Shown here: in pieces, positions 1-64,000 of the stretch
Position numbering within the stretch: position 1 is the stretch's first letter
How the letters are laid out: every line of letters begins with the position of its first letter
From: Phormidium tenue FACHB-886
GTDB taxonomy: Bacteria; Cyanobacteriota; Cyanobacteriia; Elainellales; Elainellaceae
Direction of reading: 5' to 3'
Assembly: GCF_014764505.1 (NCBI RefSeq)
Contig: NZ_JACXWX010000002.1
Span: 1-64,000, forward strand
DNA length: 64,000 nt
Translations under genes and position numbers: made by a program
The notes under the pieces: model-generated
Database searches by the model: none
What the model was told of the DNA's origin: nothing
Seen by the model: the letters and a program-made list of their open reading frames with translations, nothing else

Positions 1-114
<114 letters not shown>

Positions 115-162
115 TTGATTAGTTCTCTGTTGGTTTTCATTGGCTAGGTGGTTAATTAGTTT

Positions 163-192
163 GCAAAAAGCGCCCTACGGGGCGCTTTTTGC
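163..192 (+). terminator. Rho-independent terminator of psbA
   Basis: A perfect 13-bp inverted repeat (163-175 with 180-192) encloses the loop TACG. The stem starts with AAAAA and ends with TTTTT. It lies 49 bases after the psbA stop. Confidence 0.9.
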
Positions 193-194
193 TG

Positions 195-225
195 CGTTAC
201 GCACTCATGTGCGTAGCGCCATATA
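195..225. repeat. Intergenic palindromic element, short copy
   Basis: TACGCAC (198-204) and GTGCGTA (209-215) form a hairpin followed by GCGCCATAT. Read on the minus strand, it begins ATATGGCGCTACGCAC. The same head is found at 8138 (ATGGCGCTATGCGCC) and at both ends of the element at 59150-59262. The copy lies between the psbA terminator and the tail of the MocR gene. Confidence 0.5.
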
Positions 226-314
226 AATGGAACCAAATAGCTTGAGACATTTCTGTGGGCGTGCAGAGTGCGCCCACAGATCGGCAAAGCTGTGAAAACG
301 GTAGCTAGACATCG

Positions 315-1760
315 CTAGGGCTGCAATCGCCATGCCAAATGCCCCAGTGTGGCTAAACCCTTTTCTAGTTCTTCTGACCAAGGATTGCCGCAGTTTAGCC
401 GAATGCAGTTCTGATATTTCTGCGATGCCGAAAAGATTAGCCCCGGTACGATGCTAATCTTCTGCTCCATTGCCTGCCGATAGAGCGCTAATGAATCTAT
501 TGCTTCCGGTAGCTCTACCCAAAGCAGAAAACCGCCTTGCGGTCGTGTGACCTTAGTTCCTTCTGGGAAGAACTGCCCGATCGCCTGGATCACCTGTTGC
601 GTTTGGGCAGCATAGGCTTTGCGGAGCTGGCGCAGGTGATGATCGTAGCCGCTGCTCTGTAGAAATTCGGCAATTGCTAGCTGCGGCAGCGTTGGGTTGG
701 CGATCGTGCTGGCGTGTTTGAGTCGTTGCACGAGGGGATTGAAGCGACCGGGCGCCGTCCAGCCCACCCGATAGCCCGGAGCCAAATCTTTGGAGAAAGA
801 GGAGCAGAGCAGCACCCAGCCTTCAGTATCGAACGCTTTAACAGGCTTGGGGCGGCGATCGCCAAAGTACAGCTCCCCAAAAATATCGTCTTCGATCAAG
901 GGAATTTGCGATCGCCGCAGCAATTCTGCTAGCTGCTGCCGCTTCTCTTCAGGCATACAGCAGCCCAAAGGATTACTGAAACTGGGCGTGAACAAGCAGG
1001 CTTTGACGGAATGCGTTTGGATTGCTGCTTCTAAGGCTGTTAGGCTAACGCCATCGCGTGGATGAGTTGGAATTTCCAATGCCTTCATTCCTAAGCTTTC
1101 CAGAATTTGTAGAAAGCCATAAAACACCGGAGACTCAATCGCGATCGTATCTCCTGGACGCGCCACCGCCTTCAAACACAGGTTAATCGCCTCCATGCAG
1201 CCGCAGGTGATAATCAAATCTTCTGCCGTCAGACTGCCACCCCAGCCCAGCGATCGCCGCGCAATTCGCCGCCGCACGGTTTCGTTTCCGGGTGGTAGGT
1301 CATAGAGGTTGGTGCTAGGCTCCGCATGACGCGCTACCTTTGCCAAAATTTGGTTTAGCTTCAGGGTGGGCAGCAGCAGCGGACTCGCCCCCGATGCGCC
1401 CAAGGGAACTCGGTCTGGATCACGAGCCGCCGCTAAAATTTCTGAGACAAGCGACCCCACCCCCACCACAGTTGCCACATCTCCCGGCGTGGAAATGGAT
1501 GGCTCTGGAGGCAAATCGCCCTGAGTAATTCGGACATAGTATCCAGACTGCGGACGTGCTTCGATCAGCCCTTCGCTTTCCAACAGCCGGTATGCCTCTA
1601 GCACCGTTGAAACGCTGACTCCTAGCTGCGATCGCAACTGCCGCACCGAAGGGATTCGATCGCCTGCCCGCAGCGTTCCCTGTTGGATCAGCTTGGCAAT
1701 CCGATCCGCTACCTGTTCGTAGAGTGGGTTAGATGAGGAAGCGCGAGGCGGGGCAGTCAT
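315..1760 (-). CDS. MocR/PdxR-type regulator: GntR HTH fused to class-I aminotransferase domain
   Basis: About 481 residues. An N-terminal winged-helix GntR domain (about residues 10-75, with RIPSVRQLRSQLGVS and AYRLLESEGLIEARPQSGYYV) is joined to a fold-type I PLP aminotransferase domain. The PLP lysine is the K of SSFSKDLAPGYRVGW; other motifs are FYGFLQILES, TPSFSNPLGCCM and EDDIFGELYF. Members of this family bind PLP and usually control vitamin B6, amino-acid or transport genes. The frame opens further upstream, but ATG at 1760 places the HTH at the expected distance from the start, and the extra 19 residues look unstructured. The adjacent divergent genes are the two GNAT acetyltransferases, which are possible but unproven targets. 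The effector is unknown. Confidence 0.9.
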   Translation of the reverse strand: MTAPPRASSSNPLYEQVADRIAKLIQQGTLRAGDRIPSVRQLRSQLGVSVSTVLEAYRLLESEGLIEARPQSGYYVRITQGDLPPEPSISTPGDVATVVGVGSLVSEILAAARDPDRVPLGASGASPLLLPTLKLNQILAKVARHAEPSTNLYDLPPGNETVRRRIARRSLGWGGSLTAEDLIITCGCMEAINLCLKAVARPGDTIAIESPVFYGFLQILESLGMKALEIPTHPRDGVSLTALEAAIQTHSVKACLFTPSFSNPLGCCMPEEKRQQLAELLRRSQIPLIEDDIFGELYFGDRRPKPVKAFDTEGWVLLCSSFSKDLAPGYRVGWTAPGRFNPLVQRLKHASTIANPTLPQLAIAEFLQSSGYDHHLRQLRKAYAAQTQQVIQAIGQFFPEGTKVTRPQGGFLLWVELPEAIDSLALYRQAMEQKISIVPGLIFSASQKYQNCIRLNCGNPWSEELEKGLATLGHLAWRLQP

Positions 1761-1935
1761 GGCTTGATTGTGTCGGAACTGACTCAGGTTGACCAGACAC
1801 AGTTCAGCAGTAAGCAATCGGTACAGTTACTCATTCCCTATCACTGTTTAGGCACAAATCACCTGGAATTGCCTCTGTGCAGCCTCCAAAGATTCTCTTA
1901 AGGTTAATTTGCAATCCTCTTTCGCCCGATGTTTA

Positions 1936-2460
1936 ATGTCTCACTCTGTAAGTGCTGCCAAAAATTCGCTCATGCTGCCTATTACCATTCAGCCTTATGA
2001 CGTTTCTTATCAGCAGTCGGTGATCGATTTAATTCTGCCGATTCAGCAGCAGGAATTTGGTGTGCCAATCTCGATCGCCGACCAGCCCGACCTGCAGCAA
2101 ATCCCAAACTTTTACCAAATCCAGAGAGGCAACTTCTGGATTGCGCTACACAACGGCAGTGTGGTAGGCACGATCGCCCTGTTAGATATTGGCAACTGCC
2201 AAGCTGCCATTCGCAAAATGTTTGTGCATTCTGCCTTTCGCGGACAGCCCCACCGCACCGGGCAAGTCCTGCTAGATACGCTGATGCATTGGGCACACCA
2301 ACAAGGCATCAGCGAACTGCTTCTGGGCACGACTGCTTTCTTTAAGGCTGCCCATCGCTTTTATGAAAAAAATGGTTTTGTCGAAATTTCTCCAGCCGAC
2401 CTGCCTGCCAGTTTTCCTGTGATGCAAGTCGATTCCAAGTTCTATCGCTATAAAATCTAA
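1936..2460 (+). CDS. GNAT-family N-acetyltransferase
   Basis: The protein has the GNAT fold. A strand-rich N-terminal half (ITIQPYDVSY) is followed by VVGTIALLDI (beta-4) and the acyl-CoA pyrophosphate loop region KMFVHSAFRGQPHRTGQVLL, a variant of the usual Q/RxxGxG/A. The end is the characteristic AAHRFYEKNGFVEIS. It should transfer an acetyl group from acetyl-CoA to an amine; the substrate cannot be predicted. The start is uncertain: ATG 1936 is used here, ATG 1972 (MLPITIQ) would still give the full domain, and a TTG at 1909 follows an AAGG. The stop overlaps the start of the next gene (TAATG), so the two are translationally coupled. Confidence 0.85.
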   Translation: MSHSVSAAKNSLMLPITIQPYDVSYQQSVIDLILPIQQQEFGVPISIADQPDLQQIPNFYQIQRGNFWIALHNGSVVGTIALLDIGNCQAAIRKMFVHSAFRGQPHRTGQVLLDTLMHWAHQQGISELLLGTTAFFKAAHRFYEKNGFVEISPADLPASFPVMQVDSKFYRYKI

Positions 2461-2951
2461 TGCCTGCTTCACCCCACGCAATTGAGATCAAAAGCTACGT
2501 CCCTGGTGCGCTCGGCTGGATTACCCAACTGCACGGCAGCTACTACAGTCAGCATTGGGGCTTGACGATCGCCTTTGAATTAGAGATTGCCGAAGGACTT
2601 GCCCACTTCCTGCGCCACTTTCAGCCGTCTCGCGATGGGCTCTGGATCGCTACCGCAGACGATCAAATCGTTGGCGCCATTGCAGTTAATGGTAGTCAGG
2701 CTGAGGGCAGTCGGCTGCGATGGTTTATTGTTTCCCCAGAGCACCAGGGTTCTGGGATTGGACGCAAATTGCTTCAAACGGCGCTCGATTTCTGCCAAGC
2801 CGCTCAGGTTCAGCGCATCTATCTTCGGACGTTTGCTGGGCTAACTGCCGCTCGGCGGCTCTATGAAGAGTTTGGCTTTGTGCTGGTAGAAGAATACCAG
2901 GATGACGATTGGGGCGTGCCCCTCACTCATCAAAAATTTCAGCGAAACTAG
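2460..2951 (+). CDS. GNAT-family N-acetyltransferase, coupled to the preceding one
   Basis: 163 residues. The acetyl-CoA loop is complete in EHQGSGIGRKLL (Q-x-x-G-x-G/A form), preceded by LRWFIVSPEH and followed by RRLYEEFGFVLVEEY. The start PGALGWITQLHGSYYSQHWG resembles the GNAT half of MarR-GNAT fusion proteins, but no HTH is present here; this comparison is from memory. The ATG shares its A with the last base of the previous stop, so both acetyltransferases are made from one message. They differ in sequence and may be an old duplication or functionally separate. The substrate is unknown. Confidence 0.88.
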   Translation: MPASPHAIEIKSYVPGALGWITQLHGSYYSQHWGLTIAFELEIAEGLAHFLRHFQPSRDGLWIATADDQIVGAIAVNGSQAEGSRLRWFIVSPEHQGSGIGRKLLQTALDFCQAAQVQRIYLRTFAGLTAARRLYEEFGFVLVEEYQDDDWGVPLTHQKFQRN

Positions 2952-3010
2952 ATATAGTGCTACGCAAAACGCTACATTCTGCTGTCGCTGCCCTTAACAT
3001 TCTTTCACTA

Positions 3011-3016
3011 TATAAA
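3011..3016 (+). promoter_or_regulatory. Possible -10 box upstream of the small PSII-type gene
   Basis: TATAAA lies in an AT-rich stretch 80 bases before ATG 3097, and an imperfect hairpin (GGTG...CACC) follows at 3030-3050. I do not see a convincing -35 box at the normal spacing, so this is only a candidate. Confidence 0.3.
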
Positions 3017-3096
3017 ATACTAAAAAAGGGTGATGTGTCTTCTCACACCTTCCGCCTACAGTGAGGGACAGTATCTTAGGAAAGGGAGTTAAAACA

Positions 3097-3294
3097 ATGG
3101 TGCTGTTAGTGGAAGCGGCTGCTGAAAGCGGTTCTTACCCTTTCGCGTTAACCGCCGTTTATGTGGTTGGGTTTCTTGCAGCAGTAACTTTTGGATCGAT
3201 CGCCTGGTATAACTCGAAGCGTCCGCCGGGTTGGGAAGACAAAGAGCGCCCGGATGTTGTACCTGAAGTCAACGCAGACGATCCTCATGTTTAA
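3097..3294 (+). CDS. Small single-pass thylakoid protein, probable PSII assembly protein Psb35
   Basis: 65 residues. A short acidic N-terminus is followed by one hydrophobic helix (FALTAVYVVGFLAAVTFGSIAWY) and a polar tail rich in Pro, Asp and Glu (SKRPPGWEDKERPDVVPEV). The size, topology and the YNSKRP motif match what I recall of Ssl2148/Psb35, a cyanobacterial protein that stabilises the CP47 module and Hlips during PSII assembly. That identity is from memory and not certain. ATG 3097 is chosen because AAAGGGAG (3081-3088) precedes it at good spacing; a GTG at 3061 in frame is less likely. The gene is monocistronic, with a terminator directly behind. Confidence 0.65.
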   Translation: MVLLVEAAAESGSYPFALTAVYVVGFLAAVTFGSIAWYNSKRPPGWEDKERPDVVPEVNADDPHV

Positions 3295-3321
3295 CAGGCT
3301 GTGTCAGCAATAATTTTTGTG

Positions 3322-3344
3322 AGAGGGGCAAGCGCCCCTCTTTT
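3322..3344 (+). terminator. Rho-independent terminator
   Basis: The stem AGAGGGGC (3322-3329) pairs with GCCCCTCT (3334-3341) across the loop AAGC, followed by TTT. It ends the small PSII-type gene before the convergent mnmA. Confidence 0.85.
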
Positions 3345-3387
3345 GCATTCTTTGGCAAACCGATAGCATTCTTGAGGCGTGTGAGTG

Positions 3388-4437
3388 TTATTCCACCTCA
3401 ATCACCCCACCGCCCAGCAGCACTTCACCGTCATACCAGACGGCAGCCTGTCCCGGCGTTACGCTAAACTGCGGCTCATCAAACACCAGCTTGACCCGTC
3501 CCTCCAGCGGAATCACGGTGCAGGGTACGGGCGTAGAGCGGTAGCGGATTTGCACTTCAGCCCGGATTGGCGCAGCAGGGGCAGCGATCGACACCCAGTT
3601 CACCCGCTGTGCCGTGAATTCTGCAGTTTGGGCTTCGGTGCGATCCCCCACAATCACCTGATTCTTGCCGGCATCGATACCGATGACGTACAGCGGTTGA
3701 GCGGCAGCAATCCCGATCCCTTTGCGCTGCCCGATCGTGTAGTTGTGAATGCCGTCGTGCTGCCCCAACACATTGCCCGCCTGATCGACAATCTCGCCTG
3801 CTTTGGGAGCCAAATATTTTTCCAAAAACTGCCGCATCGAGCCGTGGGCTTCAATCAGGCATAGGTCTTGGCTCTCTGGCTTTTCGGCTGTGTGTAGCCC
3901 AAATTCTGCCGCCATTCGTCGTGTTTCGGCTTTGGTTTGCTCACCCAGCGGAAAGAGCGTATGCGCCAAAATCTCTTGACTGAGGTCATAGAGAAAATAA
4001 GACTGGTCTTTGTTGCGATCGACCGCACGACGAAGCTGATAGCGATCGCTGCTGGCATCGTAGGTAATGCGGGCGTAGTGTCCCGTCGCAATGCGATCAA
4101 TTCCCAACTGAGATTGGGCGTATTGCAGCATCGGTCCAAACTTAACTGCCTTATTGCACTGCGAACAGGGAAGCGGCGTAATGCCAGCGCTGTAGCCACT
4201 CACCAAATAATCCACAATATTTTTTTCAAACAGGTCTCGCGTATCGACCACATGATACGGAACGCCCATTTCTTCGCACAGCCTTGCCGCATCCACCATA
4301 CCCTCAGAGCAGCACTGCCCCTTTCCGCGCATCAGCCATAGGGTTAGCCCTTCCACGGCATAACCCTGCTGATGCAGCGTTGCGGCTGCGACCGAGCTAT
4401 CTACTCCTCCTGAAAGTCCCACGACGACCTTGTTCAT
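3388..4437 (-). CDS. mnmA: tRNA-specific 2-thiouridylase MnmA
   Basis: 349 residues, a normal length for MnmA. It thiolates U34 of tRNA-Lys, -Glu and -Gln in the cytoplasm, using ATP and sulfur relayed from a cysteine desulfurase. The PP-loop is SGGVDSS (residues 9-15). The two catalytic cysteines are visible by position: Cys94 in [10 protein letters not shown] and Cys193 in [20 protein letters not shown] and the GQRKGIGIA motif are family signatures, followed by the C-terminal beta-barrel. It faces the preceding plus-strand gene and is alone in its transcription unit. Confidence 0.97.
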
Positions 4438-4591
4438 GTTGGCAGTTGAAGAAATGCAATAGAAATGCTAACAATTCCTACGCTAGCACTCCGGTTTAGA
4501 AAAGGGGTATTCCAGTTTTTGTAAGCCTAAATTAATCTGGCAATCTAAGATTTTTGCAGAGTGCCCTCCACAACTGATATAGAACGCGACC

Positions 4592-4620
4592 CTTAGGTTT
4601 TATACATTAGGTTTTATGCA
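4592..4620. repeat. Short tandem duplication at the end of the glycosyltransferase gene
   Basis: TTAGGTTTTATACAT is followed directly by TAGGTTTTATGCAT, two near-identical units of 14-15 bases. The second carries the minus-strand stop codon of the glycosyltransferase. Confidence 0.5.
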
Positions 4621-5765
4621 TACTGCTGCAAAAGCTCTGCTGTGGCTTGTCCAGTTTTTTCCCAGCTAAATTGGCTCGCTCTCGCCAAGCCTGCCGATCT
4701 CAACTGCGACCGAGCGGCTGCATCTGTGGCGATCGTTTGCATTGCGGCAGTGATTTCCGTTTCGCGGTAGGGATCAACCAAGAGTGCTGCATCGCCCGCC
4801 ACCTCTGGCAGTGAGGATAGGTTCGAGGTGATCACAGGCGTACCGCACGCCATTGCCTCCAGTACCGGAAAGCCAAACCCCTCCCAAAGGCTGGGAAACA
4901 CCAGCGCGATCGCCCGATTCAGCAGCACCGGCAGCTCAGCGTAGGGCACGTATTCCAAAAACTTGATGCGATCGTCTAACTTCAGCTCTCTTGCTTGGGC
5001 CTGCAGCAGCGGTGTATAGCGCAGATCGGCAGAACCAGCAATCCACAGCTCATAGTCTTTGCTGTTGGGCAGGGCGGCAAAAGCGCTGATGACGCGATGT
5101 AGATTCTTGTAGGGATCAACCCGACCCAGGTAGAAGAAATAGGGTCGGGTTGATTGAGGAAGGACCGTGCCTACAGGTTGCGGATTAGCTAGCTCAGGAG
5201 TGATTGGCTCGATTACCCGAAAATTTTCTGCATCATGCGCCAGCAAAATTGGCGTGACCTTCTGCGCCGGGATTTGAAAGTATTTCACAACGTCTTCAGC
5301 GGTTGCTTCAGAGTTGCAAATAACATGCTGGGCTTGGGCGAGCACCTGCGGCACATAAAAGCGGGCATAAAGGGTCAGCGGCGCAGTCCAGCGCGGAAAG
5401 CGGAGCGGAATTAGATCATGCACCACCACAATTGATCGTACTCCAACGGACAAGGGCGCTTCGGGAACCGGAGAAAACAACAGCGTCGATCGGCTTTGCT
5501 GCAGCAGCAACGGCAGTTGCTGCTGCGTCCAGACAAGACGGCGAAAATGTCCGGCTTTGCCTTGCTCGGCAGTGAGATTGGCTGGAATTTCACAGTAGGG
5601 GTAATGCGTCAGATGGGGCGAGCGGGGGAAGCTGGAAGAGGCAAACAGGGTGAGATTGGGCAAACCCAGGTGAGGAATCAGGTTTTTAGCGTAGGTGGCT
5701 AGCCCGGTTGGTTTGATACCAACCAGAGAGAGGTTAATGGCGATCTTGCTGAGTTCTGTGTTCAT
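4614..5765 (-). CDS. GT4-type glycosyltransferase (group 1)
   Basis: 383 residues with a GT-B fold. The N-terminal domain carries the acceptor-side glycine motif ([14 protein letters not shown]), and a central [16 protein letters not shown] begins the nucleotide-sugar domain. The C-terminal EX7E-type signature [21 protein letters not shown] contains the donor-binding glutamates. It probably builds exopolysaccharide, lipid-linked or cell-wall glycans; the sugar is unknown. The start is ATG 5765, four bases after the stop of the cyclase gene, which marks it as the last gene of the cupin-cyclase-glycosyltransferase operon. An upstream extension exists in frame but would overlap that gene. Confidence 0.88.
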
Positions 5766-5769
5766 AGCT

Positions 5770-6564
5770 CTAAGGCACAATTGCCAACACCCGCGCCGGA
5801 CTTCCCGACCCACCTTGAATCGGTAGCCCGCCGATGATTACCGTTGCTCCAATGGGCGGCAGCCGATCGAGTCCAGCCAGACATTCCAGAATCAGCCCGT
5901 TTGCTTCGTATATAGCAGTGCTAGCGGCGTAAGTGTCATCGTTGCCGGGGTCGGCTCCATGGGTATCCGTTCCGAGGGCGGCGACTTGCCGATCGCGCCC
6001 CAAAAAAGCAGCAGCTTCAGCCCCAAAGCCAGGAAAGTGGTAAACGCCCTCAGCGTCTTTGTTGAAGAAGCCCTCAGCATTGCTCCAACGGTCTTGCCAG
6101 CCGGTAAACAGAATCACCAGGCTTTTGGCAGGAATGCGACCGTGTGATCGCTCCCAAGTTTGTATGTCTGCCAGAGAGAGGCGGTAGTCAGGGTTGCGCT
6201 CGGCTGCCGATCGTACGTCTATGACAACGGCGGGCAACACTAGCTCAGCGGCAGCAACTTGATCGGCGCTTCTGCCACCTTCAATAAAAGTGTTAGGGGT
6301 GCCCCAGTGCGTGCCGCTGTGTTCTCCGATCGCAATCCGGTTGATGAAATAACCGTCTTTGTCATACGCTGCCCAGGGCTGAATTTCGACGGGTGGATCG
6401 TCTGCCCAGATGGGAATGCTGGGCGTTAGGGGCTGGGTTAGATCGACGACTTGCGCGGCTGCTAAGCGCACAGGCTGGGCTGGCGCAGGACGTAGGGAAA
6501 ACCAGAGGACGATCGCCAGGGTCATTAGGGCGATACCAAGCCAAACGGGTAATTTAGTCAGCAT
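5770..6564 (-). CDS. Cyclase-family metal hydrolase (kynurenine formamidase-like), membrane-anchored or secreted
   Basis: 264 residues. An N-terminal hydrophobic helix (LPVWLGIALMTLAIVLWFSL) acts as a signal anchor, so the enzyme works outside the cytoplasmic membrane. The PF04199-type fold is shown by DLTQPLTPSIPIW at the start, GEHSGTHWGTP (His82, His86) and TDTHGADPGND near the end. In the kynurenine formamidase motif HxGTHxDxPxH an Asp binds metal; here it is Gly88, and the last His is missing too. ATG 6564 is selected by the SD AGGGGAG five bases upstream. It overlaps the end of the cupin gene by 11 bases. The substrate is unknown. Confidence 0.8.
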   Translation of the reverse strand: MLTKLPVWLGIALMTLAIVLWFSLRPAPAQPVRLAAAQVVDLTQPLTPSIPIWADDPPVEIQPWAAYDKDGYFINRIAIGEHSGTHWGTPNTFIEGGRSADQVAAAELVLPAVVIDVRSAAERNPDYRLSLADIQTWERSHGRIPAKSLVILFTGWQDRWSNAEGFFNKDAEGVYHFPGFGAEAAAFLGRDRQVAALGTDTHGADPGNDDTYAASTAIYEANGLILECLAGLDRLPPIGATVIIGGLPIQGGSGSPARVLAIVP

Positions 6565-6907
6565 GTCTCCCCTCAACTCGCAGACCAAAGTAGGTTAACA
6601 CCAATTCCTCACTGCTTGGATTGCTAACCTCATGTACTTCACCGGGCTCCACGGCAACACAAATGCCTGTCTCCAAGGCATACACCTGCCCGTCGATCTG
6701 AATGATGCCGCTGCCAGACTCTACAAAAAACACTTCGCACATGTCTTGATGGGCATGAGCGGCGGCAATCTGTCCGGGGGCAAACCGTGCCTGAGAAAAA
6801 TTGGTGAGATGGGGCAAATCGCCCAGCCGCAGCATCACTTTTTTCTGAATTGCCGGATTGTGGGAAACTTTTTCTGCTGGCAAGTGCTGCAGGGCAGTGT
6901 ATTTCAT
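6554..6907 (-). CDS. Single-domain cupin protein
   Basis: 117 residues forming one cupin_2 barrel. The first metal motif is HAHQDMCEVFFVESGSG (two His and a Glu with normal spacing), and the second is VEPGEVHEVSN. Such small cupins bind a metal and act as isomerases, dioxygenases or sugar/ligand sensors. This is the first gene of a three-gene operon: its end overlaps the cyclase-like hydrolase, which is followed four bases later by a glycosyltransferase. No signal peptide is seen, so it is cytoplasmic. The specific reaction cannot be assigned. Confidence 0.82.
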   Translation of the reverse strand: MKYTALQHLPAEKVSHNPAIQKKVMLRLGDLPHLTNFSQARFAPGQIAAAHAHQDMCEVFFVESGSGIIQIDGQVYALETGICVAVEPGEVHEVSNPSSEELVLTYFGLRVEGRHAD

Positions 6908-7192
6908 AAAGCTCTTCTGGTGGTTTTTTCGGAGGTGGATCTGTAAAAATCCTAAGTAAGTGAATCGATCAGGCGAAGAAATGAAGGGAATGCATTGTCA
7001 GCAAGCGCGAGTTCAATCTCAAAGTTCTGTCGGCGCTTTGCTGAACCTTCAAAAGGACTGGCGTGATAACATCCTCACCAGATTTTTTGGCGCTGGTCTC
7101 AGCTAAACCTATTGGCCCGATCGCAGCCAAAATCGTTTTTATTCAATTTCTCATCGTTTAGCCCTGTGTTTTTTCAAATTTAAGCTTGTCCC

Positions 7193-8119
7193 ATGACCCA
7201 ATCTCAATCCTCTCTTGCCCCCGTACCTCCTCGTTCCCAGTTTCGTGCGGCTGCCCTAGCCAAAGAATTTTTGGTCACTGCAGAAGTGATGCCGCCCAAG
7301 GGGGGCGATCCGGCGCACATGGTCAAGATGGGTCAGCTGCTGAAGGGACGCGTTCATGCCGTAAATATTACAGATGGCAGCCGCGCCGTGCTGCGGATGT
7401 GTTCTCTTGCCGCTTCTGTAGTCCTGCTTCAGCATGGAATAGAGCCAATCTGCCAGATCGCCTGCCGCGATCGCAACCGCATTGCGCTACAGGCAGATTT
7501 GATGGGTGCTCAGGCACTTGGCATCCGTAATATCCTGGCGCTGACGGGCGATCCGGTTAAAGCCGGTGACCACACCGATGCGCGCGGTGTCTTTGAGCTG
7601 GAGTCTGTGCGGCTGCTGAAGCTGATCGAAAAGCTCAACCAAGGCATTGACTCAAACGAGAAACCCCTTACTGATGGGGCAACTGAGCTGTTTGCTGGAG
7701 CTGCTATCGATCCACAATGTCCAAGCTGGTCAGGCGTACAGCGCCGTTTCGATCGCAAACTTGCAGCAGGGGCGCAGTTCTTCCAGAGCCAGTTGATCTC
7801 GGACTTCGAGCGCCTAGAGAAATTTATGGATCAAGTAGCCGTGGGCTGCAACAAGCCGATTCTGGCGGGTATTTTTCTGCTTAAGTCTGCCAAAAACGCG
7901 CAGTTCATCAACCGCAACGTTCCCGGTGTACAAATCCCGCAGCACATTATCGATCGCCTAGAGCAAGCGGCTGATCCTCTGCAGGAAGGTGTGACGATCG
8001 CGGCTGAGCAGGTACAGCAGGCGCGGCAAATTTGTCAGGGGGTGCATATTATGGCGATCCGCCGTGAGGATTTGATTCCGCAAGTTCTCGATCGGGCGGG
8101 CATTGCGCCGTTGGCATAG
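7193..8119 (+). CDS. Methylenetetrahydrofolate reductase family protein
   Basis: 308 residues. It has the MetF TIM-barrel features: VTAEVMPPKGGD near the start (catalytic Glu region), HAVNITDGSRAV, QIACRDRNRIALQADLMGA, NILALTGDP, and GAQFFQSQLI in the second half. The family reduces 5,10-methylene-THF to 5-methyl-THF with FAD in the cytoplasm. Cyanobacterial members differ enough from E. coli MetF that the electron donor is open. The first codons (SQSSLAPVPPRSQFR) look like a flexible extension. The gene stands alone; downstream it runs into a palindromic repeat. It supplies methyl groups for methionine and therefore links to ahcY at 46700. Confidence 0.85.
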   Translation: MTQSQSSLAPVPPRSQFRAAALAKEFLVTAEVMPPKGGDPAHMVKMGQLLKGRVHAVNITDGSRAVLRMCSLAASVVLLQHGIEPICQIACRDRNRIALQADLMGAQALGIRNILALTGDPVKAGDHTDARGVFELESVRLLKLIEKLNQGIDSNEKPLTDGATELFAGAAIDPQCPSWSGVQRRFDRKLAAGAQFFQSQLISDFERLEKFMDQVAVGCNKPILAGIFLLKSAKNAQFINRNVPGVQIPQHIIDRLEQAADPLQEGVTIAAEQVQQARQICQGVHIMAIRREDLIPQVLDRAGIAPLA

Positions 8120-8137
8120 GTTGGCTGACAAAACCTT

Positions 8138-8217
8138 TATGGCGCTATGCGCCTAGATTGAGAATCTTTCTATAAAAGCCGCGCTATGCAAGGCTTTTAT
8201 AGAAAGGCTTTTATAGA
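8138..8217. repeat. Intergenic palindromic element, full copy
   Basis: The element opens with the palindrome GGCGC-TAT-GCGCC (8141-8153) and holds a 14-bp perfect inverted repeat, TTTCTATAAAAGCC (8167-8180) with GGCTTTTATAGAAA (8192-8205), around a loop with GCGCTATGC. GGCTTTTATAGA is repeated once more at 8206-8217. It lies between two convergent genes and may serve as a terminator. Related sequence is found at 195-225 and 59150-59262. Confidence 0.65.
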
Positions 8218-8243
8218 GAGATTTGTCTTACGCCCCTTGATAT

Positions 8244-8273
8244 AGCTACAACAGCTACAGCTACAACAGCTAT
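8244..8273. repeat. 15-bp tandem repeat, two units
   Basis: AGCTACAACAGCTAC (8244-8258) is followed by AGCTACAACAGCTAT (8259-8273). The array ends three bases before the icd stop codon on the minus strand. No function can be assigned. Confidence 0.6.
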
Positions 8274-8276
8274 GGT

Positions 8277-9704
8277 TTATGCATCAAAATGATTGATGAT
8301 CGCTGTCGCAAACTCTGAGCATTTCAGGGGGGGGTCCACAGGTGGCTCCATCAGGCGTGCCAAGTCATAGGTGACTTCCCGATTCGAGATCGCTGCCCCA
8401 ATGCCTGCTTTAATCAGATCGGCTGCCTCTTGCCAGCCCATGTACTCCAGCATCATCACTCCCGACAAGATCACCGATCCAGGGTTGACTCGATCGAGCC
8501 CGGCATGTTTGGGTGCTGTGCCATGGGTCGCTTCAAAGATAGCGCTTGCGTCGCCGATGTTAGCTCCCGGTCCCATGCCCAAGCCACCGACAATTGCCGC
8601 TGCCGCATCCGAGAGGTAATCGCCATTCAGGTTCATGGTGGCAAGAATCGAGTATTCATCCGGGCGAGTTTGAATCTGCTGGAAGATGCTGTCAGCAATG
8701 CGATCGTTGACCATCACCTTGTCTTTCCACTTACCGTCGCCGTGGGTTGCCCAAATTGCGTCTAGAACAGACTGCACTTCCTGGTAGATTTTTTCTTTCT
8801 TTTCGGCAGTGAGGGCATCATAGCCAGGTTCAATTTGGCGGGCGTTGTCTTCCACGCTGAGGTCAGGATTCTTTTCTTTGTTGCTCAAAATCCAGGACTC
8901 ACGCTCAGTGATACATTCGTTGCGAAATTCGCTGGTTGCCAGCTCGTAGCCCCAGTCGCGAAATGCGCCTTCGGTGTACTTCATGATGTTGCCTTTATGC
9001 ACCAGCGTCACCATCTGCTTGTGCTTGGGCAAGCGCAGCGCATGGCTCATTGCCCGCCGAACTAGCCGCTGAGACCCCGTTTTGCTAATCGGCTTAATGC
9101 CAATGCCAGAATCCAGGGGAATCTGCTTTTTCCCGTGTTCTGGAGTTGCTGGAATTAAGTCTTCGTTGAGAAGCTTGATCAGCCGATCGCCAACTTCGCT
9201 GCCCTGTTTCCACTCAATTCCTAGATAAATGTCCTCAGTGTTCTCCCGATAGACAATTACATCTAGCTTTTCAGGAGTTTTATGGGGAGAAGGGGTGCCA
9301 ACATAGTATTTGCAGGGACGGATGCAGGCATACAGGTCAAAGATTTGCCGCAAAGCGACGTTGAGTGAACGGATGCCGCCGCCGATGGGAGTGGTCAAAG
9401 GACCTTTGATCGCCACACCATACTCACGGATTGCCGTCAGGGTGTCTTCTGGCAGATACTGGTAAGTACCGTATACCTCGCAAGCTTCATCGCCTGCGTA
9501 CACTTTAAACCAAACAATCTTACGCTTACCGCCATAAGCTTTTTCAACGGCAGCATCAAAGACGCGCTGGGCAGCAGCCCAAATATCAACGCCTGTGCCA
9601 TCACCACGAATGAAAGGAATGATTGGGTCATCAGGAACAATCGGTTCACCCTTGCTAAAGGTAATACGAGAACCGGTTGCGGGGGGCGTGATTTTTTCGT
9701 ACAT
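8277..9704 (-). CDS. icd: NADP-dependent isocitrate dehydrogenase
   Basis: 475 residues, the length of the cyanobacterial form. It converts isocitrate to 2-oxoglutarate, the carbon skeleton for ammonium assimilation and the nitrogen-status signal. Visible signatures are [14 protein letters not shown], the substrate loop [30 protein letters not shown], the active-site region [31 protein letters not shown], and the cofactor site [12 protein letters not shown]. The start is set at ATG 9704; an in-frame ATG eight codons upstream gives a less typical N-terminus. I looked for an NtcA site (GTA-N8-TAC) upstream and found none that is convincing. The gene is divergent from the response regulator. Confidence 0.96.
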
Positions 9705-9872
9705 AACGATGCAATTCCTCTGTTGCAATTCTGTCGCAGTTCCAATGCAGTTAGCACGGGTCAGCTCAACCAGATTAGCGGATCTTGCCTTTTAGAATGA
9801 TCCGTGTTGAACAGAAACGGTAGAGTTGCTATGTTCTTGGGTACATCTATAAGAGATGAAAAACTTAACTTG

Positions 9873-9910
9873 TTTGCAAAGAATTTCTTATATTCAAAAT
9901 TCTTTGCAAA
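9873..9910. repeat. 14-bp perfect inverted repeat between icd and the response regulator
   Basis: TTTGCAAAGAATTT (9873-9886) pairs with AAATTCTTTGCAAA (9897-9910) across ten AT-rich bases. Both neighbouring genes point away from it, so it cannot be a terminator of either. It lies 169 bases upstream of icd and 127 upstream of the regulator, suitable for a dimeric operator or a leader hairpin. Confidence 0.6.
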
Positions 9911-10036
9911 TCCGCAGAAAGATTTGATTTTTCATTACTTTTGATCGAACATAGATAGCTTGCTAAGACCTCAGATATGGGGTTTCTTTAGTCCCGCCTG
10001 CCCCTGGCTTGGTTACTTCAACCGGTGAACGTTTTA

Positions 10037-10696
10037 ATGAAAAAGATTTTGATTGTCGATGACGACATTACTCTCAGAACTGCTCTCAGTCGCTATTTGC
10101 AAAATCGAGGCTATTCTGTGATGGATGCAAAATCTGGCTCAGAAGCACTTGACCTCATCGAGCAAAATCCACCTGATGTAGTGGTATCCGACATCATGAT
10201 GCCAGAAATGGATGGGCTAGAGCTTTGTCGCCGTCTGCGTGCAATGCGATCGGGGCAGCTTGTACCGTTTATCTTCCTCTCTAGCCGCAGCGATGTAGAC
10301 GATCGGGTGCAGGGGCATCAAATGGGTGCAGATGATTATGTCACCAAGCCCTTCGACCCGAAAGAGCTGGTTGCCAAAATTGAATCGCAGCTAGAGCGAT
10401 CGCGCCGCATTCATTCAGAAATTATCCGGTTAATGCAGCAATCCCCTGATCCAGCTCCTGATTCAACCCCGCTGCCGCTGCCGCTGACACCCGCCGAAGA
10501 AAAAGTTTTTTGGGAAGTGATTCAAGGCTTCACTAATAAGCAGATTGGCGATCGGCTCTTTGTTAGCCCTCGCACTGTGCAAACGCATCTCAGCAATATT
10601 CTTAGCAAGCTCCAGCTCGAAAGCCGTTCTCAGCTCATCCGCTATGCTTTTGAGCGGGGCTATCGTCCTCCTGTAGAGGCAAAAGAGGAAGCGTGA
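10037..10696 (+). CDS. Response regulator, receiver plus LuxR/NarL-type HTH
   Basis: 219 residues. The receiver domain (1-120) has the acidic pocket VDDD, the phosphoacceptor Asp52 in VVSDIMMPEMDG, and Lys104 in DDYVTKPFD. A proline-rich linker (DPAPDSTPLPLPL) leads to a LuxR-type HTH with LTPAEEKVFWEVIQGFTNKQIGDRLFVSPRTVQTH. It is therefore a DNA-binding output protein of a two-component system. No kinase gene is adjacent; the nearest is at 54985. ATG 10037 is preferred; GTG 10025 would add four residues. The partner and targets are unknown; it may auto-regulate from the inverted repeat at 9873-9910. Confidence 0.92.
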   Translation: MKKILIVDDDITLRTALSRYLQNRGYSVMDAKSGSEALDLIEQNPPDVVVSDIMMPEMDGLELCRRLRAMRSGQLVPFIFLSSRSDVDDRVQGHQMGADDYVTKPFDPKELVAKIESQLERSRRIHSEIIRLMQQSPDPAPDSTPLPLPLTPAEEKVFWEVIQGFTNKQIGDRLFVSPRTVQTHLSNILSKLQLESRSQLIRYAFERGYRPPVEAKEEA

Positions 10697-10719
10697 TGTG
10701 CGAAACAAAATTGCAGGAC

Positions 10720-10785
10720 AGGAGGGAGTAGCTCGGCTGCCCCCTCCTCGTCTTTGTGACCGATTCACGCAAGCGCCGCTTGCGT
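10720..10785 (+). other. Two hairpins downstream of the response regulator
   Basis: AGGAGGG (10720-10726) pairs with CCCTCCT (10742-10748), and a near-perfect palindrome ACGCAAGCG-C-CGCTTGCGT follows at 10767-10785. Neither is followed by a clear T-run, so termination is possible but not shown. The second may be a mobile intergenic palindrome. Confidence 0.35.
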
Positions 10786-10837
10786 ATACAGTGAAGAGTG
10801 AATGACTTTGCAGCCTTCCCAGCACGATTTTTGACCC

Positions 10838-11581
10838 ATGCCTGATGTGCAGCCCAACCTAAGTGTCCCAGATGCCAACCTGCCAGATGCCGCCCTGCCA
10901 GACTACATGGCGGATTTGCTCGCTCGCCTTAAGTCGGAGTCAATGCGGAACCAGCTTCAAATTATCCAAGAGTTAGCAGCTTCAGGCGAGGTAGGACTAG
11001 ACATACTCATCCGGTTTTTGAGTGATCCTGTTTCCCCAGCCCCCAGCCCAATCAACGGCAAGGCTATGCAGGTCTTGCGGGCAGCAAACACGCCGAAAGT
11101 GCAGGCGTTTCTGCAATCAAAATTTCCTGATGGATTAATGTCGTTGCGCTCTGAGCGTGGGATAGATTACAGCTCGCTGCAAGAGCTGCTGGTGCGACAG
11201 GAGTTTCAAGCAGCCGATCGGCTGACGCTAGAAAAGCTATGTGAGCTGGCGGGTGGGCTGGCAGCTCAGCGCAAGTGGCTTTACTTCACGGAGGTTGAGC
11301 AGTTTCCTGTTACTGATTTGCAGACGATTAATACTCTCTGGGTCATCTACTCTGAGGGTAAATTTGGCTTTTCGGTGCAGCGAGAGCTGTGGCTAAGCAC
11401 AGGCAAAAACTGGGAAGCGCTCTGGAGCTTGATCGGCTGGAAGTCGGGCAATAGCTGGACACGCTATCCGCAAGAGTTTACCTGGAATTTGTCGGCTCCT
11501 AAAGGGCATCTGCCGTTGTCGAATCAGCTGCGGGGGGTGCGGGTGATCGCCTCATTGCTGTCTCATCCCGCTTGGGGCTAG
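10838..11581 (+). CDS. gun4: GUN4, porphyrin-binding activator of Mg-chelatase
   Basis: 247 residues. The N-terminal half is an alpha-helical bundle (MADLLARLKSESMRNQLQIIQEL), and the C-terminal half is the GUN4 domain: DYSSLQELLVRQEFQAAD, WLYFTEVEQFPVTDLQTIN, LWVIYSEGKFGFSVQRELW, FTWNLSAPKGHLP. GUN4 binds protoporphyrin IX and Mg-protoporphyrin and stimulates ChlH of Mg-chelatase, controlling entry to the chlorophyll branch. The two-domain length matches cyanobacterial GUN4. The first 25 residues (repeats of LPDA) are unstructured. The following unknown gene has the same orientation but is 134 bases away. Confidence 0.95.
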   Translation: MPDVQPNLSVPDANLPDAALPDYMADLLARLKSESMRNQLQIIQELAASGEVGLDILIRFLSDPVSPAPSPINGKAMQVLRAANTPKVQAFLQSKFPDGLMSLRSERGIDYSSLQELLVRQEFQAADRLTLEKLCELAGGLAAQRKWLYFTEVEQFPVTDLQTINTLWVIYSEGKFGFSVQRELWLSTGKNWEALWSLIGWKSGNSWTRYPQEFTWNLSAPKGHLPLSNQLRGVRVIASLLSHPAWG

Positions 11582-11715
11582 CGCGAGCGCAGCAAGCCAG
11601 CAGGTGGATGTAACTCCTCTCTACCTGCTGCTTTCTGCTGCCTTACCATTTGAGGATGTTTGAGGGGCGGCTGTTCATGTACCTTCAGAGGGAGTAGTGC
11701 TTCAAGGGGTTGAGT

Positions 11716-12240
11716 ATGCCCAAGTTTGCAGATACGATTGCTTGGCAGCAAGCTGAATTGCTGATGCAGCCTACCTTCATCCGCGTTATTGACAACCTTG
11801 GTAAGCGGCTAGAAGAATCGAATTGGAAAGGTACGTATGAAGACATTCCAGTTTGGGCGGAAGGGGTTTCTGAGGAAACGAAGGCGATCGTCAGACAGCT
11901 TCAGGAGCAGCTAAAGATTGCCACTCCAGAGCAGGCAGTTCAAATTGAGGAAGCCTTAGCAAGGTTGCCCCAGCCTGCTCCGGGCTATTTGCTGCGGCTG
12001 GAAAAGGGTAGTTCTGTGGGAGACAGCACAGCCAAACGGCAGATAACGATCGATATCTGGCAGCTTTGCTACCAAATCTGCTTCCGCAACTACAGCCCTG
12101 TTCTAAACGCAATGGACAATGACTTTAAAGTGGAGATTGACACTACGCTGATTGATGAAACTGGCGATGTGGATTGGTTGAAGCTAGACACCAAAGCCAA
12201 GCAGCTGATCGGGCAAATTTTTTCTAGTCTGCCCACCTGA
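11716..12240 (+). CDS. Conserved cyanobacterial protein of unknown function
   Basis: 174 residues, soluble, no signal peptide or membrane helix. It opens with MPKFADTIAWQQAELLMQP and has a helical middle rich in Glu and Gln (EETKAIVRQLQEQLKIATPEQAVQIEEAL, shown only in part here by its general character). The end is KLDTKAKQLIGQIFSSLPT. I recognise the general type from cyanobacterial genomes but no function. ATG 11716 is preceded by AAGGGG; the same frame also has TTG 11710. It ends just before a strong bidirectional terminator. Its position behind gun4 may be incidental. Confidence 0.75.
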   Translation: MPKFADTIAWQQAELLMQPTFIRVIDNLGKRLEESNWKGTYEDIPVWAEGVSEETKAIVRQLQEQLKIATPEQAVQIEEALARLPQPAPGYLLRLEKGSSVGDSTAKRQITIDIWQLCYQICFRNYSPVLNAMDNDFKVEIDTTLIDETGDVDWLKLDTKAKQLIGQIFSSLPT

Positions 12241-12280
12241 AGTAGCTACAGGTTCCTCTTGGAGCCCGCACTTCAGCTCC

Positions 12281-12325
12281 AAAAAACAGATATGCAGGCG
12301 TCTTGCGCCTGCATATCTGTTTTTT
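12281..12325. terminator. Bidirectional terminator with a perfect 20-bp stem
   Basis: Bases 12281-12300 and 12306-12325 are perfect reverse complements around a five-base loop. The stem starts with six A and ends with six T, so it can end transcription in both directions, serving the plus-strand gene at 11716 and the minus-strand gene at 12349. Confidence 0.92.
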
Positions 12326-12348
12326 ATGGAATTTACCCTTGGTCAGAA

Positions 12349-15300
12349 TCAAACAGAAGTCTCTGCTTCATCTGCTGCCTGCAGCATTTCCTGAGGAAGT
12401 GCCCCAGACGGCGAATTTGAGGCGGGTGGTGGGGGAGCAGGTGCAGAGGGACGACGAGCGACTTCCGACCAGAGCGAATAGCCCAAGAGTCCGGCAATTA
12501 AGCCGCTAACCCCTAGTAAGACGGCGGTATACAGCCAGGGAGTGTTAGTTGCTTCGATCGTTCCTGCCGTTGAATAATCTCGTCCGTTGCCAATTGTACC
12601 GCCTTCGAAAGTGGGTCGATCGGCTGCTAAGCCACCCGCACCCACAAGCCCCGCTGCCACCACTGCTGCTTCAGACATGCCGTTGGCTTCGGTGTCTTCA
12701 GAATAGGCTGGTGGCATATTGTCTGTCTCCCAGCTGTTTGTATGAGCAAGCCGGACATCCTCTTCGGTAAAGGCATCTGGATCAAGCCCCAATGAGAGAT
12801 TGCCAACTTCGTCCAAATCACTTGGTGGATCAATTGGTGGTTCAGCAGGCAACGATGGGGAACCCAAAAAGCGTTCCTCCTGAAAATCTAGTGAATTTGA
12901 ACTTACGGGGTGGTCTTCCGGCAGGAAATCAATATCTGCTGGGCTAGGTGTTTCATCGGCAAAGGCAGCATCTGCATCTAGCTCTAACGGATCAAATGTG
13001 GCTTCTGTGACTTCTTCTGAGAGTCGATCGTCTGAGAGCGGAATTGGCGGGGCTGGAAATAGCTCTGGAATTGCTGCCTGCTCTGGCTGTGACTCCTGCG
13101 GCTGGTCAAGCAGATCCGGCGGTAGATCATAGAATTCATCGATGGTCACAGACGCACTTTGAGCAGGCGGAGCAGTTGGGGTATCGAAGAAATTAGATGA
13201 GAGTTCTAAATCGGGAGCCAAGCTGTCGTCTGTTGTCGGGTCTGCTAGATCTGCTAGCGTTGCATCGACTGCATCAGGGACACTAGGATCAACTAAGCTA
13301 AAAAGCTCTGCTTCAGAAACTGCCGGAGCTGTTGCCGCTTCTGCTTCTGGTAAATCATCTAGATCATCCAGCGTTAGACCTGCCAGCTCTGCTTCAAAAT
13401 CATCGTCTGCTGTAGGCGATTCAGTTGATGCTGTTGCAGGTTCTTCCAACACATCAATGCCTAAGTCATCCTGGAGCGGATCGTGCATGAGGTTGGCGAT
13501 CGGCTCGTCCGGTGTTTCGTCTAGCAGGTCTGGCGACAGTTCTGCTAGCTCTACTTGTGAAAGTCCTGCCCCAAAAGATTCATCAGCGGGAAAGTCATTG
13601 GTTATGGGACTGTCGATCGACCCTGAGGGAGCCTCTAGGGGTTCTGCAAATAGATCGTCAAGGGTAGTATCTGAGGCAGTAGCTGGATCGGCAGTAACAT
13701 AATCAGACGGCGGCAGGGGTTCCTCAGCGAGAAAATCAAAAGACAATGACTCTAGGGGCGTACTGGGGCGGTCGATCGGCTCTTCCGATATGGGTTCTGG
13801 TGTTGGCTGAGCTGATTCGTCTGGTAAGTCAAACAGCAGCTCGTCCTCCCAATTTTCGGGAGGAGGAAGGGTTGGGTCATCGGCGACTTCTGCTAGGAAG
13901 GTTTCGTCGAGATCTGCCGATTCGGCAGGGATTTCTTCAAGCGGTAAGAGTGCATCTTCTGTCAGTGATGTACCTGTCTCGTCTAGGGGAGGAAGAGTTG
14001 GGTCATCGGCGACTTCTGCCAGGAAGGTTTCATCGAGATCTGCTGATTCGGCAGGGATTTCTTCAAGCGGCAAGAGCGTGCCTTCTGTCAGCGATATATC
14101 TGTCTCGTCTAGGGGAGGCAGAGTTGGGTCATCGGCGACTTCTGCCAGGAAGGTTTCGTCGAGATCTGCTGATTCGGCAGGGATTTCTTCAAGCGGCAAG
14201 AGTGCGTTCTCTGCCAACAGTCTTTCCTCCCAACCTCTGGGCAGTAATAGGGTGGGCTGCTCGGCAGCTTCTGCTAGAGAGGCTTCATCAAATGCTGATT
14301 CAGCAGGGATCTCTTCGATTCTCGGTAGATCGCCCTCCAGCGATAATTCTCCGCCCGGCGGTGCTTCTAGAGTCTCTTCCAACTGTAAGATTGGCTCATC
14401 ATTATTTGGGGCATCCCCAAACAAAGCGGCTAGAGATTCATCAGTTGATTCGCTAGCAAAGCTGGAAAAGATGATCGGTTCTAGCTCTGATATTTCCTCT
14501 ATTTCTGTTGCTTCTGTGGCTTCGGCGGGCGCTGCTTCCAGGTCAAACAGAGGATCTTCTAAACTGTCTAGAGTAGATGGCTGAGAATCTGCGACGAGCG
14601 GACTCTCGCTTGTAAGCGTCTCCCAATCGAACGTCAGATCTGATGAAGCGATTGGCGAATCAATTGGTTCTTCTTCCAGCTCAAAGGTTGGCTCTTCGCT
14701 TTGTTCTGCCCAAAGGTTGTCGATCTGTGCTTCTAGCTCCTGCTGGGCAGAGTTGGCTGCATCCAAATCGAGCGATTGCTCATTTGGAGCTGCAAAAAGG
14801 TCTTCTGGCAATGGAGCTACGGGCTCAACATCCCCTTCAGTTTGCAGAGGCGGTGCTTCTGGTTCTGCCGCGTCAAATACATACTCAATCGGTGCTTCAT
14901 TTAGCCCCTGTAGCTCATTCAGCCAATCCTCTGGAATAGGCTGCTCGCTAGCATCAGCAGCTGCAGGTTCGATCACAGTGGGTTGAGCAAAAGTGAGGTC
15001 AGTAGAGAGATCAGACAAATCATCTACTGGCTCAGCCGCAGTGGGTTGAGCAAAAGTGAGGTCAGTAGAGAGATCAGACAAATCATCTACTGGCTCGTCA
15101 ACTGCTTCCGTCAGAGCTTCCGTCGGAGTGATCGCTTCTGCATATTCATCAAGCGAAAGTAGATCAACTTCTTCTAAAGGCTCGCTAGCGGGGGTAGAAT
15201 CTGTCACGGCTAGCTCAAAGGAGGTTAGCTCATCTGGTGGAGCATCTGACCCAAACAAATCTTGCAGCGATGCCACTAATGATTCGTCATCTAGCTCTTC

Positions 15301-17166
15301 CAAAGCCGATGGCGAGGTAGGTAGAGCAGTCTGATCGCCTAGCGCCTCGCTCAGTGGGTCTGGGTCAGCTGTTGGTGGCACGACTGGCTCGTTGAGATCA
15401 AGCGTAAATAGCGAATCATCAAGAGTGGGGGATTCTTCGAGGGGTGAGTCCGAATCGTCTGCTGCTGAAGAATATAGCTCGGCTTGAGGATAGGGTTCTG
15501 CTGCAAATAAACCAGATAGTTCCGGTTCTGACGATTCTGTGTCTGGTGCTACATCAAACAAATCCTCTAACGTTTGTAGTGATTCTGCTGTAGCTGCATC
15601 AGGTGGAGTGAGGTCTACTGGCGGAGGGACAGGTTCCTGTTCAGCTAGTTCATCTTCCACAAAGAAGGTCTGGAATGTATCTGGCTCAACCGGATCAGAA
15701 GTTTCCTCTTCATGTCCAAACAGATCGGCCGGAGGGGTCAATGGTTCTTCTAACGATGTGGCAAACAGGTCTGCTGTTTCTGACGGGGTTGCCTCTCCGC
15801 TAGGTTGTAGCTCCTTAGTAAACAAATTCTCGATCGCCTCGGGTTGATCTGGTTGATCTGTTGTAGGGCTCTCTTGGGCAAACAAATCCTCGATCGCCTG
15901 GGGTTGATCTGCTGCGGGACTCTCTTGGGCAAACAAATCCTCGATCGCCGGTTGATCTGTTGTAGGGCTCTCTTCGGCAAATAGATCCTCGATCGCCGGT
16001 TGATCTGTTGCAGGGCTTTCTTCGGCAAATAGATCCTCGATCGCCTGGGGTTGATCTGCTGCGGGACTCTCTTCAGTGAATAGATCCTCGATCGCTGATT
16101 GATCTGTTGTAAGGTTCTCCTCAGTGAATAGATCCTCGATCGCTGGTTGATCTGTTGTAAGGTTCTCCTCGGTAAATAGATCCTCAATCGCCTGGGGTTG
16201 ATCTGCTGCGGGACTCTCTTGGGCAAACAAATCCTCGATTGCCGGTTGATCTGTTGTAAGGTTTTCCTCGGTAAATAGATCCAGATCCTCGACCGCTGGT
16301 TGAGCTGTTGTAGGACTCTCTTGGGCAAACAAATCCTCGATTGCCGGTTGATCTGTTGTAAGGTTCTCTTCGGTAAATAGATCCTCGATCGCCGATTGAT
16401 CTGTTGTAGGACTTTCTTCAGCAAACAAATCCTCGAGCGAGCCAGCCTGATTTACTGTAGAGCCATTGTCTATCAGCAGGTCTTCAACTGAAGCGGTAGG
16501 AGGTTCTGGATTTAGCTCTGGTGAATCTTCAGCAAAAAGATCCTGAAACTCGGCTTCAGAGATCGGTTCTGTAGGAGCCAGTAGATCGTTGAGCAGATCG
16601 TCGTTGGCAGGTTCTGCCCAAAGGCTTTGGAGCTGCGCCTCAAGCGCCAATTGCTGTGGATCTGCTGCAAATGAATCGATCGACTCTTCCAGAGAGCGAT
16701 CGTCCAAATCCAACGGTGTATCTGACGGAAGCTCTAGCAGCGACTCCTCCAGCAGCAGGCTGTCATCTGTGGGGGATAGATCAAGCATCTCCGCGGGCTG
16801 CACGTCTGGATCAGAGAGATCACCAGCCGGCAACTCTGGCGAGACGGGGGGCTCGGCTAATTCTAGAGGAAAGGCTGCCAAATTGAGTTCTTGCATCCAG
16901 GTGGGAAAGGTTGCACCCGTTTGCTGCCCCACGATCCGAACTGAGCGAACCGACTCGATGCCAAGGTTGTCAATTCCTTTTTGAACGAATGCTGTCAGCG
17001 CATCCCGATTGGGAACCCGTTCGGCTTCCAAAATCACCTCCAGCACATCTCCCTGTCGATCGACAAAGGCAGTCATGCCGCGTGGTTGAAGTGACTGGTT
17101 CATGAGGGTGGCGATGGCATCAGGGTCACCCTGCTTGGCTAGTTCGAGAACGTGTGGCTGTGTCAT
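12349..17166 (-). CDS. Very large acidic tandem-repeat protein with C-terminal membrane anchor
   Basis: 1605 residues with three parts. (1) Residues 1-105 form a folded module (LAKQGDPDAIATLMNQSLQPRG ... VRIVGQQTGATFPTWMQEL) that I recall at the start of other cyanobacterial proteins. (2) About 1400 residues are extremely acidic and rich in Glu, Asp, Ser, Thr, Pro, Leu, with tandem arrays: about 13 units of some 16 residues (AIEDLFTEENLTTDQP type), a 21-residue duplication (DDLSDLSTDLTFAQP), and three 42-residue units (LPLEEIPAESADLDETFLAE type). (3) Near the C-terminus, TPWLYTAVLLGVSGLIAGLLGYSLW is one membrane helix followed by a short Pro-rich tail. Function unknown; it could be a tethered scaffold or entropic spacer. 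The open frame of 4.8 kb with all repeats in multiples of three shows it is coding. Confidence 0.85.
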   Translation of the reverse strand: MTQPHVLELAKQGDPDAIATLMNQSLQPRGMTAFVDRQGDVLEVILEAERVPNRDALTAFVQKGIDNLGIESVRSVRIVGQQTGATFPTWMQELNLAAFPLELAEPPVSPELPAGDLSDPDVQPAEMLDLSPTDDSLLLEESLLELPSDTPLDLDDRSLEESIDSFAADPQQLALEAQLQSLWAEPANDDLLNDLLAPTEPISEAEFQDLFAEDSPELNPEPPTASVEDLLIDNGSTVNQAGSLEDLFAEESPTTDQSAIEDLFTEENLTTDQPAIEDLFAQESPTTAQPAVEDLDLFTEENLTTDQPAIEDLFAQESPAADQPQAIEDLFTEENLTTDQPAIEDLFTEENLTTDQSAIEDLFTEESPAADQPQAIEDLFAEESPATDQPAIEDLFAEESPTTDQPAIEDLFAQESPAADQPQAIEDLFAQESPTTDQPDQPEAIENLFTKELQPSGEATPSETADLFATSLEEPLTPPADLFGHEEETSDPVEPDTFQTFFVEDELAEQEPVPPPVDLTPPDAATAESLQTLEDLFDVAPDTESSEPELSGLFAAEPYPQAELYSSAADDSDSPLEESPTLDDSLFTLDLNEPVVPPTADPDPLSEALGDQTALPTSPSALEELDDESLVASLQDLFGSDAPPDELTSFELAVTDSTPASEPLEEVDLLSLDEYAEAITPTEALTEAVDEPVDDLSDLSTDLTFAQPTAAEPVDDLSDLSTDLTFAQPTVIEPAAADASEQPIPEDWLNELQGLNEAPIEYVFDAAEPEAPPLQTEGDVEPVAPLPEDLFAAPNEQSLDLDAANSAQQELEAQIDNLWAEQSEEPTFELEEEPIDSPIASSDLTFDWETLTSESPLVADSQPSTLDSLEDPLFDLEAAPAEATEATEIEEISELEPIIFSSFASESTDESLAALFGDAPNNDEPILQLEETLEAPPGGELSLEGDLPRIEEIPAESAFDEASLAEAAEQPTLLLPRGWEERLLAENALLPLEEIPAESADLDETFLAEVADDPTLPPLDETDISLTEGTLLPLEEIPAESADLDETFLAEVADDPTLPPLDETGTSLTEDALLPLEEIPAESADLDETFLAEVADDPTLPPPENWEDELLFDLPDESAQPTPEPISEEPIDRPSTPLESLSFDFLAEEPLPPSDYVTADPATASDTTLDDLFAEPLEAPSGSIDSPITNDFPADESFGAGLSQVELAELSPDLLDETPDEPIANLMHDPLQDDLGIDVLEEPATASTESPTADDDFEAELAGLTLDDLDDLPEAEAATAPAVSEAELFSLVDPSVPDAVDATLADLADPTTDDSLAPDLELSSNFFDTPTAPPAQSASVTIDEFYDLPPDLLDQPQESQPEQAAIPELFPAPPIPLSDDRLSEEVTEATFDPLELDADAAFADETPSPADIDFLPEDHPVSSNSLDFQEERFLGSPSLPAEPPIDPPSDLDEVGNLSLGLDPDAFTEEDVRLAHTNSWETDNMPPAYSEDTEANGMSEAAVVAAGLVGAGGLAADRPTFEGGTIGNGRDYSTAGTIEATNTPWLYTAVLLGVSGLIAGLLGYSLWSEVARRPSAPAPPPPASNSPSGALPQEMLQAADEAETSV
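13860..14225. repeat. 126-bp coding tandem repeat, about three units
   Basis: Units begin near 13860, 13986 and 14112 (period 126 = 42 codons). They encode the EEIPAESADLDETFLAE repeat of the large acidic protein. Near-identity at DNA level points to recent duplication. Confidence 0.8.
14976..15101. repeat. 63-bp coding duplication
   Basis: The segment starting CAGTGGGTTGAGCAAAAGTG at 14976 is repeated from 15039 (period 63 = 21 codons), almost without change. It encodes the DDLSDLSTDLTFAQP duplication in the large acidic protein. Confidence 0.8.
15830..16440. repeat. Coding minisatellite of about 48-bp units, about 13 copies
   Basis: Each unit contains AAATCCTCGATCGC or AATAGATCCTCGATCGC followed by GGTTGATCTG. 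Units of 48 or 51 bases, always a multiple of three, encode AIEDLF(A/T)(E/Q)E(S/N)-type repeats. The CGATCGC core matches part of the HIP1 octamer. There are no unique spacers, so this is not a CRISPR array. Confidence 0.85.
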
Positions 17167-17742
17167 AACTCAATTTGGCTCGTCAACTGTTTTGCTTTAT
17201 TTTTGCTTTACAATCTTGGCATTGGCTCGTCGGACATCCCCGGAATTTTCCTCGGTTTGCACCTGCCAGCCCATAAGGCTCATTTCCTGAAACCGTCTTG
17301 CAATATTCGCCTTCGAGACTCCATCACACCGTCAGCCCGATTGTGCCCGCCAGTTTTCGATCTGTTTCAGTTTCGCCCTGTCGCGGCTTTGCGGAGACGG
17401 GCTAGGCCTGCTCACTCAAAACCGGATTCATTTACCCATTCTTTCACTGCCCGATCGCCCAATTATAGACAGTTGCCCAAACAGTTTGCCCAAATAATTT
17501 TCTTATTTTGAGATTGCTCTCTTTTTAAGCTGCATTAGATACTTTATCGAGATAATTAACCTTGAGAATTGACCTGGATCATTGATCTGTTGTTAACCGT
17601 AACTAACCTGAATGAGTATTTCAGTGCTGCGGTTTAGTCTCATTCGGGCAGTGCTGCCTGCCTTGATAAGGGACCTAAGATCTCTATCCTTCATTCTGCT
17701 GAGTATGTCTGCGAATTGGCTGCCTTCTTAGTTTTTTGGCTT
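17167..17742. other. Long divergent intergenic region
   Basis: 576 bases between the large acidic protein (-) and the GH57 branching enzyme (+). It should hold both promoters and a long leader for the GH57 gene. GAATGAG (17610-17616) and CTCATTC (17639-17645) form a possible hairpin in that leader. I see no gene; an open frame at 17152-17511 has no family features. Confidence 0.5.
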
Positions 17743-19332
17743 ATGAGTATTGGATATCTTGCGCTTGTCTTACATGCCCATCTACCGTTCGTACGGCATC
17801 CAGAAAGTGATTACGTTCTGGAAGAAGAATGGTTGTTTGAGGCAATTATTGAAACCTATGTGCCGCTGCTGACCGTTTTTGAAGGGCTGAAGCGTGACGG
17901 CGTAGATTTTAAGATGACCATGAGCCTGACACCGCCTTTGGTGTCGATGCTGCGCGATCCGCTGCTGCAAGAACGCTTCGATGAACACCTGAGGACGCTG
18001 CAAGAGCTAGCCGAAAAAGAAATCGATCACAATGCTCAAGATGGACATCTGCGGTACTTGGCAGAATACTATGCCTCTGAGTTTAGCAAGGTTAGACAAA
18101 CCTGGGAGCGACATCAAGGCGATCTAGTAGGAGCCTTTAAGCAGTTCTTGGACTCAGGTAATTTGGAAATTATTACCTGTGGTGCAACCCACGGATACTT
18201 CCCGCTGATGAAAATGTATCCTCAGGCGGTGTGGGCGCAAATTCAGGTGGCGTGCGAGCATTACCAAGAGCATTTTGGACGTCCGCCCGTGGGAATGTGG
18301 CTACCAGAGTGTGCTTACTACGACGGTGTAGAACGGTTGATTGCCGATGCTGGAATTCGTTATTTTCTCACTGATGGGCATGGTGTTCTCTATGCCCGCC
18401 CTCGTCCTCGCTTTGGCAACTATGCGCCGATCTACACCGAAACGGGCGTGGCGGTGTTTGGGCGCGATCACGAATCTTCGCAGCAGGTTTGGTCGTCAGA
18501 GGTTGGCTATCCGGGTGCGCCTGAGTACCGCGAGTTTTACCGCGATCTAGGCTGGGATGCTGAATACGAATACATTAAGCCCTACATCATGCCCAACGGA
18601 CAGCGCAAGAATACGGGCATCAAATATCACAAGATCACAGGTCGTGGCTTGGGACTTAGCGAGAAGCGGCTCTATGACCCACACTGGGCAAGAGAAAAAG
18701 CTGCAGAACATGCAGGTAACTTCATGTTCAATCGACGGCAGCAGGTGCAGCACCTTTATGACATCATGCAACGCCCGCCGATCATTGTTTCGCCTTACGA
18801 TGCAGAGCTATTCGGGCACTGGTGGTATGAAGGCCCCTGGTTTATTGACTATCTGTTCCGCAAAACCTGGTTCGACCAAGATGCTTATGAACTCATCCAC
18901 CTGGCAGATTATCTAAAACGCCACCCGACGCAGCAGGTTTGCCGTCCTGCCCAGTCGAGCTGGGGCTACAAGGGCTTCCACGAGTATTGGCTAAACGAAA
19001 CAAACGCTTGGATCTACCCACACCTGCACAAAGCCGCCGAGCGAATGATTTTGTTAGCAACCCAAGAGCCCACCGATGAGCTGGAGTGGCGAGCGCTGAA
19101 TCAGGCGGCACGAGAGCTGCTGCTGGCACAGTCTTCCGATTGGGCGTTCATTATGCGAACAGGTACGATGGTTCCCTATGCGGTCAGAAGAACCCGATCG
19201 CACCTCCAGCGCTTCAACAAACTCTGGGAAGATTTGCAGCAGGGCAAGGTTGATTCTGGCTGGCTAGAAAAGGTAGAAGCGATCGACAATATCTTTCCAA
19301 ATATCAATTACCGGGTTTATCGTCCGCTCTAA
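17743..19332 (+). CDS. GH57 1,4-alpha-glucan branching enzyme
   Basis: 529 residues, the size of GH57 branching enzymes such as TK1436. Motif 1 is HAHLPFVRHPE; the nucleophile is Glu189 in MWLPECAYYDG; the acid/base is Asp353 in SPYDAELFGHWWYEGP. The C-terminal helical domain contains SSWGYKGFHEYWLNETNAW and HLHKAAERM. The enzyme cuts alpha-1,4-glucan and re-attaches chains by alpha-1,6 bonds in glycogen synthesis in the cytoplasm. ATG 17743 is chosen because MSIGYLALVLHAHLP is the standard start; the frame upstream uses a TTG with unrelated residues. It complements pgi and the second GH57 gene in this window. Confidence 0.92.
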   Translation: MSIGYLALVLHAHLPFVRHPESDYVLEEEWLFEAIIETYVPLLTVFEGLKRDGVDFKMTMSLTPPLVSMLRDPLLQERFDEHLRTLQELAEKEIDHNAQDGHLRYLAEYYASEFSKVRQTWERHQGDLVGAFKQFLDSGNLEIITCGATHGYFPLMKMYPQAVWAQIQVACEHYQEHFGRPPVGMWLPECAYYDGVERLIADAGIRYFLTDGHGVLYARPRPRFGNYAPIYTETGVAVFGRDHESSQQVWSSEVGYPGAPEYREFYRDLGWDAEYEYIKPYIMPNGQRKNTGIKYHKITGRGLGLSEKRLYDPHWAREKAAEHAGNFMFNRRQQVQHLYDIMQRPPIIVSPYDAELFGHWWYEGPWFIDYLFRKTWFDQDAYELIHLADYLKRHPTQQVCRPAQSSWGYKGFHEYWLNETNAWIYPHLHKAAERMILLATQEPTDELEWRALNQAARELLLAQSSDWAFIMRTGTMVPYAVRRTRSHLQRFNKLWEDLQQGKVDSGWLEKVEAIDNIFPNINYRVYRPL

Positions 19333-19414
19333 AAGGGATGGGAAATCCCTACTGGGAACTTTAACTGCCTTAAGTTGAGACTAGAAGTACGTTAAATTCG
19401 CTAGGAGCACCGCC

Positions 19415-19672
19415 ATGCACTATCTAGAAATTGGTTTGCTGAGTTTGCCTGTGCTTTGTGGACTGATTTACTGCCTGCGAGATCTACGCCGGATGCAAAA
19501 TTCAGAGACCTCAACCCTAGCGAACCAAAGCTCCGTCATCCCAGCTGTTGGCGATGTGGATTTTGGGCATTTAGATCCCCACGTTGAACAGGCTGCCAGC
19601 GAAGCAGCTCACACGGTTGCAGTGGATGTATCTCAGGCGATCGATCATATTGGGCACTGGCTGCATCATTAA
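19415..19672 (+). CDS. Small membrane protein of unknown function
   Basis: 85 residues. An N-terminal hydrophobic helix (YLEIGLLSLPVLCGLIYCL) is followed by a positively charged RDLRRM and a polar domain with several His (DFGHLDPHVEQAASEAAH, HIGHWLHH at the end). The topology is probably N-out, C-in. An SD AGGAG (19403-19407) precedes ATG 19415 at good spacing, which supports translation. It follows the GH57 gene by 82 bases and may be co-transcribed. Its stop overlaps the stop of the convergent MFS gene (TTAA). No family is recognised. Confidence 0.7.
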   Translation: MHYLEIGLLSLPVLCGLIYCLRDLRRMQNSETSTLANQSSVIPAVGDVDFGHLDPHVEQAASEAAHTVAVDVSQAIDHIGHWLHH

Positions 19673-21108
19673 GCTGCCCGCCGCCGCTCCATTAGCCAAA
19701 GGGTAGCGATCAACCCTGCCGCAAATAACATAATCAGCGCAGCGATGTGGAAGGTGCCCTGTACCCCAGCCACTAGCGCTTCTGGGGGCGCTTGAGTGAT
19801 ATCAACTGCCCCCGTTCCGGTGAGGCTAATTAGCGCAAATAGCGCTCCCATCACCGGCAAGCCAATCGTCTGCCCCAGCGTCCGCGACAGCGACAGCAGC
19901 CCAGAGGCAATGCCCAACCGTTCTGGTGATACTTCGCCCAGAATGGCGCTATTGTTGGGCGATTGGAACATGCCCAAGCCAATCCCCAATGGCACGACCC
20001 GCAGGATATAGCCTAAATCTGTCATGTTGGCATTAAACGTGCTAATTAGCAGGCAAGCCACCGACATCGACAGCAAGCCCAGCAGCGAAATAATGCGGGA
20101 GCCAAAGCGATCGCTGAGATTACCAGAAAAGGGCGCCACAATGCCGCTGATGATCGGCGAGACTGCCAGCAGCAGCCCCACATGCTGAGTTGGCAACCGC
20201 AAGACCAGCTCTAGAAAGAAAGGCGCAATCAGCAGCACTCCGGCGATCACAACAAACACCAGCATTCCCGTCAGCAAGCTGAGGCTGAAATAGAGGTTGC
20301 GAAACAGCTTCAGGTCTAGCATTGGCTGTCTGAGGCGGACCTCCAGCACCAGAAAAGCAATCAAGCCAACGGCAGCGGCTGCTAACAGCCCTAAAGGGAT
20401 GGGAGCAGTAAATCCCTGGTTCTGCCCTTCTGTCATACCCAGCGAAAAACAGATGAGCGTGACAGACATAATTATGGCGCCGAGCCAGTCGAACGACTGC
20501 TCGGTGGTAGCGATCGTGCCTCGCGGGATGTTTCGCACCACCACAAAGCAAGCAAAAATGCCGATCGGCACATTAACCAGGAAGATCATCCGCCAGTCTG
20601 CCAAGCTAATCAGCAAACCGCCTACTGAAGGACCTAGAGCGATACCCAGCGAGACGATCGAACCAATAATACCAAGCGCCCTGCCTCGCTCAGAGCTAGG
20701 AAAGACCTCGGTAACGATCGCTGCGCCCAACGCCGAAATCATGACTGCGCCCATGCCCTGAAGCGTCCGAAAAGCGATCAGCCAGCCTACGCTAGGAGAC
20801 AAGCCACACAGCAGCGAGCTGATCGTAAACAGCACCAGCCCACCCAGATATAGCCGCTTCTTGCCGAGGATATCGCCCAGTCTTGCTGCGCCCAGCACCA
20901 CTGCCGTCAGCACCAGCAGATAGCTCAGCACTACCCACTGGATGGTGGCAAAGTTAGTGTTGAAGACCTGTACCAGCGTGGGGAGCGCAATGTTGACAAT
21001 GCTGGTATCGAGCGTGAACATCAGTACACCTAGCCCAACACCTAACATTGCCCACCATTTTTTAGGTTCTGGCTGAGGAGGCTGCAATGGTGGCAGGTTG
21101 GTAGTCAT
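19669..21108 (-). CDS. MFS drug efflux transporter, DHA2 (14-TMS) type
   Basis: 479 residues with about 14 hydrophobic helices. The DHA2 motif C-like region LDTSIVNIALPTLVQ is in the first helix, motif A GAARLGDILGKKRLYLGG follows TM2, and RALGIIGSIVSLGIALGPSVGG is in TM5. Such pumps in the cytoplasmic membrane exchange protons for drugs or metabolites. ATG 21108 is used; the frame upstream (28 residues) is unrelated. The promoter region has a 17-bp repeat array at 21206-21258. The substrate is unknown. Confidence 0.9.
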   Translation of the reverse strand: MTTNLPPLQPPQPEPKKWWAMLGVGLGVLMFTLDTSIVNIALPTLVQVFNTNFATIQWVVLSYLLVLTAVVLGAARLGDILGKKRLYLGGLVLFTISSLLCGLSPSVGWLIAFRTLQGMGAVMISALGAAIVTEVFPSSERGRALGIIGSIVSLGIALGPSVGGLLISLADWRMIFLVNVPIGIFACFVVVRNIPRGTIATTEQSFDWLGAIIMSVTLICFSLGMTEGQNQGFTAPIPLGLLAAAAVGLIAFLVLEVRLRQPMLDLKLFRNLYFSLSLLTGMLVFVVIAGVLLIAPFFLELVLRLPTQHVGLLLAVSPIISGIVAPFSGNLSDRFGSRIISLLGLLSMSVACLLISTFNANMTDLGYILRVVPLGIGLGMFQSPNNSAILGEVSPERLGIASGLLSLSRTLGQTIGLPVMGALFALISLTGTGAVDITQAPPEALVAGVQGTFHIAALIMLFAAGLIATLWLMERRRAA

Positions 21109-21205
21109 AAAACCTAATGCATCAACGGTAGAAGTACGAGACAGCACTACGGCTATTTGTCCCGGCAATGGACGTTTTTCAGCCGTCTGCAAAACGCTAC
21201 TTAGC

Positions 21206-21258
21206 TTGGCTATAGCCTAGAGTTTAGCTATAGCCTGGGGGTTGGCTATAACTTAGAG
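21206..21258. repeat. Three imperfect 17-bp direct repeats with palindromic core
   Basis: TTGGCTATAGCCTAGAG (21206), TTTAGCTATAGCCTGGG (21223) and TTGGCTATAACTTAGAG (21242). The core GGCTATAGCC is a palindrome in the first unit. The array lies between the MFS pump (-) and the CDP-alcohol phosphotransferase (+), about 100 bases from each start, suitable for repressor binding. Confidence 0.6.
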
Positions 21259-21366
21259 CACTAATTATTCGTACGCAATATGTTTACATGTTGACACAAC
21301 TCTCCCAACACAGGGTTTGCGGTGCCAAATTGGAACAGCCTGTCCCCCTCACTCGCTTAATTCACT

Positions 21367-21996
21367 ATGCTAAGCCAGTCTTCCTACTGCCGATCGTTGC
21401 CCAATGCTCTGGTGCTGCTGCGATTTGCACTCGCTCCGCTTTTGCTTTGGGACGCCTGGAATGGAGCGACAACTGTGTGGTTTGTGCTGGGATATGGAGT
21501 GGCGGTGCTATCTGATATTTTGGACGGAGTAATTGCTCGGCGGTTGGGTATCAGCACTATGGAGCTGCGACAGCGCGATAGCTGGGCAGATGTGTCTCTG
21601 TATATCTGTGTTGCGCTCAGCGTTTGGCGGGTGCATCCGGAGGTGATCGCTACCTTTGAGCTGCCGTTGCTGCTGCTGCTGCTCGCCCAACTTGCCCTCT
21701 ATGGGTTGACTTGGTTTAAATTTGGCAAATTTCCCAGCTACCACACCTACACAGCAAAGTTTTGGGGAGTGACATTGGCGATCGCCAACGTTATGCTGTT
21801 TGGCTCTGGGCGAGCAGACATTCCCTTGGGCATCGCCATTGCGGCGGGGTTGATAAATAGCTTAGAAGAGATCGCGATGACGATCGTCTTGTCTACCTGG
21901 CAGCACGATGTTTTAAGCTTGATCCACGCCCGTCGTCTGTCGATTGCTGGCTTGGCTCAAAGTGCTTCAGCTCCTAGCTCGACGCAGACGACCTGA
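21367..21996 (+). CDS. CDP-alcohol phosphatidyltransferase-family membrane protein
   Basis: 209 residues with about six hydrophobic helices. The CDP-alcohol signature is nearly complete: Asp50, Asp53-Gly54, Ala57-Arg58, Asp71 and Asp75 in SDILDGVIARRL...RQRDSWAD. The glycine expected at position 67 is Leu. The family condenses CDP-diacylglycerol (or CDP-alcohol) with a second alcohol to make phospholipids in the membrane. The length suits a PgsA/Pcs-like enzyme, but the specific alcohol is unknown and the Gly change may alter activity. Start ATG 21367; a different-frame stretch from 21288 is a shadow. Confidence 0.78.
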   Translation: MLSQSSYCRSLPNALVLLRFALAPLLLWDAWNGATTVWFVLGYGVAVLSDILDGVIARRLGISTMELRQRDSWADVSLYICVALSVWRVHPEVIATFELPLLLLLLAQLALYGLTWFKFGKFPSYHTYTAKFWGVTLAIANVMLFGSGRADIPLGIAIAAGLINSLEEIAMTIVLSTWQHDVLSLIHARRLSIAGLAQSASAPSSTQTT

Positions 21997-22002
21997 TAGT
22001 AA

Positions 22003-22839
22003 TTATTCCTCTACTCCAAACCCTGAAGCATCCGGAACACCCGCTTCTGGCAAACCCCAGCGTAACACCTGCTGCCTTAGCCCGCCTTCTTTCTGCCACT
22101 GCCCGATCGCCTGATCTACCCGTCGCCGCAGGTCGTCATACTGTAATCCTCTAGGTAGCGCGATCGCTAGTGGTTCTGCCGAAATTAGCTGAGGCAACAG
22201 CCGATACTCTGGGGCTTCCTGCACCCAGCCCGTAAGGACGCTAGCATCTGCAGCAAAAGCGGCTGCCTCGCCCCTCTCTAAGGCTAGTTTGGCAGCTTCG
22301 TAAGAAGAAACACCTACCAAGCGGGCGTTGGGAAATAGCGATCGGACAATGGCAATCGTGTCAGCGCCTTCCAGCACAGCAATCGGCTGCTGCTGCAAAT
22401 CTTGCAGCTCCTGCACCGCTGCACTGCGGGTAATGAAGGCAGTACCGTCGATATAGTAGGGCAGGCTGAAGTCAACCAAGCGAGATCGAACGCCCGTAGC
22501 GGTAATTCTGGCAATTGTTAAATCCACTTCGCCATCCAGCACGGCTGGCAACCGCTCCGGGTTCGTTAACGGCTGAAACTCGACTGCCTCGGGATTGCCC
22601 AGCAGAACGGCAGCAAGGTAACGTGCCAGCTCCACCTCAAATCCTTCCAGGTTGCCCTGCTCGTTGCGAAAGCCCAAAGGACGTAAATTGTCCTTGATAC
22701 CTACTATCAAATAGCCGCGCTCCAGGATCTCTGATAGCTCTGCAGCGACTGCCGCTTTGGGGCCAAAAAAAACTCCCCCCAGCAGAGCGCTCGCAGCCAG
22801 CAGGTTGAATATCCGATAGCTCGATCGACTAAATGTCAT
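22003..22839 (-). CDS. Family 3 extracellular solute-binding protein (amino-acid type)
   Basis: 278 residues. An N-terminal signal peptide (RIFNLLAASALLGGVFFG ... AAVAAE) gives a periplasmic protein. The SBP_bac_3 fold is shown by ILERGYLIVGIKDNLRPLGF, GFEVELARYLAAVLLG, LPAVLDGEVDLTIARITAT, RLVDFSLPYYIDGTAFI, and the second lobe with EAAKLALERGEAAAFAAD. It should bind an amino acid or similar polar compound for an ABC importer; no permease or ATPase gene is adjacent, so it is an orphan here. Its end lies six bases from the convergent CDP-alcohol phosphotransferase stop. The rplT terminator lies directly upstream. Confidence 0.88.
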   Translation of the reverse strand: MTFSRSSYRIFNLLAASALLGGVFFGPKAAVAAELSEILERGYLIVGIKDNLRPLGFRNEQGNLEGFEVELARYLAAVLLGNPEAVEFQPLTNPERLPAVLDGEVDLTIARITATGVRSRLVDFSLPYYIDGTAFITRSAAVQELQDLQQQPIAVLEGADTIAIVRSLFPNARLVGVSSYEAAKLALERGEAAAFAADASVLTGWVQEAPEYRLLPQLISAEPLAIALPRGLQYDDLRRRVDQAIGQWQKEGGLRQQVLRWGLPEAGVPDASGFGVEE

Positions 22840-22855
22840 CTGTGATGGGAGTATA

Positions 22856-22888
22856 AAACTTCAAGGCGGCTTTGCCGCCTTGAAGTTT
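22856..22888 (-). terminator. Rho-independent terminator of rpmI-rplT
   Basis: A perfect 15-bp stem (22856-22870 with 22874-22888) with a three-base loop begins nine bases after the rplT stop on the minus strand. It is followed in that direction by GTTTTAT. Confidence 0.9.
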
Positions 22889-22896
22889 GTTCTAGA

Positions 22897-23253
22897 TTAA
22901 GCTAAGGCATTGTTTGCCAGCTCTACTACTTTGCTGAAGCCGTTGGGGTCAAGCACCGCCATTTGTGCCAGCATTTTGCGGTTGATTTCGATATTTGCCT
23001 TCTTCAAGCCACCCATCAGCTTGCTGTAGCTTATGCCATGGGTGCGAGCGGCAGCATTGATGCGGGTGATCCAGAGGCGACGAAAATCGCGCTTGCGGTT
23101 GCGGCGATCGCGGTAAGCATTTCGCAGAGCTTTCATCACCTGCTGGTTAGCAGTACGGAACAAACGGGAGTGCGACCCCCGGAAGCCCTTCGCGAGCTTC
23201 AAAATCTTCTTGCGGCGTTTACGAGCAACGTTACCGCGCTTGACACGAGTCAT
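22897..23253 (-). CDS. rplT: 50S ribosomal protein L20
   Basis: 118 residues, exact family length. Typical L20 features: [24 protein letters not shown] at the basic N-terminus (given in part), [21 protein letters not shown], and [19 protein letters not shown]. It binds 23S rRNA early in 50S assembly and in many bacteria represses its own operon. SD AAAGGAAA precedes ATG 23253. It is second in the rpmI-rplT operon, with infC not adjacent, as usual in cyanobacteria. The 129-base gap to rpmI holds hairpins that could serve attenuation or L20 autoregulation. Confidence 0.98.
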
Positions 23254-23353
23254 AATGCGTTTCCTTTGTTTGGTTGAGATCTAAATCAGATTCACAGAAC
23301 AATCCAGGTACGGGTGGCGGAAAAGAACCCGATCCCATAGATATAGATAAAGT

Positions 23354-23389
23354 GTTCGTGAACGAAAGCTTGCAAGCAGGGCTTACAAG
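23354..23389 (-). promoter_or_regulatory. Hairpins between rpmI and rplT
   Basis: CTTGCAAGC (23369-23377) pairs imperfectly with GCTTACAAG (23381-23389), overlapping the rpmI stop, and GTTCGTGAAC (23354-23363) is a short palindrome. They are candidates for an attenuator or an L20-binding structure; this is inference. Confidence 0.35.
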
Positions 23390-23580
23390 TAGGGCAGCAT
23401 GAGCTGCACATTCTCAGCATCGCGCTCATTGACTTCGACAAGTCCAGTGAGGCGCCGTTTACGAGTTGAGGTTTTGTGCTGTAGCAGGTGGTTTTTGAAG
23501 GCTTTGCGGCGCATAAGTTTACCGCTACCACTCTTCTGGAACCGCTTGGCAGCAGCCTTACGAGTTTTAAGCTTCGGCAT
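23383..23580 (-). CDS. rpmI: 50S ribosomal protein L35
   Basis: 65 residues, exact family length, highly basic. [20 protein letters not shown] is the L35 signature, followed by [14 protein letters not shown] and TRKRRL. It is a 50S subunit protein located near the L15/23S rRNA region. It is the first gene of the rpmI-rplT operon. No clear SD precedes ATG 23580 (CCCTAGCTT), which is common in cyanobacteria. Confidence 0.98.
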
Positions 23581-23993
23581 AAGCTAGGGTAAAAAGTTTT
23601 CTATTGGCACAGTCTATCATCTTAGTACCTGGAGGCGATCGGCTGCAACTCCATGCGCTAAGTTGCGATCAAGAGGATAACGACGGAAATAAAGTTCGAG
23701 AAGTTTCAAAAATGTAGCGCTTTTTCAAGAAGGCGTTATCATGAGGAGCTAAATGGATAGGGGTTCGCTAGAAGTAGCGTTAAGAGTTTAATAGCAAGCG
23801 TTTCAAAACGCTATACATAGAATAAACTTGATTCTTATGCAGCTTAGCTCTGGCAATCCTGCCAGCTAACGATATTAAGCGCTGCCAGTCAGGAGGCTCA
23901 TTCAACCTGTCCGCCTGAATCTGTATCAGTTAAATTGAGCGAGCTGAATTTTGTGTTTGTGTTGGGGTTTAGAGGTTTTAGGAGGAGTGAACC
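23581..23993. other. Divergent promoter region of rpmI and pilQ
   Basis: 413 bases with no gene. AGCGTTT (23797-23803) and AAACGCT (23806-23812) form a small hairpin, and TAGAAT (23818-23823) is a possible -10 box for pilQ without a clear -35. The last bases hold the strong SD GGAGGAG of pilQ (23981-23987). Confidence 0.5.
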
Positions 23994-26444
23994 GTGAGAC
24001 GGTATCTCGAAATCGGTGGAATGGTTGGCAGTGCAGCAATGCTGATGATGATGGCGCAGCCTGCAAATGCGGCAGCAACGCAAATCACCAACGTACAGCT
24101 TAGCCCTAGCGATAGCGGTGTAGAGGTCACATTACAAACGCGCAATGGTGATCGGCCTCAGGTGTTTACAGTAAAGCGGGGGAATGCGCTGATTGCTGAT
24201 ATTGTAAATACCCAGCTGCAGCTGCCTGAGGGCAATGACTTCACGCAAAGTAACCCTGCACCTGGCATTAGCTCTGTCACAGTGTCTCAGTTGGATGCTA
24301 ATAGCGTCCGAGTGACGGTGAGCGGTGACAGCAACCCCCCTTCTGCAGAAGTAGATCGGGGTGGTAGAGGTTTGGTACTCAGCGTCAACAGTACGGGTGA
24401 GGCGACTCAAGCCGCCACACCTGTTCCGTCCGTCGCCCCGGTTGCTCCTGCTCCTGCGGTTCCTCCAGCGTCTCCGCCTGCTGCGATCGCTCAAAATGCT
24501 ACCCCTCCAGCCCCCTCTACCCAAAGTAGTCCCGCCCCCAATCCCCAGAGCAGCCCTGTTGCACAAGCCCAAAATAATGATGTTTTGGTTCCCAATCCAG
24601 GCGTGACGATCGACGGAGTTCCTGTGTTAACTCCCACTACTGTCAATGCACCACCGCTACAGCCCAGAGCAGTTGCGCCTCCGTTGGGCGACATTTCGGT
24701 TTCCAGTACCGATTCAACTCCCTCTGCAATTGATTTAGGAACGACTGAGCTTGTGCCACGCCTGGTGCTGCGCGATGCGCCCGTTCGGGATGTGTTGTCC
24801 TTATTGGCACGGGCAGCTGGACTGAACGTTGCCTACATTGACGCGCCAACTACTGACGATGCTGCTCAAACAGGGGGTGGTACAGGGGAAGCGGGAGCTG
24901 GTGCAGACAATCAAGTCAGAATTTCACTGGACATTGAAAATGAGCCAGTGCAGAGTGTCTTTAACTATGTACTGCGAGTGGCAGGGCTAGAGGCAAACCG
25001 ATCGGGACGTACCATCTTTGTTGCCCCTCGCTTGCCGGATGCCGCCCGCAATGTTATCACCCGTACCCTGCGGCTTAACCAAGTTGTTGCTTCAGATGCA
25101 GCGGCTTATCTGGCAACTTTGGGAGTTGAAACGCGCCAGTTTATTCCCTCAGGCGTTAGCCGTACAACCAGCACTCAGGGAGACATTACGACGACTTCAG
25201 AGACGGTAACCGAGCCGCGAGTTGCCACGGTCAACGTGGAGCAAGGAGATAGCCCCCTGCTGCTGCAAGGCGTAGCAGCAACGGCAGATCCCCGCCTCAA
25301 CTCAATCACGCTGGTGGGCGAACCACAAAGGGTAGCGGCGGCTGTCTCTATCCTGTCCCAGCTAGATCTGCGGCGACGGCAGGTGGCGGTCAACGTCAAG
25401 ATCGTCGACGTTAACCTGTTGGCTACCGACAATGCCAATACTAGCTTCTCGTTTGGTGTTGACGATGCCTTCATTAGTTCTGATGGTGGTGCTGCCAGCC
25501 TTAACTTTGGAGGAGTTAGACCGCCAAGCAATGCGGATGTGACCGGGAGCCGTCTCACGCCTCCTATTACTAATGCCCCCTTCCCTGCTGGAAGTGATAA
25601 TGAACCTTTTCTTGACCCCCAGCCCAATGCACCGTTCGGAACTGGTGATTCTCAAACCTTTGCCAACCCACCTCTAAACGATGGAACTATTCAAATTCCG
25701 GGTGGCACTTACGGGCGTCCTCCCTTTGGAACGAACAATAATCCGCTGCAGCCTGGTGTAACAGATGCCACCGGCGATACGGTGGAGTATGGGCTACCCA
25801 CCCTGTTCCAGTATCCCACCCGCTTCCTTGCCAACTTGCAGACACAGGTAGTTAGCGGCAATGCCAAAATTCTTACCGATCCAACGCTGGTTGTACAGGA
25901 GGGGCAGCAAGCAAGGGTCAACCTGGGGCAAGAAGTAATTTCACAGGTTGATGTGGAATTTACCGACTCTCCGGGCGGCACAAGGGAAACTCGCACCATT
26001 CAAAAAGCGCTGGCAGGCTTAACGCTAACGCTGAACGTTGATCGCATTGATGACAACGGTTTTGTCACACTGACGATCGCTCCTAGAGTAACTTCCCCGG
26101 TTAGCACCCAGGATCTGGGCAACGGTAGCCAAGCTACGCTGCTGACAGTTCGTGAGCTAGATAGCGGCAGGTTGCGTTTGCGAGACGGGCAAACGCTGAT
26201 TGTTTCTGGCATTATCCAGGATAGCGATCGCACCACGGTTAGCAAAGTGCCAATTCTAGGCGACATTCCTATTTTGGGAGCCCTGTTCCGCAATACGAAC
26301 CGGCAAAACACTCGTCAAGAAGTGATCATCCTGCTGACGCCACAAATCCTAAACGACTCAGATACCTCCTCATTTGGCTATCGCTATACACCCAACGAGG
26401 GAACCCAGCAGTTCTTACGACAGCAGGGAGTGGAAACGCCCTAA
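23994..26444 (+). CDS. pilQ: Type IV pilus secretin PilQ-like protein
   Basis: 816 residues starting at GTG 23994, chosen for the SD GGAGGAG six bases upstream and the signal peptide (MVGSAAMLMMMAQPANA) it gives. Domains in order: AMIN (about 30-130, TQITNVQLSPSDSGVEV), a Pro/Ala/Gln-rich linker (about 140-225), a secretin/TonB short N-terminal domain (LVPRLVLRDAPVRDVLSLLA), an N1-type domain, and the secretin channel domain (about 610-800) with VVSGNAKILTDPTLVVQEGQ and SKVPILGDIPILGALF. It forms the outer-membrane ring through which type IV pili pass, for motility and DNA uptake. Unlike many genomes, pilMNO do not precede it here. A Gly/Pro/Asn-rich insertion lies at about 510-590. Confidence 0.92.
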   Translation: MRRYLEIGGMVGSAAMLMMMAQPANAAATQITNVQLSPSDSGVEVTLQTRNGDRPQVFTVKRGNALIADIVNTQLQLPEGNDFTQSNPAPGISSVTVSQLDANSVRVTVSGDSNPPSAEVDRGGRGLVLSVNSTGEATQAATPVPSVAPVAPAPAVPPASPPAAIAQNATPPAPSTQSSPAPNPQSSPVAQAQNNDVLVPNPGVTIDGVPVLTPTTVNAPPLQPRAVAPPLGDISVSSTDSTPSAIDLGTTELVPRLVLRDAPVRDVLSLLARAAGLNVAYIDAPTTDDAAQTGGGTGEAGAGADNQVRISLDIENEPVQSVFNYVLRVAGLEANRSGRTIFVAPRLPDAARNVITRTLRLNQVVASDAAAYLATLGVETRQFIPSGVSRTTSTQGDITTTSETVTEPRVATVNVEQGDSPLLLQGVAATADPRLNSITLVGEPQRVAAAVSILSQLDLRRRQVAVNVKIVDVNLLATDNANTSFSFGVDDAFISSDGGAASLNFGGVRPPSNADVTGSRLTPPITNAPFPAGSDNEPFLDPQPNAPFGTGDSQTFANPPLNDGTIQIPGGTYGRPPFGTNNNPLQPGVTDATGDTVEYGLPTLFQYPTRFLANLQTQVVSGNAKILTDPTLVVQEGQQARVNLGQEVISQVDVEFTDSPGGTRETRTIQKALAGLTLTLNVDRIDDNGFVTLTIAPRVTSPVSTQDLGNGSQATLLTVRELDSGRLRLRDGQTLIVSGIIQDSDRTTVSKVPILGDIPILGALFRNTNRQNTRQEVIILLTPQILNDSDTSSFGYRYTPNEGTQQFLRQQGVETP

Positions 26445-26464
26445 ACCCCCTAGTAACTCTTGTG

Positions 26465-26489
26465 AAGAGGCACAGCGCATGTGCCTCTT
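26465..26489 (+). terminator. Hairpin after pilQ, possible terminator
   Basis: AAGAGGCACA (26465-26474) and TGTGCCTCTT (26480-26489) form a perfect 10-bp stem 20 bases after the stop. The following bases are AGGTTGTT, not a clean T-run. Confidence 0.55.
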
Positions 26490-26567
26490 AGGTTGTTAAG
26501 TTAGGAACAATCGCGTTAGTTCAATTCTTCATTGCCCTGCTGTATTGAGGGTAACTGTTATTTATTT

Positions 26568-28580
26568 ATGGCAACCCAACTCACCCCCGAACAACTTAGC
26601 CGCGCTCAGCGTATCACGGTGCGCGATCGCTCCCAAACGCTTAGGGGGTCGTTGGAGTCTAGCGAGGCATTCGATCTCTACCGCTTTAATTTCAGGCGGG
26701 GTAGCCGCAGTCGCCCAATTCAGTTTAGTGCAGCTTTGCGAGGGTTAGAAGCTAGAACGGGAATTAATTTGCTTAACGAGCAGGGCACAAGGCTTCGTCG
26801 AGCTGCTTTTTTGGCAAGCGATCCTAGCAGCCAGGTCCTCAACCTGCGGCTTCTTAGAGGCACTTACTACCTGCAAGTTGAAAAAATTAATGGCGATACA
26901 GACTATCGTCTTTCAACGCTTGCCATTCCCAATCCTAACTATCTACCTCCTAGACGTCCTGGTCCGGTGAGCGCAGAAAAGCTGAGAGGCGCAAGCAGGA
27001 TCAGTATCGATCGTCAAACTCGCCAGTTCAATGACTCGATTAACGCAGGTAACCCTGAAGATTTCTATCGGTTTGACTTGAGGCGACGTAGCACTGTTAG
27101 CTTCACGCTTAGGGAGCTGGATGCCCGCACTGATCTAAACCTGCTGAACAGCGAGGGAGAGCTGCTGCAACAATCTGCCTATGGCTCTGCTGAAAATAGC
27201 ATCCAAGTCCTCTCACGGCAGCTAAGACCAGGGACTTATTATGTTCAGGTAAAGCGGCGCGGTGGAAATACTGACTACCGTTTGACGGCGGTTGGCGCTG
27301 TTGTTTCAAATTCAACTGATAACAATAATGGTGGAAATAACGGCGGCAACAACGGTGGAAATAACGGCGGCAACAACGGTGGAAATAATGGCGGCAGTGT
27401 AGGCGGCGGCGGCGCAACGAGACGTGTACCTCAGCTAGTGCGCGATATCGTTCCAGGTTCGGCTGATTCTCAACCTGATGACTTGATTAATGTCGACGGG
27501 GTACTTTACTTTACTGCCAATGATACGACGAACGGCAGAGAGCTGTGGCGCAGCGATGGCACAGCTGCAGGCACTAGCTTGGTAAGAAACATTGCGCCCG
27601 GAGGTCAAAGCTCTTCCCCTTCAAATTTGGTAAGCTTCAACGGGCAGCTCTTCTTCTTTGCTGACGATGGAGACGGCACACAGCTATGGCGCAGCGATGG
27701 CACAAGCGCCGGAACAACTCCTGTTAGCAACACTATTTATACTATTGTGGGCGGATCGTCCGATTCAAACGTTGCCGTCGTCAACAACACTCTCTTCTTC
27801 TCAGCTGATGGCGACGATGGCAGGGGAGTAGAGCTATGGCGCACTGATGGTACTGCAGGTGGCACAACGCGCGTAAGCGACATTGTCTCTGGTTCGTTGG
27901 GTTCTAGCCCTGCTGATCTACTTAACTTTAATGGCCTCCTGTACTTCACAGCCAATGATGTCACTAATGGGCGTGAGCTTTGGCGGAGTGATGGTACAGA
28001 CGGTGGAACAGAGCGGGTGAGCAATATTGCTTCTGGTGCTAATAGCTCCAACCCCCTGGATTTGGTGATTTTCAACGATGCAATCTATTTCTCAGCAGAT
28101 GCGGGAAATGGGCAAGGACGCGAGCTTTGGCGGAGTGATGGCACAGATGGCGGAACAGAGCTGGTGAGAGATATCAATTCAGGGGCGGCCTCCTCCTCAC
28201 CTACTAACCTGACTGTCGTTGGCGATGCCCTCTATTTTGCAGCCAATACGGCTGACGATGGAACTGAACTCTTTATTAGCGATGGGACATCCTCAGGAAC
28301 ACAGCTTGTTGAAGATATTTCTTCGGGCGTGGCTTCATCACTACCTGAAGATCTAATAAATCTCAATGGAGTACTCTATTTCACTGCTCTTGATACCGAT
28401 ACAGGCACCACTCGGCAGGTTTGGCGCAGTAATGGAAATGCAAATAATACAAATCAGCTTAGCAATTCTCCTTTAGGAAGCGCTGGCCCCCGATCGCTAG
28501 CTGCTATTGGCACGACGCTCTTCTTCTCGGACTTCACCTCCGCCAACGGTCGGGAGCTTTACCGGTTACCCCTTTCGTAA
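26568..28580 (+). CDS. PPC-domain and ELWxxDGT-repeat protein
   Basis: 670 residues. Two pre-peptidase C-terminal (PPC) beta-sandwich domains lie at about 10-120 and 140-265 (each ending in GTYYLQVEKINGDTDYRLS or GTYYVQVKRRGGNTDYRLT). They are joined by a linker of GGNN repeats (about 265-285) to seven units of about 50 residues carrying ELWRSDGTAAGT-type motifs, each with LLYFTAND-like strands. ELWxxDGT repeats occur in large extracellular bacterial proteins and probably form a propeller-like fold. No signal peptide is visible, so export, if it occurs, would need another route. ATG 26568 is used; a TTG upstream gives an unrelated prefix. Role unknown; adhesion or sheath is an inference. Confidence 0.82.
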   Translation: MATQLTPEQLSRAQRITVRDRSQTLRGSLESSEAFDLYRFNFRRGSRSRPIQFSAALRGLEARTGINLLNEQGTRLRRAAFLASDPSSQVLNLRLLRGTYYLQVEKINGDTDYRLSTLAIPNPNYLPPRRPGPVSAEKLRGASRISIDRQTRQFNDSINAGNPEDFYRFDLRRRSTVSFTLRELDARTDLNLLNSEGELLQQSAYGSAENSIQVLSRQLRPGTYYVQVKRRGGNTDYRLTAVGAVVSNSTDNNNGGNNGGNNGGNNGGNNGGNNGGSVGGGGATRRVPQLVRDIVPGSADSQPDDLINVDGVLYFTANDTTNGRELWRSDGTAAGTSLVRNIAPGGQSSSPSNLVSFNGQLFFFADDGDGTQLWRSDGTSAGTTPVSNTIYTIVGGSSDSNVAVVNNTLFFSADGDDGRGVELWRTDGTAGGTTRVSDIVSGSLGSSPADLLNFNGLLYFTANDVTNGRELWRSDGTDGGTERVSNIASGANSSNPLDLVIFNDAIYFSADAGNGQGRELWRSDGTDGGTELVRDINSGAASSSPTNLTVVGDALYFAANTADDGTELFISDGTSSGTQLVEDISSGVASSLPEDLINLNGVLYFTALDTDTGTTRQVWRSNGNANNTNQLSNSPLGSAGPRSLAAIGTTLFFSDFTSANGRELYRLPLS

Positions 28581-28966
28581 CAGCTGAAAAAAATGCTGGA
28601 GCTGGCTAGGTTTTGAGGGCTCCAATGTATGAGCTTTTCAGGGATTCCTGCCCTTATGGCTGCTGCTTATCTTGACAAGAATTTGTTTGCTGTCGCGCTG
28701 TAAGCTGCGTCAATCTTGTTGCAAAAGCAAAGATAATTTTTGGCGATTTTATAAATATGCTTAAAAAAAGCTTGAAGTCCACATAAATTAAAGGTTTCGC
28801 CGATCTATCTGTTTGATCTTGTGCTTAGAATAAATCATTGAAAATTCGAGTTTCCAAGGGTTTCAGGGGTTTCGTCTGAACTGTGGCTCGAAGTATCCTG
28901 GATCGATCCCAGTTGAAGATCGAATTGTGAACTAACTCGCGAATTAAAGTTGATTAGGAGAAACTC
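28581..28966. other. Intergenic leader of hup
   Basis: 386 AT-rich bases without a gene. It includes A/T runs near 28762-28772 and the SD AGGAG (28956-28960) of hup. I find no clear terminator for the preceding gene and no box pair I would trust as a promoter. Confidence 0.45.
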
Positions 28967-29257
28967 ATGAATAAAGGTGAATTAGTAGATAAGGTTGCCG
29001 AAAAAGCGAACGTAACCAAAAAACAAGCCGATGCAGTATTGAGTGCGGCAATCGATGCGATTATTGATGCTGTATCAGATGGCGATAAAGTAACGCTAGT
29101 AGGCTTTGGTTCCTTTGAGCCACGCGAGCGCAAAGCCCGCGAAGGACGCAACCCCAAAACAGGCGAGGCGATGGAAATACCGGCAACCAAAGTACCTGCT
29201 TTTTCGGCGGGCAAGCTGTTTAAAGAAAAGGTGTCTCCTGAAAGCGAAAACCAGTGA
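28967..29257 (+). CDS. hup: DNA-binding protein HU
   Basis: 96 residues, family length. MNKGELVDKVAEKANVTKKQA opens the helical dimerisation part; VTLVGFGSFEPRERKAREGRNPKTGE is the beta-arm signature with the conserved GFGSF and GRNP motifs. It is the abundant nucleoid protein that bends DNA. An SD AGGAG precedes ATG 28967. Its last codons overlap the GTG start of cobD by four bases (GTGA), so the B12 gene would be translated from the HU message, an unusual coupling. The tail KVSPESENQ extends a little beyond the family core. Confidence 0.96.
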   Translation: MNKGELVDKVAEKANVTKKQADAVLSAAIDAIIDAVSDGDKVTLVGFGSFEPRERKAREGRNPKTGEAMEIPATKVPAFSAGKLFKEKVSPESENQ

Positions 29258-30339
29258 CATCTCAGCCGATTCATGGGGGGAACTTGGCTTGGGCAGCGGC
29301 GCTGGCAGGCTGTTCTCCCCGTGAGCTCTTAGATTTTTCTGCCAGCATCAATCCGCTGGGTGTGCCGCCAAAGGTGATCGCTGCAATTCAAGCGCATCTT
29401 GTCGATCTGCCTCACTACCCTGATCCAGGTTCTCATTGGCTGCGGCAGGCGATCGGGCGTTTTCATGGAGTACCGCCTGACTGGATTCTACCGGGAAATG
29501 GGTCGGCAGAGCTGCTGACTTGGGCATGTCGAGAGCTAGCGGCACTGGAGGCAGTCTATCTCATCACGCCTGCTTTCAGCGATTATTTGCGCGCACTGAA
29601 AGCGTTTGGCGCAGAGGTTAAGCGTTGCCCTTTGCAGATAGAGCTTGCGCTGCGGCACTCCGCCGAGATGAACAATTTGCCCTTGCCGATGCCCCTTCAC
29701 GCTTGCGGACTGCTGCTGAATAATCCTCACAACCCCACAGGTGTTTTGTTCAGAGCAGAGGCAATTGCCCCCTTGCTCGATCAGGTGGAGCTGCTGGTGG
29801 TAGATGAAGCCTTCATGGATTTTCTGATGCCCGACCAGCAGCAAAGCTTGATCGATCGCCTTGCCGATTATCCAAATCTGGTGATTTTGCGCTCGCTGAC
29901 CAAGTTTTACAGTCTGGCAGGCTTGCGAATCGGCTATGCGATCGCCCACCCCGAGCGGCTGCAGCGCTGGCAGCAGTGGCGCGATCCGTGGTCGGTCAAT
30001 GTGCTGGCAGAAGCAGCAGCAATCGCCTGTTTGCAGGAGCAGTCGTTTCAGCAGCAGACCTGGAACTGGCTAGCAGCAGCGCGATCGCACTTGTTTGAGG
30101 GGCTTGCCGCCTTGCCAGGATTGCAGCCACTCCCAAGTGCTGCTAACTACCTGCTGGTGCGGTGCGACATCTCCAGCGTTGTGCTGCAAAGAGAACTGCT
30201 CCAGCAGAGCCGAATTCTGATCCGCGATTGCGTCAGCTTTCCAGAGTTGGGCGATCGGTTTTTTCGGGTGGCAGTCCGGACGATCGAGGAGAATCAGCAG
30301 CTGTTGGCAGGGCTACAGCAAATTTTAGGTCGCCGCTAG
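29254..30339 (+). CDS. cobD: L-threonine-O-3-phosphate decarboxylase, cobalamin pathway
   Basis: 361 residues, fold-type I PLP enzyme related to histidinol-phosphate aminotransferase. CobD-type features are the N-terminal HGGN, DFSASINPLG, the PLP lysine in LTKFYSLAGLRIGYA, NNPHNPTG, VVDEAFMDF and the arginine in FRVAVRT. It makes (R)-1-amino-2-propanol phosphate for the nucleotide loop of cobalamin (pseudocobalamin in cyanobacteria). The alternative of a histidinol-phosphate aminotransferase is less likely because of the HGGN start. Start is GTG 29254, overlapping the hup stop. Its stop overlaps that of the convergent DUF3086 gene (CTAG). Confidence 0.88.
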   Translation: MTSQPIHGGNLAWAAALAGCSPRELLDFSASINPLGVPPKVIAAIQAHLVDLPHYPDPGSHWLRQAIGRFHGVPPDWILPGNGSAELLTWACRELAALEAVYLITPAFSDYLRALKAFGAEVKRCPLQIELALRHSAEMNNLPLPMPLHACGLLLNNPHNPTGVLFRAEAIAPLLDQVELLVVDEAFMDFLMPDQQQSLIDRLADYPNLVILRSLTKFYSLAGLRIGYAIAHPERLQRWQQWRDPWSVNVLAEAAAIACLQEQSFQQQTWNWLAAARSHLFEGLAALPGLQPLPSAANYLLVRCDISSVVLQRELLQQSRILIRDCVSFPELGDRFFRVAVRTIEENQQLLAGLQQILGRR

Positions 30340-31400
30340 TAGATCATTGGATTGGCTGGATCAGGCGCAAACGCTAGCCACAGCGGAAACTGCAGCAGCG
30401 CAATATCTACCACACCCTCTGATTCATCCACCAAAATCAGCGGCAGCTGCTTTTGCCTAACTAAGCGATCGGCTCGCTGCGCTAATGGCTCTGGCGCATC
30501 AAACAGCACAACGCCCTGATCGGAGCCAAAATCAGCGCGGGAGATGCCAAGACAATCCTGTAAGCCCCGCCGCCACTCACCTAGCCGCTCTGGGGAGTTA
30601 CCCAGCACCAAAACTCGCAGGCGATCGCCCTGTAGCTCTTTCAGCACCGAGATAATGGCAGAGGCAATCAAGATATTTTGCAGACGCGATCCCATAGTTT
30701 TAAGGGCACCCCGCCCGCCTTGCGTAAAAAACCAGTTTGATACCCGCTCTGCATGCACTGGCTCAAATGTGCGGCGGAGTCGCCACGGCGCACCGTAATA
30801 ATCCGGCGAAAGGCGATACTGATCTAGCAGCTTATTGATCCGCTCGGCTTGCGCTTGGTACTCCGACTCGGTGAACCGCGGGACTGCCGAGCCTGACTGC
30901 TCTGAGCGCACGGACTGCGATCGAGGCTCTGAGCGAACAGCTTCACGGCGGCGCTCCTGCGGGGCTTCTCTAGCCCGCTCTGGGGCAGCAGAACGCACAG
31001 GTTCAACAGCAGCAGGCGGTGTCAGCGGCAGTTGTTCTACTGCCGTCACCAGATCTTGCAGGCTGCCCGCCAAATAATCTTTGAAGCCCTGCACCCGGAT
31101 CGCCAAATCTTGTGAAGTTCCTGCAAATGTAGTTTTCATCTCGGTGCGAATGCGTTCCTGCCGCCGCTCTAGCTGCTCAATGCTAATCTGGAGCGTCTGT
31201 CGGCGCTGTTCTAGGTCACTGAGACCCTCTTTGACCACCCGCCCCATTGCCTGCTGTGCTTCAGCAACTTGCCGCTGGAGGGCTGCAAGCTCCTGTTTCA
31301 GGGCGTTTTCCTGCTGTCGCAGCTCGCTAAGCCGTCGCTCAAGCGCTTGGATATCGGTGGGCTGCACAGGATCGGGCGTAAAAGAGGTATCTAAACTCAT
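30336..31400 (-). CDS. DUF3086 protein with N-terminal coiled coil
   Basis: 354 residues. Residues about 18-105 form a coiled coil (ALERRLSELRQQENALKQEL and following heptads). An Arg/Ser/Glu-rich linker (about 135-175) joins it to a globular DUF3086 domain with YYGAPWRLRRTFEPVHAERV, NWFFTQGGRGALKTMGSRL and LPLILVDESEG. The family is known from cyanobacteria, with no assigned function. It is the third gene of an mlaE-DUF3119-DUF3086 operon (46 bases behind DUF3119), which suggests a role tied to lipid or membrane transport. No signal peptide or membrane helix is visible. Confidence 0.85.
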   Translation of the reverse strand: MSLDTSFTPDPVQPTDIQALERRLSELRQQENALKQELAALQRQVAEAQQAMGRVVKEGLSDLEQRRQTLQISIEQLERRQERIRTEMKTTFAGTSQDLAIRVQGFKDYLAGSLQDLVTAVEQLPLTPPAAVEPVRSAAPERAREAPQERRREAVRSEPRSQSVRSEQSGSAVPRFTESEYQAQAERINKLLDQYRLSPDYYGAPWRLRRTFEPVHAERVSNWFFTQGGRGALKTMGSRLQNILIASAIISVLKELQGDRLRVLVLGNSPERLGEWRRGLQDCLGISRADFGSDQGVVLFDAPEPLAQRADRLVRQKQLPLILVDESEGVVDIALLQFPLWLAFAPDPANPMIY

Positions 31401-31446
31401 GCGATTAAAAGTAGTTCTGTGAATCGATCGAAAACCCGCACGGATG

Positions 31447-31848
31447 CTATGGCAGGTAAGGGCACCGTTGCTCCAGGCAAGCTTTTAGCTGTTTGGGGTC
31501 AAACAAAATTGGCAAAAAGTGAATGCTTTTGACTTCCCGAAAATAAAACAGAATGGGAACGCCGCCCCAAAAGATCCGCCAATTTTGCCACTCTCGGTAA
31601 GGGAAATTGCGAATTTCTTGGTCGCCACGATAGATTTCTAACGCCGTTTCGCTAAATACGAGCCGCAGCGTGATCGCCTGAAACAGCAAAAACAGCCCAA
31701 ACAGGGCAACTGCCCCTGCCACCCATACCAATCCCAAAGGCAGCGGCAAAATCAGCAGCACTACGGCGATCAGCACCAAGGCGATCGGCAGTGCATAGCT
31801 GGGCGCAAGCTGTACCCGTCCTGTCACAGGTGTACTCGTCGTGGTCAC
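31447..31848 (-). CDS. DUF3119 membrane protein
   Basis: 133 residues. Two hydrophobic helices close together (YALPIALVLIAVVLLILP and GLVWVAGAVALFGLFLLFQ) form a hairpin; the rest is a PH-like beta domain with LRLVFSETALEIYRGD, FPYREWQNWRIFWGGVPILFYF and the end LFDPKQLKACLEQR. The combination of two helices and a PH-like domain resembles bacterial PH_2-type proteins; DUF3119 is conserved in cyanobacteria and plastids. It lies 89 bases behind mlaE and 46 before DUF3086. Function unknown; it may be an accessory protein of the lipid transporter. Confidence 0.85.
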   Translation of the reverse strand: MTTTSTPVTGRVQLAPSYALPIALVLIAVVLLILPLPLGLVWVAGAVALFGLFLLFQAITLRLVFSETALEIYRGDQEIRNFPYREWQNWRIFWGGVPILFYFREVKSIHFLPILFDPKQLKACLEQRCPYLP

Positions 31849-31937
31849 GGTGTCTTTTCCCTCAGAACTTGAGCCTTCTGTTTTATTTTAGAAGGTTGTT
31901 GCGATTGCTTAGCAATCACAACAATAACCGAGTAGGT

Positions 31938-32738
31938 TTACCCGACTCCCCTTAGCACAGCGCTGCCTGTGCCCTGGAACATAATCCAGGAGAGGAAAAA
32001 ATCGCTGATGAAGATCGCTAGCAGCGATGTCACGACGGCAGTTGTGGTCGATTGCCCAACGCCCTTGGCGCCGCCCGTTGTCGTTAAGCCCCAGCTAGAG
32101 CCGATGACAGCGATCAGCGACCCAAACACCCAACTTTTGATAATGGCGCTGATCAAATCCCACACGCTCAAGAAATTGCGAATTGAGTTGAGGAAGGTGA
32201 TATTGGAGATGTCATACAGCCCATCCGCAATTACTAATCCGGCTGCCATCCCCGCCACAAACGACAGCACCGTCAGAAAAGGTAACATCAGCGAACAGGC
32301 AAGCACTCTGGGAATCACCAGATAATCGATCGGGTCGGTCTTCAGCATATAGAGTGCGTCAACTTGTTCTGTCACCTGCATTGTGCCAATTTCTGCCGAA
32401 AAAGCTGACCCCACTCGACCCGCCAAAATGACTGCTGTTAGTACCGGTGATAGCTCCCGCGCTAATGCCAGCGCCAGAACTCCGCCCACGGTTGCCCCTG
32501 CTCCCAAGCTGATAAATTCACGCGCTACCTGAATGGTGAATACACTGCCTACAGAGACTGCCGTCACCAGTGTGATCAGTAGCGACTCTGGACCCACCAG
32601 TACCATCTGCTCGATCGTATTACGGCGGTGAATGTTGCCCCGCAGCAAATGCACCACCACCTGCCCCCCTAGCAGCAACGCTGCTAGCAACCGCTGACTC
32701 CATCGACGAAAACCAAAGCGCTGAGAAGATTCGGTCAT
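31938..32738 (-). CDS. MlaE-family lipid ABC transporter permease (ycf63/TGD1 type)
   Basis: 266 residues with about five membrane helices. The MlaE signature is spread through QMVLVGPESLLITLVTAVSVG, GAGATVGGVLALALARELSPVLTAVILAGRVGSAFSAEIGTM (in part) and EQVDALYMLKTDPIDYLVIPRVLA. It is the membrane core of a lipid transporter working with an MCE protein and an ATPase, both encoded 6-8 kb away (38904-41127). In plastids the TGD1-2-3 homologues move phosphatidic acid-type lipids. It heads the operon with DUF3119 and DUF3086 and is divergent from ho1. Confidence 0.93.
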   Translation of the reverse strand: MTESSQRFGFRRWSQRLLAALLLGGQVVVHLLRGNIHRRNTIEQMVLVGPESLLITLVTAVSVGSVFTIQVAREFISLGAGATVGGVLALALARELSPVLTAVILAGRVGSAFSAEIGTMQVTEQVDALYMLKTDPIDYLVIPRVLACSLMLPFLTVLSFVAGMAAGLVIADGLYDISNITFLNSIRNFLSVWDLISAIIKSWVFGSLIAVIGSSWGLTTTGGAKGVGQSTTTAVVTSLLAIFISDFFLSWIMFQGTGSAVLRGVG

Positions 32739-33026
32739 GAGAGGGGGAGAAAAATGAAGAGTAGGGACGGGAGAGGAATGAAAGATGCGAAGAAGGGGCA
32801 GGGTTGGGATCGTTTATTCCTCAATTGCATTAAAACAGGAGAATTTCTTATTCATCCGCACTCATCCCTTCTTCTTCGCTTCACGTAAGAATTTTTAACA
32901 CAAACGCTCATTGAATCAGACTACTGTAAACATTTAGGTGCATTTTTAGACGCGCCGTTTGCCGTTTATCAGCGTCAATTTTCTAGATTAAAGAATTGTA
33001 TCGGGACGTTAAGTAGGAAATTTAGC

Positions 33027-33746
33027 ATGAGCAGTAATCTAGCAACCAAGTTGCGCGAAGGTACTAAAAAATCACATTCAATGGCAGAAAACACAGGCTT
33101 TATTGCTTGTTTTCTGAAAGGCACGGTTGAAAAGAACTCTTACCGCAAGCTGGTCGCGAACTTCTACTATGTCTATTCTGCAATGGAAGAAGAAATAGAG
33201 CGGCACCGCAATCACCCTGTGTTGTCTGGAATTTACTACCCTGAACTCAACCGCAAGGCAACTCTGGAGCAAGATCTGGCCTTCTACTACGGCGTAAATT
33301 GGCGCGAGCAAATTGCCCCTTCGCCTGCTGCTGAAGAGTATGTGGCTCGGATTCGGGAAGTCTCTAACACCGCGCCAGAGCTGCTTGTGGCTCATGCCTA
33401 CACCCGCTACATTGGCGATCTCTCGGGTGGACAAATCCTTAAGGGGATTGCAGTACGGGCAATGGGTTTGTCTGAGGGCAAAGGCACGAACTTCTACGAG
33501 TTCAAAACTATCTCGGACGAAAAAGCCTTCAAGAAGCAATACCGGGAAGCGATGAACAATCTGCCGGTAGATGAGGCAACTGCCGATCGCATCGTTGATG
33601 AAGCAAACGACACTTTTGCGCTGAACATGAAGATGTTCAAGGAGCTAGAAGGTAGCTTGATCAAGGCGATCGGGCAAATGCTGTTTAGCAGCCTGACTCG
33701 CCGCCGGAATCGCGGCAGCACGGAACTGGTGACGGATAACGGCTAA
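33027..33746 (+). CDS. ho1: Heme oxygenase (biliverdin-forming)
   Basis: 239 residues, cyanobacterial HO-1 length. The proximal heme ligand is His17 in TKKSHSMAENTGF; the distal helix carries YIGDLSGGQILKGIA; YRKLVANFYYVYSAMEEEI and NFYEFKTISDEKAFKKQYR are further signatures. It opens heme to biliverdin IXalpha with ferredoxin electrons, the first step to phycocyanobilin and phytochrome chromophores. The C-terminal tail (SSLTRRRNRGSTELVTDNG) is polar. It is monocistronic, 288 bases from the divergent mlaE. The likely terminator is a long repeat-containing hairpin at 33780-33866. Confidence 0.96.
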   Translation: MSSNLATKLREGTKKSHSMAENTGFIACFLKGTVEKNSYRKLVANFYYVYSAMEEEIERHRNHPVLSGIYYPELNRKATLEQDLAFYYGVNWREQIAPSPAAEEYVARIREVSNTAPELLVAHAYTRYIGDLSGGQILKGIAVRAMGLSEGKGTNFYEFKTISDEKAFKKQYREAMNNLPVDEATADRIVDEANDTFALNMKMFKELEGSLIKAIGQMLFSSLTRRRNRGSTELVTDNG

Positions 33747-33779
33747 GTATCGTAACTCGACTCAAAGCTGGGTGAGCTG

Positions 33780-33866
33780 GGTGTCAGGGGTCAGGGGTTC
33801 GGTCTATCGGTGGGGGTTACCCGCGATCGACGATTGCCTCTCTGCCTCCTGACACCTAATTTTTTG
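33780..33866 (+). terminator. Long hairpin with GGTGTCAGG repeat, probable ho1 terminator
   Basis: GGTGTCAGG (33780-33788) pairs with CCTGACACC (33848-33856), followed by TAATTTTTTG. The left side has GTCAGGGG twice (33782, 33789), the kind of heptamer-like repeat found between many cyanobacterial genes. Confidence 0.5.
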
Positions 33867-33968
33867 CTCTAGATGCCATCTGGGCATCTGACGCGTTCTA
33901 TAGCATTTTTAGAAATCCAGCCTGCGATCGGCTGTTTGATTCTCACCCAGGTTCTTGTATTCTCCGCG

Positions 33969-34289
33969 TCAGGATGAGTAAGCTTCTGCCTCCTCTTCTG
34001 AGACAATAATTAGCCCATTTGAGAGGCTGCCGACTACTCCACCCATGATTTGTTTTGTCAGATTGTCATACGATCGCACATCCAATGAAGGAGCAGGATC
34101 ATTGATTTCATAGCATGGCGATCGTTGCTCTTGGAAAATATCTTGAGCTGACAATACTGTCCCTTCTAACTTGGCGATTAGAGCGTCTGCTTGCTCTCGC
34201 AGATCTATTGCTTTGATCTCGGCTGTCTCTGCTTTGGCGGTCTGGAAGTCATAGACCTTCAGTACTTCTTGAATTCGGCTGAAGTGAGC
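33969..34289 (-). pseudogene. In-frame continuation of the CHAT gene past its stop codon
   Basis: After TAA (34290-34292) the same frame stays open for 106 codons to TGA at 33969-33971. The first part, AHFSRIQEVLKVYDFQTAK followed by AETAEIKAIDLREQADALIA, aligns with two repeat units before the stop (LYQVKQALQVNDLRTARAEA and LDEIQRVLEVDDFITAKLEA). It then runs on with DIFQEQRSPCYEINDPAPSL and ends EEEAEAYSS. So this is the third repeat and original C-terminus of the CHAT protein, cut off by one nonsense codon, unless the stop is read through or a sequencing error. No good start codon precedes it; a TTG at 34154 exists. Confidence 0.75.
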
Positions 34290-36287
34290 TTATTCGACTT
34301 GCTGTTGAGCGCTATCAGAAGGGATATCAGAAGGGGATGGGAGCTGCGAACTTGTGGGGGCAGTATCTGCGTCTAGGTTGTTAAGCGGTGTCTGTGGAGT
34401 AATTTCAGTCTGTGGAGTAATTTCAGTCTGTGGAGTAATTTCAGTCTGTGGAGTAATTTCAGTCTGTGGAGTAATTTCAGTCTGTGGAGTAATTTCAGAG
34501 GAGGTGCCTGTAGGGGTTGATTCTTGTGGGGACTGCCGCCTTCTGGGGGCAAGCTCTTGTTCTTTATCAGCAATTAAGGCTTTTGCATCTTCCCTCAAAG
34601 AGCGTATCCCAATCCTTGCTGCCTCTGCTCTAGCAGTTCGCAGATCATTAACCTGCAAGGCTTGCTTAACCTGATACAGCCGTTCCTCCTGTTCTACCTG
34701 CCATGCTATTGATGCATCAGACCCTTGTTCTTTGCTAGCAACGACAGTATTTGCCTGCTGTTTCCAGTAAACCGTTACTATTTTTGCGGCTTCTAGCTTA
34801 GCAGTTATGAAATCATCGACCTCCAAGACTCGTTGAATCTCGTCTAGATGAGTCTGGTCAGCATCCCAATCCTTCTGCCATTGGGAGATTTTAGCTTGGG
34901 CTTGAGCATTGACCGGACTTTGCGGCGGAATTGATTGCAAAATAGAGATCGCTTCACCGGGTCTGCCCTGATCGTATGCTGTTTGGAGTTGAGTCAGCAG
35001 CTTGTTGTACCAGTCTTGTGCTAGAGATTGCGCCTTGGCATGAGTGGGTTGATTCGAAGCAATATGGATGAGGGCAGCGATCGCGCCTACTAAATCACCG
35101 CTGTTACCGCTGCTTGCCTGCTGCTCAGCGTTTCTAAGGATTTCTGCTGACTTAGTTTGACCTGGAATTAGCAACGGATAGCCCCAGATCACCATTCCTG
35201 CACCCAGTACCCCTAAAACTCCTCCTAGTAGAATCTTTTGCTTAAGCCAAGAGCGACGGACAGGTGGAGTTTGAGACACAGCCTGAGAAAACGTTGGATC
35301 TAACAAGGGCTGGATCGAAGAAACTGTAGCAGCCCTAAACGGCTGAGGTTCTACCTTGACTAGTGCTTGGCTCGGTTTGGAGGCTGCAAAGCGGAGCTGT
35401 TCTTCTTCTTGAAAAATCTCGATAGCTTCGGCTGGTCCTAATCCAAGCTGCTGCGCCAATTGCCCAAGCTGAAACTTCTCCTCCGAAGATAAAACATTGT
35501 CTATGAGACACTCTCGGACGCAATCCCGATATTGCTTTAGCGCTGCTTCCTGCTCTAGCGCTTCGGAAACGTCCTGTTCAATTTCTGCTCGTTTGTTTTT
35601 GGAGGTTGGTATAGCAGGAGGGTTACTAATACTGTTTGATTGCACCAGCGTTTGCCGCTTTTTAAAGACAGGCTTCAAATGTTCGGGAATGACGGTGGGA
35701 GTGCGGGGTATGGTAGTCACTGGTACCAGCTTGCGCTCTTGCTGTGTGGTAGACGATCGCGCAACTGTGGTGGTAGGTGGCATCAACTCGATCGCATTAC
35801 AACCAAACTGATATGCCTCCTCGGTTACTCTTCCGTAGCCCAGCGCCCGATAAAAACCCGTGGCAAAAGCGATCGCCGCATCATCGAGAATGGTTTGGCT
35901 CATGCCAATCACATAGTTAATGTGCTGCGAGATTGCATCTGCTTGCACCTCGGAGTAGCACGCATTTAGCAGGACGCATTCCACCTTGCCAGTGAATAAC
36001 TTAAACAAAGACGAGAGTGCACTAGTGCTAACAAGCTGTTCCCGTCCCGCAGAGTTTTGGAGAACTAAACCTTGTTCTCCGGTTCCATGTCCACAGAAAT
36101 GAACGATCTGGGGTTCATAGTCCAGTAACAGCTCTTGAAGGTCATCCGGGCGCACCGCAGACCCAACTCTGACTTCAAACTCGTCTCGATTTTTCGATCG
36201 CTTAACAACACCTTCTAAATCACGGATCTCTCGATCTAAGGCTAGATCGCGCTTTGGGTTAGAGGCAAGAATCAGGATTCTTCTCAT
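34290..36287 (-). CDS. CHAT-domain (caspase-like) protein with transmembrane helix and C-terminal repeats
   Basis: 665 residues. The N-terminal CHAT peptidase domain (1-170) opens MRRILILASNPKRDLALDRE and has the catalytic dyad His67 (IVHFCGHGTG) and Cys110 (LLNACYSE). A helical region (about 240-310, DCVRECLIDNVLSSEEKFQL) follows, then one membrane helix at about 350-370 (LLGGVLGVLGAGMVIWGYPLL), a helical repeat region with at least two units (LDEIQRVLEVDDFITAKLEA; LYQVKQALQVNDLRTARAEA) and a Thr/Pro/Gln array of six EITPQT units. CHAT proteases work in programmed cell death-like and antiphage pathways; this one has a fixed membrane anchor. The frame is interrupted by TAA (34290) inside a third repeat. 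The domain itself is intact. Confidence 0.88.
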   Translation of the reverse strand: MRRILILASNPKRDLALDREIRDLEGVVKRSKNRDEFEVRVGSAVRPDDLQELLLDYEPQIVHFCGHGTGEQGLVLQNSAGREQLVSTSALSSLFKLFTGKVECVLLNACYSEVQADAISQHINYVIGMSQTILDDAAIAFATGFYRALGYGRVTEEAYQFGCNAIELMPPTTTVARSSTTQQERKLVPVTTIPRTPTVIPEHLKPVFKKRQTLVQSNSISNPPAIPTSKNKRAEIEQDVSEALEQEAALKQYRDCVRECLIDNVLSSEEKFQLGQLAQQLGLGPAEAIEIFQEEEQLRFAASKPSQALVKVEPQPFRAATVSSIQPLLDPTFSQAVSQTPPVRRSWLKQKILLGGVLGVLGAGMVIWGYPLLIPGQTKSAEILRNAEQQASSGNSGDLVGAIAALIHIASNQPTHAKAQSLAQDWYNKLLTQLQTAYDQGRPGEAISILQSIPPQSPVNAQAQAKISQWQKDWDADQTHLDEIQRVLEVDDFITAKLEAAKIVTVYWKQQANTVVASKEQGSDASIAWQVEQEERLYQVKQALQVNDLRTARAEAARIGIRSLREDAKALIADKEQELAPRRRQSPQESTPTGTSSEITPQTEITPQTEITPQTEITPQTEITPQTEITPQTPLNNLDADTAPTSSQLPSPSDIPSDSAQQQVE
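34391..34498. repeat. 18-bp minisatellite, six identical units, in the CHAT gene
   Basis: TCTGTGGAGTAATTTCAG is repeated six times without a change from 34391 to 34498. It encodes (EITPQT)6 on the minus strand. Perfect identity suggests recent expansion and length variation among strains. Confidence 0.95.
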
Positions 36288-37001
36288 GGGGCTGATGAAA
36301 GATGAAGAGTGACTTGATCTGGAACTGATGCAAAAGAGTTTAGAAAACCCATACTGGCGCTATTGGCATTTGTAACGAGCGCTAAGTAACGCATCTCGTT
36401 TAGAATGCAGCACACCACAAAGTAGAGAGGATGTGCATTTCCCATGCTGCAAAATCAAACAACTCTCAGCTTTCGGCTAATGGTAGGCACCACATGGAAT
36501 AAACCCTGGATCTTCAGAATAAGGGGATTAATTTTATACAACGTGCCGCTTAATCACAAATTAATCTTTTGTCATACCTCCGAAGAGAGACTTAACACTT
36601 CACAAAGCTCCAACTTGAATGCAAGTTAAACTCTGTAGTAGCGAAATGCTGAGCGCTAGGGCAATTTAATGAGCCGATCTTCACTAAATTGCTTCGACAA
36701 AAACGATCGATGAGAAGGCGCAGAAACCCTGTAAAAACGACGAGCGATCGTGGGTGCTTGCATCTCACTCGGCGTCTTCTTCACCTTTTATCCCCTCTTT
36801 CGATTAGGGCAATTCAACTTTATTCTTTACACTGATCAGCTTGATTCTGATTGGTGTTGCTATTTGGCTGATGCGCTCTGCTGCACCTAGAACTTGAGCC
36901 TGAGAAGGGAGAAGATAGGGATAGCCCAACAAGCCCCCAATTCAGCGTAAAATGCAAAACACGGCGGTTTGCGCTTCCGATTCCAAACCCCTGATTTTCA
37001 A
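36288..37001. other. 714-base intergenic region, possibly with a decayed small gene
   Basis: The region holds promoters of the divergent CHAT (-) and accC (+) genes. GCAATTTA (36661-36668) pairs with TAAATTGC (36685-36692). At 36750-36897 two overlapping plus frames encode hydrophobic stretches (VGACISLGVFFTFYPLF, then TLFFTLISLILIGVAIWLMR) that could be one small membrane protein broken by a frameshift. No intact gene is supported. Confidence 0.4.
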
Positions 37002-38345
37002 ATGCGCTTCGACAAGATTCTGATCGCCAACCGTGGAGAAATTGCCCTACGGATTCTACGTGCCTGCGAAGAGATGGGCATTGGTACAGTTGCCGTTTAC
37101 TCTACCGTAGACCGCCAAGCCCTGCACGTTCAGCTAGCAGACGAAGCCGTGTGCATTGGGGAGCCGCCAAGCAGCAAAAGCTATCTCAATATTCCCAACA
37201 TCATTGCTGCCGCCCTGACGCGCAATGCTACTGCGATTCATCCGGGCTATGGCTTTTTGGCAGAAAATGCCCGCTTTGCGGAAATTTGCGCCGATCACCA
37301 GATCGCCTTCATCGGTCCCAGCCCCGAAGCGATGCGAGCAATGGGGGACAAATCCACCGCCAAAGAGACGATGATTCGCATCGGTGTTCCTACCGTACCG
37401 GGCAGCGATGGACTGCTGACCGATGAAAAAGAAGCGCTGACGATCGCCCAGAAAATCGGCTATCCGGTGATCATCAAAGCGACGGCAGGTGGCGGCGGGC
37501 GAGGGATGCGGCTGGTGCGCTCGGAAGAAGAGCTGATCAAGTCGTTTCTGGCAGCGCAGGGTGAAGCCGAAGCTGCCTTTGGCAATGCTGGCGTTTATTT
37601 AGAGAAGTTTATTGAGCGTCCCCGCCATATTGAGTTTCAGATTTTGGCAGACGAGCACGGCAACGTGATTCACCTCGGCGAACGCGACTGTTCAATCCAG
37701 CGCCGCCACCAAAAGCTGCTGGAAGAAGCCCCCAGCCCCGCCCTAGACGAAGACCTGCGGCAAAAGATGGGGGCAGCTGCCGTCAGAGCTGCGCAGTCGA
37801 TCAACTACGTGGGCGCAGGCACGGTAGAGTTTTTGCTCGATCGCTTTGGGCAGTTCTATTTCATGGAAATGAACACACGCATCCAGGTCGAGCATCCCGT
37901 GACAGAGATGATCACGGGCTTAGACCTGATTGTTGAGCAGATCCGCATTGCCCAAGGCGAACCCCTGCGCCTGACACAAGAACAGGTGCAAATTCGGGGA
38001 CATGCGATCGAATGCCGCATTAATGCCGAAGACCCCGACCACAACTTCCGCCCCCACCCCGGACGGATCAGCGGCTACTTGCCGCCCGGTGGTCCCGGAG
38101 TGCGGATGGATTCGCACGTTTATACTGATTACGAAATTCCGCCCTACTACGATTCGCTGATCGGCAAACTGATCGTTTGGGGAGCTGATCGCCCCACGGC
38201 AATTAACCGAATGCGGCGCGCCCTACGCGAATTTGCAATTACAGGACTGCCAACCACCATCGGCTTTCACCAGAAAATTTTGGAGAATCGAGCGTTTTTA
38301 GAAGGGGAAGTTTACACGAATTTTGTAGAGCAGATGATGAAATGA
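37002..38345 (+). CDS. accC: Biotin carboxylase subunit of acetyl-CoA carboxylase
   Basis: 447 residues, standard AccC length. [21 protein letters not shown] is the canonical start, which decides for ATG 37002 over an earlier TTG. The ATP-grasp glycine loop is [12 protein letters not shown]; other signatures are [53 protein letters not shown] and [17 protein letters not shown]. It carboxylates biotin on AccB with bicarbonate and ATP, the first step of fatty-acid synthesis. The thioesterase-like gene follows by 34 bases and may be co-transcribed. accB is not adjacent, as is common in cyanobacteria. Confidence 0.97.
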
Positions 38346-38379
38346 TGGGGGCGATTGGTTATGGGCATGGAGGGGCGCA

Positions 38380-38838
38380 ATGACCCTAAGCTGCCTCGAA
38401 GTAGAACAGTATCTTCATCAGCACATCCCACTCTCTAAGCTAATGGCGGTATCGGTGGTGGCTATCGATGCAACTGGGGTAGTTCTATCTGCACCTTTGG
38501 CACCAAATATCAATCATCGCAGCACTGTATTCGGTGGAAGCCTCTCTGCTGTAGCAATTCTCTCAGCTTGGACTTGGCTACATGTGCAGCTTCAAGCTCT
38601 GTCTATGCCCTGCCGCATTGTGATTCAAAGCAACCGTGTTGACTATCTTAAGCCCATTACTGGAGCCTTTCATTGCCATTGTGCTTCTCCCCCTCAGGAG
38701 GATTGGACGCGGTTTTTGGCGACCGTCTCCAGGCGGGGAAAGGGACGAATTACGCTAACTGCTGAAATCCATGCCGAGGGTTTGCTGGCTGGAAACTATC
38801 AGGGCGAATATGTCGCGTTGATGGTTCCAAGTAAGTAA
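38380..38838 (+). CDS. YiiD C-terminal-type hot-dog thioesterase
   Basis: 152 residues with a single hot-dog domain. NHRSTVFGGSLSAVAILSAW is the long central helix with its preceding loop; VIQSNRVDYLKPITGAFHCHC is the following beta-strand region. This matches the thioesterase domain found at the C-terminus of E. coli YiiD (FabY-like). A role in hydrolysis of acyl-CoA or acyl-ACP is likely by family; substrate unknown. It follows accC by 34 bases, in keeping with a fatty-acid function. It ends at a strong hairpin. Confidence 0.8.
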   Translation: MTLSCLEVEQYLHQHIPLSKLMAVSVVAIDATGVVLSAPLAPNINHRSTVFGGSLSAVAILSAWTWLHVQLQALSMPCRIVIQSNRVDYLKPITGAFHCHCASPPQEDWTRFLATVSRRGKGRITLTAEIHAEGLLAGNYQGEYVALMVPSK

Positions 38839-38877
38839 GGTTTTTGTGGACAGGCTGCACCTGTCCACAAAAACCTT
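38837..38877. terminator. Hairpin between convergent thioesterase and mlaD genes
   Basis: Bases 38837-38854 and 38860-38877 form a perfect 18-bp stem with loop CTGCA, ending in T residues. The left arm starts at the thioesterase stop. It probably ends transcription from both sides. Confidence 0.8.
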
Positions 38878-38903
38878 TTAAGTAGAGAAGCAACAGCGAT
38901 AGG

Positions 38904-40259
38904 CTATTGTTCGCTGAATGCTTCAGGCTCAGGCTGGCGAAGCGGCTGTGAATTGTCTTCTGGTTCTGCAAACGCTCGTAGCCAGTCTTGGTACTCTGCA
39001 TCTGTGGGCAGCCGTAGATCGGGACGAGTTGTGATGGTGGTGCGTCGGTCTTCTGGGGAACGCAACGCGATCTCGGTTTGGCTGGAAGTTGGGCGATCGT
39101 CGTTTGCGTTTGAGCGGCTAGCCTCAGCCGTTGCGGTCTGGGGTGGAGTCAGGACTTGGGCGATCGCTGCCTGCTGTTGGAGCTGCTGGCTGGAAGAGAC
39201 CAGGTCGCTGAAGCCGTTGATGAGGTTGCGGATGTCTTGCCGTAGCTCTGGGTCGCCGGTTAGTTCATCCAGGTCAGCCGTGATCTTCTGAGCATTTTGG
39301 AATGTGGAGCGGGCTGAATCTAGCGTTTGCTGGAGCATCAGCATGTTTTCAGAGCCGCCAACCGAGTCTGTTAGGGTTCGCAAAGTCTCTGAAGCGGCGA
39401 CAGCATTTGCCGAAAGCGTTTCCAGATTTTGGACGATCGACCCTTCTTCAATTTGGGGAGCTAGCGTCCCCACTAAATTTTGTACTTCTCGGCTGGTTTG
39501 GTCGATTGTGCCTAACGTAGTGACGAGCGACGAGCGATTTTCTGAGAGCAGCGCGTTCACCTGCTGTGCCGTCAAGCCAAACTGGTCAGCCGCCTCGCCT
39601 ACCGAAGTTGCCGACCTTGACGCTGCTGCCGAAAGACTGCCCAACTCCTGCTGCACAGATTTCGTGAGATTGGTCACTTCTCCCGACAGCTCCGAAACGC
39701 TTGATGCCGCCTGCGCCGAGTTGCGCGTTAGCGCCCGCACTTCTGCAAAAAACTGCGGATTGGAGAACAATTCGGCAAACTGCGTGGAGGAGCGCACCAG
39801 CGCACTAAAGCTTACTCCCACATTTCCGGCTAACCGATCGCCATTGCACACCACCAGGTCGCTGAGGCAGTCTGCTGCCAGCGGATTTTGCGCCACTGCC
39901 GTCGAAGCCAAGGGCGATCTGGGCGTAATGTCGATTGTGGTAGAGCCAATTAGCCCGCTTTGGTTCGCTTCCACGATCGCATCTTTGGGGATAACCAACG
40001 ATCCAGATAAAATCTCGATTTCCACTTCGACTGCGTTCGCACCGGGACGCACTTCCAGCACCCGGCCGACCGATACCCCCCGGTAAGACACCGCTGCCCC
40101 CTCCTGGATACCCGCCACCTCCGGAAACTGGATTATTGCTCGGTAGCTACGATTGCCCGGATTAAATCCCCGCAGCCACAGCACCAGCCCAACTAAGACA
40201 CCCGCCCCTAACAGGATCAGCAGTCCCACAGAACCTTCTCGAACCGTTCGCGATCGCAT
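38904..40259 (-). CDS. MlaD-family MCE protein of a lipid ABC transporter (ycf22/TGD2 type)
   Basis: 451 residues. An N-terminal membrane anchor (VGLLILLGAGVLVGLVLWL) is followed by one MCE domain with YRAIIQFPEVAGIQEGAAV, YRGVSVGRVLEVRPG and GLIGSTTIDITP, then a long helical region (about 190-350) and a polar C-terminus. Such proteins hand lipids between membranes, with the helices forming a channel or tether. The ORF extends 93 residues upstream, but ATG 40259 gives the normal MSxxTVREG-type start and removes overlap with the ATPase region. It lies 85 bases after the MlaF ATPase. The cognate permease is at 31938. Confidence 0.9.
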   Translation of the reverse strand: MRSRTVREGSVGLLILLGAGVLVGLVLWLRGFNPGNRSYRAIIQFPEVAGIQEGAAVSYRGVSVGRVLEVRPGANAVEVEIEILSGSLVIPKDAIVEANQSGLIGSTTIDITPRSPLASTAVAQNPLAADCLSDLVVCNGDRLAGNVGVSFSALVRSSTQFAELFSNPQFFAEVRALTRNSAQAASSVSELSGEVTNLTKSVQQELGSLSAAASRSATSVGEAADQFGLTAQQVNALLSENRSSLVTTLGTIDQTSREVQNLVGTLAPQIEEGSIVQNLETLSANAVAASETLRTLTDSVGGSENMLMLQQTLDSARSTFQNAQKITADLDELTGDPELRQDIRNLINGFSDLVSSSQQLQQQAAIAQVLTPPQTATAEASRSNANDDRPTSSQTEIALRSPEDRRTTITTRPDLRLPTDAEYQDWLRAFAEPEDNSQPLRQPEPEAFSEQ

Positions 40260-40344
40260 GGCGTAACCTCCAGATTCCCTAATCCAGATTAGCGGAAGAA
40301 AGGCAGGGATGAGGTACAAGGAAGCGGTCAGACAGGATGAAAAA

Positions 40345-41127
40345 TCAACCTGCGACCTGAATCGGTCCTTCAACGCTGCCGCTAAAAAACTGACGGGCTG
40401 CTGCGTTATCGGTTGTGTCAATTTCGTGGACTGTGCCCTCCCACTGAATTTTTCCCTGATACAGAAACACAATGCGATCGGCAGTGCGGCGGATGGTGCT
40501 GTCTTGGTGGGTGACGATGATGTAGCTGCTGCAGCCACCTTGAGATTTCTGCAGGTCGCGGATCAGGTCTTCAATCACGGTGGAAGCGATCGGGTCGAGT
40601 CCGGCGGTGGGTTCGTCGTAGAGAATGGCTTCCGGGCTGTCAGCCGGGTTGTCGGGGTTTTCCATGATGGCGCGAGCAAAGCTCACCCGCTTTCTCATAC
40701 CGCCCGACAGTTCGGCAGGGTAGCGATCGCTAATGCCGGGCAGCCCGACCATTTCTAGTTTTTCTGCCACCAGCGCCTGAATACGATGACGCGGCAGCCG
40801 AGAGCGCTGGTAGAGCAGAAAGCCCACGTTCTCCTCAACGGTGAGCGAGTCGAATAGGGCAGCATTTTGGAAGACCATGCCAATGCCGATTGGCTCTTGT
40901 CCATCTTCAACCAAGCCTTCGCGCCGCTGGCCCCGCACGTAAATCTCGCCAGCATCCGGAGCCAGCAGCCCCGCAATAATTCGCAAAATGGTGGATTTGC
41001 CGGTGCCGGAAGGACCAATGACCGCCAGCGCCTCACCGCGATAGATGGTGAGGTCTACCTTGTCCAGCACCATGTTATTTCCAAATGATTTACTGACTCC
41101 TTTCAGTTCGATCAGCGGCTCAGCCAT
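40345..41127 (-). CDS. MlaF-family ABC transporter ATPase (TGD3 type)
   Basis: 260 residues. Walker A is GPSGTGKST, the signature motif is LSGGMRKRVSFARAI (the M-R-K-R form typical of MlaF), Walker B is AILYDEPTAGLDP, and the switch His is in IIVTHQD. It powers lipid movement through MlaE with MlaD. The start is ATG 41127 (MAEPLIELKGVSKSFG). It is followed by mlaD in the same operon; the upstream gene is a peptide-type binding protein, 153 bases away, likely unrelated. The C-terminus (SGSVEGPIQVAG) is short. Confidence 0.95.
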   Translation of the reverse strand: MAEPLIELKGVSKSFGNNMVLDKVDLTIYRGEALAVIGPSGTGKSTILRIIAGLLAPDAGEIYVRGQRREGLVEDGQEPIGIGMVFQNAALFDSLTVEENVGFLLYQRSRLPRHRIQALVAEKLEMVGLPGISDRYPAELSGGMRKRVSFARAIMENPDNPADSPEAILYDEPTAGLDPIASTVIEDLIRDLQKSQGGCSSYIIVTHQDSTIRRTADRIVFLYQGKIQWEGTVHEIDTTDNAAARQFFSGSVEGPIQVAG

Positions 41128-41280
41128 ATAGGGGACGGATCTCAAGACAGACCAACCTTAGCGCAGAATCGATCGAACCTTCAGCAAACTTCTGCGGTTC
41201 TCTTGTTCTAGCGTAGACGACAGGAGGAATTGATTGTGCCTGCGGGGCCACTTCGGCTGACATCAGTTCAAATCTTTGTG

Positions 41281-43107
41281 CTAATCTTCCGTCAGTTTTA
41301 GCTCATAGACATTCCACAGGGCCCCACCCAACGCTGAATACTCAACCCCTTCGAGCTGATTTCGCACCGCTGACATCGACAAAGGATTCACCAGGAAGAT
41401 CATTGGCACGTACTGCTGAATCAACTCTTGGGCTTGAGCATAAATGGCTTTGCGCTTCTCGTCGTCTAGCTCTTGTCCGCCTTGCACATAGAGCTGTCCC
41501 ACCCTCTTCTCCCAGTCTGCTATCTCTCGCCCTTCTAGCTTGCCCTGCGACTCGTCTGGCAGTTGGTTGAAGAAATGCAGCCGTCCATCGGGCGACCAAA
41601 CGTTGCGGCCGCCATCTGGCTCAATGCCCGCACCCCCTAAACCCAAAAGTACTGCTTCCCAATCGAGCGAATTGTCCATTTTGCTAATTAGCGCATTGAA
41701 AGCAAGCGGTTGAAAATCTACTACGATCCCGATCGACGCCAGATCGCGCTTGATCTGTGAACCCATTGCTTCCCGAGTTTGGTTGCCAGAATTGGTAACT
41801 AGCGTAAAGCGGACCCGGTTGCCTTGATCGTCTAGCAATTCGTTGCGCTCGTTATACCGAAAGCCCGCACCTCGCAAAAGTTCTTTTGCTTTGGCAGGAT
41901 CATACTCATAGGTCGGCAAGCCTTTTTCTGGCGGAAAGTAGTAGGGGCTTTGAATGTAGATTGGCGAGTTTTGCGGCACACCCAAGCCTTGATAGATGCT
42001 GTTGATCATGGTGGGGCGATCGATGGCATGGGCGATCGCTTGTCGAAACGGCACTGAATTAAACCAGCGCGACTTCGTTGGGTTGATCAGAGGTTTGCCG
42101 TTGCGGCTTGCTTTATTTTGATTGAAGACCAAGAACGAAGAGCTGAGCGCTGGTCCACCTTCGTAGATGGAGAAGTTGCCGCGCTTTTCTTCTTGCTTGA
42201 GCAAGGCAAAACTTTCTGGCGGAATGCCTTCCACATGTAACTCACCCGATCGAAACTGAGCGAGCGACGCATCCTCCGACTCAATAATCTGAATCACAAT
42301 TTGTTCTACATAAGGCTGTGGGTTGCCTTGGTTGTCTTTGCGCCAGTAGTGGGGGTTACGCTCTAAAATAACCCGCTGCCCTGGCTGATAGCTTTTGATC
42401 CGGTACGCACCGCTGCCGATAATTTTGCTGGGGTCGGTATCAGTTCCCCACTGGCTCAAAAACTTGGGTTTACCATCTTCTCCAGTTGAGTTGATGTAAG
42501 ACTCGAGCGCATGCTTGGGCAGAAATGTACCGCCTGCAAACCGCAGCAGTGGCGCAAACGGCTCTGGGGAAATGAATTCTACTTGACGATCGCCCACTTG
42601 CCGCACGATGGGAAACGTCCCCTGTGGTCCAATCCGAAAGAGATCGCTGTTGCTGGAGGAGATTTTAGGGTTAAACACAATGTCGTTGTAGTAGAAGACT
42701 ATGTCATCCACCGTCATTGGTTCTCCATCCGACCACTTCAACCCCTCTCGCAGCTTGTAGACAATTCGCTTTTGGTCAGGCGATATTTGCCACGATTCAG
42801 CTAATCCTGGCTCTAGCTCTCCCGTAATGCCGTTAGTGGACAGAAGCCCTGTGTAGAGATAGCCCAGAATTAAGCTGGAACTGGACTCTTCGCTAAAGAT
42901 GTAGTTAAACGTTTTGGGATCGCTGAGGCTGCTGATAACGATGCGCGGCACTTTGGCAGTTTTAGTTTTGAACTGGTCAATGCTGCAAGCTGTCAGCGGC
43001 AAGAGAAGGAGGACGATCGCCACCCAGACGATCAGCCGCTTCCTCTGCCGACGAAACCCATCATGGAGCCTGAATGAGGCGAATAAACGAGAGACTGCAA
43101 ACACCAT
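41281..43107 (-). CDS. Family 5 ABC substrate-binding lipoprotein (peptide/nickel type)
   Basis: 608 residues. A positively charged N-terminus precedes a hydrophobic core and lipobox (LLLLPLTACS), so it is a lipoprotein facing the periplasm. SBP_bac_5 signatures are TFNYIFSEESSSS, LEPGLAESWQISPDQKRIVYKLREGLKWSDG (in part), DPSKIIGSGAYRIKSYQPGQ, and AIAHAIDRPTMINSIYQGLG. It should bind oligopeptides or similar solutes for an ABC importer; no permease gene is adjacent. The first 20 residues could be shorter by using a later Met, but the signal stays. Substrate unknown. Confidence 0.9.
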   Translation of the reverse strand: MVFAVSRLFASFRLHDGFRRQRKRLIVWVAIVLLLLPLTACSIDQFKTKTAKVPRIVISSLSDPKTFNYIFSEESSSSLILGYLYTGLLSTNGITGELEPGLAESWQISPDQKRIVYKLREGLKWSDGEPMTVDDIVFYYNDIVFNPKISSSNSDLFRIGPQGTFPIVRQVGDRQVEFISPEPFAPLLRFAGGTFLPKHALESYINSTGEDGKPKFLSQWGTDTDPSKIIGSGAYRIKSYQPGQRVILERNPHYWRKDNQGNPQPYVEQIVIQIIESEDASLAQFRSGELHVEGIPPESFALLKQEEKRGNFSIYEGGPALSSSFLVFNQNKASRNGKPLINPTKSRWFNSVPFRQAIAHAIDRPTMINSIYQGLGVPQNSPIYIQSPYYFPPEKGLPTYEYDPAKAKELLRGAGFRYNERNELLDDQGNRVRFTLVTNSGNQTREAMGSQIKRDLASIGIVVDFQPLAFNALISKMDNSLDWEAVLLGLGGAGIEPDGGRNVWSPDGRLHFFNQLPDESQGKLEGREIADWEKRVGQLYVQGGQELDDEKRKAIYAQAQELIQQYVPMIFLVNPLSMSAVRNQLEGVEYSALGGALWNVYELKLTED

Positions 43108-43196
43108 AAATTTCGATAGGGAGATTTTGCTTGAGGCCTAAAACGAACTGCCTCAAAAAGCTGAGATTGCTAGACCCTGGCTAGACGCTGACTCTT

Positions 43197-43799
43197 TCAC
43201 GGCTGTTTCACTCGCAGGCGCACCAGATACTCTTCACCGCTGCGGCTCTCGATCGAATTCGAGGGGCGATCGAAACTCACCCGTTCAAAGCCTGCTTCAA
43301 AGCGCTGATGCAGTTCTTCTGCCGTGGTGCCATAGGGCGGACCTCCTGGGCGAGTGTGCGCCCAGAACAGCGCAATTAGCTCGCCCTGCGGTTTCAGGAG
43401 CGATCGCACGAGCTGTACATAGGCAGTGCGTTGAGCGGGGTCGATCGCACAGAAGCAGGTATGCTCCAGCACGTAGTCAAAGCTGTGGGCGAACTCCTGA
43501 GGGAGGTCGAAGATATCACGCTGCAGAAACTGTGCGGCTAGCCCTTGGGCTTGGGCGATTTTGCTAGCCGCAGCAACGGCTGCAGGGGCAAAATCGATCC
43601 CCACGACATCAAATCCGTGCTCGGCGAAGAGCAAGGCATCGTGTCCTCGTCCGGCTCCCAGGGCAATTAGTCGCCCAGGCGGAGGGGCGTTGGCTGAGTT
43701 GAGCAGCTCCACAAACGGCGGGGCAGGCTGCCCCAAGTCCCAGCGATCGGTGCCTTCCTGGTAGCGTCCTTCCCAAAAGTCGGGTGTAAGAGTAGACAT
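43197..43799 (-). CDS. SAM-dependent methyltransferase, TPMT/thiol-halide type
   Basis: 200 residues with a Rossmann SAM fold. FWEGRYQEGTDRWDLGQPAP is the TPMT-family N-terminus, the SAM glycine motif is IALGAGRGHDALLFAEHGFDV, acidic VVGIDFAPAA follows, and EHTCFCAID and YGTTAEELHQRF are family features. Members methylate thiols, halides or hypohalous products in the cytoplasm. It starts six bases after the stop of acnB and should be co-transcribed with it; ahcY, which removes the product S-adenosylhomocysteine, is the next operon. Substrate unknown. Confidence 0.9.
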   Translation of the reverse strand: MSTLTPDFWEGRYQEGTDRWDLGQPAPPFVELLNSANAPPPGRLIALGAGRGHDALLFAEHGFDVVGIDFAPAAVAAASKIAQAQGLAAQFLQRDIFDLPQEFAHSFDYVLEHTCFCAIDPAQRTAYVQLVRSLLKPQGELIALFWAHTRPGGPPYGTTAEELHQRFEAGFERVSFDRPSNSIESRSGEEYLVRLRVKQP

Positions 43800-43805
43800 A
43801 GAGCC

Positions 43806-46415
43806 TCATCGGGTGGTCGCTGGCATCCCCAAAATGTCCTCGATGCGAGGCATTTCCTCTAGCGGAATCACCCGCCCTTCATCCTCAAATCCGGTGATCT
43901 GGTCGAAGTTGAGGTAGCGGTAGAGTTCGGCGGCGAATGGATCGAGTTTTTTGGTAACGATCTCCATATATTCCTCTACTGTTGGAATTTTGCCCAACAG
44001 CGCACAAACGGCTGCCAGCTCTGCTGAGCCGAGATAGACCTGTGCGCCTTTACCCATGCGGTTGTTGAAGTTGCGCGTGGAGGTAGAGAAGACGGTGGTA
44101 TTGTCTGCAACGCGTGCCTGATTGCCCATGCACAGTGAGCATCCTGGCATTTCAGTCCGCGCCCCAACTGCCTCAAAAATGTCGTAATGGCCTTCTTCAC
44201 GAAGCTGCTTTTCGTCCATGCGGGTAGGCGGGCAAATCCACAGACGGACTTTTACCTGCTCTTCGCCCTCCAGGATTTTGGCGGCAGCGCGATAGTGCCC
44301 GATGTTGGTCATGCAAGAGCCAATAAACACCTCTTGTACCGGATCGCCTGCACACTCCGACATCAGCTTAATGTTGTCGGGGTCATTGGGCGCAGCGACG
44401 ATCGGCTCTTTGATCTGGTCGAGGTCGACTTCGATCACGTCGGCATACTCGGCATCGGGGTCAGCTTCCATCAGCGAGGGGTTTGCCAACCACTGCTCCA
44501 TTTTGGCAACCCGGCGCAGAATAGTGCGGGCATCGCCATAACCGCGTGCCACCATGTTTTTCAATAGCGCCACGTTTGAGCTGAGATACTCTGAAACGGT
44601 ATCAATGTTGAGTTTGATGGTGGAACCCGCGCAGGACCGTTCGGCGGTAGCGTCGGTTAGCTCAAAGGCTTGCTCCAGCTTGAGATCGGGCAGCCCTTCC
44701 ATTTCCATAATCCGTCCAGAGAAGACGTTTTGCTTGTTCTCTTTGGTAACGGTGAGCTTGCCCTGCTGGATCGCCACATAGGGAATTGCGTTGACGATAT
44801 CGCGCAGCGTCACGCCCGGCTGCAGCTTGCCTTTGAACCGCACCAGCACCGACTCTGGCATATCCAACGGCATTGCCCCTAGCGCTGCCGCAAACGCCAC
44901 CAGCCCAGAACCCGCCGGGAACGAGATACCCAGCGGAAAACGAGTATGCGAATCACCGCCTGTGCCCACGGTGTCTGGCAGCAGCATCCGGTTGAGCCAG
45001 GAGTGGATAATGCCATCTCCCGGACGCAGCGCCACACCGCCCCGCTGCTGAATAAAGTCAGGCAGTTCGTGATGGGTGGCAATGTCTACGGGTTTGGGGT
45101 AGGCTGCCGTGTGGCAAAAGCTCTGCATCACCAAATCAGCGCTGAAGCCCAGGCAAGCCAGCTCTTTGAGTTCGTCGCGGGTCATGGGACCGGTAGTGTC
45201 CTGGGAGCCAACGGTGGTCATCAGCGGCTCGCAGGACGTGCCGGGACGCACACCCGGTAAGCCACAGGCTTTGCCGACCATTTTTTGCGCCAGCGTGTAG
45301 CCTTTGCCCGTATCGGCGGGCAGTTGGGGACGAACGAACAGGGTAATGGGGTCAAGCCCTAAGGCAACGCGAGTTTTGTCGGTGAGGGTGCGACCGACCA
45401 ACAGCGGAATCCGACCGCCAGCCCGCACTTCGTCGAGGATCGTGTCGGGCTTTAGCGTAAACCGGGAGATAACTTCGCCCGCTTCATTCGTGATCTCGCC
45501 TTTGTAGGGATAGATCGTAATCACATCGCCCGTTTCCATACGGCTGACATCACACTCGATCGGCAATGCGCCTGAGTCTTCCATGGTGTTGAAGAAAATA
45601 GGGGCGATCTTGCCGCCCAGCACAAAGCCACCCGTGCGCTTGTTCGGCACAAAAGGAATATCTTCGCCCATGTGCCACAGCACCGAGTTGGTAGCAGACT
45701 TGCGCGAGGAGCCAGTGCCCACCACATCGCCCACATAGGCAACCGAGTGCCCCTTCTGTTTGAGATCAATAATCGTTTGAAGGCTGCCAGGCTGCCGCGA
45801 CTCCAGCATTACCATCGCATGCAGGGGAATGTCAGGGCGGGTGGTGGCATGGGGGGCAGGAGAGAGATCGTCTGTGTTGGTTTCTCCTGGCACCTTGAAC
45901 ACCGTCACGGTAATCGCCTCTGGAAGCTGCGGACGATGCGTGAACCAGTCGGCGTTAGCCCAGGATTCCATCACCTGCTTGGCGTAGGGATTGCCTGCCT
46001 GCATCAGCTCTTCGACATCGTGGAAAGCATCGTAGACCAAAAGAATTTTGCTGAGGGCAGTGACAGCAGTGCTGGCGATCTCCTGATCCTCTACCTGGAG
46101 CAGCTCAATCAACGACCCAACGTTGTAGCCACCCATCATGGTGCCCAACAGCTCAACGGCATAGAGGGGCGAGATCAGTGGGCTAGTGGCTTCCCCTTTG
46201 GCGATCGCCGTCAAAAAACCCGCTTTTACATACGCCGCCTGATCAACGCCGGGCGGAATCCGGTTGACCAACAAATCTATCAACGTGTCTGCTTCACCAG
46301 CGGGGGGATTTTTTAGCAGCTCGCACAACGCTGAGGTCTGTTCTGCATTTAACGGCAGCGGCGGAACGCCGAGTGCGGCTCGTTCTGCAATATGTTTCCG
46401 GTACGCTTCTAACAT
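43806..46415 (-). CDS. acnB: Aconitate hydratase B
   Basis: 869 residues, AcnB size and domain order (HEAT-like and swivel domains first). [20 protein letters not shown] is the standard AcnB start, supporting ATG 46415. The swivel region has [20 protein letters not shown]; the catalytic part has [19 protein letters not shown]; the 4Fe-4S cysteines lie in [14 protein letters not shown] and [15 protein letters not shown]. It interconverts citrate and isocitrate, feeding icd at 8277, and can bind mRNA when it loses its cluster. Two inverted repeats lie upstream (46451-46467, 46486-46509). The methyltransferase gene follows by six bases. Confidence 0.97.
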
Positions 46416-46450
46416 CTTTCCATCCTCTCCAGCAGCAAGACTACGGAACA

Positions 46451-46509
46451 CTGTGCGTTCGGCACAGATCAAGAATCTATATCCTCCGCTACATATACTA
46501 CGGTAGCGG
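46451..46509 (-). promoter_or_regulatory. Inverted repeats in the acnB leader
   Basis: CTGTGC (46451-46456) pairs with GCACAG (46462-46467), and CCGCTAC (46486-46492) with GTAGCGG (46503-46509) around ATATACTACG. They lie 36-95 bases upstream of acnB, suited to leader hairpins or an operator. A direct repeat (ATTGATTGCAGAAA type) follows at about 46518-46552. Confidence 0.4.
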
Positions 46510-46600
46510 TTTGCACAATTGATTGCAGAAACGATTGATTGCAGAAATGATTGCCGAACCTGCCAATTCCGATTGAGTGTAGCCGGAGACTAGTAAGCAG

Positions 46601-46637
46601 AAAAAGTGCAGGCTTTCCTTGCGGAGATGCCTGCACT
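46601..46637 (-). terminator. Rho-independent terminator of ahcY
   Basis: On the minus strand, AGTGCAGGC (46629-46637 reversed) and GCCTGCACT (46605-46613 reversed) form a 9-bp stem followed by TTTTT. It lies about 65 bases after the ahcY stop. Confidence 0.8.
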
Positions 46638-46699
46638 GCGTCAATTCAATCTGGATCTATTTAACCTGGCGGACTGGCAGCCCGCCGAAATTGAATGAA

Positions 46700-48082
<1,383 letters not shown>

Positions 48083-48099
48083 CATATGGTTTTCGCTTG

Positions 48100-50334
48100 C
48101 TAGGGCACATCGACCAAGATCAACGAATCCTCTGGCAAATAGCTGACATATCGCCCCTCGTCTGAAAACATCACCACCAGCTGCAGCGACCAGTCTGGCT
48201 GCACGAACTGCAAATCTGCCCAGGGGACGGCGATCTCCAGGCAAGTGTTGAAGGCGATCTGCACGCGGCTCTGACGCGAATGCCATTGATAGTGCTCGCC
48301 TGCCGACTGTAGCCAAGTAGACTGCGACTGCAAATGAATGCCCAAGTGTTGATGAAACAGGTAATTCAGCGGCGGTTGATCTGGCAGTTCAGCCAAGGGG
48401 GCAGGGCTAATTGGCACATGGCGATCGGGATAAAACCAAAGCAGGTGCATTTCCGAAGGCAGATCAGTTCCCAGCGCAGTTCCCATCTGGAAATCTAACC
48501 GCAGGAAAAAGCTGAGGGGGTTCACCCCGTACCACAGCCGCTGGACGGTGCTGCTGCGGTGCATGGTTCCTGCTGCGCCGCCAATCTCAATTCGTCCTGC
48601 TTTATCCCAGTTCTGTTCATCGCCGCATCCATCTAAAACTGGATAGATGAAGCTTTGGGGCCGCTGGCTGCGCTTGCTGTCATGGTCTTCTATGGGCATC
48701 CGCACCCCGGCCGGCACGGGCTCATTGAGGGCACTATATAGCGTTGCCAAATGTTCTCGAAAGAGCTGGTCGAACATGGCATCCTGATGGGTAGAATGCC
48801 CCTCGCCAAACCACCAAAACCAGTCAGAGCCTTCTGCCGCATACAGCGCTTCCCAAACCTCCGGGTTATTTTCCTCAGTCGCTTCCGGATGGTTTGCCAA
48901 TGTTTCCCGGGCGGCGCTCAACAAATCCCAGGCGCGGTTCTTCGCCGGATCGCCAATCCAGGTTGTGAAGCTGCCGTCTACCCACGAGCCGCTGTGCAGC
49001 TGCTCGGCAGGCAAAATCGCTTTCGCAGCGAACTGGTCAAGATATTCTGAAACGGTGACCAGTTGAATACTCGGATGCTGACTGAGGATATGGTAGAGCG
49101 ACTCCAGGAACGGCTTGCCATCCTGCTCGTAAGACTCCCAGCAGTTTTCGCCATCCAGGGCGATCGTCACCAGCCAGGGATGGTGCAATGCCGTGCCCCC
49201 ATCCGGCTGGTTTGCCTTGAGCGATCGCGCGGCTGCCTCCAGATTCCGGACTAAGTTGGTGGCAGCTTGCTTGGGCTCCATGGCGCCATAGGTAAAGCCG
49301 ATCAGGTCAGACAGGCGATGATCGCGGAAGACGATCGCCAGGTCGCCTGCTGCCGTTTGCAGGCGATAGGGACGATACAGCAGCTCCGGTTCTTCCAGGG
49401 TGCCCGATTCATCGCGGTGAAACGGGTAATTGATGCTTCTACCCAGTACCATTTCATCGGAGCAGAGCCACTGGAAACCCTGCGCTGCCACATTGGGCAG
49501 AATCGCCGGACTCACCGACTGCTCGGAGGGCCACAGTCCACGCGGATCGCTGCCAAACCGATCGCGGTAAATCTGCTTGGCTTTGTGGAGGTGGCGGGGA
49601 ATGTCTTCTGCCCAGCGGAAGCGCTGCTGCGGCAGGGTCATCTGCGGCACTGCCACCCGCCCGGCATCGGTATCGGCAAGCAGCGGCAGAATGGGGTGCG
49701 TATAGGGCGATGTGGTAATTTCGAGCTGCCCGCTGTCCTGCATTTTGCGGTGCTGCGGCAGGATACGGCTGAGGATCTGACGCTGTTTAGAATAGAGGCG
49801 CTGCCGATCGCTGAGGCTAAAGCCGCGTCCCTGCTTGAGCCATTGGGCGATCTCTGGATCATCCCAAAACAGCGGATCGATCCAGGCCAGGTTATGCCAT
49901 GCCAATAGGTCGCTGTAGTCTTGGCTCTCCCAGTTTTGCAAACACCAGTCCTGTCCTTTGTCTTGGCACTGTCCGTAGAGTTCCGCATAGCGGATGTGCG
50001 GCTCGATCAGCCGATGGCGATTGGCTTCAAAGAAGTGTTCCAGGATGAACTGCTGCTGCGTTGGGTTGAGCTGCTCGGCAGGCTGCAGCAGTAGAGACAA
50101 GTAGGGGTCAAAGGCTTTACCCGCCACATAGTCTTCAATCTGCAGAATCAGCGATGGTACGAGATTAACGGTTTGATGCAGCTTAGGATAGCGCTCTAGC
50201 AGCAACACCAGATCGAGATAATCTTTAGTCCCGTGCAGCCGCACCCAAGGGAGGCGATAGTCTCCCTGAGTTGAGCTTTTGTAGAGGGGTTGGTGCTGGT
50301 GCCAAACAAACGCAACGTATAAGGGGTGAGGCAT
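48100..50334 (-). CDS. GH57 glycoside hydrolase (amylase/4-alpha-glucanotransferase type)
   Basis: 744 residues. The GH57 barrel starts FVWHQHQPLYKSSTQGDYRL; the likely nucleophile is Glu271 in GLWPSEQSVSP and the acid/base Asp394 in IALDGENCWESY. The C-terminal third is beta-rich (GAAGTMHRSSTVQRLWYGVN, LRLDFQMGTALG) like the accessory domains of amylopullulanase-type GH57 proteins. It acts on alpha-glucan, probably glycogen, in the cytoplasm; no signal peptide with the chosen start. ATG 50334 is used as MPHPLYVAFVWHQHQP is the common N-terminus. It follows pgi in the same direction but is separated by a terminator. Confidence 0.88.
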   Translation of the reverse strand: MPHPLYVAFVWHQHQPLYKSSTQGDYRLPWVRLHGTKDYLDLVLLLERYPKLHQTVNLVPSLILQIEDYVAGKAFDPYLSLLLQPAEQLNPTQQQFILEHFFEANRHRLIEPHIRYAELYGQCQDKGQDWCLQNWESQDYSDLLAWHNLAWIDPLFWDDPEIAQWLKQGRGFSLSDRQRLYSKQRQILSRILPQHRKMQDSGQLEITTSPYTHPILPLLADTDAGRVAVPQMTLPQQRFRWAEDIPRHLHKAKQIYRDRFGSDPRGLWPSEQSVSPAILPNVAAQGFQWLCSDEMVLGRSINYPFHRDESGTLEEPELLYRPYRLQTAAGDLAIVFRDHRLSDLIGFTYGAMEPKQAATNLVRNLEAAARSLKANQPDGGTALHHPWLVTIALDGENCWESYEQDGKPFLESLYHILSQHPSIQLVTVSEYLDQFAAKAILPAEQLHSGSWVDGSFTTWIGDPAKNRAWDLLSAARETLANHPEATEENNPEVWEALYAAEGSDWFWWFGEGHSTHQDAMFDQLFREHLATLYSALNEPVPAGVRMPIEDHDSKRSQRPQSFIYPVLDGCGDEQNWDKAGRIEIGGAAGTMHRSSTVQRLWYGVNPLSFFLRLDFQMGTALGTDLPSEMHLLWFYPDRHVPISPAPLAELPDQPPLNYLFHQHLGIHLQSQSTWLQSAGEHYQWHSRQSRVQIAFNTCLEIAVPWADLQFVQPDWSLQLVVMFSDEGRYVSYLPEDSLILVDVP

Positions 50335-50364
50335 TGGGGAGAGATAAAGAAGGGGAAAAGGCAA

Positions 50365-50395
50365 GCAAAAGGCGGCAGGGAATGCCGCCTTTTGC
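50365..50395 (-). terminator. Rho-independent terminator of pgi
   Basis: A perfect 13-bp stem (50365-50377 with 50383-50395) with loop GGGAA begins 12 bases after the pgi stop. Read on the minus strand, the second arm ends with CTTTTGC. Confidence 0.85.
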
Positions 50396-50406
50396 ATAAG
50401 CGGAGC

Positions 50407-51993
50407 CTACCGGGCAGCGATCGCCAAGCTGCTCGGCTGGCTCAAGTCACCGCTAACAGTGATGCCGCGCTGATTGGCGCTGAGATGGCGGACAATTTTG
50501 TAGATTGTTTCGATCTGGTCGGGTGCGCCGATTTTGTCTGCTAGGTCTGCCAGGGAAATCGGCTGATTGGCTTCTGCCACCACTTTGACGATCTCTCGCT
50601 GCAGCTGCAGAACAGCGGCGGCGGCTTTTTTGCCTGCTTCCACGCCGGGTTGGTGGTAGGCGTTGACGTTGACCAGCGACCCATAGAAGCTGACGGCACG
50701 TTCGTAGAGGGCAATCAGGGCACCTACTAACCGCGGATTGACGATCGGAATGGTGACAGTGATCGAATCGCGCTGGTTTTCGTAGAGCGCTTGGCGGGTT
50801 CCCTGCAGCAAGCCAGAGAGGAAGTCGCCAGAGGTGGCGCCTGCTTCTACTTCCACGGAGCTGCCTTGGCGATCGTGCAGCACTTCAATAAAGGTGACGA
50901 AGAAATTGGGAACGCCTTCCCGGAGCTGCTGGACATAAGCATGCTGGTCGGTAGAGCCTTTGTTGCCGTAGACAGCAATGCCTTGATAGACCTTGTTGCC
51001 CTGCAGGTCTTTCTCTTTGCCTAGTGATTCCATCACGAGCTGCTGCAAATAGCGGGAAAACAGCATGAGGCTGTCTTTGTAGGGCAGCACCACCATGTCT
51101 TTTTCGCCTTTGCCATTGCCTGCGTAGTACCAGCTCAGCGCCATCAGCGCCGAAGGGTTGCGCTTCAGGTCTGGGACACGGGTGGCAGTATCCATTTCTT
51201 TGGCTCCTGCCAGCATGGCGTCGATGTCGATGCCTTGGAGTGCTGCAGGCAGCAGACCCACAGCCGACAGCTCCGAGGTGCGTCCGCCGACCCAGTCGTG
51301 CATGGGGAAGGTGTCGATCCAGCCTTCTGACTTGGCTAGCTTCTCAAAGCTGCTGCCAATGCCTGTCACCGCTACCGCATGTTGGGCAAAGCTGAGCCCG
51401 TTTTGCTCATAGAACGTTTTGACCTCGATCATGCCGTTGCGGGTTTCGGGGGTGCCGCCGGATTTGGAGGTGATGATTACCAACGTGGAGGACAGCCGAT
51501 CTTTGAGCCGCTGCAAGATGCGATCGATCCCGGCTGGGTCGGTATTATCGAGAAAGTGGATCTGCAGCGGCGGATTTTCTGGCGACAGCGCTTCTGAAAC
51601 AAACTGCGGCCCCAAAGCAGAACCGCCAATCCCTACGGAGAGGATATCGGTAAACTTGGGCGCGTTGGGTGGATGCACTTCACCGGAATGTACCCGCTGG
51701 GCAAACGTATGGATTCGATCGAGCGTTTCTAAAATATCTTGCTTCAGCTCTGACGTAGGGGCGAGGTCTGCATCACGTAGCCAATAGTGCCCCACCATGC
51801 GGTTTTCGTCGGGGTTGGCGATCGCTCCTTTCTCGAGTGCCGCTACATCTTGGAAGGCTTTTTCAAACTTAGGTGCAAGCTGTTCTACAAAAGCCTGATC
51901 GAACCGCATACGGCTGACGTCGAGGTACAGTCCCAGCCCGTCATGATAGTAAAGCCAGTCTTGATAACGTTGCCAAAGTGCAGCAGCATCCAT
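50407..51993 (-). CDS. pgi: Glucose-6-phosphate isomerase
   Basis: 528 residues, cyanobacterial PGI length. It interconverts glucose-6-P and fructose-6-P, linking the Calvin cycle to glycogen and the oxidative pentose phosphate path. Signatures are [71 protein letters not shown] and [19 protein letters not shown], which include the substrate-phosphate and catalytic residues. ATG 51993 ([14 protein letters not shown]) is the standard start; 13 more codons upstream have no family match. A terminator follows, so the downstream GH57 gene has its own promoter or relies on read-through. Confidence 0.97.
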
Positions 51994-52262
51994 AGCGTTT
52001 GACCTATTGGGTTGATCACTCTTGTTTATCACTCAATTAGTGTACCGAGTCAGCAGCCCTGATAATTACGACGTTTAGCAGAAGCCGACCGACTCAAACA
52101 CCCTGTACAAAAGCATCTTAGACTTGTAGCTTCCGCCACTTGGGGCTATCCCTGTTTTGGCATTGTTTAAGCTTAGGGCAACTGCCCCTCTCTGCGAGGT
52201 TAATTTGTCATAGCAGTTTTACTCTAGTCGAGGATTGGGTGAGCTAGAAGATCGTCAAAATA

Positions 52263-52290
52263 AAAACGTCCTCATTGCCAATGAGAACGT
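52263..52290 (-). terminator. Terminator of the 52321 gene
   Basis: On the minus strand, ACGTTCTCATTG pairs with CAATGAGGACGT (one G-T), followed by TTTTATTTT. It begins about 30 bases after the stop of the minus-strand gene at 52321. Confidence 0.8.
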
Positions 52291-52320
52291 CCTTGCTAAA
52301 AGCGACACTCTATCTTTCAA

Positions 52321-53208
52321 TCAAATTTCTGCTACCGATCGCTCAATCAAGCGCCGCGCTAGCGTCTGAATCCCTGTGTGTTCGTAGTATTTCACCGTTA
52401 TATCTAGAAACGCACCTAGATAATCGAGCTTGTCTTTGCTGACTTCCACAAACTTCACCAGGTTGTCTACCACCTTTTCCTGCGTTAGCCCTCTGGAAGC
52501 AACAAAGTTATCCATCCAGCCTTTTGTCGATTCAAAGCTTTGTGTAATAAAGCTAAGCTGTCCTGGAGTATTGCCGCCCGGAATCAGCTCGCGAACGCCC
52601 TTAAACGTCTTGTTGTTGTCTAGATCTGCAGCCGAGGAGCCTTTCAGCGTCATTAGCCCTTTCTCAGCAAAGCCTGCGCCTAGCGGCACTAGCCCATCAA
52701 AACAAACCAGTGCTGCCATCCGCATTAAAGACTCGCCGCCGTAGTCGCCCAACGCCGCCAAAAAGTCACCGATGCTGTCGCCCGGAATGCCATTGATCTG
52801 GCAAAACGCCACCAGTTCCACCACCAGCTTGACGCATAGATCGAGGCTCTGAGCTTTTTCGGGCTTGAGGGTGAGGTTCTTGAGGATGCCTAAAAATGAG
52901 ACATCTTGCCCAATTTTGTTTGCCAGCGTTGCCGCTCCCAGCGCACCCGATGCCGAGTCCACGGTTTGGTATAGCCAAAGGGCGCGCTGATAGCCTTCTC
53001 GCTTGTCGTTAAACAGCGTCACCGCGCGCTCACCAATTTGCTGAATTAGCGCTTCGTCGGTTTCGCCTGTTACCGCTCGAATGGTGTTGTCAAAGCCGAC
53101 CAAATTCTGCCACTGACCCGGCACCACAAAATCGAGCGATCGCAGCGCCATCACGGTAGGTCCGCCGGTTGCCAGATGATCGACATAATCATAAATAGCT
53201 TTGCTCAC
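52321..53208 (-). CDS. Conserved cyanobacterial protein of unknown function
   Basis: 295 residues, soluble, mostly helical. Recognisable blocks are IYDYVDHLATGGPTVMALRS at the start, SLDFVVPGQWQNLVGFDNTI, FNDKREGYQRALWLYQTVDS, KVVDNLVKFVEVSKDKLDYL and HTGIQTLARRLIERSVAEI at the end. Hydrophobic stretches in the middle are too polar to be clear membrane helices. I know no function. Start GTG 53208 is selected by the SD AAGGAG seven bases upstream; the frame continues further but without a better start. A terminator follows. A lipoprotein gene 58 bases upstream in the same direction may share its promoter. Confidence 0.78.
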   Translation of the reverse strand: MSKAIYDYVDHLATGGPTVMALRSLDFVVPGQWQNLVGFDNTIRAVTGETDEALIQQIGERAVTLFNDKREGYQRALWLYQTVDSASGALGAATLANKIGQDVSFLGILKNLTLKPEKAQSLDLCVKLVVELVAFCQINGIPGDSIGDFLAALGDYGGESLMRMAALVCFDGLVPLGAGFAEKGLMTLKGSSAADLDNNKTFKGVRELIPGGNTPGQLSFITQSFESTKGWMDNFVASRGLTQEKVVDNLVKFVEVSKDKLDYLGAFLDITVKYYEHTGIQTLARRLIERSVAEI

Positions 53209-53266
53209 AGATTTCTCCTTAAATTGCAAGAGCTTTCGTCAATGAGCGAATCCAATGCAACCCAGA

Positions 53267-53905
53267 TTAGGCAGCGCTAGGGACAGGCTGGAGCTGCTTA
53301 GCAGGACGATTGGCTGGGGGAGCTGGAATTGAGGGCAGTGGACGTCTAGGCGCGGACACATCAGGGACTGTCGGCAGTTTGGCAGCCGCAGTAGGCAACT
53401 TAGCTAAGCCGCGCAGATCAAATTTCTGCATCCAGTCGGTGCGATCGGCTTTGGTGAATTCGGGATCGCGGGATTGTACTTTCACCTGGTAACGATCGTT
53501 GACCAAAATAGCAGTAATATTTGCTCCTTGCTCGACGGCAGGATAGCCTGCGATCTTCTCAGTGCTCGCTTGAAACTTAGCTGCTGCCGTCGGGATGCCA
53601 ACGGTATCATTGATCGACAGCATGGCAAAGGTTTTGCCGTCTTTGTTCAACTTGTATTCCGCGAAACCCTTCTTCTCCTGTGAAGGAACGACACTATAGC
53701 CGCCCGTTGAGCCAGGGAAAAACTTGTTAAACGTACCGCCTTGTTCAGTGCCTTTAGCAACGGACGTTGGGGCATTGCGCTTTGAAGTTTCTTCTTGGGT
53801 CTGGGCATACCGAGAGGGTTCAGCCTTGCTGCAAGCTGAGACCAGGAGCAGTAGGCAGAGCAAGAGTGGGGCAATCGCTCTACGCCATTGAGCAGGAATC
53901 ATCAT
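53267..53905 (-). CDS. Conserved cyanobacterial lipoprotein of unknown function
   Basis: 212 residues. A signal peptide with lipobox (LLLCLLLLVSACSKAEP) makes it a lipoprotein, probably periplasmic. Conserved-looking blocks are SRYAQTQEETSKRNAPTS, GGTFNKFFPGSTGGYSVV, EKKGFAEYKLNKDGK, STEKIAGYPAVEQGANITAI and RYQVKVQSRDPEFTKADR. The last 50 residues are Pro/Ala/Lys-rich (RRPLPSIPAPPANRPAKQLQ). I recall related lipoproteins in many cyanobacteria without an assigned role. Its minus-strand neighbour at 52321 lies 58 bases downstream and may belong to the same unit. Confidence 0.8.
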   Translation of the reverse strand: MMIPAQWRRAIAPLLLCLLLLVSACSKAEPSRYAQTQEETSKRNAPTSVAKGTEQGGTFNKFFPGSTGGYSVVPSQEKKGFAEYKLNKDGKTFAMLSINDTVGIPTAAAKFQASTEKIAGYPAVEQGANITAILVNDRYQVKVQSRDPEFTKADRTDWMQKFDLRGLAKLPTAAAKLPTVPDVSAPRRPLPSIPAPPANRPAKQLQPVPSAA

Positions 53906-54356
53906 TCAACTCCTAAGGTGAGCCAGCGCTTTTATTTTCACCTGTAGAGTATTTTATAGGTGAAAACATAGGAAACAATTAACGTTCCTATAGTTACAAA
54001 ACATCAAAGCAGCTCGCTCTATCTAGAGACAGAGCGTCAGCAAAAACGTTAAAGCATATTAAAACCGTTTGAAAAAGCCTTGAGCAAGCCCGACAAAATT
54101 TGTCTTCAGAGCCGTTGTTGCGTTTTAGAAGCTGTATAGAATAAGCAGGAATGATTGAGTTTACAAAAACTCATTACATTCTCCCTATCTATAGATCTAG
54201 GCCGTGGCATTAGCCTTTAAGATGAACGGAATTGCCCATTGCTTCATCAAGAAAAGTCAGCAGTTTCTAAATGAGGTGCCCTTGCAGGCTTGACTCCTGA
54301 CTTAAAATGAGATTGGGTAGGGTAAACGATTGCAAAGTGAGGATGTCTGGTCGCCT
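53906..54356. other. Divergent intergenic region
   Basis: 451 AT-rich bases between the lipoprotein (-) and the small plus-strand gene at 54357. TTGTTG (54115-54120) and TAGAAT (54137-54142), 16 bases apart, are a possible plus-strand promoter about 215 bases before the gene. I see no gene in it. Confidence 0.4.
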
Positions 54357-54704
54357 ATGGCTCGTTACACAGGTCTGTTCACCGTTGCAGTGTCAGCTGA
54401 CAAGTTTTGGCAGTTGCTCAATGAAATTCTGCGATCAATCAGCTTAAATGTTATCTATTCTTCTGAAGATTACCTGGTCGCGCGTGAAGCTCCGGGTCAC
54501 GTTCCTTTTGCCAAGCTGGTTACTGTAGAAGTGCTTGTCGATCGTCCTTCAAATCGCGGTTCTGAAGTGCGAATGAATCTAGTCGTCAAGAACGAGGAAC
54601 TGCCACTGCAAAGGGACAATCACTGCCATCAGCTTTTTGCGCTGCTTAATCAAGCCGTACAAGAGAATCGCAACTGGCGATTGATCGAAAGTGCTGCTAG
54701 CTAA
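54357..54704 (+). CDS. Small conserved cyanobacterial protein of unknown function
   Basis: 115 residues, soluble. MARYTGLFTVAVSADKFWQL is followed by NEILRSISLNVIYSSEDYLV and KLVTVEVLVDRPSNRGSEVR; the middle strands and long last helix (HCHQLFALLNQAVQEN) suggest a small alpha/beta fold. I recall similar short proteins in cyanobacteria; no function. ATG 54357 is used, but TTG 54330 is in frame, and an out-of-frame ATG at 54343 follows a better SD (GTGAGG). A clear terminator lies 37 bases after the stop. Confidence 0.7.
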   Translation: MARYTGLFTVAVSADKFWQLLNEILRSISLNVIYSSEDYLVAREAPGHVPFAKLVTVEVLVDRPSNRGSEVRMNLVVKNEELPLQRDNHCHQLFALLNQAVQENRNWRLIESAAS

Positions 54705-54740
54705 TATTGCTCTTGGTCAAATGACGATTGCATTTTCAAC

Positions 54741-54780
54741 AAACTGGGCGTGGAGCTGTCTCTACGTCCAGTTTTGTCTT
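54741..54780 (+). terminator. Rho-independent terminator
   Basis: AAACTGGGCGTGGAG (54741-54755) pairs with CTCTACGTCCAGTTT (54760-54774), with two G-T pairs and the loop CTGT, followed by TGTCTTT. Confidence 0.85.
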
Positions 54781-54984
54781 TAGGCTTTGCTTTTATCTTT
54801 GAAGCCCTACATCGAAGCTTGATTATTGGACTTAATTCTTAATAAAAAATTCAGTGATAACGCGGTTTTCTAAAAAATTCTTGCTTAAACCGCTGTCTAG
54901 ATAGAAGAAAGGCGCTCAAAGGCTGTGGTTTCGTCGGTTTAGCCTGCTAGAGTAGGGAAAACTGTAGGTTTTGCCGTCACAAAA

Positions 54985-56949
54985 ATGCTATTTCCCTCCC
55001 AAGAGCAACCCGTTTTAACCAGAGAGGAGTTAGAAGCAGCCTTAGCAGATTTGCAGGCAACGGCGGCAAAATTATATCAGCAGAACGAGAGCCTAACTGC
55101 CTACTACCAAGCCGCTGTCGAAGAATCTGAGCGCTATCGGGCTGTGGGCGCCATCGCCCGTTCCCTGCGTCAGTCGCTAGACTCAGCCGAAATCTTACAG
55201 CAAACGGTAATGGCAGTCCGCCATCTGCTACAGGTTGATCGGGTTGTTTTCTACCAGTTTCAGCCCAGTAAAGATTTACAACCGCTGCTCGGGGAAATGG
55301 CAGAAGCCTTGCCAGAGCAAGCGGTCGCCATTGCAGAAGCCTTGCAGCCCCAGTGGCGATCGCTGTTGGGCGGGCAGCTTGATTTGTCCTTAGCCCAGGG
55401 TTTAACCAGCTTCTTTGTGGAACCGAGAGTGTTGGTGGTTGAAGCCGTCGAGCAGACGCCGTTTGTGTCTGCGGTCGCACCGCTGATTGAGCAACAGGTC
55501 AAGGCATTTGTTGCGGTGCCTGTGCTTAGAGCAGCCCAACCTTTTGGAGTTCTCTGTGTACATGAGTGCAGCAGCTACCGGGCTTGGAAGCCTGCCGAGC
55601 TTGAGTCTTTGCAGCAGATCAGCAAAGAAGTGGCGCTCGCCCTGCAGCAGTCCGCGCTATATCGCCAACTGCAGCAGCTCAACGCCGATCTAGAGCAACA
55701 GGTGGAGCAGCGCACACAGCGATTGCGAACCGCGCTTACCTTCGAGTCGATGCTAAAGCGAATTACCGATCGGGTGCGGGACTCGCTAGACGGCAGCCAA
55801 ATTTTGCAGGCAGCCGTGCAGGAATTGACGCTTGTTCTCAACCTGGGCGGCTGCAATGCAGCCCTCTACGACCTAGACCAGGGAACCTCCACTATCCGCT
55901 ACGAATACACGCGCTCGATCCCCACCTGCCAGGGGCGCGTCTCGCAAATGGATGACTTTCCAGAAATCTACGAGCGGCTAAAGCAGGGACAATCTCTCCA
56001 GTTTTGCTCACTGCTGCCCAACCCCGCTCGCGGTAGAGTTGCCATGCTGGCTTGCCCCATTTTTGTCGATCCACACTCCTCAAACGGTTTCGATCGGGCT
56101 GTTCTGGGCGATCTCTGGTTGATTCACCAGGAAGACCACATCTTCCAGGAGTTCGAGATTCGTTTGGTGCAGCAAGTTGCCAGTCAGTGTGCGATTGCCA
56201 TTCGTCAGGCGCAGCTTTACCAAAAAGCACAGCAGCAGGTGCAAGTTCTAGAAAAGCTGAATCAGCTCAAAGATGATTTTCTCAGCACTGTCTCACATGA
56301 GCTACGCACACCCATTACCAACGTCAAAATGGCAGCTCAAATGCTGCGGCTCACCCCCAGCGAGGCTAAACGCCAGCGCTACCTAGATATTCTGGAAAAA
56401 GAAGCGACTCGTGAAGCCGATCTCATTGACGATCTGCTCGACTTACAACGCTTGGAGTCAGCAGTTGCTCCAATAGAACTAGAGCCGATTGATCTGCAAA
56501 CCTGGCTTCCTAGCCTGATAGAACCTTTCCAATCTCGCTTCTCCGATCGCCAACAAATCTTCCAGTTCGATTGCCCTGCTGCACTTCCTACCTTCAACTC
56601 TAACGAGCCAATGCTGCGGCGCATCCTGGCAGAACTGCTCAACAACGCCTGCAAATATACGCCGCCAGATGGCAGAATCAGCCTGACGATCGATCACTCC
56701 GTTTCTCACATCAGCTTCAGCGTTTGCAACTACGCCCATATCCCTGCCGAAGAACTCCCCAAGCTGTTTGATAAATTTTACCGTTGCCCCAATGCTGACC
56801 CCTGGAGCCAAGGTGGTACAGGCTTAGGTTTGGCTCTTGTCCAAAAGCTAGTCGAGCATCTTCAGGGCAGCCTCCAAGTCGAAAGTGCCGATGGATGGAC
56901 AACCTTTAGGGTGAGCTTACCAGCAGGAGGCAAGGGGGGAGCCTTCTAG
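54985..56949 (+). CDS. Sensor histidine kinase with two GAF domains
   Basis: 654 residues. A coiled coil (about 10-45) is followed by a GAF domain (about 65-215, SAEILQQTVMAVRHLLQVDR), a second coiled coil, a second GAF (about 270-405, GSQILQAAVQELTLVLNLGG), a HisKA domain with phospho-His438 (FLSTVSHELRTPITNVKM), and a HATPase_c domain with the N-box (LAELLNNACKYTP) and G-box (GGTGLGLALVQKL). No membrane helix is seen, so it is cytosolic. The first GAF resembles the bilin-type but I do not see the Cys-His chromophore site of a phytochrome or a CBCR motif; the ligand is unknown. No response regulator gene is adjacent. Confidence 0.93.
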   Translation: MLFPSQEQPVLTREELEAALADLQATAAKLYQQNESLTAYYQAAVEESERYRAVGAIARSLRQSLDSAEILQQTVMAVRHLLQVDRVVFYQFQPSKDLQPLLGEMAEALPEQAVAIAEALQPQWRSLLGGQLDLSLAQGLTSFFVEPRVLVVEAVEQTPFVSAVAPLIEQQVKAFVAVPVLRAAQPFGVLCVHECSSYRAWKPAELESLQQISKEVALALQQSALYRQLQQLNADLEQQVEQRTQRLRTALTFESMLKRITDRVRDSLDGSQILQAAVQELTLVLNLGGCNAALYDLDQGTSTIRYEYTRSIPTCQGRVSQMDDFPEIYERLKQGQSLQFCSLLPNPARGRVAMLACPIFVDPHSSNGFDRAVLGDLWLIHQEDHIFQEFEIRLVQQVASQCAIAIRQAQLYQKAQQQVQVLEKLNQLKDDFLSTVSHELRTPITNVKMAAQMLRLTPSEAKRQRYLDILEKEATREADLIDDLLDLQRLESAVAPIELEPIDLQTWLPSLIEPFQSRFSDRQQIFQFDCPAALPTFNSNEPMLRRILAELLNNACKYTPPDGRISLTIDHSVSHISFSVCNYAHIPAEELPKLFDKFYRCPNADPWSQGGTGLGLALVQKLVEHLQGSLQVESADGWTTFRVSLPAGGKGGAF

Positions 56950-57090
56950 ATTGGGCGGTGCTTCTAAGAAATTATCAACTCAATGAAACTACAAACCTAC
57001 GGGAGGGGTTGAAGTAATAAGATTTGCATTGCTTAACATAAGTAAATAAAATTAAGGGAACCGGGATGACCCTCTACCCTAAATTTGTTC

Positions 57091-58128
57091 ATGCAATCAA
57101 AGCTTACTGAGTCCAAGCAGCCCTGGATGCCTGCCCTGCTAATTGCTCCCTTCTTCCTGTGGGGAACTGCCATGGTGGCAATGAAGGGAACGATGCCCCA
57201 CACCACACCGCTATTCATGGCAGGGGTACGGCTCATGCCTGCTGGGCTGTTGGTGCTGATCGCCGCATTTGTAACAAACCGAGCGCAGCCCAAAGGCTGG
57301 CTGGCTTGGTTCTGGATCGTCCTATTTGGACTTGTGGACGGAACGTTGTTTCAAGGATTTTTGGCGGAAGGGCTACAGCGAACAGGGGCAGGACTGGGTT
57401 CGGTAATGATCGACTCGCAGCCGATCGCCGTTGCGCTGATGGCGCGGTTCCTGTTTGGAGAGCAGGTCGGACTTTGGGGCTGGCTGGGATTGGGCTTCGG
57501 CATTGCTGGAATTAGCCTGCTGGGGCTGCCGCAAGATTGGATTTTGGAGCTGCTGCAGGGGGAAGTTAATTTAAATGGGCAGGCTGGCATTGGTCTGGTA
57601 GTGCAGCTTTTCCAAAGTGGGGAATGGCTGATGCTGATGGCAGCGCTGTCGATGGCAGTGGGAACGGTGATGGTGCGGTATGTCAGCCGCTATGTCGATG
57701 CGGTTACGGCGACTGGCTGGCATATGGTGCTGGGCGGCATTCCGCTGCTCGTGGGCTCGGCGCTCTGGGAAACGCAGCCGTGGCAGCAGTTGACTGGTTC
57801 AGATTGGATGGCGCTGTCCTACTCCACTATTTTTGGTAGTGCGATCGCCTACGGGCTATTCTTTTTCTTTGCTACCACAGGCAATTTGACCAGTTTTAGC
57901 TCTCTGACATTTCTGACGCCTGTATTCGCGCTGCTGTTTGGCAATCTGTTTTTAGGCGAAAGCCTCAACCAAATGCAGTGGCTGGGGGTTGGCCTTACCT
58001 TAGTCAGCATTTGCCTGATTAACCAGCGCGATCAGCTTTTAGCCCGACTGAAACTGGGACGAGCGACCGCAACCCCGGCCGAACTAGAGACAGCCCTGTT
58101 GCCCAAACAAGGCAGTGCCATCGACTAA
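57091..58128 (+). CDS. EamA/DMT-superfamily transporter
   Basis: 345 residues with about ten membrane helices in two EamA repeats. ALLIAPFFLWGTAMVAMKGT starts the first repeat, with VDGTLFQGFLAEGLQRTGAG and MARFLFGEQVGLWGWLG; the second starts MLMAALSMAVGTVMVRYVSR and ends NLFLGESLNQMQWLGVG. Such proteins export metabolites, amino acids or drugs across the cytoplasmic membrane by proton exchange. The tail (ATATPAELETALLPKQGS) is polar. ATG 57091 is used; TTG 57085 is two codons upstream. The substrate is unknown. Confidence 0.9.
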   Translation: MQSKLTESKQPWMPALLIAPFFLWGTAMVAMKGTMPHTTPLFMAGVRLMPAGLLVLIAAFVTNRAQPKGWLAWFWIVLFGLVDGTLFQGFLAEGLQRTGAGLGSVMIDSQPIAVALMARFLFGEQVGLWGWLGLGFGIAGISLLGLPQDWILELLQGEVNLNGQAGIGLVVQLFQSGEWLMLMAALSMAVGTVMVRYVSRYVDAVTATGWHMVLGGIPLLVGSALWETQPWQQLTGSDWMALSYSTIFGSAIAYGLFFFFATTGNLTSFSSLTFLTPVFALLFGNLFLGESLNQMQWLGVGLTLVSICLINQRDQLLARLKLGRATATPAELETALLPKQGSAID

Positions 58129-58262
58129 GTTAAAACAGTCCGTTCGGTGAGTCCGCAGCAAGAACAGCGGCGGCAAACAAAATAGCCGTTAGGATGGACT
58201 TGAGCTAGAGTTCTAATCTGCTCAACTGCTTTTAGTCCACTGTTTTGCAGCTGCGATCGCCC

Positions 58263-59144
58263 ATGTCTCTCCGCGCTTATATTCTGCTAGCAATCGCCTG
58301 TCTGAATCTGGGATTTGGTGAGAGTGCACTTGGCTTGGAGCAGGTTGCGGTCTCCAAGACGATCGCTAGTGCAGCCACTTCAGCGAACCAGACAGCGGCA
58401 GAAAGTCCCCGCCCTGCTGAAAGCTCATCAGACTTGGCAAATCAGTGGATTTGGTGGGTAGCGCTCGGTCTGCCGTTGGCGGTGTTGGGCGGCATCTTTT
58501 ATGGGGCTAAGGTAGTAGCCCCTGCGAATTCGGCAAAATCCTCTGAGCCAAAAGCCGCTGTTGCTAAGCCGCCGCAGATTGAAACAGCACCTGAGCCAGC
58601 GATGGAGCCGCCTGCCGATCCAGCCATCGCACCGCCTCCGGGCAGCCTCGCATCGCTTGGATCGCCAATAGTGCCAACCGCTAATTCGCTAATGACGACG
58701 CCAACAGAAACAACCCGCCTCACCAGAGTTGATATTGTCGAAGAACTCGTCAACGATTTGCACAGCCTGGAGCCAAATAAGCGTCGTCAGGCGATCTGGG
58801 AGTTAGGGCAACGCGGTGATTCACGTGCAATCCAGCCGTTAGTCAATCTGCTGATGGATGCAGACTCCCAGCAGCGTAGTCTAATTTTGGCTGCCCTATC
58901 TGAGATTGGCACTCGCACCCTAAAGCCAATGCAGCGAGCGCTGATGATGTCTATGCAGGACGACAGCCCGGAAGTTCGCAAGAACGCAATCCGCGATATG
59001 ACTCGTCTCTGTGATGTGGTAGTACAAATCAGCCAGATTGTGCAATATGCCGCCAGCGACACGGATGCAGAAGTTCGCGACACGGCACAATGGGCGCTAT
59101 CGCAGCTCGATCGCATTCGATCGCTGTCAGAGCGAGAGGAATAA
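58263..59144 (+). CDS. HEAT-repeat protein with signal and transmembrane segment
   Basis: 293 residues. A signal-like N-terminus (LRAYILLAIACLNLGFGESALG) and a second hydrophobic helix (WIWWVALGLPLAVLGGIFYG) at about 68-87 flank a Ser/Ala/Glu-rich part; a Pro/Ala-rich stretch (about 95-150) leads to a C-terminal HEAT-type repeat domain (RRQAIWELGQRGDSRAIQPL, SLILAALSEIGTRTLKPM, EVRKNAIRDMTRL, EVRDTAQWALSQLDR). The repeats resemble phycobilisome-lyase-like HEAT repeats but there is no direct sign of bilin binding. It would sit in the cytoplasmic or thylakoid membrane as a protein-interaction platform. ATG 58263 is used over a TTG six codons upstream. Confidence 0.82.
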   Translation: MSLRAYILLAIACLNLGFGESALGLEQVAVSKTIASAATSANQTAAESPRPAESSSDLANQWIWWVALGLPLAVLGGIFYGAKVVAPANSAKSSEPKAAVAKPPQIETAPEPAMEPPADPAIAPPPGSLASLGSPIVPTANSLMTTPTETTRLTRVDIVEELVNDLHSLEPNKRRQAIWELGQRGDSRAIQPLVNLLMDADSQQRSLILAALSEIGTRTLKPMQRALMMSMQDDSPEVRKNAIRDMTRLCDVVVQISQIVQYAASDTDAEVRDTAQWALSQLDRIRSLSEREE

Positions 59145-59149
59145 AGCTG

Positions 59150-59262
59150 TATAGCGCTATGCACCTACGTTACGACAAATTTTTGTGTGAAAGCCCTGTG
59201 TAAAAGCCTCGCTACGCAGGTTTTACAGAGCAAGGATTTTAATCCAGGTGTGTAGCGCCATA
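59150..59262. repeat. Intergenic palindromic element overlapping the end of an MFS gene
   Basis: The ends are inverted copies: ATAGCGCTATGCACCTA (59151-59167) and CAGGTGTGTAGCGCCAT (59245-59261). The middle has an imperfect hairpin of CTGTGTAAAAGCCT with AGGTTTTACAG around CGCTACG. The layout resembles the copy at 8138-8217. The right end forms the last codons and stop of the MFS gene. Confidence 0.65.
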
Positions 59263-60411
59263 TCGAATCAATATTTCGTGGAATGACCAAAGCGCGATTG
59301 CCATGATTAGAACAACCGCCCTGATCACTTCTAGGCTGAAAGCAGTAACCAGCAGCCCTGTAACACTGGGGACGATCGCCCCGCCGAGCATAGCTGCACT
59401 GACCTGAAAGCCGATCGCATTCGTGGCATATCGACCTAAGCGAGCTGGCGTGCGGGACATGAGGCAAGGGAAGATGGGCGCGAGCGATAAGCCAATGATG
59501 GCAAGTCCAAAGACGCTGAGTGGTACAGCCCCAATGCTGTACAAGAGACTGCCCAGAAGGACACCAAGCGTGCTGAACCGCAGCAGGCGATCGGCGCCCA
59601 ACTTTGGCACGATAAAGCCAAACAACACTCTCCCGACCGTGAGGCTACCCCAGTACAAGCCCACCCAAGTTCCTGCAGTCTCGAGCGGAATCGATCGAGC
59701 CTCGCTGTAGAGGGTGAAGCTCCATTGTCCAGCGGTGGCTTCTACGCCCGTATACACAAAGAAGACAATCAACTGAAGCCAAACCAAGGGCTGTTGCAGG
59801 GTAGGCAGTAAACCTACAGTGGATCGGGATGGGTCTTGGGCTGCTGCCGAAGCGCCGGAGTTTTGCTGCCAAAAAGTGCGGGTGAAAGTAAAGGTGAGCG
59901 CCATTAGAAAAATCAGTGAGGCGATCGACCCGTAGCCCCAACGCCAAGACCCGTATTTTGCCAGAACGCCTGTCATGATTAGGGAGCCGAGCGTAATGCC
60001 GATTCCGTAGCAAGCATGCAGCCAGTTGAGCTGTTTGGCGGAGAAATGGCTGGCAGCGTAGGTATTCAGTCCGGCATCGATCGCCCCAGAGCCTGCACCG
60101 ATCAGCAGCGCACAGCCAGCAAACAGCAGCCAAACGGGTGTGAGTGCATAGCCCACCAAGCCAATTGTCACTCCAGCGCTGCTTAACGCCAGCAGGCTGC
60201 CCACCCCTAGCCGTTGCACCAGCTGTCCGGCAAAAAAACCGGAGGTGAAGTAGCCTACACCTCCTGAAACCAGCACCACACCCAACCCGCTCTGAGGCAA
60301 GCCAAACGTTTCTCGAATGGATGTCCAGGCAACGCCGATCGCTGCATCTGGTAGTCCCAAGCTGACAAAGCTGAGATAAGCGATTGCCAACAGCAGAAAT
60401 TTTGTCCTCAT
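59239..60411 (-). CDS. MFS transporter, sugar/metabolite type
   Basis: 390 residues, about twelve helices. FLLLAIAYLSFVSLGLPDAA starts TM1; motif A-like VQRLGVGSLLALSSAGVTIG follows TM2; GAGSGAIDAGLNTYAASHF is in TM4 and the repeat unit RLLRFSTLGVLLGSLLY in the second half. It belongs to the FucP/FGT-like side of MFS by these motifs, with low certainty. The C-terminus RYGATHLD is encoded by a repeat element (59242-59262), so the original end was probably different. ATG 60411 is used. The upstream acyl-CoA-dehydrogenase-like gene is 60 bases away in the same direction and is probably co-transcribed. Confidence 0.88.
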   Translation of the reverse strand: MRTKFLLLAIAYLSFVSLGLPDAAIGVAWTSIRETFGLPQSGLGVVLVSGGVGYFTSGFFAGQLVQRLGVGSLLALSSAGVTIGLVGYALTPVWLLFAGCALLIGAGSGAIDAGLNTYAASHFSAKQLNWLHACYGIGITLGSLIMTGVLAKYGSWRWGYGSIASLIFLMALTFTFTRTFWQQNSGASAAAQDPSRSTVGLLPTLQQPLVWLQLIVFFVYTGVEATAGQWSFTLYSEARSIPLETAGTWVGLYWGSLTVGRVLFGFIVPKLGADRLLRFSTLGVLLGSLLYSIGAVPLSVFGLAIIGLSLAPIFPCLMSRTPARLGRYATNAIGFQVSAAMLGGAIVPSVTGLLVTAFSLEVIRAVVLIMAIALWSFHEILIRYGATHLD

Positions 60412-60471
60412 GCAGGTTCCGCGAGGGGTACGCTCTAGCAATACGGCAAGAGAGACGAGCGACACATCCTG

Positions 60472-61596
60472 CTATTGAGTGAAGTCAACGCATAGCTGCG
60501 CTTGCCGACTAAGCTGCAGCAAGGTTGCTTCCATTACGGCTGTTGTCTGCCCAAACACAGTGAATGCCAGCGCTTCACGATAAATTCGCTGGGCAGGGTG
60601 GTTGGTGTGGTTGGCTGCACCCCGCGAGACGGCAACCGCAGCTTGGGAACAGCGTCCGGCAAGGTCGATCGCCCAAGCTCTTAGCTTCAGCCGCTGCGAC
60701 AGCACGGCTTCAGTGGGTTCTGCTTGATAAATTTGCTGACGGCAGATGCTGAGTTCTCGATCGAGCGCGGCAAAGGCGGCTGTCACTGCCTTAGTGGATT
60801 GCCCTGCCAGAATATCTAATCCAGCTCGGGCGCATCCCAAGGCAAAGAAGCTGTGATGCAAGGCGTTCTTGCGATCGCTTTGATGAATAGCTTCGGCAGG
60901 TTGAATCATCACGATCTGCGATTGATCCAGGACCCAGTTTTGCACTGTTGCCGTTACCGTGTTGGTTGATGCCATCGCTGCTAGCTGCAGCGGCGGACTG
61001 AAGGCAATCGATCCGCCTGCCTGCGTTGAAGCAGTGAAGGGCATCAGCCCGTAAAGCGCTTGTCCATCTGGCATGGTTGCACCGATGATGAAGCTTTGAA
61101 AGCAGCCGTGGCCCGTGATCCAGGGAACTTCTCCTTGCAGCTGGTAGCCGTTTGGAATGGTAGTTGCTTTCACTAACGGCTCACCCGCTCGCCGCAGTTG
61201 CGAAAAGCCCAAGCCAACTCGCTTTTGCCCATTGGCTAGAAAGGGTAAGTAATCTTGTTTTAACGCTAGGTTTTGGCTTTGGGCGATCAGGGCGGCTGCG
61301 CTCTGGTGCTGGATTTGCAGAAACGCTAGCGCTCCAGAATAGCGCGCTACTAGCTCTTGAAAGGCACGAAAGGAGAGATCGTCTAAGCCAGTCGCTTGTC
61401 CTGGTGCAGTGATACGCAGCGCTAGGAGGTTGCGATCGCCCAAAGCTAAAAAGGCTTGCCGGAGCGCCTCCGAATCGTGGTCTAGCTGAGCTGCTTGGGG
61501 TGCAACTGCAGCTTGGAGATACGCTTCTGTCTGTCTCAGAAACGCTTGATTAAGAGAAGGAATGGAATTGTCTGTAGTATTGACAGAAGTAAGCAT
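60472..61596 (-). CDS. Acyl-CoA dehydrogenase-like flavoprotein
   Basis: 374 residues. The three-domain acyl-CoA dehydrogenase layout is visible: a helical N-terminal domain (FRAFQELVARYSGALAFLQI), a beta domain (VGLGFSQLRRAGEPLVKATT, GYQLQGEVPWITGHG) and a helical C-terminal domain (AGRCSQAAVAVSRGAANHTN). Members use FAD to oxidise acyl-CoA or related substrates. I cannot point to the catalytic Glu with certainty; the region around EALAFTVFGQTTAVMEATLL is where it would lie. Cyanobacteria lack a full beta-oxidation path, so another substrate (as in nitroalkane or indole chemistry of this family) is possible. It precedes the MFS gene. Confidence 0.8.
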   Translation of the reverse strand: MLTSVNTTDNSIPSLNQAFLRQTEAYLQAAVAPQAAQLDHDSEALRQAFLALGDRNLLALRITAPGQATGLDDLSFRAFQELVARYSGALAFLQIQHQSAAALIAQSQNLALKQDYLPFLANGQKRVGLGFSQLRRAGEPLVKATTIPNGYQLQGEVPWITGHGCFQSFIIGATMPDGQALYGLMPFTASTQAGGSIAFSPPLQLAAMASTNTVTATVQNWVLDQSQIVMIQPAEAIHQSDRKNALHHSFFALGCARAGLDILAGQSTKAVTAAFAALDRELSICRQQIYQAEPTEAVLSQRLKLRAWAIDLAGRCSQAAVAVSRGAANHTNHPAQRIYREALAFTVFGQTTAVMEATLLQLSRQAQLCVDFTQ

Positions 61597-61938
61597 GGCA
61601 GAATTACCGCTCCGATTCGGTGAGCTTTCAATCGAAAAATAACAGTTCTGCTGATCGATTAATGAGTTCTATCGCATCTAGTTTTTAGAGATCAGCTCTT
61701 ATTGTCTGGGAAACCCCTTAAAACAAGGCTTTTGCAAAGAGCTGGGTTTTCTAAGCAGACTCCGGGCAATCGGCAGGGAGTGAGGCGAATCAGTTGGAAC
61801 GCAGAAACGGCAATCCGTGGGCGGGGACTCGCTATGATGTGGATCAGGCTGTATCGTCCTTGACCGGACGCTGCGTCAGCTCTTGGCGATCGCTGCCAGC
61901 CGCCCCTGTTCCACTGCATCAACTCAGGAGCAAGTCCT
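61597..61938. other. Divergent intergenic region
   Basis: 342 bases between the acyl-CoA-dehydrogenase-like gene (-) and the MOSC gene (+). It ends with the SD CAGGAG (61925-61930) of the MOSC gene. TTGACC (61860-61865) is a possible -35 box, but I find no -10 at the right distance. No gene is seen. Confidence 0.4.
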
Positions 61939-62751
61939 ATGCCGAGCCTAGACAAAATTTGGATTTACCCAATCAAGTCGCTAGATGGCGTTGAAATATC
62001 ACAGGCAAGCATTTGGCAAGGCGGTGGGCTGGCAGGCGATCGGGAGTTTGCGCTGGTTGATGCGACCGGCAAATTTGTCAACGCCAAGCGCACTGCCGAA
62101 ATTCAGAAGATTCGATCAACGTTTGATCTCTCTACTCGCATAGTAACGTTGGAAGATAAGGGCAAACCTGTCTCCTTCCATTTGGACTATGGTCGCTCTG
62201 GTTTAGAAGCCTGGTTTAGCCAATATTTTGGTTTTTCAGTGTCGCTGGTGCAAGATCGCGATATGGGTTTTCCGGACGACACAAATGCTTCCGGTCCTAC
62301 GATTGTCAGCCTTGCCACCTTAGAGCTGGTGGCTGAATGGTTTGGGATTAGCCTGGATGAGACGCGCTGCCGCTTCCGGACAAATCTAGAAATTGTAGAC
62401 ACTGACCCCTTCTGGGAAGACCAGCTCTATACTGCTGCCGGAGAGCCGATCCCCTTCCAGATTGGCGATGTCAATTTCACCAGCAGCAACCCTTGCTCGC
62501 GCTGCGTAGTACCCACCCGCCACTCCCGAACTGGCGAACGCACCCCCGACTTTCAAAAGATTCTTAGCGCCAAACGAGCTAAAACTCTGCCGCCAGCCGT
62601 GCCGCGGTCGCTATTCAACTCTTTCTACCGATTAACGCTCAATACTAATATTGCGCCTTCGGAAGCCGGAAAAGTAATGCAGGTGGGCGATCAGGTCAGC
62701 GTAACCCCATTACCGAGCGATAGTGGGGTTCCATCTGTTGCAAGGTCTTAG
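61939..62751 (+). CDS. MOSC-domain protein with N-terminal beta barrel (mARC/YcbX type)
   Basis: 270 residues. The MOSC_N barrel opens LDKIWIYPIKSLDGVEISQA and contains GGGLAGDREFALVDATGKFV; the MOSC domain has the conserved Cys region FTSSNPCSRCVVPTRHSRTG, where the first or second Cys would ligate Mo. Relatives such as mARC and YcbX reduce N-hydroxylated compounds; YcbX has a C-terminal ferredoxin domain that is absent here. ATG 61939 is supported by SD CAGGAG. The last 56 bases overlap the 3' end of the convergent amidohydrolase gene, encoding the tail VTPLPSDSGVPSVARS. Confidence 0.9.
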   Translation: MPSLDKIWIYPIKSLDGVEISQASIWQGGGLAGDREFALVDATGKFVNAKRTAEIQKIRSTFDLSTRIVTLEDKGKPVSFHLDYGRSGLEAWFSQYFGFSVSLVQDRDMGFPDDTNASGPTIVSLATLELVAEWFGISLDETRCRFRTNLEIVDTDPFWEDQLYTAAGEPIPFQIGDVNFTSSNPCSRCVVPTRHSRTGERTPDFQKILSAKRAKTLPPAVPRSLFNSFYRLTLNTNIAPSEAGKVMQVGDQVSVTPLPSDSGVPSVARS

Positions 62752-64000
62752 AAGGGGGCTGGTGATACTGGCTCTGCTCCAATAGGTTTTGCCGCAACGT
62801 ATCCACATCGATCGTTGTCAGTTTGCCTTGGGCGATCGTCTGCTTACCGTTTACCCAAGCACAGTCTACGGCTTGAGTCGGACGACCCAGCACTAGCAAG
62901 CCGATGGGGTCAGTGCGAGGCAGCAGCGACAGATTGGTCAAGTCGTACAGCACTAGGTCGGCTTTTTTGCCCACGGTTAGCGTTCCTAATTCTTCCGCTA
63001 GCCCCAGTCCGGTTGCACCCCCCAGCGATGCCATCTCGATTGCCTGTCGGGGTGTGATCCAGTGGCGGTAGTCAAAATCGGTAACATTGTGCAGAATAGA
63101 GCCGATCTTAATCGCCTCTAGCAAGTCTTGCGAATCATTGCTGGCGGCTCCATCGCAGCCAAATGACACATTTACGCCCGCCTGTCGATACTGCAGCAGT
63201 GGGGCAATGCCGCTGCCCAAGCGCAAATTACTGAGGGGATTGTGAACCACTGTCGATCGGGTGGCTGCCAGCAGCGTAATGTCATCATCATTTAGCCAAA
63301 CGCAGTGCGCCAGCGAAGTGCGCGCTCCCAAGAAGCCTAGCCGTTTGAGGTACTCCACAGCGCTGCAGCCGTATTGCTCTTCTGCCAGCAGCTTTTGGGC
63401 ACGGCTCTCTAGCAGGTGAGTATGCCGACAGAGCGAGTGGCGATCGCTGAACTCTACACAGCCTTCTAACATGTCATCTGAGCAGAGCTGCGCCCCTGTG
63501 GGAGCAACCATCAGGTAGATCCCTGCTTCGGGCTGATGAAATTTCTCGACCGCTTGCTGCAGCATTGCTAAAGTTTCTTCGGCGCTGTGCAGGTATGGCT
63601 CGTACTGCATCTCGTGTCCCCCCGTTGGGACGCTGGCAGGCAAAGTCTTATCTTGAATCAGCGGGGCAACAAACGCCCGAATGCCAATATCCCGATAGGC
63701 GCTCACGGCAGCGGCGATCGTTTCCATCTCCTGCCCCGGAATCAACGGCAAGTGATCGACCACACAGGTCCCCCCCGACAGCAGCGTCTCGGCAGCAGTG
63801 TGTAGCGCGCTTAGATAGATTTGCTCAGGCTTAAACTTAGAGTCATAAAGCTCGGCCAGCCACAGCTCTAAGGGCAAAGGCGAAATTAGCCCCCGCTGCC
63901 ACATTTCAGACGAATGCGTATGAGCATTCACAAACCCGGGCAGCAGCAGCTTTTGATTTGCCTCAATAACTGTGCCAATCGGCTCTAGATAGGCAGCAAT
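62696..64000 (-). CDS. Amidohydrolase of the SAH/MTA deaminase-chlorohydrolase (TRZ/ATZ) family, 5'-truncated
   Basis: At least 434 residues; the frame is open to the end of the window (IEPIGTVIEANQKLLLPGF, then VNAHTHS), so the start lies outside. A GTG at 63931 only looks like a start: the metal-binding NAHTHS and the preceding LLLPGF are core motifs. Other ligands are His in CRHTHLLE, the HCVWLNDDDI motif and Asp in GCDGAASNDSQDLLEA. The composite beta-barrel ends with DLVLYDLTNL. Family members deaminate S-adenosylhomocysteine, methylthioadenosine, cytosine or triazines; specificity is not clear. Its 3' end overlaps the MOSC gene by 56 bases. Confidence 0.88.
   Translation of the reverse strand: MAAYLEPIGTVIEANQKLLLPGFVNAHTHSSEMWQRGLISPLPLELWLAELYDSKFKPEQIYLSALHTAAETLLSGGTCVVDHLPLIPGQEMETIAAAVSAYRDIGIRAFVAPLIQDKTLPASVPTGGHEMQYEPYLHSAEETLAMLQQAVEKFHQPEAGIYLMVAPTGAQLCSDDMLEGCVEFSDRHSLCRHTHLLESRAQKLLAEEQYGCSAVEYLKRLGFLGARTSLAHCVWLNDDDITLLAATRSTVVHNPLSNLRLGSGIAPLLQYRQAGVNVSFGCDGAASNDSQDLLEAIKIGSILHNVTDFDYRHWITPRQAIEMASLGGATGLGLAEELGTLTVGKKADLVLYDLTNLSLLPRTDPIGLLVLGRPTQAVDCAWVNGKQTIAQGKLTTIDVDTLRQNLLEQSQYHQPPSKTLQQMEPHYRSVMGLR

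Follow-up and report, generated by a model that had tools for sequence, protein, structure and literature searches.

Probable ordinary decay, and not a two-form switch, at the 3' end of a cyanobacterial CHAT protease gene

The CHAT protease gene and its genomic context

The stretch of Phormidium tenue FACHB-886 DNA analysed here (64,000 nucleotides, referred to as the window) carries on its minus strand an open reading frame for a CHAT protease, which starts at position 36287 and ends with the in-frame TAA at 34290-34292, thereby encoding 665 amino acids (34290-36287, assigned on the basis of the open reading frame, Pfam, PADLOC, and Foldseek). From its N-terminus onward, the predicted protein comprises a CHAT domain with His67 and Cys110, a helical region, a putative transmembrane segment at residues 352-370, TPR-like repeats, and a low-complexity linker. 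The gene is flanked on one side by a gene at 33027-33746, which we take to encode a heme oxygenase and to the product of which NCBIfam assigned no name, and on the other side by accC at 36969-38345 (TIGR00514). Both flanking genes were matched in 33 of the 36 genomes of the order (accC with E 1e-150, the putative heme oxygenase gene with E 1e-60). Of the 32 other genomes of the order, 21 have the two genes side by side, their matches being separated by 144-1173 bases, which leaves no room for the CHAT gene, and in the remaining 11 they lie apart. In the window the CHAT gene splits the pair, with 3225 bases between the two neighbours (33746-36969), so that the CHAT gene would either have entered this site in this lineage or have been lost elsewhere. 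Neither promoter-like sites (2 found, 3.1 expected) nor terminator-like sites (5 found, 3.7 expected) were detected in the region more often than by chance. Elsewhere in the window, an open reading frame of 1605 amino acids (12349-17166) contains several frame-keeping tandem arrays with periods of 126 bp, 63 bp, and 48/99/147 bp, and Pfam recognised no domain over the cut-off in it.

The N-terminal domain matched the Pfam CHAT family (PF12770) with 38.1 bits against a cut-off of 24, and the protein matched the chat model of PADLOC with 4.3e-20, being the only one of eight window proteins for which the PADLOC defence scan returned a match. Moreover, the structure model is confident over residues 1-170 (block pLDDT 89-97), and Foldseek identified the SAVED-CHAT protease 8tl0 as the best structural counterpart (E 1.3e-10), followed by weaker caspase matches (E 4e-3 and above); a sequence profile compared with solved chains returned 8tl0 as the sole match (2.3e-22, residues 3-160). 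A first-pass annotation of this DNA had reported His67 and Cys110, presumably the catalytic pair of the CHAT domain, as intact, and both residues are indeed invariant across an alignment of 50 CHAT sequences. It had also regarded the membrane helix as intact, which agrees with the hydropathy of 1.89 at residues 352-370 (the next best value elsewhere in the protein being 1.18), but not with the structure model, in which this segment has a pLDDT below 50 and no helix assigned. Four basic residues directly precede the putative helix and two are found in the 24 residues that follow it, a weak hint that the protease would face the cytoplasm and the repeats the periplasm. By analogy, the repeats, together with the SH3 domain described below, might have served as a periplasmic sensor or anchor, and a role of the CHAT protein in cell death or antiphage defence could be conjectured from CHAT relatives.

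Two helical repeat units (units 1 and 2, approximately residues 478-585) are encoded at 34533-34856 on the minus strand, as delineated by self-alignment and by the helices of the structure model, which span residues 458-517, 524-545, 549-558, and 562-582 in and around these units. The Pfam model TPR_19 matched the protein with 14.8 bits, under its cut-off of 25, and the structure model has helices at this place. Units 2 and 3 are separated by a TEITPQ-type linker (34390-34498, minus strand) that consists of approximately six perfect 18-bp tandem copies (TRF, 6.1 copies, 100% match), the period of which is a multiple of three and thus keeps the reading frame. This array constitutes a minisatellite within the CHAT gene, and its copy number may differ among strains.

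Repeat homology on both sides of the stop codon

The TAA at 34290-34292 interrupts a third repeat unit (34152-34307, minus strand, with approximate ends), which was recognised by homology, by codon usage behind the stop, and by the pLDDT of the model. The first-pass annotation had described a CHAT gene cut by this in-frame TAA within a C-terminal repeat, followed by 106 open codons, the first of which encode residues that align with two repeat units, and all of this was borne out: the stop is seen in the sequence, and beyond it no further stop interrupts this frame between 34289 and 33972, a stretch of 106 codons, until it is closed by a TGA read from the sequence at 33969-33971. Local alignment of the first 50 residues of this tail with units 1 and 2 gave a score of 84, which was reached by none of 2000 shuffled sequences (maximum 49), and the two other frames of the first 150 bases scored only 20 and 31 against the repeats. 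Within the own genome, tail residues 1-50 matched the two units of the same gene with E-values of 5.8e-4 and 9.1e-4, and a search with the tail up to an E-value of 10 returned the tail itself and these two units and nothing else; at the DNA level, the tail occurs once in the genome. For the last 56 residues of the tail no similarity to the repeats was seen, their score being reached by 444 of 2000 shuffled sequences. In a unit-by-unit alignment, units 1 and 2 both have Gln where the TAA stands, and the VE ahead of the stop is aligned with the VE of unit 2. Furthermore, in a structure model of the read-through product the block of residues 661-710 has a pLDDT of 87-91, and the stop residue 666 is located within a helix (residues 657-677), in an arrangement of helices that resembles unit 2. 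Since the homology crosses the TAA, the stop must have arisen later, within a repeat that was coding, which supports the earlier proposal that a nonsense codon removed the original end of the gene.

The open length of the tail is by itself weak evidence for a coding origin; stretches of at least 106 codons are open in-frame behind 10 of the 64 window frames of at least 150 amino acids, the CHAT gene included. The codon usage of the 106-codon tail (0.191 bits per codon) falls within the range seen when window genes are read in frame (n=115, mean 0.248, sd 0.117) and exceeds every off-frame value (n=230, mean -0.16, maximum 0.107), on a yardstick that was trained on eight of the same window genes with which the tail is compared.

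An SH3 domain split over two reading frames

The distal part of the tail is similar to the initial half of a bacterial SH3 domain found in two other genomes, one represented by L032/L090 (G040) and one by L034 (G010:C320), the latter being a PF08239 match above the cut-off. Taken alone, this first half is a weak match, with an E-value of 0.0035 for one genome, the best of 98 searched. However, an overlapping frame on the minus strand, within an open fragment spanning 33872-34009, encodes TWVRIKQPIAGWISKN, which is like the second half of the same SH3 domain. A profile of this SH3 subfamily, constructed from 30 segments found in 25 of the 30 loci taken, was compared with every six-frame fragment of at least 15 residues in the window (2389 in total). 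First place went to the fragment carrying the second half (24.7 bits, E 2.5e-6, profile positions 44-69, 33881-33961, minus strand), and the tail, in the gene's own frame, ranked second (14.6 bits, E 0.0036, profile positions 8-43, 33993-34109, minus strand), followed by a third fragment with 6.4 bits; the best SH3 score in 20 Markov-shuffled windows was 11.5 bits. The E-value of the second half is free of circularity, since this half was not used in choosing the SH3 family, and removal of the two sequences that had been retrieved by the tail itself from the profile left E-values of 2.8e-6 and 0.0053 for the second and the first half, respectively.

The two halves adjoin in the correct order, approximately 30 bases apart and in different frames, with the TGA that closes the open tail between them. 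The spacing between the NG motif, counted from its N, and the W is 73 nucleotides here versus 14 residues in 29 of the 30 relatives and 15 residues in one, which amounts to a net gain of 31 nucleotides relative to these 30, and this is not a multiple of three. The statement in the first-pass annotation that the reading frame is not shifted is therefore correct at the TAA and incorrect for the tail as a whole, and its account of a single lesion correctly identified the TAA and missed this second lesion further downstream. In its own frame, the second half has a codon usage that is not coding-like (-0.137 bits per codon over 38 codons). A split of the domain over two frames is as expected of sequence that is no longer translated.

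With more general models the relic was insignificant: a generic SH3_3 profile made from nine segments, which represent nine of ten PF08239 loci (L117 was left out because of stops in its stretch), placed the second half fourth in the window with 5.5 bits and an E-value of 2.4, and the first half was absent from its matches up to an E-value of 50. Likewise, Pfam recognised no domain in three pieces of the window, and neither SH3 half. In the spacer behind the relic, an inverted repeat with arms of 15 nucleotides and 87% identity is present at 33780-33856, and its right arm and flank share AGGAGGCAGA (minus strand) with the surroundings of the frame break; judging from this resemblance, the additional 31 nucleotides might stem from a small repeat element.

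Relatives and domain combinations

The source genome (8.9 Mb in 255 contigs) was the sole genome of its genus among those examined. Among the matches listed from 98 genomes none spans the whole CHAT protein, and those listed from the 36 genomes of the order, apart from the protein itself, share 22-44% identity, are found mostly in the repeats, and include none over the whole length. A search of genome contigs with the C-terminal part yielded 76 stretches that reflect sequence pattern and zero relatives, and the corresponding search with the N-terminal part yielded 135 relatives, 80 of which were kept, with best segments that are 39-60% identical. Going by their titles, 79 of these 80 are cyanobacterial and one is from Chloracidobacterium (L198). 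In a search of plasmids, none of the 68 records obtained covers 80% of the CHAT protein. Because these searches brought up no orthologue whose end is intact, the description of the 3' end as decayed is based on domains and not on an intact orthologue.

A domain census was made of 2128 open reading frames of at least 100 amino acids from 230 loci, many of these frames being cut by the ends of the loci. CHAT was detected in 145, the repeats in 45, and SH3 in 40 of these frames. CHAT and repeats are combined in three, namely the window's own gene, L087 (G023), and L105 (G005). Repeats and SH3 are combined in eight, in all of which SH3 is located ahead of the repeats, and none of the 145 CHAT frames in the 230 loci combines CHAT with SH3. 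Cyanobacterial SH3-repeat proteins (L090, L202-L207, and L212) thus share the SH3 subfamily and the repeats with the relic, but differ from it in that they are devoid of CHAT and in that SH3 precedes the repeats. Five loci (L202, L203, L206, L207, and L210, from genomes G086, G059, G073, G053, and G008, respectively) contain two matches to the same SH3 subfamily approximately 1.2-1.4 kb apart, which hints at a conserved two-gene arrangement.

Cyanobacterial relatives of the CHAT part (L071, L072, L073, L104, and L106) are 50-67% identical to the window protein in this part but differ in their C-terminal module, which by eye appears to be FGE-like, TPR-like, or WD40-like. Besides the gene in the window, the own genome (G000) contains further CHAT genes (L071-L074, L097, and L098) with different C-terminal ends and a CHAT part that is 44-67% identical; as judged by eye, L072 and L073 end in an FGE-like module, whereas L071 has TPR-like repeats. 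Judging from these sequences, exchange of C-terminal modules among CHAT genes seems common.

Origin of the present 3' end

The gene very probably descends from a longer ancestor, the product of which began with a caspase-like CHAT protease and continued through a single membrane helix and three or more TPR-like units to a C-terminal SH3 domain. The 3' end of the gene would now be decaying by two lesions, leaving a short form with an intact dyad. As no intact orthologue was found, this four-part ancestor is inferred from its domains only. The domain census speaks for it in the eight proteins that join this SH3 subfamily to the repeats, and against it in that SH3 comes first in these eight and is absent from all CHAT frames. 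The nonsense codon in the third repeat unit (lesion 1) and the frame break with a net gain of 31 nucleotides within SH3 (lesion 2) would both be steps in this decay, and once one lesion had been fixed the remainder would have been free to drift. If the gene is expressed, the cell would make the 665-amino-acid form alone, with the dyad intact and lacking the third unit and SH3. A HetF-like, membrane-anchored CHAT protease would in this manner have lost its distal module on the other side of the membrane, and what is left may be an active protease, may be devoid of its signal input, or may be dying.

As a special case of such decay, the short protein may be the normal, selected form and the tail the remnant of a domain whose loss did no harm or brought an advantage, as would be the case if the lost module had held the protease in check. 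The 665-amino-acid frame itself carries no lesion and retains the dyad, and C-terminal modules vary among the other CHAT genes of this genome, but the promoter-like sites in the region are not in excess of expectation, and we consider this special case possible while rating its chances well below even.

A sequencing or assembly error, which would imply that the 3' end is intact in the real genome, could be suspected because both lesions are located within about 350 bases and the assembly is fragmented into 255 contigs. Such an explanation demands two errors close together, and a net gain of 31 nucleotides is untypical of a miscall. Moreover, the conserved window genes that were scanned, encoding accC, MlaE permease, aconitase B, tRNA methyltransferase, isocitrate/isopropylmalate dehydrogenase, and others, cover their profile models nearly end to end, and full-length conserved genes make generally poor sequence unlikely. 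We therefore regard an error as quite improbable.

It is quite improbable that the stop is read through, possibly in combination with a frame shift, to produce a long form beside the short one, as the first-pass annotation had offered as its alternative to a nonsense mutation. The coding-like codon usage of the tail and the confident model of unit 3 behind the stop are in favour of this possibility, and so is the end of the open tail, which reads TCC TGA C and is preceded by AGGAGG 14 nucleotides upstream. Known +1 shift sites include UCC-UGA in antizyme and CUU-UGA-C in RF2. Plain read-through, however, would yield a product that stops at half an SH3 domain, and a long form ending within SH3 makes read-through for the sake of two forms unlikely. 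A complete long form requires two separate recoding events, one of them at UAA, and the recoded product would contain approximately 10 extra residues inside SH3 that none of the 30 relatives has; among the matches listed in the genome searches, no relatives with the same recoding site were found. In its most elaborate version, rare passage of the UAA followed by a +1 shift at UCC-UGA-C would give a rare long form, the SH3 domain of which tethers or senses outside the membrane, and the common short form would be an unrestrained protease. This version is very improbable, although, if true, a gene recoded twice would represent a novel means of adjusting how much sensor a protease carries. Finally, it is extremely unlikely that the tail is spacer sequence that happens to be open and not homologous coding sequence, since comparably long open stretches do follow other long frames in the window but the shuffled-sequence comparison refutes chance for the repeat part and both SH3 halves score above all 20 shuffled windows.

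The probable decay of the 3' end by two lesions has consequences mainly for annotation, in which the gene should be entered as a CHAT gene whose 3' end has decayed, and regulated read-through should not be proposed for it. A further implication is a layout of CHAT, membrane helix, repeats, and SH3 that was intact in none of the 2128 open reading frames surveyed. The family concerned is one in which the protease appears to be retained and the C-terminal module to be exchanged or lost.

Comparison with known systems

The titles and abstract openings of the literature retrieved contain no report of the window gene or of a decayed CHAT tail, and the parts of PMC3501461 and PMC8283722 that were available make no mention of SH3, pseudogene, truncation, or stop codon. 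CHAT-like domains occur among the variable proteins of cyanobacterial diversity-generating retroelements according to the available part of PMC7517822, and in one Thiohalocapsa target according to that of PMC10907252. The window protein has the CHAT domain in common with the SAVED-CHAT protease (PDB 8tl0), and differs from it in that Pfam recognises no SAVED domain, a putative membrane helix and repeats being present instead.

The closest known layout is that of HetF of Anabaena, a heterocyst and divisome protein which, in the excerpts available of PMC8406250, has an N-terminal CHAT domain, one predicted membrane segment, and a TPR domain. The TPRs appear to follow the membrane segment, if the list in a figure legend of that source is taken as the order of the parts. 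Set alongside this description, the window protein resembles HetF in its N-terminal CHAT domain and may do so in its putative transmembrane segment and TPR-like repeats. The two differ in the CHAT part, which in the same excerpts comprises residues 1-555 of HetF, versus about 170-300 residues in the window protein, and the HetF description there is without SH3, unlike the proposed ancestor of the window gene.
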